In this document: one piece after another, positions 1-38,085 of the stretch
Numbering within the stretch: position 1 is the first letter of the stretch
How the letters are laid out: every line of letters begins with the position of its first letter
Assembly: GCA_003695625.1 (NCBI GenBank)
Contig: RFIB01000069.1
Coordinates: forward strand, 1 to 38,085
DNA: 38,085 nucleotides
Direction of reading: 5' to 3'
Source of the DNA: Acidobacteriota bacterium
GTDB lineage: Bacteria > Acidobacteriota > Polarisedimenticolia > J045
Notes under the pieces: generated by a model
What the model was told of the DNA's origin: nothing
Seen by the model: the letters and a program-made list of their open reading frames with translations, nothing else
Databases searched by the model: none
Made by a program: the position numbers and the translations under genes

Positions 1-45
1 GGCCCGGCTCGCGCCGGGCCGCACCGTCGTCCGACCGGTGATCCG

Positions 46-2016
46 ATGCTGCTGATTCCGGGGTCGGCCGGGGCGGCCGACGCCCCGCTGCCGCCGCTCG
101 TCGAGCGGCTGCGGCAGGGTGTGCTGCTGTTCGACGGCGGGATCGGCACCGAGATCTACGGTCGCGGCGTGTTCCTCAACGTCTGCTACGAGGAACTCAA
201 CCTGAGCCGGCCCGAGCTCGTCGAGGAGGTGCATCGCGCGTTCCTCCTCGCCGGCGCGGACGCCATCGAGACCAACACGTTCGGCGCCAGTGCCCCGCGC
301 CTCGAGGCCCACGGCCTGGCCGACCGCCTGCGCGAGATCAACGCCGCGGCGGTGCGGATCGCCCGCCGCGCCGCGAACGGGACCGCGTACGTCGCCGGCG
401 CCGTCGGTCCGCTCGGCATCCGCCTCGAGCCGTGGGGACCGACCTCGGTCGACGAGGCGGTCGCGCTGTTCCGGCAGCAGGTCGAGGCGCTCGCCGAGGC
501 GGGCGTCGATCTCGTCTCGCTCGAGACCTTCTCGGACCTGGTGGAGATCCAGGCCGCGATCCGCGCCTGCCGGGAGGTCGATCCGTCGCTTCCCGTGCTG
601 GCGATGATGACCGTCGACGAGGAGGGGCGGACGCCGGAGGGGGTTCCCCCGGAGTGGCTCGGACGCAAGCTCGACGAGACCGACGCCGAGGTGATCGGCG
701 TGAACTGCTCGGTCGGGCCGGCCTCGATGCTCCCGGTCGTCGAGGCGATGGCGGCCGTCACCGAGCGCCCGCTGGCGGCGATGCCGAACGCCGGCATCCC
801 GCGCACCGTCGACGGACGGATGCACTACCTGACGTCGCCGGTCTACATGGCCCGGTACGTGCGGCGCTTCGTGCAGGCCGGGGCGCGGGTCGTCGGCGGC
901 TGCTGCGGCGTCACGCCCGAGCACATCCGCGCGATGCGTGCGGTGCTCGCGGGGTCGGCGGGCGAGCAGCGGGCGCGTCCGCGGATCGTCGTCGCCGCGC
1001 CGCGCGGCACGCCGCATCCTCCGGTTCCCGCCGAGCAGCGCTCGCGACTCGCCCGCAAGGTCGCCGAGGGCCGGTTCGTCACGATCGTCGAGGCGCCGCC
1101 GCCGCGGGGCTACGACGCCGGCCGCGTGCTCGAGAACGTCTCGCGGCTGGCCGCCGCCGGCGTCGACGCGGTGCTCGTGCCGGACGATCCGCGGGTCACC
1201 CTGCGGATGAGTCCGCTCTCGCTCGCCCTGCTGATCGTGCGACAGACCGCGGGCGGTTCCGGGCGCGCCGGCACCCTCGAGCCGGTGCTGCAGTACTCGT
1301 GTCGCGACCGGTCGCTGCTCGGCATGCAGTCCGACCTGCTCGGCGCGCACGCGCTCGGGCTGCGCAACGTGATGCCGATCACCGGGAACGCGCCCCGTCC
1401 CGGACAGCCCGTGTGGTCGCCGGCGACGTTCGACGTCGACGCGATCGGCCTGACCAACGTGATCGCGCGGCTCAACCGCGGGCTCGATGTCGGCGACACC
1501 CCGATCGGCGGGCAGACCCGGTTCTTCACGGCTGCCAACGCGACGGTCGGGGCGCCGAATCTCGACGAGGAGATCGACCGCCTGTGGTGGAAGGTCGACG
1601 CCGGCGCGGAGATCGCCGTCAGCACGCCGGTCTTCTCGCGCGAGGCGCTCGCGCGGTTCCTCGAGCGGATCGCGGCGTTCCGCGTGCCGTTCGTCGCGGG
1701 AATCTGGCCGGTCTCCGACCTGCGCGAGGCCGAGCACCTCGCGGGCGAGGTGCCGGGCATCGACGTTCCGCACGCCGTTCTCGATCGCCTGGCGCGCTTC
1801 GACGACCCGGCCGACCAGGCCCGCGAAGGTCTGGCGATCGCGCGCGAGGTGCTCGAGGCCGTCCGGCCGCTGGTCGAAGGCGTCTACGTCGCGGGGCACC
1901 ACGACGCGGCGCGCGCCCTCGAGCTGCTCGACGGGGTCGTCGGGCGCGCGGTCGACGAGCGCCGGACGTTCCCCGGGCGGCCGGGAATCCGCTCCGGCGG
2001 ACCGGATGCCGGCTGA
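46..2016 (+). CDS. Bifunctional homocysteine S-methyltransferase / 5,10-methylenetetrahydrofolate reductase
   Basis: N-term LLFDGGIGTEIYGRG...ETNTFGAS...VGGCCGVTPEHIRAM (homocysteine S-methyltransferase, GGCCG zinc motif); C-term half MTHFR-like (VEAPPPRGYD..., QYSCRDRSLLGMQSDLLGAHALGLRNVMPITGNAP). Confidence 0.93.
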   Translation: MLLIPGSAGAADAPLPPLVERLRQGVLLFDGGIGTEIYGRGVFLNVCYEELNLSRPELVEEVHRAFLLAGADAIETNTFGASAPRLEAHGLADRLREINAAAVRIARRAANGTAYVAGAVGPLGIRLEPWGPTSVDEAVALFRQQVEALAEAGVDLVSLETFSDLVEIQAAIRACREVDPSLPVLAMMTVDEEGRTPEGVPPEWLGRKLDETDAEVIGVNCSVGPASMLPVVEAMAAVTERPLAAMPNAGIPRTVDGRMHYLTSPVYMARYVRRFVQAGARVVGGCCGVTPEHIRAMRAVLAGSAGEQRARPRIVVAAPRGTPHPPVPAEQRSRLARKVAEGRFVTIVEAPPPRGYDAGRVLENVSRLAAAGVDAVLVPDDPRVTLRMSPLSLALLIVRQTAGGSGRAGTLEPVLQYSCRDRSLLGMQSDLLGAHALGLRNVMPITGNAPRPGQPVWSPATFDVDAIGLTNVIARLNRGLDVGDTPIGGQTRFFTAANATVGAPNLDEEIDRLWWKVDAGAEIAVSTPVFSREALARFLERIAAFRVPFVAGIWPVSDLREAEHLAGEVPGIDVPHAVLDRLARFDDPADQAREGLAIAREVLEAVRPLVEGVYVAGHHDAARALELLDGVVGRAVDERRTFPGRPGIRSGGPDAG

Positions 2017-2144
2017 CGGCGGTGTCCACGGTCCCGGCCGGGGCTGTCTCCCGCAGAGGACGAGTCTGCGCGCGGACGGTCCGGGCCTCGGCGCAAGTGG
2101 CTGATCCGAAGCCGGTTGCCGGACCGTGCCGTCGTGGCGGGCGC

Positions 2145-2160
2145 TGGCACCGGACTTGCT
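2145..2160 (+). promoter_or_regulatory. Candidate sigma-54 (RpoN) -24/-12 promoter
   Basis: TGGCACCGGACTTGCT matches TGGCACGN4TTGCW with correct GG/GC spacing and one mismatch; lies 53 nt upstream of the ATG at 2214. Confidence 0.6.
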
Positions 2161-2213
2161 CAAGGAAGCGGCGGGTCGCCTTCCTCCGCGCTGCGGCGGC
2201 CCGGGAGGACACG

Positions 2214-2963
2214 ATGAGACGTTCGACGATCGCCTTCGCCGCCCTGGTCACCGTCCTCGCGCTGCCCGCGCTGGCGCTGGCCGGCGGACCGCGGCACTAC
2301 CCGCGACGCGGCCCGGGACCGCGCCCGGCCGCCTTCGATACCACCTTCGGTGTCCGCCTCGGCGTGTTCTCGCCGGACGCCGACAGCAACTTCTTCGACG
2401 AGAACTTCGCCGTCTTCACCGGTGACGCGGACGACTACGAGGACGGCATGGTCGGCGTCGACTTCGCTTGGCGCTCGAGCCCGCAGATCGATCTCGTCGC
2501 CTCGATCTCGACGTTCGAGGGCAGCCAGACCCAGGGCTACCGCGACGCGGCGGTCGATCCGTTCCTCGAGGGCGTCCTGCACGACTCCGAGCTGAGCATC
2601 ACGCCGCTGACCATCGGCCTGCGCGCACGGCTTGCCGGCGAGGGATCGGTCGTGCGGCCGTACGTCGGCGCCGGCGGCGGCTTCTACTGGTGGCGCTATC
2701 GCGAGTTCGGCGACTTCGTCGAGTTCGATCCTGTCGATCCCGCCAACGACCAGATCATCACCGCCGGGTTCGAGTCGGAAAGCGTCACGCTGGGGTTCTA
2801 CCTGCAGGCCGGCGTGGAGTTCTCGGTGCGGCCGACCTGGTCGGTCTACGTCGACGCCCGCTGGCACCAGGCCGACGACGAGCTGGGCGACGACTTCGAG
2901 GGCTTCGGCGACATCGACCTGTCCGGACGCGAGGTCTCGGTCGGGGTGGCCTGGCACTTCTGA
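2214..2963 (+). CDS. Outer-membrane beta-barrel protein (OmpA-like/porin-like fold), secreted
   Basis: Signal peptide MRRSTIAFAALVTVLALPALALAGG; alternating aromatic strands; C-terminal ...SVGVAWHF ends with aromatic residue. Confidence 0.8.
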   Translation: MRRSTIAFAALVTVLALPALALAGGPRHYPRRGPGPRPAAFDTTFGVRLGVFSPDADSNFFDENFAVFTGDADDYEDGMVGVDFAWRSSPQIDLVASISTFEGSQTQGYRDAAVDPFLEGVLHDSELSITPLTIGLRARLAGEGSVVRPYVGAGGGFYWWRYREFGDFVEFDPVDPANDQIITAGFESESVTLGFYLQAGVEFSVRPTWSVYVDARWHQADDELGDDFEGFGDIDLSGREVSVGVAWHF

Positions 2964-2985
2964 GCCGACGCCGACGGCGACACCC

Positions 2986-3021
2986 GCGGGGCGGTCCTTC
3001 CGGGCCGCCCCGTTCCGTTCC
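2986..3021 (+). terminator. Intrinsic-terminator-like hairpin
   Basis: GGGGCGG (2988-2994)...CCGCCCC (3005-3011) then gttccgttcc; just after the stop of the beta-barrel gene. Confidence 0.45.
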
Positions 3022-3111
3022 CGGTCCGGGACGGGGCCGACCGCGGGCGGCGGCCCCGCCGGCCGCGCCGGACGACGATCTCCGACGGGCCACGGCCCGG
3101 AGGGATCGGAC

Positions 3112-3885
3112 ATGCTCAGGTCGATCGACGGGGGGCGCCGCGCGGAGCGCACCCTTGACGCGGGCGGCGCGCTCGAGGAGTTCCTCGCCGAGAGGTCGGC
3201 GCACCGCGACGAGCTGGTCACGGCGCTGGTCGTCGCCGAGGTGCTGGCCAGCTTCCTGCTCGAGTCGGGGCTCGCCGGCGATTCCGCGGACGAGGACGAC
3301 GACGCGCCGCCGGGCCCCGAGGCACTGGCCGACGTCCCCGCCGCACGGCTTGCGCGCGCCGCCGGGCCGTGCCTCGAGCTGTTTCCGTACCAGTGCGTCG
3401 TCACCGGAACCGTGCTCGAGCGGCTGCGCCCCGGCATGCACGCGCTGGTCGCGTGGCTCGTCGCCCGCGGCGCGGCGACGCCCGCCGATCGACGCGCGTT
3501 CGAGCGTGCCGCGCGGCATGCAGCTCCGGCGCTCGATCGCCAGCTGCGGCTTCAGCGGGCGATCGAAGCGCTCGACCCGCCGGTGGTGCGTGCAGGGAGC
3601 GGCGAGCGGATCGTCGGCCACTTCCTGGTCCTGGCGAGCGATCCGCGCCGCCTCGAGCTGGGTCCGCCGGACGGCGCCGAGACGTACCGTGTGCTGCTGC
3701 CGGCGCAGCTTCCGGAGCGGTTTCCGGCGGGCAGCGTGGCCGGGTTCGCGCTGGCCGGCACCGCGCTCGGCTGCCTGCCGCTGGCGGCCACGCTGCCGAT
3801 CCGGCCGACGGCGCTCGAGTCGCTGCTCGACGACTGCCTCGGCCCGCTCGAGCGCGAGGCGCGCGGTCCGGCGCCGGCGCGCTGA
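3112..3885 (+). CDS. Hypothetical protein
   Basis: Continuous ORF from ATG with acidic/hydrophobic periodicity and normal codon use; no family recognised. Confidence 0.65.
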   Translation: MLRSIDGGRRAERTLDAGGALEEFLAERSAHRDELVTALVVAEVLASFLLESGLAGDSADEDDDAPPGPEALADVPAARLARAAGPCLELFPYQCVVTGTVLERLRPGMHALVAWLVARGAATPADRRAFERAARHAAPALDRQLRLQRAIEALDPPVVRAGSGERIVGHFLVLASDPRRLELGPPDGAETYRVLLPAQLPERFPAGSVAGFALAGTALGCLPLAATLPIRPTALESLLDDCLGPLEREARGPAPAR

Positions 3886-3929
3886 ACGCGGCTTGCCGCG
3901 GTCCGGGGCCGCCGCCATGATCCGGCCCC

Positions 3930-6113
3930 ATGACCCGCGCGACGGCCACGATCACCCTGCTGCTCGCGGCGACGCTGCCCGCGACGTCGTGGGACGGCGT
4001 GCTGCGGCGTCCGGACGGAAGCCCGATCCGCGGCGCCCGCGTCAGCGTGGTCGGCCACGCCGCCGCCGCGCGGAGCGGCGACGACGGCCGGGTCGTTCTC
4101 GACGATGCGCCGCGCCCGCCGCTGACGCTGCTCGTCGAGCTGCCCGACGGCGCCGTGGTCGCGGTCGAACTTCCGGCGCTGGCGCCGTCGGGGCCGACCG
4201 TCATCTACGTCGATCCCGCGCTGCACCAGGAGGTCGACGCGCTGGCGCGCCGCGAGATCGACCTCGAGACCTCGCCGGGCACGGTCTCGCGGCCGCTGTC
4301 GACCGACGAGGTCGCCCGGCGCGGTGCGCCGACGGTGCTCTCGGCCCTGGAGTCGGAGCCGGGGACCTCCGTCGACGTGGCGGACCGCGATGCCGTCCCG
4401 TCACTGCGCGGACTGGCCCGCGGCCGGACACTCGTGCTCGTCGACGGCGCGCCGCTGGTCGCCGAGCGACGCGCGGGCGTGGCGGCGTCCGGTGCGGTCC
4501 CGGGCACGCTGGCCGGGATCGACGTCGCCCGCGGTCCGAACACGATCCTCTACGGATCGAGCGCGATGGCCGGCGTGGTCGCCCTGCGCAGCCCGTGGGC
4601 CGATCCGGGCGACGCCCCGCGGGCGGCGGCCTGGCTCGAGGGGCGGGCAGGCGACGCGCCGTCACGGGCCGGGTCGTTCGCCTGGTCGGAGGACGGCTGG
4701 TCGCTGGCCGCCGGGATGCGCGACGCGGACGATCCGGAGGGCGCCGACGGCTCGCGGCTCGAGGGACAGGCGCGCCAGCAGTCGGTCTTCGCGGGCCACA
4801 GCCGGCGCGTCGGCACCGCCGGGCTGGTCCGGATCGGGGTCCGGTTCGACCGGCTGTCCGGTGCCGACCGGCTCGCGCGTGCGGACGACCGGGGCCGCAC
4901 GACGGTGCCCGAGGATCTCGTCGGACGTCTGGTGTTCCGCTGGGACGGGCCGGTCGGCGCGGCCGCCGGATCGCTCGTCGCGTGGACCGGCACCCAGCGC
5001 CGCGAGACGGTGCTCGGTGCCGGAGACCGCGCGGTGCCGCGGCTCGCGACGACGACCCGGGGCCGGGACGCGGGCGTCCGGTTCGCGATCACCCGCGACC
5101 GCGGCTCGCGCAGCCTGCTCGCGGGCTTCGAGGCGACGCTGCGCCACGGCGTCGAGGTCCGCACGGCGATCGCGGGCGGGGATCCGGCGCTCGCCGCCGC
5201 GCTCGACCCGGTCCCGCTGGCCGGCGGCCGCCAGCTCGGGATCGCCGCGTTCGCCGTCGCCGGCGTCCCGGCCGGACCGGCGTCGCGGCTCCATGTCGGC
5301 CTGCGCGCCGAACGGATCGGTACGCGGGCCGGAGGACCCTCGGGACCGGTCTCCGCCGATCGCGGCGTCGTGTCGGCGAGCCTCGCCTGGACCCGCCGGC
5401 TGTCCGACCGCTCGAGCCTCGCGCTCCAGCTCGCCAGCGGGTTCCGCGAGCCGCTGCTGACCGAGCGGTACATGACCGGCATCACCGGACGCGGACTGGT
5501 GCTCGCGCAGCCCGCGCTGGCCCCGGAGCGCTCCCGCCATGCCGACGCCGTCTGGCGCTGGGCCGGCCGCCGGCTGTCCGTGCAGGCGGCGGCGTTCGGA
5601 CTGCGGATCGAGGACGTCGTCGAGCGGGAGTTTCTCGACCCGGCCGCCGTGCCGCCCGCGTTCTCGGGGCTGCCGGTCGACGTGTACCGGTTCGTCAACC
5701 GGGGTCGGGCGCGGCTCGACGGGCTGGAGGTCGCGGCCCGTCTCAGGCTGTCGGCGGCGACCGTGCTCGGGCTCGCCGCGCACCGGATCCGCGGGACCGA
5801 CGGGCAGGGCGAGCCGCTCGGCGACCTGCCGGCGGACGCGGTCAGGGCCGATCTCGAGACGCGCCGCGGACCCTGGCGGGTCGGCCTGTTCTCGATCCTC
5901 GCCGCGCGGAACGACAGGCCGGCCGGGCGCGAGGTGGCTACGCCGGGGTTCGCGATCGTTCATCTTCGTGTGACCCGTTCGCTCGGCGGCGGCGGGGAAC
6001 TCGGCCTGATCGTCCGCAACGCCCTCGACCGCGCGATCCCCGCGGGGTCCCGGGCCGACGATCCGACCGCCCCGGGCCGGACGGTCGGCCTGTTCTGGCG
6101 CTGGTCGCGCTGA
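3930..6113 (+). CDS. TonB-dependent receptor (plug + beta-barrel, N-term carboxypeptidase-like domain)
   Basis: Signal peptide, carboxypeptidase-regulatory-like start (GVLRRPDGSPIRGARVSVVG), plug motifs SALESEPGTSVDVADRDAVPSLRGLARGRTLVLVDGAP, GPNTILYGSSAMAGVV; C-terminal aromatic LFWRWSR. Confidence 0.9.
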   Translation: MTRATATITLLLAATLPATSWDGVLRRPDGSPIRGARVSVVGHAAAARSGDDGRVVLDDAPRPPLTLLVELPDGAVVAVELPALAPSGPTVIYVDPALHQEVDALARREIDLETSPGTVSRPLSTDEVARRGAPTVLSALESEPGTSVDVADRDAVPSLRGLARGRTLVLVDGAPLVAERRAGVAASGAVPGTLAGIDVARGPNTILYGSSAMAGVVALRSPWADPGDAPRAAAWLEGRAGDAPSRAGSFAWSEDGWSLAAGMRDADDPEGADGSRLEGQARQQSVFAGHSRRVGTAGLVRIGVRFDRLSGADRLARADDRGRTTVPEDLVGRLVFRWDGPVGAAAGSLVAWTGTQRRETVLGAGDRAVPRLATTTRGRDAGVRFAITRDRGSRSLLAGFEATLRHGVEVRTAIAGGDPALAAALDPVPLAGGRQLGIAAFAVAGVPAGPASRLHVGLRAERIGTRAGGPSGPVSADRGVVSASLAWTRRLSDRSSLALQLASGFREPLLTERYMTGITGRGLVLAQPALAPERSRHADAVWRWAGRRLSVQAAAFGLRIEDVVEREFLDPAAVPPAFSGLPVDVYRFVNRGRARLDGLEVAARLRLSAATVLGLAAHRIRGTDGQGEPLGDLPADAVRADLETRRGPWRVGLFSILAARNDRPAGREVATPGFAIVHLRVTRSLGGGGELGLIVRNALDRAIPAGSRADDPTAPGRTVGLFWRWSR

Positions 6114-6284
6114 CGCCGCGGGGTGGCGCGCCCGCCGGATCCGCCTAGTCTGGCTTCAGGAGAGTGTCACTCGACCCCGGGCCCGGTTGGCCGTAAACAG
6201 GACGCGGATGGCGAGTGACGGAAGGGGGTGGTCCCGCCCCGCGACGCGCCCGGCGGCGCGGTGTCGAGGAGCCGCGGCAGAGGC

Positions 6285-7940
6285 ATGATCCCGAGCTTTT
6301 CCGAACGATCCGGCCGCCCGATCCGGGCGGTCCTCGAGGCGGTCTGCATCGCCGCGATCCTCGCGGCGGGCCCCGTCCTCGCCGCGCGTCCCGACTGCAC
6401 CGGCATCGGCCCGGTCGACACCGAGGCGCTCGAGCTGGTCACCGTCGCGGTCACCCCCCAGGGGCGCCCGCTGTTCTGGACCCAGGCGCCGGGCGATCCG
6501 GACCGGTTCTACATCGTCGACCAGGACGGCATCATCTGGCTCTGGAAGCGGGGCAGCGCGCCGGCCGACGTCACGGTGTTCCTCGACATCCGCTCGCAGG
6601 TGATCACGGTCTCCGACGAGATGGGGCTGCTCGGCCTCGCGTTCCCGCCGGACTTCCAGCAGACCGGCGAGTTCTACATCGACTACACCGGGCTCGCCCC
6701 GCAGATCGCGACGGTGATCGCGCGCTACACGATCCAGCCCGGGGATCCCGACCTCGCCGATCCGGCCTCGGAGGATCGCGTGGCGACGTTCCTCCAGCCG
6801 GACACCAACCACAACGGCGGGCAGATCTGGTTCGGAGACGACGGATTCCTCTACGTCGCCCTCGGTGACGGCGGCGGCGTCGGCGACCAGCATGGCGAGT
6901 GCGGCAACGGCCAGGACGAGACCAACGTCCTCGGCTCGCTGATCCGCATCGACGTGCTGGGCACGGATCCCTCCGCGCTCCCGTCCGAGTGCGTGGACGG
7001 CGGGTCCGGATACATGGTGCCCTCGGACAACCCGTTCGTCGGCATGCCCGGCGCATGCGACGAGCTGTGGCAGATCGGGCTGCGCAACCCGTGGCGCAGC
7101 GCGATCGACGCGGTGACGGGGGACCTCTACGTCGCCGACGTCGGCCAGCTGTGCTGGGAGGAGGTCAACTTCGTCCGCGCCCCCGACGTCGCCGGGCGCA
7201 ATTTCGGCTGGCGGCAGATGGAGGGCAACCACTGCTACCAGATCGGCGACGACACGTGCGATCCGCCGGGTGTGAGCTGCGGGAACGAGCCGGACTGCTT
7301 CGATCCGTCGCTGACGCTGCCGGTGCTCGAGTATCCGCACGATGCCGGCGACTGTTCGATCACGGGCGGTCCGGTCTACCGCGGCTGCCGGCTGCCGCGT
7401 CTCGACGGGGCGTACTTCTACGGAGACTACTGCAACGCCTGGATCCGCTCGCTGCGGATCGACGCCGCCGGGCAGGCGACCGACCAGCGCGACTGGACCA
7501 GCGAGCTGTATCCGTCCGCGCCGCCGCCGCCGTTCTCGCTGACCAGCTTCGGCGAGGACCTGCGCGGCGAGCTGTACGTCGTCTCGCGCGAGGGCGAGAT
7601 CAGCAAGGTCGTGCCCGAGATGCATGCGATCGAGGTCTCGCCCCCGGCGACGGGCCAGTTCTTCCTGCTCAAGCCGGACGCCTGGGTCTGGGAGGACATC
7701 GAGCGGGTCCATCTGCGCCCGGTGGACCACTACCGCGTGTGGCGCGCGTTCCGGCCGACCGACCCGTTCGTCTGCGTGGGGACCTCGACGGTGCCCCAGT
7801 ACCCCGGCGACGGGTACGAGCCCCCCCGCGGGGAGGGCGCGTTCTACGTCGTCACCGCGGTCGATCCTGCCGGCGTGGAGAGTTCGGCGGGGGTCAACGA
7901 CGGCGGCCCGCTGACGTTCGATCCGGCACCGTGCCCCTGA
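6285..7940 (+). CDS. Secreted PQQ-dependent sugar (glucose/sorbosone) dehydrogenase-like protein
   Basis: Signal peptide; GLLGLAFPPDFQQTGEFYIDYTG, DTNHNGGQIWFGDDGFLYVALGDGGG, LRNPWRSAIDAVTGDLYVADVGQ, GGPVYRG, YFYGDYC motifs of the GSDH family. Confidence 0.92.
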   Translation: MIPSFSERSGRPIRAVLEAVCIAAILAAGPVLAARPDCTGIGPVDTEALELVTVAVTPQGRPLFWTQAPGDPDRFYIVDQDGIIWLWKRGSAPADVTVFLDIRSQVITVSDEMGLLGLAFPPDFQQTGEFYIDYTGLAPQIATVIARYTIQPGDPDLADPASEDRVATFLQPDTNHNGGQIWFGDDGFLYVALGDGGGVGDQHGECGNGQDETNVLGSLIRIDVLGTDPSALPSECVDGGSGYMVPSDNPFVGMPGACDELWQIGLRNPWRSAIDAVTGDLYVADVGQLCWEEVNFVRAPDVAGRNFGWRQMEGNHCYQIGDDTCDPPGVSCGNEPDCFDPSLTLPVLEYPHDAGDCSITGGPVYRGCRLPRLDGAYFYGDYCNAWIRSLRIDAAGQATDQRDWTSELYPSAPPPPFSLTSFGEDLRGELYVVSREGEISKVVPEMHAIEVSPPATGQFFLLKPDAWVWEDIERVHLRPVDHYRVWRAFRPTDPFVCVGTSTVPQYPGDGYEPPRGEGAFYVVTAVDPAGVESSAGVNDGGPLTFDPAPCP

Positions 7941-7997
7941 CCCGCCGCGCCGTCGCGGATTGACAGCGGCGCGTGCCGCGCGTTTGATGAGCGGGCG

Positions 7998-8921
7998 ATG
8001 ATCGGCAATGACCCGCTGTTCGACGAACTCGCCGACGCGGCGCCCGGCGCGGCGTGGCGGCTGCCGCTGCGCCGGCGGCTGGCCGTCGACCTGCCGCTGA
8101 CGGCGGTCGAGCTGCGCCCGCCGCGGCGCGATCTCGCGGGCGACCGGGCGATGGATGCGTGGATCGACGTCTACCACGCGGTCCGCGGCTTTGCGCGGCG
8201 CGATACCGTCGTGTTCCTGACCGACAACGCGATCGGGACCGGCGAGGAGGAGAACGTCGCGCACCTGGTCAAGAATCTCGGTCCCGACGCGCCGCGCGGC
8301 CGGATCGTGCCGTTCCTCACGCTCAAGCACTCGCTCGACTACTGCCTGCGCTTCGCGGCGCGGGTCCAGGCGGAGCGGTTTCCGGCGCTGGTGGTGCTCG
8401 GCGGCGACGCGCACGACGGTGTGCCGCGCTGCCTGCCGCGGGCGTGGATGCTGCGCGAGCGGCTGCGCAGCGCGTGTCCCGGCCTGCTGCTCGGCGGCTG
8501 GGCCAACCCGTATCGCGACCCGCGCGAGCAGGTCGGCTTCCTCGTCGAGCACGCCGACAGTCTCGACTTCGTGCTGACCCAGGTCGTCTCGCACCACGAT
8601 CCCGGCCCCGTCGAGCGTTTCCTCGCCGAGGTCGACCGCCAGCGGCTGCGCGCCCCGCTGCTGTTCGGCGTGTTCCACTACCGCAGCGCCCGGCGCCGCA
8701 CGCTCGAGACGCTCGCGCGGTTCATCCCCGTGCCGCGCGCGGAGATCGAGCGCGACTTCGCCGAGCGCGGCCTGACCGCCGAGCAGATCACCGCGCGCAC
8801 CGTGCGCTGGCTCGCCGGCCTCGGCGTGCGGCGCGTCTACGTCAGCAATCTCGAGACCGGCCGCGCGCCCGAGCGGCTCGCGCGCATCGCGACGGCGGCC
8901 GGGACGGGACCGACGCGATGA
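7998..8921 (+). CDS. MTHFR-superfamily (TIM-barrel) protein
   Basis: VELRPPRRD, VVLGGDAHDG, LLGGWANPYRDPREQVGFLVEHADSLDFVLTQ, RAPLLFGVFHY, FIPVPRAEIERDF, VYVSNLETG follow the order of MTHFR motifs. Confidence 0.65.
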   Translation: MIGNDPLFDELADAAPGAAWRLPLRRRLAVDLPLTAVELRPPRRDLAGDRAMDAWIDVYHAVRGFARRDTVVFLTDNAIGTGEEENVAHLVKNLGPDAPRGRIVPFLTLKHSLDYCLRFAARVQAERFPALVVLGGDAHDGVPRCLPRAWMLRERLRSACPGLLLGGWANPYRDPREQVGFLVEHADSLDFVLTQVVSHHDPGPVERFLAEVDRQRLRAPLLFGVFHYRSARRRTLETLARFIPVPRAEIERDFAERGLTAEQITARTVRWLAGLGVRRVYVSNLETGRAPERLARIATAAGTGPTR

Positions 8922-9343
8922 GCGGCGTCGATCCCCGGGCGCGGCTCGAGGCGATCGCGCGCGCGCTGTCGATCGGTCGTGCCGAGCGGCACGTGTTCGT
9001 CTGCGTGCCGAGCTGCGCGAAGTGCGCACCGCCCGGGGCGGGCGAGCGCGCGTGGAAGCATCTCAAGAAGCGGCTCAAGGAACTGGGGCTCGACTCGCCG
9101 CCGCCGCGCTGGCGCGGCGAGCCGCTCGAGAAACTGCCGGAAACGCCCGCGGGCACCGGCCGCGTGCTGCGCACCAAGGTCGACTGCCTGCGGATCTGCG
9201 AGCAGGGCCCGATCGTCGTGGTCTATCCCGACGGCACCTGGTACCGCGGCGTCGACGAGCAGGTGATGGAGCGCATCGTCACCGAGCACCTCGTCGCAGG
9301 CCGCCCCGTCGAAGAGCACGTCTTCGCGGTGGCGCCGCTGTAG
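8918..9343 (+). CDS. (2Fe-2S) ferredoxin domain-containing protein (thioredoxin-like fold)
   Basis: HVFVCVPSCAKCAPPGAG...RVLRTKVDCLRICEQGPIVVVYPDGTWYRGV; ATGA overlap with upstream gene. Confidence 0.85.
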   Translation: MSGVDPRARLEAIARALSIGRAERHVFVCVPSCAKCAPPGAGERAWKHLKKRLKELGLDSPPPRWRGEPLEKLPETPAGTGRVLRTKVDCLRICEQGPIVVVYPDGTWYRGVDEQVMERIVTEHLVAGRPVEEHVFAVAPL

Positions 9344-9379
9344 CGGCGCCCCTTGGGGCGCCGATGGTTCATCGCGACC
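9340..9379 (+). repeat. REP-like hairpin element copy A
   Basis: GTAGCGGCGCCCCTTGGGGCGCCGATGGTTCATCGCGACC, perfect inverted repeat GGCGCCCC/GGGGCGCC; contains the TAG stop of the ferredoxin gene. Confidence 0.75.
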
Positions 9380-9411
9380 AATCCAAAGCGCAAGACGCCG
9401 CATGATGGAAT

Positions 9412-9452
9412 CGTCGCGGTTGAAGAATCGGCCGGGCAAGCCCGGCCGCTAC
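9412..9452 (-). repeat. REP-like hairpin element copy B (inverted)
   Basis: Minus strand GTAGCGGCCGGGCTTGCCCGGCCGATTCTTCAACCGCGACG; same framework as A/C with a different, still perfectly paired stem. Confidence 0.75.
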
Positions 9453-9493
9453 GGCGTGCGGACGGGATCGCGTGCAATGCACCGACGACGCCT

Positions 9494-9534
9494 GTAGCGG
9501 CGCCCCTTGGGGCGCCGAGTCTCCATCCGCGACG
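9494..9534 (+). repeat. REP-like hairpin element copy C
   Basis: GTAGCGGCGCCCCTTGGGGCGCCGAGTCTCCATCCGCGACG. Confidence 0.75.
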
Positions 9535-9566
9535 CCTCCATCTTCCGACGTCGCACGGATTGGACT

Positions 9567-9605
9567 CGTCGCACCGCACGTCGGTAAGGCAAGTCCTTCT
9601 GCCAT
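9567..9605 (-). repeat. Divergent REP-like element copy D (inverted)
   Basis: Minus strand ATGGCAGAAGGACTTGCCTTACCGACGTGCGGTGCGACG keeps CTTGCC, CCGA and GCGACG of copy B and a short AAGG/CCTT stem. Confidence 0.45.
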
Positions 9606-9721
9606 GCCGATACCGCCCCTCGGCCGCCCGCGCTGCCTGTGCAAGCCCCCAGTACCCGCAGGATCCGCAGGAGTCTGCCTGTGCCGGTCCGCGCCTGCAG
9701 TGTCCCCCGTGCAGGATGTCC

Positions 9722-10690
9722 CTAGCGTGGTCCCCGTTGCCTGTCGTAGTCCGCTCGTGACGTTGCCAGCACCTGCTCGATCCACGTCGCCGTCCCCGGC
9801 CTACGGACATCGACCTTCGTGCTTGTTCCGCCTCGTGAAATCAGTTCCTCGTGCGGAATGCTGCTCACTCGGAATGCCTTCACGACCGGATGTGACCAAG
9901 GCTCCGGGCCGAGCCATGCAGCGCGTCCAGGAGGCTCGAGACGCGATATGGCCTCACGAGCCTTCTGTTCGTCTTCGTCGAGAGAGATCATCACGACATC
10001 GAGGCCGCGCCGGGCGAAACGTGCAGCAATCCGGCGAATCTCAGGAAAAGAGTCGATGCACGGTTTGCACCATGATGCCCAGAAGACAAGCAGATGTGCG
10101 CCCTGGTCGGTCGACGGATCGTAACGCCAGTGCGTGCCGTCGAGCAGCTGAAGTTCGAATGCCGGGGCTGGCAGCCTGAAGAACCTCTTGCGTGTTGCTT
10201 CGAGTCCTCTCGATTCCGGAGCGGTAGATGGATTTTCGCCAAGTGCTTCTGGAGACGCCGGCTCGCTGAACTCTGGATCAGCACGTTCGAACATGTAGCC
10301 GAGATGCACTATCGGCATTCCGAACAGAATCACGAATGCCACAACGCGTGCACCACGCACTATCACTGCTGGCCACGGGGTCGGCACACGCGTGCGGTCG
10401 GTTGCGAGCACGATGATCATGCACGCCGTGAGAACGAGGCTGTTGCGCAGTGCGAATCCGAGCGCGATGCGCGGTTTCCTGTTCATGCCGAAGATGATCG
10501 CCGCGACGTTCCTGTCCGCAGGGCCGGCAGAATCGCCGGATAGCATCACGGCGAGGGAGGTTGCCCGCACCGTCAGTTCCCGGACGATGCCGTCGGCGAG
10601 AAGGAACGAGCAGCCGACGATCCAGATGAGCAGAGCGGCTGATCCTAGCCACGACCTCGAAGTGCTTTGACCGAGTGGCGGTGTCGTCAT
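9722..10690 (-). CDS. Membrane-anchored TlpA/redoxin-family thioredoxin-like protein
   Basis: N-terminal hydrophobic segments, then LPAPAFELQLLDGTHWRY...LLVFWASWCKPCIDSFPEIRRIAARFARRGLDVVMISLDED (WCKPC active site). Confidence 0.85.
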   Translation of the reverse strand: MTTPPLGQSTSRSWLGSAALLIWIVGCSFLLADGIVRELTVRATSLAVMLSGDSAGPADRNVAAIIFGMNRKPRIALGFALRNSLVLTACMIIVLATDRTRVPTPWPAVIVRGARVVAFVILFGMPIVHLGYMFERADPEFSEPASPEALGENPSTAPESRGLEATRKRFFRLPAPAFELQLLDGTHWRYDPSTDQGAHLLVFWASWCKPCIDSFPEIRRIAARFARRGLDVVMISLDEDEQKAREAISRLEPPGRAAWLGPEPWSHPVVKAFRVSSIPHEELISRGGTSTKVDVRRPGTATWIEQVLATSRADYDRQRGPR

Positions 10691-10885
10691 GGCTCTTTCT
10701 CCGTCGACAAGTTTGCGGTGAGGGGTCCTGTCCCGGCAGGACGGGCAGCGGAGGAGAATCATAGCGACCTTCGCGACGTCTCGCCTTGGCAGGCTCCTGG
10801 GGCACTGGCGCGCGTTGCCGGTGCCCCAGGGCGTGTGCTGTGACGTGACTCCACTCCGGACAGGACACGTGGCGCTGGTTTGGCT

Positions 10886-11740
10886 CTACTGCGACGTGGT
10901 GTCGCATTCGGGCAGACGGTTCGAAACGTCGCATTGGCCTTGGCAGCGATGGTAGTCCGCGTGAGCGCTCTCGTAGCAGTATTCAAGGTCGTTGCTGGCG
11001 TCGTGCCACCCGCCAAGGAGCCACGCGAACCAGGACGAGTTCTGTCGAACGGTTCGAAACGCGTCGTAGCAGTCTTCGATCTTGCCGATGTGCCAGTCGG
11101 AGCAGCAGTTCCCGCAGGCGGCACGATCACAGCCGACTCCCGAGGTATCTGCGCAGCCACCGATCAGACCGTAGAGTTTCACGAGATAGGAGAAGCAGTC
11201 TGCGAGAAGATCGGGTGAATTCACGAACTCGCCGAGAAGCTGGAACAGCGTGCCGTAGGCATCCAGCTCATCCTGGGTTCCGACTTGTGCGAAGACAAGT
11301 GCGGCCACATAACGGTACGTCTCCTCGATGGAATCCAGGAGCGGGTCTTCGCCCAAAGCGGCGCAATCTGCCACAGTCGAACTGACGAGTGTGCGTGTGC
11401 CGTCGCTCGCGTTGAGATCGTAGATCATGCGCCCGTAGGGAGGGAGGTCGAGAGTCACGCGGATGGCCATTCCCGAGGGCGCAGCCGTGGTGAGCCAGAA
11501 CACAGTCGAACTTCCCGCGAAGTGTAAACGCATGTCCGTGCTCGTCTCGCGGACAAGCCTGCCACAGAAGAGTAGATTCCCGTTGGATGTTGGCCGCATC
11601 CCATGAAACTCGCCCGAACTGCTGTCGAATACGATTGTCGGGACGGTAAGCACCGGGCAGGTATCCTCGGTCGCGAGCACCGGGCAGATCGGCAGGACCA
11701 GCACAAGAAGTGTTAAGGTAGGCAGTAGCGAACGATTCAT
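10886..11740 (-). CDS. Secreted cysteine-rich protein of unknown function
   Basis: RBS GGAGAC before ATG 11740; signal peptide MNRSLLPTLTLLVLVLPICPVLA; about 14 Cys in mature protein concentrated at C-term (CADTSGVGCDRAACGNCCSDW...CYDAF...YCYES...RCQGQCDVSNRLPEC). Confidence 0.75.
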   Translation of the reverse strand: MNRSLLPTLTLLVLVLPICPVLATEDTCPVLTVPTIVFDSSSGEFHGMRPTSNGNLLFCGRLVRETSTDMRLHFAGSSTVFWLTTAAPSGMAIRVTLDLPPYGRMIYDLNASDGTRTLVSSTVADCAALGEDPLLDSIEETYRYVAALVFAQVGTQDELDAYGTLFQLLGEFVNSPDLLADCFSYLVKLYGLIGGCADTSGVGCDRAACGNCCSDWHIGKIEDCYDAFRTVRQNSSWFAWLLGGWHDASNDLEYCYESAHADYHRCQGQCDVSNRLPECDTTSQ

Positions 11741-11933
11741 CAGCGTCTCCTTTTCTGCTAGAAAGGAAGGAACGAGAAACGTCATCGCTGCTGGTGAGAG
11801 CGGCAGCGGCGGCTGAGGAGGTGCACGACTCGGCGCGGCAGGGCCAGCTCGCGGCTTCGAGACTCTGTCGACGCACTCGCCGGACAGGCGGCCGCGGTAG
11901 GCGGGCGGCGGCCGGCGAAGCAAGGAACTGCGG

Positions 11934-12248
11934 TCAGCGGAAGGTGGAGCGCGTACGATTACCGGCGTCGGGCGTCGGGCGTCGGGCGTCGGGGGCTCGA
12001 ATCATCGCCATGCCTCGCAGAGAGGATAACCGAGCTCCAATCTCGGCGTCAATGGTGGCCTGCAGGAGTGATGAAGCCTCGTTTTCTGTCGACGCCATCG
12101 CCCTGATCGCCTGGTCTCTTGCTTCGGGGGCGGCACGAAGCGGCGGCTTGGGCCACGCCGCTTGGTGGAACACCGGATCTTCGCTGTGGTGCGGCTGAAG
12201 CGACACCTCGTCGGGACGCCCGCCGATCCTGCTCGGCAGCTTCTCCAT
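11934..12248 (-). CDS. Small hypothetical protein whose C-terminus is built from a GGCGTCG tandem repeat
   Basis: ORF MEKLPSRIGGRPDEVSLQPHHSEDPVFHQ...MIRAPDARRPTPDAGNRTRSTFR; coding status uncertain. Confidence 0.35.
   Translation of the reverse strand: MEKLPSRIGGRPDEVSLQPHHSEDPVFHQAAWPKPPLRAAPEARDQAIRAMASTENEASSLLQATIDAEIGARLSSLRGMAMIRAPDARRPTPDAGNRTRSTFR
11964..11991. repeat. Tandem repeat, 7 bp (GGCGTCG) x4
   Basis: ggcgtcg ggcgtcg ggcgtcg ggcgtcg followed by ggggctcg. Confidence 0.85.
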
Positions 12249-12271
12249 TCGCTTCCAGCGGAGTGGTCCTG

Positions 12272-13366
12272 TCAGTTGCCCTCTCCCTCGCGGAACGTGG
12301 CGATCTCGTCCAGCGGCTTGCGGGTGATCGCGGGGACGCGGGCGTCCGGGGCAGGCAGGCCGGCGACGAGCAGCAGGAACGGGCGCTCGCGCTCGGGGCG
12401 GTCGAGGATCCGGTTGAGGAAGCGCATCGGGCTCGGCGTGTGCGTCAGCGTGGCGAGACCTGCGTGGTGCAGGGCCGCGATCAGGAAGCCGGTCGCGATC
12501 CCGACCGACTCCGCGACGTAGTAGTTGCGCGAGCCGCCGGGCCGGTCCTCGTCGCCGCGGATCTCGGCGAAGATCGCGATCAGCCACGGAGCGGTCTCGA
12601 GAAACGGCTTGTCGGCGTCGGTGCCGATCGGCGCCAGCGCCTCGAGCCAGGCCCGCGACGCGCGGCCGGCATAGAACGCCCGCTCCTCGGCCTCGGCTGC
12701 CTCGCGGATCTCGCGCTTGATCGCCGGATCGGCGACGGCGACGAAATGCCACGGCTGACGGTTGGCCCCCGACGGCGCGCTGCCGGCGGCGCGCAGGCAG
12801 TGCTCGATCACCGCACGCGGCACCGGGTCCGGCGCGAACGCGCGCACCGTGCGCCGGCGCGCGATCTCGTCGGCGAACGCGCGCGCGCGCTCGATCATCT
12901 CGTCCGGCGTGCGCCGCACGAAGCCGCGCAGCGGCTCGTACCGCGCCGTGCGCGCGATCCGCTCGTCGACCAGCGCCCGGCCCAGCAGCCGCCCGAGTTC
13001 GGCGGGGGCCATGGTGCGCGCCGTGCGCAGCTCGCCGTCGCGCGTCGCCAGGCGCACGGCGCCCGCGCCGTCGAGCACGACGAGTGCCGGGATGCCGCGG
13101 GCGTAGTCGATCCCGAACCGGGCAGCGAGATCGACGTGACGCGTGCGCCGGCCGACGTCGAGTCGCAGCACGTCGAGCCGGTGCTCGAGCAGCGGTGCGA
13201 CGAGTGGATCGGCGAGCAGGCGCTCGAGGGCGGCGCAGTCCGGACACCAGTCGGCGCCGAAGATCACCAGCAGCAGGCGGTCGTTCTCTCTCGCGCGCGC
13301 GAGCGCCGCGGCGAGGCGGTCCGCGGCGCTCGCCTCGTCCGTGATCGGGGAGTCGTGTTCGCTCAT
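12272..13366 (-). CDS. Thioredoxin-domain / nitroreductase-domain fusion protein (nitroreductase part resembles the iodotyrosine-deiodinase-like branch)
   Basis: N-term [22 protein letters not shown]-term [59 protein letters not shown]...[34 protein letters not shown] in one uninterrupted frame. Confidence 0.85.
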
Positions 13367-13413
13367 GCCCGGCTCCGGAGCGTGTCCGTCACGCGGGGGT
13401 AGAATACCGGCCC

Positions 13414-15102
13414 ATGGCCGATCCGTTCGAAGCGCGGCGCTACCTGATCCCGTTCCGGGCGATCCTGCTGCCGCAGATCTTCACCGACGTGCTCGTCGTC
13501 GGCGCCGGCGTGGCCGGCCTGCGCGCGGCGCTCGCCGCGGCACAGGGCGCGGATGTCATCGTGCTCGCCAAGGCCGGACTCGACACGTCGAACACGGCCT
13601 GGGCCCAGGGCGGGATCGCCGCCGCGGTCGGCGACGACGACTCGGTCGACGCCCACGTCGAGGACACCCTCGCCGCCGGCGCCGGCCTGTGCGAGCCCGA
13701 CGCGGTGCGGTCGATCGTCGCCGAGGGACCCGAGCGGATCGGCGAGCTGGCCCAGCTCGGGATGCCGTTCGACCGCTCCGGAGACGGCGCCCTGGCGCTC
13801 GGCCGCGAGGCCGCCCACCGCACGCACCGCGTGCTGCACGCCCACGGCGACGCGACCGGGCGCGCGCTGGCCGACACGCTGATCGCCGCCTGCCGGGGCC
13901 ACGAGCGGATCCGCCTGTTCGAGCACTGCTTCGCGCTCGACCTCGTCACCGAGGAGGTCGACGGAGGCCGCTGTGCCGGCGCGATCACCCACCATCCGAA
14001 GTACGGGCTGCAGGTGATCTGGGCCCGGCGCACGATCCTCGCCGCGGGCGGTCTGGGGCAGATCTTCCGCGAGACGACCAACCCGCCGGTGGCGACCGGC
14101 GACGGGCTGGCGATGGCGTGGCGGGCCGGGGCGGCGGTCGGCGACGTCGAGTTCGTCCAGTTCCACCCGACGACGCTCTATGTCGCCGGGTCGGGCCGTG
14201 CGCTGATCTCCGAGGCGGTGCGCGGCGAGGGGGCCTACCTGGTCGACCAGGACGGGCGCCGCTTCATGCTCGACGTGCACGAGCTGGCCGAACTCGCCCC
14301 CCGCGACGTCGTCGCCCGTGCGATCCACCGTCTGCTGGCGACGAACCCCAACGCCGCAGTGTTCCTCGACGCGCGCCATCTCGGTCGGGACCGGTTCCGC
14401 GAGCGCTTTCCCGGCATCTTCGCGCTGCTCGAGCAGTTCGGGATCGATCCGGGGCGCGACCTGATTCCGATCCGGCCGGCGGCGCACTACGCGATCGGCG
14501 GTGTGCTCGTCGACCTGCACGGGCGCACGTCGCTGCCCGGGCTGCTTGCCTGCGGCGAGGCGGCGCTCGTCGGTCTGCACGGCGCGAACCGGCTGGCGTC
14601 GAACAGCCTGCTCGAGGGCCTCGTGATGGGCCGGCGGGCGGGACAGGCGGCGCTCGACGGTCTCGACCGCTCGGCGCCCGCGCCGCTGCGCATCGTCTCG
14701 GACATCCGCCCCTCCACGCGCAGCGCGCTCGACGTCCACGACGTCGCGTCGTCGGTCAAGAGCGTGCTGTGGCGCCATGCGGGGATCGAGCGCGACGGCG
14801 CGCGCCTCGCCGAGGTGTGCGAGATGCTCGACTTCTGGGCCCGCTACACGCTGGACAAGATCTTCGACGAGCGCCTCGGCTGGGAGGTCCAGAACATCCT
14901 GTGGGTCGGTCGGCTGCTGGTCCGCGCCGCCCGCTGGCGCGAGGAATCGCGCGGTGTGCACTGGCGGGCCGACCGTCCGGCTCCGGACGACGCGTTCGCC
15001 CGCCATGCGCTGTGGCGACGCGGGGAGAACGCCCCGCGCGTCGTCCCCGTCGGCGAGCTGACCGCCTTCGCGGCGGACACGGCGCGCGCCGCACGTCGCT
15101 GA
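13414..15102 (+). CDS. nadB: L-aspartate oxidase
   Basis: [100 protein letters not shown]. Confidence 0.96.
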
Positions 15103-15106
15103 CCGG

Positions 15107-17320
15107 CTACGGGCAGGCCGGCTCGAGGCTCTGGGGCAGGCCGCACAACTCCGGCGCCGGCGGGCGTTCCGCGCCGTCCGCGGCGCGGCCGTACGAACCC
15201 TCGACCTGCCCGTTGTTGCCGACGACGACGAAGAACACCGCGCCGGGTCCGGGCCGGATCGTCGTCTCGCCGGTGATGCCGGCCTGGCAGCGCGCCCCCG
15301 TCCACCCGTAGGAGGCGACCGCGTCGAGCGGCCCCCAGTAGACGGCGTGGTCGAGCGCGTTGCATGCCGGCTCGAACTCGAGCCGGGCCCCCTCGAGCAC
15401 CGGATCCCATTCGGTCACGCGCAGCGCGTGCGCCTCGCCGGGGACCGGCAGCGGGCCGTCGACCGGCGTGCCGGCGACCGCCTTCGACAGCGTCACCGGC
15501 CGCGAGCGATCGTACTTGCTCCAGAGGGCCTGGAACTTCTCGCCGCGATTGGGCCGCGCGTCGGGCTGCGTCGGATCGCAGCCGGCGTCGAACGGATCGC
15601 AGGTGCTCTCGTTGTCGCGCACGAGAAACTCGACGTACTCGCGCGAGGTGGCCTGGAATCGCGCCGCGGCCTCGACGAGGAACGGACGGTACGTGTCCTG
15701 CGGGACCGGAATCGCGTAGTCGATCGTGTCCCAGTGGACGAGGGTGCCCGGCCGCTGCGGGTTCTCGGGGTAGGCGTATCCCACCGGCGCGGTCTCGTCC
15801 GTCGGCCGGAATCCGCGCGGCGGGATCCTGTTGTCGAGCGCGATGCAGTCGTTGAGCACGAAATGGAACATCTCGTGACCCGAGCCGTCGACCGTGTCGC
15901 ACGTCCCGGTGCCGTTGAAGTCGTACACGCCGTGCTTGGTCTCCCAGACGTGCAGCTGGGGATCGTCGAACAGCGTGCCGGTCGCGTCGTCGTAACGTCC
16001 CGAGACGAACGTCACCTCGGCATCGTCGAGCGTGCCGTCCTGGTCGAGGTCCTCGCCCGCGCGCACGGTGAGGAACGCGCGCCGGCCCTCGACGTAGCCG
16101 GTGGGAAACTTGTGGCCGGCGTTGTTGATCACGACGACCCGCGCATTCAGCGTGTCGCCGGCCGCGACGCCGTCGGGGACGGTCAGCTCGACGTCGAGCG
16201 TCTCGTTCTGCAACAGGGCGAGTGTCTCCTCGCGCACGCGCGCGAACGCGTCGGTCCGCCGCAGCGCCGCGCCGTACTCGCCGGCGAGCACGTCGAGCAT
16301 GAACGTGTTCGCACCGCGGAACACGTGCGTGCGCACCGGCCCCTCGAGATCCGAGCCCGGCCCGCGCGGCCCGGGCGGCGTCGAGCAGGCGAACGCCGCG
16401 TCGGGCTGCCCGTCGCCGTCGCGGTCGGCGATCGGCATGTGGCACGCCTGGCAGCTCGCCGCCTCGGGCGAGAGCGGGTCGGCGTAGTCGGACTGCAGCC
16501 ACTCGTCGTAGGTGCGCTCGAGCGGATGGCGGTAGCCGAGGTCGGCGCCGGTGTCGGGATCGCGCCGGTTGCGTACCGGACTGGTCACGTTGTGGCACTG
16601 GCCGCAGAACGCCGACGACTCGTGGAACGGCGAATCGGCGAAGTCGTGGTTCTGCGGCTGGGCGTCGCCGTAGGGCCCGCGCATCAGGTTGCTCTCGCGC
16701 GAGAGGTAGACCGAGCCGTTCTCGAGGTACGGCGCGTCGGGGTCGAACGCGTCGCCCGGCGGCGGCACCGAAGCGTCGTACTGCCGGTGGCAGAAGTGGC
16801 AGGTGATGCCCTCGAAGTCGTTGTCGCGCGTGTCGGGCGTCCCCTCGAGGCACGATCCGTCGTAGAGCCGGCCCCACGGCGTCTCGCAGTCTGCGCGTCC
16901 CTCGTAGTACGCCTCAGGGGCGTGGCAGCGCAGGCAGAACGCCCCGACGCCGACGTTGCCGAGGTGCTTCTCGTCGTCCTGGTTGGCGATGTCGAGCGCC
17001 GCCCAGAACACCGGGTCGCGGCCGGCGTTGGCCATCATCGAGCCGGACCACGTGTCGTACGGCTCGTACATCTGCTCGCCGAACTGGCGGTAGCCCTTGT
17101 GGCACGCGCCGCAGCGGCCTGGCGGATCGAGGGTGCCCGGGGTGCCGTCCTCGTCGACGAACGCGGGAAAATCCGGCGAGCCCGACCCGTCGGCCGGCTG
17201 GGTGCCGGGAAGCACGACCGGCGCGCCGCCTCCGGCGGCCAGCGCCCAGGCCCCGACCAGGGCGCCGAGCGCGAGCCCCGCGATGACGACCCCACGAACT
17301 CCTGCGGTCCCGCCAGTCAC
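15107..17320 (-). CDS. Multihaem c-type cytochrome (five CXXCH) with DxDxDG calcium-like motifs
   Basis: CGACH, CLRCH, CHFCH, CGQCH, CQACH; GTG start at 17320 preceded by GGGGAGAG RBS and followed by a TM/signal segment (alternative ATG 17407). Confidence 0.85.
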   Translation of the reverse strand: MTGGTAGVRGVVIAGLALGALVGAWALAAGGGAPVVLPGTQPADGSGSPDFPAFVDEDGTPGTLDPPGRCGACHKGYRQFGEQMYEPYDTWSGSMMANAGRDPVFWAALDIANQDDEKHLGNVGVGAFCLRCHAPEAYYEGRADCETPWGRLYDGSCLEGTPDTRDNDFEGITCHFCHRQYDASVPPPGDAFDPDAPYLENGSVYLSRESNLMRGPYGDAQPQNHDFADSPFHESSAFCGQCHNVTSPVRNRRDPDTGADLGYRHPLERTYDEWLQSDYADPLSPEAASCQACHMPIADRDGDGQPDAAFACSTPPGPRGPGSDLEGPVRTHVFRGANTFMLDVLAGEYGAALRRTDAFARVREETLALLQNETLDVELTVPDGVAAGDTLNARVVVINNAGHKFPTGYVEGRRAFLTVRAGEDLDQDGTLDDAEVTFVSGRYDDATGTLFDDPQLHVWETKHGVYDFNGTGTCDTVDGSGHEMFHFVLNDCIALDNRIPPRGFRPTDETAPVGYAYPENPQRPGTLVHWDTIDYAIPVPQDTYRPFLVEAAARFQATSREYVEFLVRDNESTCDPFDAGCDPTQPDARPNRGEKFQALWSKYDRSRPVTLSKAVAGTPVDGPLPVPGEAHALRVTEWDPVLEGARLEFEPACNALDHAVYWGPLDAVASYGWTGARCQAGITGETTIRPGPGAVFFVVVGNNGQVEGSYGRAADGAERPPAPELCGLPQSLEPACP

Positions 17321-17482
17321 GTCGCTCTCTCCCCAGGGACACGCCTGGTCCGGATCTGTTCGCAGGTGTTCCTCGCCCTGCGAAAGTCTCCGGGCGTTCC
17401 ACGGCATGCCGTTTCTAACGCGCGAGAAGATACCGGTTTGGCGTGCGCGGGGCCGCGAAATCTGCGGTCGGTCGCCGGGCCC

Positions 17483-18319
17483 TCACGCGGGCCGGCGCGC
17501 CGGCCGGTCGGCCGGGGACGGGGGTTCGGTCAGGCGTCCGCCGAGCCGGCCGAGGAGCCACCACAGGCCGATGGCGACCAGCCCGAGACTGATCCACTGG
17601 CTCGTGCTCAGGAACAGGAACCCGCCGCGGTAGTCGGCACGCACGAACTCGATCGCGAACCGGGCGAGCCCGTAGCCGACGAACCACACCGCGGCGATCG
17701 CGAACGGTCGCGGCCGGCGGAACCAGAGCCGGAGCGCGATCGCGAACAGCAGCAGTTCCACGCCGACCTCGTAGAGCGGCGTCGGATGGAGCGGGACGCC
17801 GAGGGGCGTGCCCATCAGCCGGTGGGCCAGCTCGTTGTGGTAGGTGATCCCCCACGGCAGGTCGGTCGGCGCGCCGTAGCAGCAGCCGCCGAGCAGGCAG
17901 CCGACCCTTCCGATCGCGTGCGACGGCGGCAGACCGACGAACAGCGCGTTGAAGCCGTAGCCGATCTCCACACCGTGCCGCTTCATCAGCAGGATGTAGA
18001 TCACCAGGCCGACGACGACCCCGCCGAGAAACACCCCGCCCGAGATCAGCGCGTCGAGCAGCGTGACATGGCCGCGCGCGATGTCGTCGAGACGCAGCAG
18101 CGCGTTGAGCACGCGCCCGCCAAGCACGCCGCCGATGATCGAGAAGAAGTACATGTCGGTCCACGGCGCTTCGGGGTAGCGCTGGCGGCCGAGCCAGCAC
18201 ATCAGGCGCCAGCCGACGAGCACGGCCAGTGCGTACATCAGCCCGTAGCCGCCGACCCGCAGCGGGATCGTCGCCCCGAAGATCGTCACGGTACCGAAAT
18301 CGAACAGGATCGGGCACAT
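17483..18319 (-). CDS. lgt: Prolipoprotein diacylglyceryl transferase
   Basis: RVGGYGLMYALAVLVGW, ISGGVFLGGVVVG, HAIGRVGCLLGGCCYG, HPTPLYE. Confidence 0.96.
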   Translation of the reverse strand: MCPILFDFGTVTIFGATIPLRVGGYGLMYALAVLVGWRLMCWLGRQRYPEAPWTDMYFFSIIGGVLGGRVLNALLRLDDIARGHVTLLDALISGGVFLGGVVVGLVIYILLMKRHGVEIGYGFNALFVGLPPSHAIGRVGCLLGGCCYGAPTDLPWGITYHNELAHRLMGTPLGVPLHPTPLYEVGVELLLFAIALRLWFRRPRPFAIAAVWFVGYGLARFAIEFVRADYRGGFLFLSTSQWISLGLVAIGLWWLLGRLGGRLTEPPSPADRPARRPA

Positions 18320-18382
18320 CGCCGGGCCGCCTCGCCGCGCGTGCGACGGCTGAACGTACGACGACCGCGCGGCGCTTTCAAA

Positions 18383-19153
18383 TCAGCCGGCGAGCAGCCG
18401 CACCGCGAGCGCCACCGCCGCGACACCGAGGATCACGCGCAGGACGCGCTCTCCGGCCGCCAGCGTCAGACGCGCCCCGACAAACCCGCCGAGCCCGAGG
18501 CCGACGGCCAGCACCAGGCCGTGTCCCCAGGCGACCAGTCCGTGCCACGCGAACACCGGCAGCGCGACGGCCTGCAGGCACAGCACGACGAACACCTTGA
18601 ACGCGTGGCAGCGGACCAGCGGGAGCCCCTCGAGACCGGCCAGGACGAACACGATCATGAAGCCGATGCCCGCCTGCAGGAATCCCGCGTACACGCCGAG
18701 CAGCGCGAAGGCGAGCCACGTCAGCGGGCGAAAGCCGTCGCCATCGGGCCCCGCGTCGCCGGCCGGCGGCCGGGGCCGCACGATCACCAGCACGGCGAGG
18801 ACGAGCACCGCGGCGCCGAGCACGCGCCGGAACGCCGCGTCGGGGATCACCGCGCCGAGCCACGCCCCGGCGGCGGCGCCGGGCAGCGCCAGCGCGATCA
18901 GCGGGGCGAGGCGCCGCAGCCCGCGGATTCCGCCGGCGCGGAACGTCGGCACGGCGACGAGGTTCTGCGCGATCAGCGCGACGCGGTTGGTGCCGTTGGC
19001 GACCGGACCGGGCAGGCCGAGCAGGATCATCAGCGGGACGGTCAGCATCGAGCCGCCGCCGGCGGTCACGTTGGCGATGCCCGCGACGAGCCCGATCGCC
19101 AGCATGCCGGCGATCCGGGCCGGATCGAGCGGAGCCGTCGCGGGGTCGAGCAC
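18383..19153 (-). CDS. TauE/SafE family membrane protein (sulfite exporter-like)
   Basis: LAIGLVAGIANVTAGGGSMLTVPLMILLGLPGPVANGTNRVALIAQNLVAVPTF; multiple TM helices; GTG start at 19153. Confidence 0.9.
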   Translation of the reverse strand: MLDPATAPLDPARIAGMLAIGLVAGIANVTAGGGSMLTVPLMILLGLPGPVANGTNRVALIAQNLVAVPTFRAGGIRGLRRLAPLIALALPGAAAGAWLGAVIPDAAFRRVLGAAVLVLAVLVIVRPRPPAGDAGPDGDGFRPLTWLAFALLGVYAGFLQAGIGFMIVFVLAGLEGLPLVRCHAFKVFVVLCLQAVALPVFAWHGLVAWGHGLVLAVGLGLGGFVGARLTLAAGERVLRVILGVAAVALAVRLLAG

Positions 19154-19242
19154 GACGCCGGAGCATACCAATCGCGCCCGCCCGGGCGCGCCGGTCGGCG
19201 TAGGATTCCGCGGGTCCGCGAACGGGTTCCGGGGGACGATCC

Positions 19243-20262
19243 ATGGGCACGAGGGGCGAGGGCGAGCCGGAGGGAAGGGCCGACCGGGGCCCTGCCGACG
19301 TCGTGATCGTCGTCTCCAATCCGGATCACGGGCTGCTGCTCGAGCAGGCGGTCCGGCGCGTCGCCCCACGGCTCGGCGTGGACCGGATCCGGGCCGGCGA
19401 GGCGACGCGCCCGGTCCGGTGCCGGCTCCTCGCCGTCGCGGACGAGGTGGCGCCGGACGATGTCGGCCGCCTGGTGCGTGACGGGGACGCGCCGACCGCG
19501 GGCAGGCTCGTCCTGCTGACGACCGGCGCGCCGCGCTGGCCGGACGACGCCCGCCGCCGTCTCGGCGTCGACGCCGTCCTCGATCGCTGCGATCCCGACG
19601 AGACGGCCCGCCGGCTCGCCGCGCTGGCGCGGGAGACGCCCGTCCCGCCGCCGCCGTCGTCCCCGGCGCGGAGCGACGATCTGCTCGAGCGGCTGCGCGT
19701 GCTCGTCGCCCACCAGCGTGCGCTCGTCCGGGCGCTGCGTCGCGTGACCGGTCCGCGCGCGGCGGTCTGGCTCGACGCGCTCGACGGTTCGTTGGCCCGC
19801 GGTGCCGCGCTGATCGATCGCCCCGCCGACGGATCGTCGGTGCGCGCGGCCGGAGAGCCCGCGTCCGCGGAGCCGCGCGCTCGCCCGCGCGCGCTGGTGA
19901 TCGACGACGACCGGCGGGTCGCCGAGATGATCGGCGAGATGCTCGATCTCAAGGGAATCGAGGTCGTCCACGCGCCGACCGGGCGCCGCGCGCTCGACCT
20001 GCTCGCGGCCGGCTGCGAGTACGAGATCGCGCTGCTCGACCTCGACATGCCCGGCCTCGACGGGGCGCAGACGTGGCACGAACTGCGGCGTCTCGCGCCC
20101 GGCCTGCCGGTGGTCCTCGTGACCGCATCACCGGACGATCCGCGCGTCGCGACCCTGCGGCGCGAGGGCCTGCGCGACGTGCTGGCCAAGCCGTTCGGCG
20201 TCCGGGACCTGCTCGCCGCGGTCGATCGGCTCCGTGCCCGTCGCGCCCCGCCGCCCCGCTGA
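19243..20262 (+). CDS. Response-regulator receiver-domain protein without recognisable output domain
   Basis: C-terminal receiver ALVIDDDRRVAEMIGEMLDLKGIEVVHAPTGRRALDLLA..EIALLDLDMPGLDG...PVVLVTASP...VLAKPFGVRDLLAAV. Confidence 0.88.
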   Translation: MGTRGEGEPEGRADRGPADVVIVVSNPDHGLLLEQAVRRVAPRLGVDRIRAGEATRPVRCRLLAVADEVAPDDVGRLVRDGDAPTAGRLVLLTTGAPRWPDDARRRLGVDAVLDRCDPDETARRLAALARETPVPPPPSSPARSDDLLERLRVLVAHQRALVRALRRVTGPRAAVWLDALDGSLARGAALIDRPADGSSVRAAGEPASAEPRARPRALVIDDDRRVAEMIGEMLDLKGIEVVHAPTGRRALDLLAAGCEYEIALLDLDMPGLDGAQTWHELRRLAPGLPVVLVTASPDDPRVATLRREGLRDVLAKPFGVRDLLAAVDRLRARRAPPPR

Positions 20263-20955
20263 CGCCGCCCCGCGATCCCGCCCCGGGGCGGGCGTCCGCG
20301 CCAGCGCGACGGCGAGCACCGCGGTCGCCCCCGCGGCGAGCAGGGCGCGGCGGGCCTCGTCGAGGGTGGCCCCGGTCGTCACCACGTCGTCGACGAGCAG
20401 CACCCGCCGCCCGGTGACCCGTCCGGGGCGGGCGCGGAACAGGCCGGTCATCCGCGCCATGCGCGCGCGGCGCGTGAGGCGCGTCTGCGGTCCCGTCGGG
20501 CGTCGCTTGCGCAGCGCCGTGCGGTCGAACGGAAGCCCGAGTTCGCGCGCCACCGCGCGGGCCAGCCGGCGCGCCGCGAACCGGCGCGGGGGCAGCCGCA
20601 GCGGGTCGGGGGGCACCGCGACGACCAGGTCCGCGCCGGTGTGCCGGGCCGCGCGCAGCGCCGCCGCCATCCGCCGCGCGAGCGGGCGGACGAGCGCCAG
20701 GTCACCGGCGAACTTCAGCCGGCGGTGGAGCGTGACGACCGGCCCCTCGTAGCGGAACGGCGTGCAGACCGACGGACGCCGCTCGCCCGGCGGCGGCGCG
20801 AGGCGGGCCAGCTCCGCCCAGCACCGCGGGCAGACGCCGGCGACGGCGCGGCGTCCGAGCGGACCCTCGCACAGCGCGCACGGGCCGGGAGCCAGCGCGG
20901 CGAGCAGGTCGCGCCACGGGTCGATCCAGAACGCCTTCCACCGCGCCCGCTCCAT
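20128..20955 (-). CDS. ComF-family phosphoribosyltransferase
   Basis: CALCEGPLG...CPRCWAEL zinc motif; RYEGPVVTLHRRLKFAGD; RRVLLVDDVVTTGATLDEARRAL PRPP motif. Confidence 0.92.
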   Translation of the reverse strand: MERARWKAFWIDPWRDLLAALAPGPCALCEGPLGRRAVAGVCPRCWAELARLAPPPGERRPSVCTPFRYEGPVVTLHRRLKFAGDLALVRPLARRMAAALRAARHTGADLVVAVPPDPLRLPPRRFAARRLARAVARELGLPFDRTALRKRRPTGPQTRLTRRARMARMTGLFRARPGRVTGRRVLLVDDVVTTGATLDEARRALLAAGATAVLAVALARTPAPGRDRGAASAGRRGATGTEPIDRGEQVPDAERLGQHVAQALAPQGRDARIVR

Positions 20956-21030
20956 CCTGCCGAGGATCGCCCCTGCGCGGGCGCCGCGTCCGCCCCGCGC
21001 CGGTGCCCCGTCCCGGTCGCGGGAGGCGGG

Positions 21031-21501
21031 TCAGTGCCGCCCGTACGGATGGTTCTCCGCGGCGGCAAGCGCGCGGTAGACCTGCTCGAGGACGACGACC
21101 AGCGCCAGCTCGTGGGGCAGCGTGACGCGACCGAGCGAGACGACCTCGACCGGGCCCGCGGCCTCGAGTTCCTCGCGGTCGAGCCCGTCCGGGCCGCCGA
21201 CGATCAGCGCCGCGCCCCGACCGGTCAGCCAGTCGGCGAGCCGCCGGGCGAACCGCGGCGAGTCGACGGCCGTGCCCGTCGCGTCGAACGCGACCCGCGT
21301 CGCGCGCTCCGGCACCGCGGCGAGCAGCGCGCGCGTCTCCTCGCGGCGGCGCACCGCCGCCGAGCGGGCCCGCGACGGCCGCACCGCGCGTCGCTCGAGC
21401 CGGACGTGCCGGGCGATCCGGCCCGCATAGTCGTCCTGGATCTCGCGCCACGGCCCGCGCGGCGCGCGGCCGACGGTCAGCACGATCAGCGGGCCGGGCA
21501 T
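21031..21501 (-). CDS. rlmH: 23S rRNA (pseudouridine1915-N3)-methyltransferase RlmH
   Basis: ALIVGGPDGLDREEL...LGRVTLPHELALVVVLEQVYRALAAAENHPYGRH. Confidence 0.93.
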   Translation of the reverse strand: MPGPLIVLTVGRAPRGPWREIQDDYAGRIARHVRLERRAVRPSRARSAAVRRREETRALLAAVPERATRVAFDATGTAVDSPRFARRLADWLTGRGAALIVGGPDGLDREELEAAGPVEVVSLGRVTLPHELALVVVLEQVYRALAAAENHPYGRH

Positions 21502-21507
21502 CGGCGA

Positions 21508-21876
21508 TCAGACGTCGCCGGACAGGACCGACGCCGGGTCGACGTGCGGTGCGTCGCCCCACAGGCGGTCGAGGCGGTAGTACTCGCGGCCGGCCTCGCT
21601 GAACACGTGGACCAGCACGTCGCCGTAGTCGAGCAGCACCCACTCCGCGCCGAGTTCCCCCTCGCGACGCGGACGAAGCCCGGTCCGCTCGCGGACCTCG
21701 CCCTCGACCGCCTCGGCGAGCGAGCGGACCTGGCGCTCCGAGGTTCCGTGACAGATCACGAAGAAATCGGCGAACGGGATCCGCCCGCGCAGGTCGATCA
21801 CCACCAGCTCCTCGGCCTTGCGCTCGGCAAGCACGCCGACGACCGCGGCGAGGGCCTCGAGACTCCGATCGGACAT
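21508..21876 (-). CDS. rsfS: Ribosome silencing factor RsfS
   Basis: KAEELVVIDLRGRIPFADFFVICHGTSERQVRSLAEAVE...EWVLLDYGDVLVHVFSEAGREYYRLDRLWGDAP. Confidence 0.95.
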   Translation of the reverse strand: MSDRSLEALAAVVGVLAERKAEELVVIDLRGRIPFADFFVICHGTSERQVRSLAEAVEGEVRERTGLRPRREGELGAEWVLLDYGDVLVHVFSEAGREYYRLDRLWGDAPHVDPASVLSGDV

Positions 21877-22508
21877 CAGTCCGTTTCCTCCACACCGTAG
21901 AGTCCGCGCTTGCGCACGTAGCGCAGCACCGGTCCGCACAGCCCCCGGATCGGCGTCTCGCCGCGGGCGAGCGCCTCGCGCAGCGCCGTCGCCGAGAGCG
22001 GCACCTCCTCCATCTCGAGCACGAACACCCGCCGCGGACCGCCCGCGGAGGTGTGCGCGCCCGGCGCGGCGAGGCGGGGCCGGTCCTCCCCGCGCAGCGC
22101 GAGCCGCGCGCCCGGCCGCGGGGCGATCACCAGGTGCGCCAGTTCGGTGATCCGGGCCGGCTGCTTCCAGTTCGGCAGATCGAGGTAGGAGTCGAGCCCG
22201 AGGACCAGGAACGGCTCGACCTCGGGCCGCTGCGTTGCGAGGCGCTCGAGCGTCTCGACCGTGTACGACACGCCGTCGCGGACGATCTCGCGCGGCGAGG
22301 GGACCAGCCGCGGCTCGTCGAGCACGGCCAGGGCGACCATCGCGAACCGGTCCGGGGCCGAGGCCGAGGGCGCGTGGCGGTGCGGCGGGACGCGCGTCGG
22401 GATCAGCTCGACGCGGTCGAGCCCGAGCTGGTCGCGCGCCGCCCGCGCGACGGCGAGGTGCCCGTCGTGGGGCGGGTCGAACGTGCCGCCGAACAGGCCG
22501 AGTCTCAC
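21876..22508 (-). CDS. nadD: Nicotinate-nucleotide adenylyltransferase
   Basis: RLGLFGGTFDPPHDGHLAVARAARDQLGLDRVELIPTRVPPHR; LGLDSYLDLPNWKQP; GTG start. Confidence 0.95.
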   Translation of the reverse strand: MRLGLFGGTFDPPHDGHLAVARAARDQLGLDRVELIPTRVPPHRHAPSASAPDRFAMVALAVLDEPRLVPSPREIVRDGVSYTVETLERLATQRPEVEPFLVLGLDSYLDLPNWKQPARITELAHLVIAPRPGARLALRGEDRPRLAAPGAHTSAGGPRRVFVLEMEEVPLSATALREALARGETPIRGLCGPVLRYVRKRGLYGVEETD

Positions 22509-23554
22509 GGCTGCGTCTCCGGCTGGCCCCGATTCTCCCCCGGATCGCGGTCCGCAGGGGTGCGGAACACCCGCTCCGCGAGCAGCCCGACCAGCTCGCC
22601 GAGCCCCTCGCGGGCCACTGCGGAGACCGCCGCGAACGGCACGCCGCGCTCCCGCGCCGCGGCCTCGAGCCGGGCCAGCCGCTCCGGATCGTCGAGGGCG
22701 TCGGTCTTGGTCGCGACGATCACGCGCTCGCGCGCCGCGAGGCGCGCGTCGTAGAGCGCCAGCTCGCGCTCGACCGTCTCGAGGTCGGCGACCGGATCCC
22801 GGCCCTCCTGCGACGAGACGTCGACGAGCAGCGCGAGCACCCGGCAGCGCTCGACGTGGCGCAGGAACCGGTCGCCGAGTCCGCGCCCGCGGTGCGCCCC
22901 CTCGATCAGCCCGGGAATGTCGGCCACGACGAACGAGCGGTCGTCGCCGGCGTCGACGACGCCGAGGTGCGGGACGAGCGTCGTGAACGGGTAGTCGCCG
23001 ATCTCGGGCCGCGCGGCCGAGATCGCCGAGATCAGCGTCGACTTGCCCGCGTTCGGGAAACCGACCAGCCCGACGTCGGCGAGCAGCTTGAGCACCAGGC
23101 GCACGGTCCGCGTCTCGCCGGGTTCGCCGGGCTGGGCGAAGCGCGGCGCCTGGCGCGTCGCGGTGCGGAAGTGCGCGTTGCCCTTGCCGCCGCGCCCGCC
23201 GCGCGCGACGCGGAACGTCTGCCCCTCCTCGGTCAGGTCGGCGAGCAGGTGCACGCCGTCCTCGTCGAACACCTGCGTGCCGAGCGGGACCGGGCAGACG
23301 AGGTCGTCGCCGGACCGGCCGGTGCGCTCGCTGCCCTCGCCGGGCCGCCCGTTCGCGGCGACCAGCCGGCGCCGGTAGCGATAGCGCAGCAGCGTGTTCT
23401 CGGCGGCGGTGGCGCGGAAGATCACGTCGCCGCCGCGTCCGCCGTCCCCGCCGGACGGCCCGCCGCGCGGGACGTACTTCTCCCGGCGGAAGGCGACGCA
23501 GCCGGCGCCGCCCCTGCCTCCGGCGACCGTCACGGTGACTTCGTCGAGGAACAC
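22505..23554 (-). CDS. obgE: GTPase Obg/CgtA
   Basis: FLDEVTVTVAGGRGGAGCVAFRREKYVPRGGPSGGDGGRGGDV; GFPNAGKSTLISAIS; ADIPGLIEGA; GTG start. Confidence 0.97.
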   Translation of the reverse strand: MFLDEVTVTVAGGRGGAGCVAFRREKYVPRGGPSGGDGGRGGDVIFRATAAENTLLRYRYRRRLVAANGRPGEGSERTGRSGDDLVCPVPLGTQVFDEDGVHLLADLTEEGQTFRVARGGRGGKGNAHFRTATRQAPRFAQPGEPGETRTVRLVLKLLADVGLVGFPNAGKSTLISAISAARPEIGDYPFTTLVPHLGVVDAGDDRSFVVADIPGLIEGAHRGRGLGDRFLRHVERCRVLALLVDVSSQEGRDPVADLETVERELALYDARLAARERVIVATKTDALDDPERLARLEAAARERGVPFAAVSAVAREGLGELVGLLAERVFRTPADRDPGENRGQPETQP

Positions 23555-23586
23555 GGGTCGATCACCCCCTGGCCGGACACACGAAC

Positions 23587-23632
23587 GCCCGGACCGCGAT
23601 GCGGGGCGCAGCGCCCCGAGGCCGGTCCGGGC
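23587..23632 (-). other. Nested inverted repeat in rpmA-obgE spacer
   Basis: GCCCGGACC (23587-23595)/GGTCCGGGC (23624-23632) enclosing GGGGCGC/GCGCCCC; no U-tract. Confidence 0.55.
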
Positions 23633-23647
23633 GGCGGGCGGAGGGGG

Positions 23648-23905
23648 TCAGGCGCGCGGCTCGATCAGCACGTAGCGGCCGAGCCGCCCACGGTCGCGGA
23701 ACTTGACCACTCCGTCGACCAGCGCGAACAGGGTGTCGTCCTTGCCCCGTCCGACGTTGGGGCCGGGCTTGATCGGGGTGCCGCGCTGGCGGACGAGGAT
23801 GCTGCCCGCCGTGACCACCTGCCCGGCGAAACGCTTGATGCCCAGCCGCTTGGACTGGCTGTCGCGGCCGTTGCGCGACGATCCACCGGCCTTCTTGTGT
23901 GCCAT
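23648..23905 (-). CDS. rpmA: 50S ribosomal protein L27
   Basis: [65 protein letters not shown]. Confidence 0.98.
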
Positions 23906-23928
23906 GGCGTCCTCTTCTGCCGGTCCGG

Positions 23929-24255
23929 TCAGGCCTCGATCGACTCGATGCGGACGATCGTGTGCTCCTGCCTGTGCCCGCGCGTCCTGCGGAACGTCGT
24001 CCGGCGCCGCTTGCGGAACACGATCACCTTCGGCCCGCGCTCCTCGCGCAGGACCTTCGCCCGGACGCTGGCTCCCTCGACCGTCGGGGCGCCGATCTTC
24101 AGGTCGTCGCCGGCAACGAGCAGGACGCGGTCGAAGGTCACCTCGGCGCCGGGCTCCGCGGCGAGCCGGTCCACGGCCAGCACGTCGCCGGGGCTCACGC
24201 GGACCTGGCGTCCGCCGGCCTCGATGACCGCATACGGCGTGCCGTTCGTCGCCAC
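23929..24255 (-). CDS. rplU: 50S ribosomal protein L21
   Basis: [24 protein letters not shown]...[34 protein letters not shown] start after AGGAGG. Confidence 0.95.
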
Positions 24256-24356
24256 TGCAGGATCCTCCTGGACCGGGTCTCGACCGGCCGAAGCGCGGAT
24301 TCTAGGGCGCGGCCGGAGGGTCGTCAAATCGCGGCCCGCCGGCCCGGAGGACGGGC

Positions 24357-24953
24357 TCAGCCGACCGGCACGCCGGCGCGGAGCCGGGCAAGGGTCTGCT
24401 TGACCAGGCTCTTGAGCGTCTCGAACACCCCGATCCCCTGGATCGCCACCGCCTCGAACACCGGCTCGCCCTTGAAGCGCAGCGCCTTCTCGAGCTGCTC
24501 GCGGGGCAGGGCGGTCGGCAGGTCGCGCTTGTTGAGCTGCAGCACGTAGGGGATCGTCGCCAGGTCGATGCCGTTCTGGCGCAGGTTCTCCTCGAGGTTC
24601 TTGAGCGATTCGATGTTGGCGTCGAAGCGCGCCTTCTGCGAGTCGGCGACGAAGGCGACCGCGTCGGCGCCCTTGACGATCAGCCGGCGCGAGGCGTCGT
24701 AGAAGATCTGCCCCGGCACGGTGTAGAGCTGGAACCGGATCTTGAACCCGCGGATCTGGCCGAGCGAGAGCGGCAGCAGGTCGAAGAACAGCGTGCGGTC
24801 GGTCTCCGTCGCCAGCGAGACCATCTTGCCCTTGGCGTCGGGAGCCGACTTCTCGTAGATCCACTGCAGGTTGGTCGTCTTCCCGCCGAGGCCGGGCCCG
24901 TAGTAGACGAGCTTGCAGGTCAGTTCGCGGTGCGCGTAGTTGATGAACGGCAT
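24357..24953 (-). CDS. mglA: MglA-like small Ras-family GTPase
   Basis: MPFINYAHRELTCKLVYYGPGLGGKTTNLQWIYEKS...LYTVPGQIFYDASRRLIVKGADAVAFVADSQ...LQLNKRDLP. Confidence 0.93.
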   Translation of the reverse strand: MPFINYAHRELTCKLVYYGPGLGGKTTNLQWIYEKSAPDAKGKMVSLATETDRTLFFDLLPLSLGQIRGFKIRFQLYTVPGQIFYDASRRLIVKGADAVAFVADSQKARFDANIESLKNLEENLRQNGIDLATIPYVLQLNKRDLPTALPREQLEKALRFKGEPVFEAVAIQGIGVFETLKSLVKQTLARLRAGVPVG

Positions 24954-24961
24954 CGTGTCGC

Positions 24962-25465
24962 TCAGAACCCGTCGCTGAACAGGCTGTCGATGTCCTCGTC
25001 CGTGATCTCCGCGAACGGCGACCCGGGCCCCCCGGGATCGGCCGTGCTGGCCCGCGACTTGGACAGCATGTCCTCGAACACCTGCTCCATCTCCGGCGAG
25101 ATCTGCCGGACCCGCAGCCGCACCAGTCCGAGCGACGAGCGCTCGTCGAAGGCGACCATCAGGATCCCGATCGCGCCGACCGAGGACAGGTAGATGTGGT
25201 CCGACTCGCCCTCGTGGTAGAGCGACGAGAAGCTCTGCTCGCCGATCATCCGCGCCAGGCCCTCGGTGGCGGCCACGTTGCCGGCCGCCAGCGAGGCGAG
25301 CGCCGTCTGGTCCACCTGGGCCAGCGAGCCGGCGGACGTGATCGGCTGCCCGTTGCGGTCGATCAGCGACACGAACCGGGCGTTCGCGTCCTGGAGCAGG
25401 CGTTCGGCGAGATTCGAGATCCGCCGATGCTCTTCCTCGTGCAGTACGAGATCGCTCACACTCAT
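24962..25465 (-). CDS. mglB: Roadblock/LC7 domain protein (MglB-like GAP)
   Basis: DANARFVSLIDRNGQPITSAGSLAQVDQTALASLAAGNVAATEGLARMIGE; directly upstream of mglA. Confidence 0.88.
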   Translation of the reverse strand: MSVSDLVLHEEEHRRISNLAERLLQDANARFVSLIDRNGQPITSAGSLAQVDQTALASLAAGNVAATEGLARMIGEQSFSSLYHEGESDHIYLSSVGAIGILMVAFDERSSLGLVRLRVRQISPEMEQVFEDMLSKSRASTADPGGPGSPFAEITDEDIDSLFSDGF

Positions 25466-25615
25466 CCGGCTCGGGACCTCCGCCGCCCGGAGCGCGTCAG
25501 GCGCGGCCGTCGCGAATCTAAGGCCCCGGGGGGCTCCGGGGCAAACCACCCCGAAACCGGCCGCCGGAGGCCGGCGTCGGGCGGCGGTGGCCGGAGCGGC
25601 GCGAAACGGTCCGGC

Positions 25616-26227
25616 TCAGTCCTCGTCGAGCACCCCGCGCCGGGCGGCGAGGGCGCGGGACAGGGTCGCCTCGTCGACGTACTCGAGGTCGCCGCCGACC
25701 GGAATGCCGGTGGCCGGCCGGGTGACCCGGACGGGTCGGTCGCGGAGCTGGCGGGCGATGTAGAGCGCCGTGGCCTCGCCCTCGACCGTCGGGTTGGTGG
25801 CGAGGATCACCTCCTCGACACCGCCCGCGGCGACCCGCTCGAGCAGCCCGTCGATGCGCAGGTCGTCGGGACCGACCGAGCGCAGCGGCGAGATCGCGCC
25901 GCCGAGCACGTGGTACACGCCACGGAACGCTCCCGAGCGTTCGATCGCGGCGACGTTCTCGGGCTGCTCGACGACGCAGATCACCGACTCGTCGCGACGC
26001 GGGTCGGAGCAGATCGCGCACAGCTCGCCGGCGGCCAGGTTGCCGCAGCGGGTGCATGTCTGCAGCTCGCGCGGCAGCGCCTCGATCGCGCGGGCGAGCC
26101 CCGCAAGCTCGTCGGGCTTCTCGCGGGCGAGATGAAACGCGAGGCGCTGGGCCGAGCGCCGGCCGATGCCAGGCAGGCGGACGAGCCGGGCGACGAGCGC
26201 CTCGATCGGTTCGGGCAGCGGACGCAC
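25616..26227 (-). CDS. recR: Recombination protein RecR
   Basis: LVRLPGIGRRSAQRLAFHLA; CTRCGNLAAGELCAICSDPRRDESVICVVEQPENVAAIERSGAFRGVYHVLGGAISPL; GTG start. Confidence 0.97.
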   Translation of the reverse strand: MRPLPEPIEALVARLVRLPGIGRRSAQRLAFHLAREKPDELAGLARAIEALPRELQTCTRCGNLAAGELCAICSDPRRDESVICVVEQPENVAAIERSGAFRGVYHVLGGAISPLRSVGPDDLRIDGLLERVAAGGVEEVILATNPTVEGEATALYIARQLRDRPVRVTRPATGIPVGGDLEYVDEATLSRALAARRGVLDED

Positions 26228-26234
26228 CGTCGGC

Positions 26235-26549
26235 TCAGAAGCCGATGCCCGGCGGCAGGCCCATCGCTCCCGCCAGGTCGGCCATCTTCTTCTGGACCTC
26301 GTCGTCGACGCGGCCCTGCGCGTCACGGACCGCGGCGAGCACCAGGTCGGCGACCATCTCGGCGCCGGCGTCCGCGAGCACGTCGCTCTCGATCTCCAGC
26401 GCGAGCAGGTTCTTCTGGCCGTCGACCGTGGCGCGGACCGCCCCGCCGCCGGCGCTCGCCTCGATGCGCAGGGCGGCGATCTCCTCCTGCATCTTCGCCT
26501 GCATCTTCTGCGCCTTCTGGAGCATCTTGCTCATCTTCGCGGGGTTCAC
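26235..26549 (-). CDS. YbaB/EbfC family nucleoid-associated protein
   Basis: KMLQKAQKMQAKMQEEIAALRIEASAGGGAVRATVDGQKNLLALEIE; between recR and dnaX; GTG start. Confidence 0.95.
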   Translation of the reverse strand: MNPAKMSKMLQKAQKMQAKMQEEIAALRIEASAGGGAVRATVDGQKNLLALEIESDVLADAGAEMVADLVLAAVRDAQGRVDDEVQKKMADLAGAMGLPPGIGF

Positions 26550-28255
26550 GGGGCGTCTCCTCTGCCCGGTTCCGGGCGGGACTGCGGAGGCGCGGCGGGC
26601 GGCGGGGCGTCCGCGGGGGACGCGTCGTCCCGTTCGGCGAGGGGCTCGCCGCCGACCATCGCGGCTCCGAAGCGGTCGAAGATCATGCGCACCACCGGAT
26701 CGCGGCGCGCGCGGTCCATCACCTGCTGGTTCGACATGCGGGGGGCGGCCGCAGGCGGCTCGCCGTCGGCCAGCCCGTCGATCCGCACGCCGCCCAGCTC
26801 GCGTCCCGTGGCCTCGCGTACCGCCTCGGCGAGCACCTCGCGTGCCGCGGCGCTGCCGAGCCGCGCGATCCACGCCGGGCGGGTGCGCCCGTTCGGCGGT
26901 TCGACCCGCAGGTGCAGCACGCCGGCGTCGTCGAGGGCGATCCCGGCCAGCCGCCGCAGGTATCCCGCCAGCGGCGGCCGGATGCGCGCGACCGCCGCGA
27001 TCAGCGCCGCCGCCAGGTCGGCGTCGCCGTGCGGCCCGGGAGCCGGCGCGGCATCGCGCTCCGCGGGCGGTGCGGGCCGGGGGCGCGGCGCGGCGCGGGT
27101 CGCGGCCGGCGGATCGCTCCGGCCCGGGGCGGCGCCGCCCGGCGCAGGCGGGTCGCCCGCGAGCGCCGCCGCGACCTCGGCCAGGTCGCGCAGGCCGCCC
27201 ATCGCGGCGAGGCGCACCGTCGCCAGGTCGACCAGCGCACGCGACGGGCCGGGCTGGCGCAGGCGGGCGTCGGTCTCGTCGAGCACGCGGCCGGCGAACG
27301 CGAGCTGCTCGATGCGGAACGCCCGCGCGCGGGCCCCGTCGGCGGTCTCGCCGGCGGGATCGGTCAGGCGGGCGACGGCCAGGTCGCGCACGCGCCGCAG
27401 GGCATCGGCGACGAAGGCGTGCAGGTCCTGCCCCTGCGCGGCCAGCTCCTCGACGACCGCGAGCGCGGCCTTGCCGTCCGCCTGCGCCAGCGCGTCGAGG
27501 TAGCGGTCGACCGCCTCGGCGGGGATCATCCCCAGCGCCTCGCGGACCAGCGGCTCGTCGATCGCGCCGTCGGCCAGCGCGCGCACCTGGTCGAGCGCCG
27601 ACAGGCCGTCGCGGACCGAGCCGTCCGCCGCCCGCACCAGCAGGTCGAGCGCGCCGGACGAGATCTCGATCCCCTCGCTCGCGGCGACCTTCCCGAGGTG
27701 CGCGCGCAGCTCGGCGGGGGCCGGGCTGCGGAACGCGAAGTGGAGCGCCCGCGACTCGATCGTCGGCGGGATCTTGTGCGGCTCGGTCGTGCAGAACACG
27801 AACACGCACCACGCCGGCGGTTCCTCGAGGATCTTGAGCAGGCCGTTCCACGCCGCGGTCGAGAGCTGGTGCGCCTCGTCGAGGATGAACACCCGGTGCC
27901 GGCCGCCGGCGGGCGGGTACGTCGCCGCCTCGCGCAGCTCGCGGATGTCGTCGATGCCGGTGTGGGTCGCGGCGTCGAGCTCGATCACGTCGAGACTGCG
28001 TCCCTCGGCGATCTCGCGGCACGGCGGGCACGCGTCGCAGCAGTCCTCGGCGGGGCCGCGCTCGCAGTTGAGCGCCTTGGCCAGGATGCGCGCGATCGTC
28101 GTCTTCCCGATCCCGCGGGTGCCCGAGAAGATGTACGCCGAGGCCAGTTCGCCGCGGGCAACGGCGGCGCCGAGGGCGCGCACCGCCGCGCGCTGGCCGA
28201 GCACGTCGGCGAAGCGCTGCGGGCGATGGGCGCGGGCGAGCGGCAGGCGGCTCAC
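26546..28255 (-). CDS. dnaX: DNA polymerase III subunit gamma/tau
   Basis: LARAHRPQRFADVLGQRAAVRALGAAV; YIFSGTRGIGKTTIARILAKALNC; CDACPPCREI; VFILDEAHQLSTAAWNGLLKILEEPPAWCVFVFCTTEPHKIPPTIESR. Confidence 0.96.
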   Translation of the reverse strand: MSRLPLARAHRPQRFADVLGQRAAVRALGAAVARGELASAYIFSGTRGIGKTTIARILAKALNCERGPAEDCCDACPPCREIAEGRSLDVIELDAATHTGIDDIRELREAATYPPAGGRHRVFILDEAHQLSTAAWNGLLKILEEPPAWCVFVFCTTEPHKIPPTIESRALHFAFRSPAPAELRAHLGKVAASEGIEISSGALDLLVRAADGSVRDGLSALDQVRALADGAIDEPLVREALGMIPAEAVDRYLDALAQADGKAALAVVEELAAQGQDLHAFVADALRRVRDLAVARLTDPAGETADGARARAFRIEQLAFAGRVLDETDARLRQPGPSRALVDLATVRLAAMGGLRDLAEVAAALAGDPPAPGGAAPGRSDPPAATRAAPRPRPAPPAERDAAPAPGPHGDADLAAALIAAVARIRPPLAGYLRRLAGIALDDAGVLHLRVEPPNGRTRPAWIARLGSAAAREVLAEAVREATGRELGGVRIDGLADGEPPAAAPRMSNQQVMDRARRDPVVRMIFDRFGAAMVGGEPLAERDDASPADAPPPAAPPQSRPEPGRGDAP

Positions 28256-28323
28256 GGGCTCCTCGGCCGGCACGGCCCTGCGGGGCCGCGGGCGGGGCGG
28301 CGCCGTCGCCGCCCCGATCTGGT

Positions 28324-28425
28324 GGGACTCGCCGGACCTGCGGCACACCCGGTGATCCGCTTACCGCTGCTCCCTTCCGGGCCTGACGGGGTTCACGGGA
28401 CCGGGTCGCACAGGAGCGAGCCCCG
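28324..28425 (-). ncRNA. ffs: Bacterial signal recognition particle RNA (small, 4.5S type)
   Basis: Minus strand GGGGCTCGCTCCTGTGCGACCCGGTCCCGTGAACCCCGTCAGGCCCGGAAGGGAGCAGCGGTAAGCGG...GGCGAGTCCC: conserved GTCAGGCCCGGAAGGGAGCAGC apical domain and paired ends. Confidence 0.95.
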
Positions 28426-28468
28426 CATTTCATCTCGCGCCGGAGCTCCGCACGGTGTGCGCGCTCCG

Positions 28469-28558
<90 letters not shown>

Positions 28559-28608
28559 GTGGCGACCCGCGATTATGCCAGCGCGCCGCGGGGCCGGGCC
28601 ACAGCGCG

Positions 28609-29076
28609 TCAGCGCCGCGCACGGAAGAACGACCGCAGCAGCGCAGCGGACTCCTCGGCGAGCAGCCCGCCCTCGATCGCGAACGCGTGATTGAGCCCGA
28701 GGTCGGCCGCGGTCCGGTCGGCAAACAGCCGCGTCGCTCCGACCTTGGGGTCCGGCGCGCCGAAGACGAGCCGGTCGATCCGCGCGTGGACCATCGCGCC
28801 GAGGCACATCAGGCACGGCTCGAGCGTGACGTAGAGCGTCGTGCCGGGCAGGCGCGGAGCGCCGAGAGCACGCGCCGCCTCGCGCAGCGCGAGCATCTCG
28901 GCATGCGCGGTCGGGTCGGTCCGGCCGAGCGGCGCGTTGTGCGCCACGCAGACGAGGCGCCGGTCCCGGGCCACCACGGCGCCGATCGGCACCTCGCCCG
29001 CGGCGACCGCGGCGCGGGCGGCGTCGAGCGCACGCCGCATCATCTCGAGGTCGAACGCGGAATCGGGGGCTGTCAC
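28609..29076 (-). CDS. tadA: tRNA(adenine34) deaminase
   Basis: MMRRALDAARAAVAAGEVPIGAVVARD...DPTAHAEMLALREAAR...LYVTLEPCLMCLGAMVHARIDRLVFGAPDPKVGA. Confidence 0.95.
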   Translation of the reverse strand: MTAPDSAFDLEMMRRALDAARAAVAAGEVPIGAVVARDRRLVCVAHNAPLGRTDPTAHAEMLALREAARALGAPRLPGTTLYVTLEPCLMCLGAMVHARIDRLVFGAPDPKVGATRLFADRTAADLGLNHAFAIEGGLLAEESAALLRSFFRARR

Positions 29077-29091
29077 GATCGGATCGGCGGA

Positions 29092-29168
29092 TGGCGCACC
29101 CGCAGGGATTCGAACCCCGAACCTCCTGATCCGTAGTCAGGTGCTCTATCCAATTGAGCTACGGGTGC
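29092..29168 (-). tRNA. tRNA-Arg (anticodon ACG), CCA encoded
   Basis: GCACCCGTAGCTCAATTGGATAGAGCACCTGACTACGGATCAGGAGGTTCGGGGTTCGAATCCCTGCGGGTGCGCCA. Confidence 0.97.
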
Positions 29169-29258
29169 CCTCGGAAGCGAGCGCAGATGGTAGCCCGCAC
29201 CCCCGGACCGGTCAAGAAAACGGCGCGGAGCGGACCGTGCCGGCGCGAAGACGCACGA

Positions 29259-29286
29259 ACGCCGAGGCTCGTGCGAACCTCGGCGT
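29259..29286 (-). terminator. Hairpin downstream of precursor-like peptide gene, possible terminator
   Basis: ACGCCGAGG(29259-29267)-10 nt loop-CCTCGGCGT(29278-29286); no strong U-tract. Confidence 0.45.
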
Positions 29287-29323
29287 CCTGTGGCCGGATC
29301 GCGCCGGCGGGCTCGGGCGGCCC

Positions 29324-29530
29324 TCAGCGCAGTCCGGGGAACAACCTGTGACCGCGCCCGATGCCGGAGCGCCGGCCGGGGCCGGTGCCCCCGCCGTAAC
29401 CCTGCGCCGGCCCGAGCACCTGCTGGAGCTGTTCCGGGGTGAAGGTCTGGACCTCGGGGGCCTGGTAGCCCTCCCGGTCCTCCGTCTCGGCCCTGGCCTC
29501 GAGCACCTCCGGCCGATTTCCGTCGGTCAT
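29324..29530 (-). CDS. Small precursor-like peptide (68 aa; RiPP-precursor-like architecture)
   Basis: RBS GGAGGG 6 nt before ATG; MTDGNRPEVLEARAETEDREGYQAPEVQTFTPEQLQQVLGPAQGYGGGTGPGRRSGIGRGHRLFPGLR: acidic leader-like N-term, Gly/Arg-rich C-term, adjacent PqqD-like gene. Confidence 0.65.
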   Translation of the reverse strand: MTDGNRPEVLEARAETEDREGYQAPEVQTFTPEQLQQVLGPAQGYGGGTGPGRRSGIGRGHRLFPGLR

Positions 29531-29578
29531 CGTCTTCCCTCCGATGTCCGGGGCTGACATCGCACCGCGACGGCTATG

Positions 29579-29607
29579 CATATACGGCGGCCCCGCCCCC
29601 CCGGCAA
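29579..29607 (-). promoter_or_regulatory. Candidate sigma-70-type promoter for the small peptide gene
   Basis: Minus strand TTGCCG-17 nt-TATATG; predicted TSS ~42 nt before the ATG at 29530. Confidence 0.55.
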
Positions 29608-29636
29608 GGTTTACCGGCGCGAAAATCACCGCTCGT

Positions 29637-29927
29637 TCAGTCGGCGCCGGCCGGCTCCGCGGCCAGGACGATCAGGCCGTTCTCGCTGAATGTCCGCAGC
29701 GTCCGCTCGACGTCGTCGCGGATCCGCCCCGGATCGACCGAGGGGTAGTGCCGGGCCACCTCCCGGGCGATCCCGCCGGCGTCGTGGGCGCCGTCGCACA
29801 ACTGCCAGACCAGCCGCGCGGTCGGATTCAGCAGGTGGTAGAGCCGGCGCTCCTCGTCGTAGACGAGCAGCTCGGAGCCGAGTTCCTCGGCCTTGAGGGT
29901 CAGCTTCGTCCTCGGATACCCGCCCAC
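29637..29927 (-). CDS. PqqD-like (RiPP recognition element) protein
   Basis: GTG start with GGAG RBS; LTLKAEELGSELLVYDEERRLYHLLNPTARLVWQLCDGAHDAGGIAREVARHYPSVDPGRIRDDVERTLRTFSENGLI matches the PqqD fold pattern (LN.TA..VW.LCDG). Confidence 0.82.
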   Translation of the reverse strand: MGGYPRTKLTLKAEELGSELLVYDEERRLYHLLNPTARLVWQLCDGAHDAGGIAREVARHYPSVDPGRIRDDVERTLRTFSENGLIVLAAEPAGAD

Positions 29928-30368
29928 CGAAGGTCTCCAGGGCGAGCGCGTCCGCCCGCCGGCTGCGCGTGATCGCCCGCACGGCCCGCGATCACCGGCT
30001 CCTCCCCGCGCGCCAGTATACCCGAGCCGTCCGCCGGCCGGACGCGCCGGACACCCGCGGCGGCGCGGAGTGTTCAGCATCCGACACGCCGCGCCGGCCC
30101 CGTCGGGGCGGTGGCGGGCGCCCTGCGGGCCGGCTCGGGCGCGACCTGCGCGCCGATCCGGGGTGGCCGGGGCTCGCCGGGCCGCGCAAGTCCAAGCGGA
30201 CCCGCGCTTTTCGTGGCGCGTTCGGGCGGACCCGGTATCTTTCCGCGCGGGCTCGGCCAGGGGAGGGCCAGGAGTCGACGTCGGGAAATCGAGCATGGCA
30301 GGGACCCGCCTGTGCTCGTTTTCGGACACTACGGAACAATCCGAGACAAATTCGGCCGCCTATGGCGC

Positions 30369-30397
30369 TTGACAAGGACCGTCCGACGCCGTAGCCA
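30369..30397 (+). promoter_or_regulatory. Weak candidate promoter for the EPS operon
   Basis: TTGACA (30369-30374), 17-nt spacer, TAGCCA; -10 match is poor. Confidence 0.3.
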
Positions 30398-30483
30398 TCC
30401 CCCTTGGAGGCGTCTGGCGGGACGCCGCGCAGGGCGGGCGGTCAGGTGCGCGTTCCGGGATCGGGGCGCGCCGAAGGAAGGCC

Positions 30484-31086
30484 ATGATCAGGACGGGAAT
30501 CTCGTCCGCAGGACGGTGGTGCCGGATCGCCGCCGGACTCGCTGTTCTCCTCGCTACGGTCGCGTCGCCGGCCCCGGCCCAGGAGGCCGAGGTGCTCGAG
30601 CGGCGTCCGCCGTTCCGGGTCGGCATCGCCGACGTGCTCGAGGTGTTCGTCTTCGAGGACGGCACGCGCGAGGAGTGTCTCGTCCGGCCGGACGGGATGA
30701 TCTCGCTCCCGCTCGCCGGAGCCATCCGCGCCGCCGGCCGCACGCCGGAGGAGATCGCCGAGGGGATCGCCCAGCGGCTCGGCAAGTACTACGAGAACCC
30801 GACCGTGTCGGTGAAGGTGCGGGAGATCAACTCGTACCGCGTCTACATTCTCGGCAAGGTCGGCAGCCAGATGATGATCTCGTCGGTCGCGCCGATCCGC
30901 CTGCTCCAGGCGCTGGCGATCGCCGGTGGTCCGGACGAGTTCGCGTCCGGCCGCGCGATCGTGCTGCGCGAGAAGCCGGAGGGCGGACAGGAGCGGTTCG
31001 AGATCAACTACGAGAAGATTCTCAAGGGCTCCGCGCCGGACCAGAACATCTGGCTCCAGCCGAACGACCTGGTGGTGGTCCGGTGA
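30484..31086 (+). CDS. Polysaccharide export protein (Wza family, Poly_export + SLBB)
   Basis: Signal peptide; FRVGIADVLEVFVFEDGTREECLVRPDGMISLPLAGAIRAAGRTPEEIAEGIAQRLGKYYENPTVSVKV..YRVYILGKVG. Confidence 0.93.
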   Translation: MIRTGISSAGRWCRIAAGLAVLLATVASPAPAQEAEVLERRPPFRVGIADVLEVFVFEDGTREECLVRPDGMISLPLAGAIRAAGRTPEEIAEGIAQRLGKYYENPTVSVKVREINSYRVYILGKVGSQMMISSVAPIRLLQALAIAGGPDEFASGRAIVLREKPEGGQERFEINYEKILKGSAPDQNIWLQPNDLVVVR

Positions 31087-32306
31087 TCGGCCGTGCCCCG
31101 CGGTGCGGCTTCGCGGCCGCCGCGATCCTGCTTGCGTCGGCGTCCGGACCGGCATCGGCGGCCGCATGGCGGTTCGAGCCGGTCGTCGACGTGCGCGTCG
31201 AGCGCACCGACAACGTCCAGCTCGACGACCCGCGCATCACCGACGGCGAGTCGGCGACGATCCTGCGCACCGGCGTCCGGCTGAGCGTCGAGCGCGAGAC
31301 GCCGCGGTCGTCGTGGTCGCTGGCCTGGCGCCCGGTGCGCGAGACCTACGACGGGTTCTCCCAGTACGACAACACCGCGCATGCCGCGACGCTCGGCTGG
31401 TCGTGGCAGGCGTCGCGGCGCGCGAGCTGGTCGCTTGCCGGCACCTGGACGCGGACCGAGCGGGCGCGCGTCTCGCTCGACGAGGGATCCGAGCTGATCG
31501 ACGTGATCGACGTCGGCGTGGTGCGGACGACGACCTGGTCGGGCCGCCTGCAGGGCCTGCTGACCGGCGGGCCGCGCAACCGGTTCGTGGTCGCCGCGGA
31601 CACCTTCGGGACGAGCTACGCGAGCGACGCGCCCGGTTTCGCCGCGCTCGACGACGCGCGGACGACCGGCGCCGAGCTGGCGTGGGAGACCGATCTCGGC
31701 CCGCGGACGGTCGGCGGACTCTCGGTGCGCGCGAGCCGCATCGACGAGGGCCGGCGCGGCGAGTACGACACGCGCACGGTGCTCGTCGGATTCCGTTTCG
31801 GCGCGGTCGAGCGCCTGCAGGTGACGCTCGCCGCGGGGGTGACGGCGACCGACGTGCGCGATCCGGGCGTGTTTGCCGCCATCGACGTGCCGAACACCGA
31901 GACCGGGCGGATCGTGCTCGCGCGCCGGATCGGCGCGCGCACGACGCTCGCCGCCGGCGTGGCGCGCTCGGTCGACTCGTCGCGCGGGGTCGGCGGCGTG
32001 TCGGTCAACGACCGCGCCTACCTGCGCCTGTCGCGCGACCTCGGTCCGCGCCACACGATCGCCGCCGCGATCAACTGGACCGACCGCGATCCGGTCGAGG
32101 ACGACCCGCTGACCGGCGTCGACCGCGGGCTGCGCACCGCGGGCTACCGGCTCGAGTGGGCGGCGCGGCTCGGCCGCCGCTGGGCGCTGGTGCTCGCCGG
32201 CGACCGCATCGACCAGAGTGCGGCCACGGAGGGAGCGGTCCCCGAGATCGACCGCACGATCTGGTCGCTCGGACTCCGCTGGAGCCCGCTGGCTCCGGCG
32301 CGCTGA
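31083..32306 (+). CDS. Outer-membrane beta-barrel protein of the EPS locus
   Basis: GTG start overlapping wza stop; signal peptide; FEPVVDVRVERTDNVQLDD...; repetitive amphipathic strands. Confidence 0.8.
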   Translation: MIGRAPRCGFAAAAILLASASGPASAAAWRFEPVVDVRVERTDNVQLDDPRITDGESATILRTGVRLSVERETPRSSWSLAWRPVRETYDGFSQYDNTAHAATLGWSWQASRRASWSLAGTWTRTERARVSLDEGSELIDVIDVGVVRTTTWSGRLQGLLTGGPRNRFVVAADTFGTSYASDAPGFAALDDARTTGAELAWETDLGPRTVGGLSVRASRIDEGRRGEYDTRTVLVGFRFGAVERLQVTLAAGVTATDVRDPGVFAAIDVPNTETGRIVLARRIGARTTLAAGVARSVDSSRGVGGVSVNDRAYLRLSRDLGPRHTIAAAINWTDRDPVEDDPLTGVDRGLRTAGYRLEWAARLGRRWALVLAGDRIDQSAATEGAVPEIDRTIWSLGLRWSPLAPAR

Positions 32307-32333
32307 CTGGCGCCGCGAGCACACGCGAACGCG

Positions 32334-33794
32334 ATGCAGCAGAACCCGCTCATCAAGGAATACCTCGACATCGCCTTCCGCCGGAAGTGGTGGATCGTCG
32401 TGCCGACGCTGCTCGGGATGCTGTTCTCGACCGCGCTCTACTTCCGGGTCGAGAAGCTCTACATGGCGGAGACGCGCGTCCGCACGAGCCCGCAGGAGAT
32501 CTCGGAGCGCCTGCTGCAGCCGATCGTCGAATCCGACGCGCAGCAGCTCGTCACGTCGATCACCGCCGAGATCACCTCCGAGGAGTACGTCCAGGAAGTC
32601 GACGAGGAGCTGCACCTGGTCGGCTCGCCCGGCGGTCCGCGCGATCTGACCGAGCTGGCGCGGTGGCTCGACCGCGCGATCCGGCTCGAGCCGAACCCGC
32701 GCAACCAGTTCTTCGACCTCAAGGTGAGCTGGAACGATCCCAAGCTGGCCGCGGCGATCGCCAACAAGCTGGCGCAGATCTACATCGACCGCTACTCCGA
32801 GATCCGCCATGAACTCGCCTCCGGCACCCTCGACCAGCTCCGCAAGCACCGGCAGGAGGTCGAGGACCGGCTGCGGGAGGTGCGCGAGCGGATCGAGAAG
32901 TTCCGCAGCGAGCACAAGTACGAGCTGGCGTCGTACCAGGACGAGAACCGGCTCCAGTTCGACAACAACATGCGCGAGATCGAGCGCCTCGCGCAGCTCA
33001 ATCGCGACCTGCGCGGGCAGATCGAGGACATCGACCTCCGGCTGCGCGCCGGCCTGCCGGCCGCGGGCGGCGGGGGCGCCGCGATCGATCCACGCCTCGC
33101 GCGGCTCGAGTCGCTGCGGACCCAGTACAACGAGCGCCGTGCCCAGGGACTCAAGGACGACCATCCGGAGGTCCAGGCGCTGCTCGACCAGATCCGCGCG
33201 CTGGAGCGCGAGATCGGCGTCCCGTCCGGGGAGGAGGAGGGCGCCGCCGAGCCCGGCCTGTCGCCCGCCGCGCTCGACCGGATCCAGCTCGAGCGCCAGA
33301 AGCAGCGCCTGCTCGAGGAGATCCGCATCAACGAGGGCAAGATCGCCGCGCTCCAGGCCGAGAACGAGGTCATCCGCCGGCGCCAGGAGCGCACCCCGGA
33401 CAACCAGATCCAGCTCGACAACATGCTGCAGCTCGAGGCCCAGCTCCAGCAGGAATACGACGACGCCCGCTCCCGCGAGCTGCGGGCGCAGACCGGCGAG
33501 ATGGTCGAGGAACTCGGCCGCGGCGAGAAGTTCGACGTGCTCAAGTACGCGCGCCCGCCGGGCGAGCCGTACTGGCCCGACTTCAAGCTGTTCCTGCTGA
33601 TGGGCCTTGCCGTCGGGCTCGGTCTGGGCGTCAGCGTCGTGCTGCTGCTCGAGGTGTTCGACCAGTCGTTCAAGAGCGAAGAGCAGCTCGCCGCGGCGAT
33701 CGACCTGCCGATCCTCGCGGTGATTCCGGATCTCAACCGCGTTGCCGACCAGAAGACGCGCCGCCGCACCGCGCGCGACCGGAGGGCATCGTGA
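32334..33794 (+). CDS. Chain-length determinant protein (Wzz/GNVR family)
   Basis: N-terminal and C-terminal TM segments flanking long coiled coil; KEYLDIAFRRKWWIVVPTLLGMLFSTALYF...LFLLMGLAVGLGLGVSVVLLLEVFDQSFKSEEQLAAAIDLPILAVIP. Confidence 0.93.
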   Translation: MQQNPLIKEYLDIAFRRKWWIVVPTLLGMLFSTALYFRVEKLYMAETRVRTSPQEISERLLQPIVESDAQQLVTSITAEITSEEYVQEVDEELHLVGSPGGPRDLTELARWLDRAIRLEPNPRNQFFDLKVSWNDPKLAAAIANKLAQIYIDRYSEIRHELASGTLDQLRKHRQEVEDRLREVRERIEKFRSEHKYELASYQDENRLQFDNNMREIERLAQLNRDLRGQIEDIDLRLRAGLPAAGGGGAAIDPRLARLESLRTQYNERRAQGLKDDHPEVQALLDQIRALEREIGVPSGEEEGAAEPGLSPAALDRIQLERQKQRLLEEIRINEGKIAALQAENEVIRRRQERTPDNQIQLDNMLQLEAQLQQEYDDARSRELRAQTGEMVEELGRGEKFDVLKYARPPGEPYWPDFKLFLLMGLAVGLGLGVSVVLLLEVFDQSFKSEEQLAAAIDLPILAVIPDLNRVADQKTRRRTARDRRAS

Positions 33795-34603
33795 TCCGCC
33801 GCCGCGGTCGCGAACCGGCGGCGGAGGCCGACCGCCGCGGTCCGTCGACGGGCGCGGTGCGGCCGGCCGGGGGCTCGCGGCGCGTGCCGCGCGACCTGGC
33901 GCCGAATCCGCTGCTGCTGCCGATCGTCGATCCGCGCTCGCCGGTCACCGAGCGCTACCGCCGGATGACGACCCACATCGAACACCTCGGCGCGCGGGAC
34001 GATCACCCGTACCGGATGATCGTGATCACCTCGAGCCGCGAGGCCGAGGGCAAGACGCTGACCTCGATGAACCTCTCGCTGGTGCTCGCCGAGGATCGCG
34101 ACCGCAAGGTCGTGCTGGTCGACTGCGACCTGCACCGGCCGCGCGTGCACCACTTCCTGCTCAGCAAGCCGCGCATCGGCTGGATGGACGTGTTCGAGGA
34201 CCGCGCCGAACTCGACGCGGCCATCGTCAGTCTCAACCAGAGCCGGCTCAAGCTGCTGCCTGCGGGGCGTCCGCCGGACAAGCCTGCCGAGGTGATCCGC
34301 TCCGAGCGGTTCCGCCGCCTGCTGCGCCAGCTTCGCGACCGGTTCGACGCCGTGATCCTCGACGCGCCGCCGCTGATGCGGTTCGTCGACGCCAACATCC
34401 TCAACTCGCATGCCGACGGGCTCGTGTTCGTGATCCGTGCCGGGCTGACCTCGCGCCAGATCGTGCGCAAGGCGCTGGCCCAGATCACGACCGGCCGCGT
34501 GATCGGCGCCGTGCTCAACGACGTGCGCTACTCGCTCGTCGATCGGTACTACTACCGCTACGACGAGTACGGCGGGAGCTACTACGACCGTGACGAGCGC
34601 TGA
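33791..34603 (+). CDS. CpsD/CapB-type tyrosine-protein kinase (BY-kinase), stand-alone
   Basis: MIVITSSREAEGKTLTSMNLSLVLAEDRDRKVVLVDCDLHRPRVH (Walker A/A'), VILDAPP (Walker B), C-terminal Tyr cluster YYYRYDEYGGSYYDRDER. Confidence 0.92.
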   Translation: MIRRRGREPAAEADRRGPSTGAVRPAGGSRRVPRDLAPNPLLLPIVDPRSPVTERYRRMTTHIEHLGARDDHPYRMIVITSSREAEGKTLTSMNLSLVLAEDRDRKVVLVDCDLHRPRVHHFLLSKPRIGWMDVFEDRAELDAAIVSLNQSRLKLLPAGRPPDKPAEVIRSERFRRLLRQLRDRFDAVILDAPPLMRFVDANILNSHADGLVFVIRAGLTSRQIVRKALAQITTGRVIGAVLNDVRYSLVDRYYYRYDEYGGSYYDRDER

Positions 34604-35666
34604 CAGCGGCTGGAACGGCGTGCGTGTCGTCGCCCTCGGCGGCGGCACGGGGCTTCCCGTCGTGCTGCGGGGGCTCAAGGCGGAGCTGTTCCGCGGTGGC
34701 GGCCCGGTCGACCGCTCGCGACTGACCGCGGTCGTCACGGTGACCGACGACGGCGGATCGTCCGGCCGGCTGCGGCGCGAGCTGGACATGCTCCCCCCCG
34801 GCGACATCCGCAACTGCCTCGTTGCGCTGTCCCACGAGCGCCCGCTCGTCGCGCGGCTGTTCCAGGCGCGCTACCGCGCCGGGGAGACGCTCGAGGGCCA
34901 TTCCTGCGGCAACCTCGTGCTCGCCGCGCTGGCCCAGGAGGAGGGCGGCTCGTTCCTCGACGCGATCGAGGTCGCCTCCGCCGTGCTCAACGTGCGCGGC
35001 CGCGTCCTGCCGCTGACGCTCGAGCCGTGCCGGCTGGTCGCCCGCCTGGCCGACGGCGCCGAGCTGGCCGGCGAGTCGGCGATCGCCGGACGCGGGGGCC
35101 GCATCGAGCGCCTGCGCGTCGATCCGCCCGACATCCCGCCGACCCCCGGCGTCGTCGAGGCGATCGAGTCGGCCGACATCGTCGTGCTCGGTCCGGGCAG
35201 CCTGTTCTCGAGCCTGGTGCCCAACGTGCTCGTTCCCGAGGTCGTCGGCGCGCTGGGACGGACGCGCGCGTTCCGCGTGCTCGTGCTCAACGCGATGACC
35301 GAGCAGGGCGAGACCGGCGGACTGACCGCGGCGGGCCATGCGCGCGCGGTGATCGAGCACGCCGGGTTCCCGGTGCTCGACGCCGTGCTCGTCGCCAATG
35401 ACGCCATCCCCGCCGAGGTGATCGAACGCTACCGCGCCGAGGGGGCCGGCCGCATCGAGCCCGACGACCCGGAGCTCGAGACGCTGGTGCCGATGGTGAT
35501 CCGCGCCTCGGTGCTGCAGGCAGGGCCGAAGGTGCGCCACGATGCGCTGCTGACGGCGCGGACGATCCTGCGCGCCCACCGCGTCTGGCGTCGTCGCGGG
35601 CGGATTGCCGAGCCCGAGCGGCTGCGGCCGCGGCGCCGCGCCGTGGTGCGAGGGCCTCGCCGATGA
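34590..35666 (+). CDS. yvcK: YvcK/CofD-family (gluconeogenesis factor-like) protein
   Basis: VVALGGGTGLPVVLRGLK...LTAVVTVTDDGGSSGRLRRELDMLPPGDIRNCLVALS...VLGPGSLFSSLVPNVLVPEV; GTG start. Confidence 0.93.
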   Translation: MTSADSGWNGVRVVALGGGTGLPVVLRGLKAELFRGGGPVDRSRLTAVVTVTDDGGSSGRLRRELDMLPPGDIRNCLVALSHERPLVARLFQARYRAGETLEGHSCGNLVLAALAQEEGGSFLDAIEVASAVLNVRGRVLPLTLEPCRLVARLADGAELAGESAIAGRGGRIERLRVDPPDIPPTPGVVEAIESADIVVLGPGSLFSSLVPNVLVPEVVGALGRTRAFRVLVLNAMTEQGETGGLTAAGHARAVIEHAGFPVLDAVLVANDAIPAEVIERYRAEGAGRIEPDDPELETLVPMVIRASVLQAGPKVRHDALLTARTILRAHRVWRRRGRIAEPERLRPRRRAVVRGPRR

Positions 35667-37588
35667 TGCGGCGCCGCCTGCAGCCGGGCTGGGTGATCCT
35701 GGCCAAGATGACCACCGACGCGGTGATCTGCGGTGGCTCGCTGCTCGCCGCGTTCGCGTTCCGCTTCGGCGCCGGGCTGGGCCAGGAGCAGCTCGACCTG
35801 GCGCTGCGCGCCCTGCCGCTGGCGATCGTCACCAAGCTGGTGTTCTTCGCGGCGCTCGGCACGTACGGCACCTTGTGGCGCTACTCGTCGGTCAACGACA
35901 TGTTCCGGCTGATCCGCGCCACGTTCTTCGCCACGCTCGCGCTGTTCACGCTGCTGTACGTCGTCGGGCTGCGCGTGCCGAGCGGCGTGATGATCGTCGA
36001 CTTCGTGTTCACGCTCGTCGCCGCCGGCCTGGTGCGCCTCGCCCCGCGGATCGTCCGCGAGCGGATGGGCCAGGGGCCGCTGGCCTACCTGCCCGATCCG
36101 CTGCGGCGGCTGCTCTCGTCGGGTTCGCCGGGAAGCAGCGAGCGCCGGATCCTGGTCGTCGGTGCCGGCGACGCCGGCGAGAACCTGGTCCGGGAGATGG
36201 TGCGCAACGAGCGGCTGGGCATGTTCCCGGTCGGCTTCGTCGATGACGACCCGCTCAAGAAGGGGCTGCGGATCCACGGCGTCAAGGTCCGCGGCACGCG
36301 CCACGACATTCCGCGGCTCGTCGAGCAGCACCAGGTCGACGAGATCCTGATCGCGATTCCGTCGGCGACCGCCGAGGACATCCGGCCGATCGTCGACATC
36401 GCCCGCGACACCAAGGCGCGGATCAAGATCCTGCCCGACCTGGCCAGCCTCGTGCACGGCTCGCCGCGGCTGTCCGACGTGCGCGACCTGCGCATCGAGG
36501 ACCTGCTCGGGCGGCCGCGGATCGAGCTGGACACGCCGCGCGTCGCGGCCTACGTCGAGGGACGCCGGGTGCTGGTCACCGGCGCCGGCGGGTCGATCGG
36601 CTCCGAACTGTGTCGCCAGCTGCTGCGCTTCCGCCCCGCCGAGCTGATCCTGTTCGGACGCGGCGAGAACAGCATCTTCGCGATCGCCAACGAGCTGGCG
36701 CCGCGCGCCGGCGAGACGCGCCTCGTGCAGGTGATCGGCGACGTGATCAACAAGCGCAAGCTCGAGGGCGTGTTCGAGCGCTGCCGGCCGGAGATCGTGT
36801 TCCACGCCGGCGCCGACAAGCACGTGCCGCTGATGGAGCTGAATCCGGACGAGGCGGTGCTCAACAACGTGCTCGGCACGCGCAACGTGCTCGAGGTGTG
36901 CAACGACTTCGAGGTCGAGAAGGTCGTCTGCATCTCGACCGACAAGGCGGTCAACCCGACGAGCATCATGGGCTGCTGCAAGCGCGTCGCCGAGCTGTAC
37001 ATCCAGTCGGGACGCTACCCGAAGACCTGCGTGACCGCGGTGCGCTTCGGCAACGTGCTCGGCAGTCGCGGCTCGGTGATCCCGGTGTTCCAGAAGCAGA
37101 TTGCCCGCGGCGGGCCGGTGACCGTGACGCACCGCGAGGTGCGGCGCTACTTCATGACGATCCCGGAGGCGGTGGCGCTGGTGATCCAGGCCGGCGCGAT
37201 GGCGCGCGCCGGGGAGATCTTCGTGCTCGACATGGGCGAGCCGGTCAAGATCGACGATCTGGCGCGGCGGATCATCCGGCTGCACGGCCTCGAGCCGGAG
37301 CGGGACATCCCGGTGATCTACACCGGCCTGCGTCCCGGCGAGAAGCTCGACGAGGAGCTGGTCGGCACGCGGGAGGACCGGCAGGAGACCGATCACCCGA
37401 AGATCTTCAAGGTCGCCCGGGCCGCCGAGGTGCCCGACGATCTCGACCGGCTCGTCGACGAGCTGATCCGGCAGGCGGTGGCGATGGACGACACCGGAAT
37501 CCGGCGCACGCTGCGCCGGATCGTCCCGGAGTACGTGCCCTACACGCCGCCCGAGGTCGAGACGTGGACCGCGGAGAGCGAGCGATGA
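35663..37588 (+). CDS. CapD/EpsC-like nucleoside-diphosphate sugar epimerase/dehydratase, membrane-anchored
   Basis: N-terminal TM helices; RRILVVGAGDAGENLVREM; VLVTGAGGSIGSELCRQLLRF; HAGADKHVPLMELNPDEAVLNNVLGTRNV; CISTDKAVNPTSIMGCCKRVAE. Confidence 0.96.
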   Translation: MMRRRLQPGWVILAKMTTDAVICGGSLLAAFAFRFGAGLGQEQLDLALRALPLAIVTKLVFFAALGTYGTLWRYSSVNDMFRLIRATFFATLALFTLLYVVGLRVPSGVMIVDFVFTLVAAGLVRLAPRIVRERMGQGPLAYLPDPLRRLLSSGSPGSSERRILVVGAGDAGENLVREMVRNERLGMFPVGFVDDDPLKKGLRIHGVKVRGTRHDIPRLVEQHQVDEILIAIPSATAEDIRPIVDIARDTKARIKILPDLASLVHGSPRLSDVRDLRIEDLLGRPRIELDTPRVAAYVEGRRVLVTGAGGSIGSELCRQLLRFRPAELILFGRGENSIFAIANELAPRAGETRLVQVIGDVINKRKLEGVFERCRPEIVFHAGADKHVPLMELNPDEAVLNNVLGTRNVLEVCNDFEVEKVVCISTDKAVNPTSIMGCCKRVAELYIQSGRYPKTCVTAVRFGNVLGSRGSVIPVFQKQIARGGPVTVTHREVRRYFMTIPEAVALVIQAGAMARAGEIFVLDMGEPVKIDDLARRIIRLHGLEPERDIPVIYTGLRPGEKLDEELVGTREDRQETDHPKIFKVARAAEVPDDLDRLVDELIRQAVAMDDTGIRRTLRRIVPEYVPYTPPEVETWTAESER

Positions 37589-37590
37589 CG

Positions 37591-38085
37591 TCAGAGGCGA
37601 TGCGGCGCCAGCCGGCGGACCACGCGCCAGGCGGACATCTCGGCGAGCTGCAGCAGCCGGCCGGCGAGGCCCGTGCCGCGACGCAGGACGCCGGTGCCCG
37701 CCTCGCGCTGGCACGCGCGCTCGAACGCGTTGCGTCGCACGAACGTCGCCAGGCAGCGGCGCGGGTCGGGCGAGAGCCAGGTGCGCACGAGGTGCGGTGC
37801 GAGGCGCCCGCGACCGGGACCGGCCGCCAGCGGGAGCTCGTGGGCGCCGAGCCGGGCGAGCCGGGCCGCGGTGCGCGGCGGCAGCTCCGGCAGCGCGGCG
37901 AGCGCCTCGGCGAGCGGCGTGCCGAGCAGCCGCGCCGTGGACTCGACCAGCAGCCGGAGGGCGGCGGCCAGTCCCGCGCGCGCCGCGTCGTCCGCGATGC
38001 GGTCCCAGCGCAGCGGCAGGCCGCGCCGCGCCAGCCGGTCCAGGTCGACGAGCGGCTTGAACTCGGTGAACCCGTCGCGCAGCGA
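37591..38085 (-). CDS. Putative nucleotidyltransferase (NTP_transf_5-like), truncated at window edge
   Basis: Open frame without start inside window: SLRDGFTEFKPLVDLDRLARRGLPLRWDRIADDAARAGLAAALRLLVESTARLLGTPLAEALAALPEL...; FKPLVDLDRL and W..I...A...GL..AL pattern of this family. Confidence 0.55.
   Translation of the reverse strand, partial: SLRDGFTEFKPLVDLDRLARRGLPLRWDRIADDAARAGLAAALRLLVESTARLLGTPLAEALAALPELPPRTAARLARLGAHELPLAAGPGRGRLAPHLVRTWLSPDPRRCLATFVRRNAFERACQREAGTGVLRRGTGLAGRLLQLAEMSAWRVVRRLAPHRL

Follow-up and report, generated by a model that had tools for sequence, protein, structure and literature searches.

The closest described relatives of the locus considered here are the linear polyphosphorylated peptides (LPPs) of Bacillota, whose precursors carry the leader motif YxxPxVLxHQxIxFETxxS and are accompanied by an HprK-like kinase, an NTP transferase, phosphorylation of core Ser3, an SpI-type leader peptidase and an MsbA-like exporter; in LppB, the residues that hold the YxxP leader are N33 and D70, with N33A almost abolishing and D70A reducing complex formation (PMC13381572). 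A second pairing, recognized in NCBIfam as HPr-rel-A, combines an HprK-related kinase (TIGR04352) with a PqqD protein (TIGR04353), and its names include no client peptide. The RRE fold is further shared by the B1 proteins of lasso peptide systems (TbiA–TbiB1, 5v1u/5v1v; TfuB1, 6jx3), which pair with leaders of the form [Y/W]xxPx[L/V/I], and by PqqD of PQQ biosynthesis (5sxy, 3g2b). Within the set of papers searched, nothing was returned on HPr-rel-A, on PqqD together with exosortase or on precursors with the GPAQ leader described below.

The window, a 38,085-nucleotide contig from an Acidobacteriota bacterium taken over its whole length (RFIB01000069.1, assembly GCA_003695625.1), carries a two-gene cassette, encoding a small precursor-like peptide and a discrete PqqD/RRE protein, beside a divergent exopolysaccharide (EPS) operon. 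The features of the locus are as follows.

28609–29076, minus strand: tadA-like deaminase, a conserved flank of the locus (synteny)
29092–29168, minus strand: tRNA-Arg(ACG), flanking the cassette
29257–29288, minus strand: 14-bp stem-loop directly 3' of the peptide gene (fold z = -4.5)
29324–29530, minus strand: gene of the 68-aa precursor-like peptide (ATG at 29530, stop to 29324, GGAGGG upstream)
29327–29395, minus strand: tail of the peptide (putative core region), a Gly/Arg-rich linker with RLFPGLR at the end
29396–29467, minus strand: conserved leader segment Y22–Y45, YQAPEVQTFTPEQLQQVLGPAQGY (residues invariant in the family, recurrence elsewhere)
29637–29927, minus strand: discrete PqqD/RRE protein, 96 aa plus stop (GTG at 29927, GGAG upstream; PF05402 and AF2 model)
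30484–31086, plus strand: Wza-like protein for EPS export, whose gene opens the divergent EPS operon (TIGR03027, 107.8 bits, cut-off 180)
31083–32306, plus strand: outer-membrane beta-barrel-like EPS protein (TIGR03016, 35.9 bits, N-terminal part)
32334–33794, plus strand: Wzc-type chain-length protein (TIGR03007, 154 bits; orthologues in 11 family genomes)
33791–34603, plus strand: EPS tyrosine autokinase (TIGR01007, 127.7 bits, over cut-off)
34620–35666, plus strand: YvcK/CofD-like protein (TIGR01826, 322 bits)
35663–37588, plus strand: CapD/PglF-type nucleotide-sugar dehydratase
37591–38085, minus strand: NTP_transf_5 nucleotidyltransferase, C-terminal end only because the contig stops within the gene (profile positions 194–249)

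Both cassette genes lie where the initial annotation had placed them, each with the start codon and upstream motif given above, and are read on the minus strand in the order PqqD then peptide, with 106 bp between them; the stem-loop is a possible transcript end, though it has no clear T-run. In profile searches the peptide matched no Pfam or NCBIfam family, a genome-wide search found no paralogue in its own genome, and plasmid-borne relatives were absent at BLAST sensitivity. The PqqD assignment of its neighbor was borne out by profile search (PF05402, 53 bits, cut-off 23.4). None of the NCBIfam PqqD-specific models exceeded its cut-off, the best being a lasso-type model (32 of 70 bits); the protein reaches 23 of 35 bits for the HPr-rel-A model and 21.6 of 46 bits for the PQQ-specific model. 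The AF2 model (pLDDT 93.9) comprises a strand sheet followed by three helices, the winged-helix RRE fold, and its best Foldseek matches are lasso B1 RREs with bound YxxP leaders (TbiB1 and TfuB1; TM 0.71–0.85), followed by PqqD. LppB residues N33 and D70 (9x8z) align with N34 and D72 of the window protein, both of which are invariant in all 10 cassette PqqDs, so that the proposal that the peptide is the client of this protein is well supported. Family genomes also encode PqqD domains other than that of the cassette. One such domain is N-terminal in an 835-aa protein with seemingly M50-type membrane and HlyD-like parts (G000:C185 8203-10710, L100), and a PqqD domain inside an open frame of ~500–950 aa recurs in most family genomes.

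Full-length homologues of the peptide are present in 10 of the 12 genomes of the bacterial family (E values from 1e-11 to 1e-42; even the most distant shares about half of its residues), and the named relatives are Acidobacteriota MAGs. Strong matches to the cassette PqqD profile (136–153 bits) occur in exactly these 10 genomes, and the peptide gene is always directly downstream of the cassette PqqD on the same strand. The order of the locus, read as far as each contig reaches, is the same in all 10: tadA side, peptide, PqqD and then the divergent EPS operon (Wza, barrel, Wzc, autokinase, YvcK, CapD), in support of the suspected link to EPS. One genome lacking the peptide (G009) likewise lacks that operon and an orthologous Wzc (best match 26% identical); in the other (G011), Wzc is present and the contig stops in the Wza region, short of the cassette position. 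No modifying enzyme lies next to the cassette in any of the 10 loci. An exosortase/PEP-CTERM (XrtA) system was considered and rejected, PF09721 being found in 0 of 12 family genomes; the EPS genes are XrtA-like but under the cut-offs, except for the general TIGR01007 kinase.

The 68-aa peptide and the 96-aa PqqD are thus real, conserved genes and not chance open frames. Comparison of two same-genus genomes, with small counts, gave pN/pS ratios of 0.14 for residues 22–45, 0.20 for residues 46–68 and ~1.2 for residues 1–21. These sequence comparisons indicate strong purifying selection on the segment YxxPx[VI]xT...ExLxxLGPAQG[YF], place the start of the conserved leader at Y22 and show the acidic stretch upstream of it to be unconstrained. 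Of the leader-like segment originally described, the motif therefore stands, in the form YxxPxVxTFxxEQLxxxLGPAQ, but the acidic N-terminus is not conserved. In the alignment of the 10 family peptides, P25, T29, E33 and G40-P-A-Q-G-Y45 are invariant, as are R62, P65, G66 and R68 in the tail, which is kept to its last residue. The family tails have no conserved Ser or Thr, that of G002 having neither at all, and the window peptide's tail contains no Asp or Glu.

Beyond the family, YxxPxIxT...ExLxxLGPAQ[GA] recurs in small open frames of other families of the class that have unrelated tails, which is the pattern expected for a leader and a core and agrees with the earlier placement of the putative boundary near GPAQ. 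The leader is found at E ≤ 1e-5 in 20 of 396 Acidobacteriota genomes, 19 of them from the window's own class, within which the peptide and PqqD co-occur (Fisher p = 1e-7, relatedness ignored). In families f4, f9, f11 and f12, the leader peptides are located apart from PqqD, and those of f4, f11 and f12 are mostly near a CitMHS-like transporter gene (names assigned by eye from sequence). G010 and G002 each have another YxxP peptide beside a PqqD; since the similarity of these two to the GPAQ leader is weak (E = 9e-4 in G010, 0.075 in G002), they are treated as separate families. The G002 set (G002:C174 7627-9864, L184) lies near Wza/Wzc and comprises PqqD, a weak S24/S26 peptidase match, a P-loop kinase-like protein and a 49-aa YEVPRL peptide; it is LPP-like, with a leader of another family. 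The set of G010 (G010:C74 7448-10273, L185) lies in an EPS locus and comprises NTP_transf_5, PqqD, a divergent kinase-like protein with no Pfam match and a 47-aa peptide, MNTTKKPYAKPSIKG....

The window's genome encodes an HprK-like kinase on a different contig (G000:C187:7810-8811; 156 bits, and 59 bits for TIGR04352, cut-off 200). Throughout the family, this kinase is unlinked to the cassette and outside the tadA/EPS locus; all 11 family members that carry the EPS operon have it, mostly between the same housekeeping genes, and it is matched only weakly in G009, the one without the operon. With presence set at ~145 bits, the 41 genomes of the class divide into 18 with both peptide and kinase, 1 with the peptide only, 4 with the kinase only and 18 with neither (Fisher p = 6e-7, phylogeny ignored); outside the family, counted by genera, 7 have both, 3 the kinase only and 11 neither. 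A later search recovered a related leader peptide from two "kinase only" genomes, G026 and G020, the G026 peptide being already in that search profile. G029 has PqqD and the kinase with no peptide detected, and G019 (80% complete) has the peptide and PqqD without a strong kinase match.

In other families, these genes come together. PqqD adjoins an HprK-like kinase at the equivalent tadA/EPS locus in seven genomes of f4 and f12, most of these loci also containing a sugar transferase. In G026 (G026:C60 2107-5380, L182), a leader peptide (MASNRRPYEAPSITSYTESEIMERMG...), PqqD, an HprK-like kinase and NTP_transf_5 stand in a row in an apparently complete operon, and the leader matches the GPAQ profile with an hhalign E value of 1.9e-7; a second locus in G004 carries a GPAH peptide, kinase, PqqD and NTP_transf_5. 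The N-terminal part of the G026 NTP_transf_5 protein appears peptidase-like by eye, without Pfam support. In G009, a separate region (G009:C438 5361-12132, L106) brings together PqqD, NTP_transf_5, a radical SAM/SPASM protein and what may be an HprK-like protein. The two possibilities raised in the initial annotation were a maturase encoded elsewhere and, as the other option, a new, minimally modified peptide type linked to EPS assembly; the former fits best, in that presence of the cassette goes with presence of the unlinked HprK-like kinase, and this kinase is the best candidate for a maturation enzyme of the window peptide, judged from gene content.

NTP_transf_5 nucleotidyltransferases are known partners of such peptide systems, and one lies at the end of the EPS locus away from the cassette. 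The genome's single NTP_transf_5 gene seems to lie in two pieces, one at the window end (37591–38085) and the other, the N-terminal part (profile positions 3–214), at positions 1–781 of contig C210 (L212), suggesting that the two contigs adjoin. Hence the earlier statement that the window holds no maturase needs a small correction: the window does carry part of one candidate modifying enzyme. The family occurs in 37 of the 41 genomes of the class, so its presence alone is weak evidence.

Set against the described systems, the cassette is nearest to the LPPs but is not a member. Shared with them are a discrete RRE with conserved counterparts of LppB N33 and D70, a YxxPxV leader, an HprK-like kinase and an NTP transferase encoded by the genome and a setting rich in glycosyltransferase and EPS genes. 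Membership fails on the leader, in which YxxPx[VI] is followed by T...LGPAQ instead of HQxIxFETxxS, and on the lack of a conserved core Ser3; furthermore, the kinase is unlinked, the host is an acidobacterium, and neither peptidase nor exporter was seen at the window locus, the weak S24/S26 match of G002:C174 being the only one beside a PqqD. HPr-rel-A likewise combines PqqD with an HprK-related kinase, but both proteins of the window's genome fall below its curated cut-offs, and PQQ biosynthesis shares the fold and the PF05402 domain but has a client, PqqA, unlike this peptide. That the peptide is a lasso precursor is suggested by the resemblance of its YxxPx[VI] motif and of the RRE to lasso A and B1, but is to be dismissed as hardly credible: Transglut_core3 (the B2 protease) occurs in 0 of 11 family genomes, and a tail without Asp or Glu offers no macrolactam ring acid at position 7–9.

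By analogy, the cassette may work like the LPP and paeninodin-type phosphorylation systems, and the explanation that fits it best is a split RRE pathway of which it holds the binding half, with the kinase in trans and the nucleotidyltransferase in the EPS locus. We consider it reasonably probable that the 68-aa product is a precursor and PqqD its RRE, which would offer the tail to enzymes acting in trans, likely the C187 kinase. The N-terminal half, YxxPx[VI]xT...LGPAQ, would be the leader, taken up as an added beta-strand, Tyr22 and Pro25 sitting in pockets as in structures of relatives; PqqD would then present the Gly/Arg-rich RLFPGLR tail, the kinase would modify the peptide, presumably by phosphorylation, the EPS-linked NTP_transf_5 might act next, as happens in pathways of the LPP and paeninodin type, the leader would be removed, and the product would probably act with, or report on, the adjacent EPS machinery. 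A further elaboration, that the peptide is phosphorylated in trans and joined through NTP_transf_5 to a sugar or nucleotide, thereby capping, priming or anchoring EPS, seems to us improbable. With no conserved Ser or Thr in the tail, an LPP Ser3-like core phosphosite is not supported, and nothing else argues as strongly as this lack against simple core phosphorylation.

The same lack leaves room for a different reading, in which the peptide is an unprocessed small regulatory protein bound to PqqD, with the RLFPGLR tail or PqqD docking on the EPS machinery, for instance on the tyrosine autokinase or on Wzc. Conservation of the tail to its final residue within the family, the constant divergent EPS operon and the 0 of 10 family loci with an adjacent modifying enzyme would all suit such a regulator, but outside the family the leader is kept and the tail is not, and in G026 and G004 the same leader family stands in operons that also encode a kinase and a nucleotidyltransferase; we regard this reading as unlikely, if worth keeping in view. 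We give little credence to the two genes being neighbors only, with an unrelated small gene beside a PqqD that serves another client: separate peptide and PqqD loci in other families and the further PqqD domains in family genomes speak for this, but the 10 of 10 adjacency with joint absence, the class-wide co-occurrence with PqqD (a test that ignores relatedness) and the agreement of motif and pocket residues with known RRE–leader pairs argue that the peptide is probably the client of this PqqD.

PqqD and HprK-like kinase genes occur in EPS loci across the class with no named substrate, and the GPAQ-leader peptides are a concrete, conserved candidate client for these sets, making what they act on testable with three proteins. 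These findings suggest an Acidobacteriota counterpart, with its gene sets split, of the LPP-type RRE/HprK/NTP_transf_5 pathways, which the literature confines to Bacillota. What emerges, from a little-studied branch of the Acidobacteriota, is a probable new family of processed peptides, with a likely modifying kinase encoded elsewhere in the genome.
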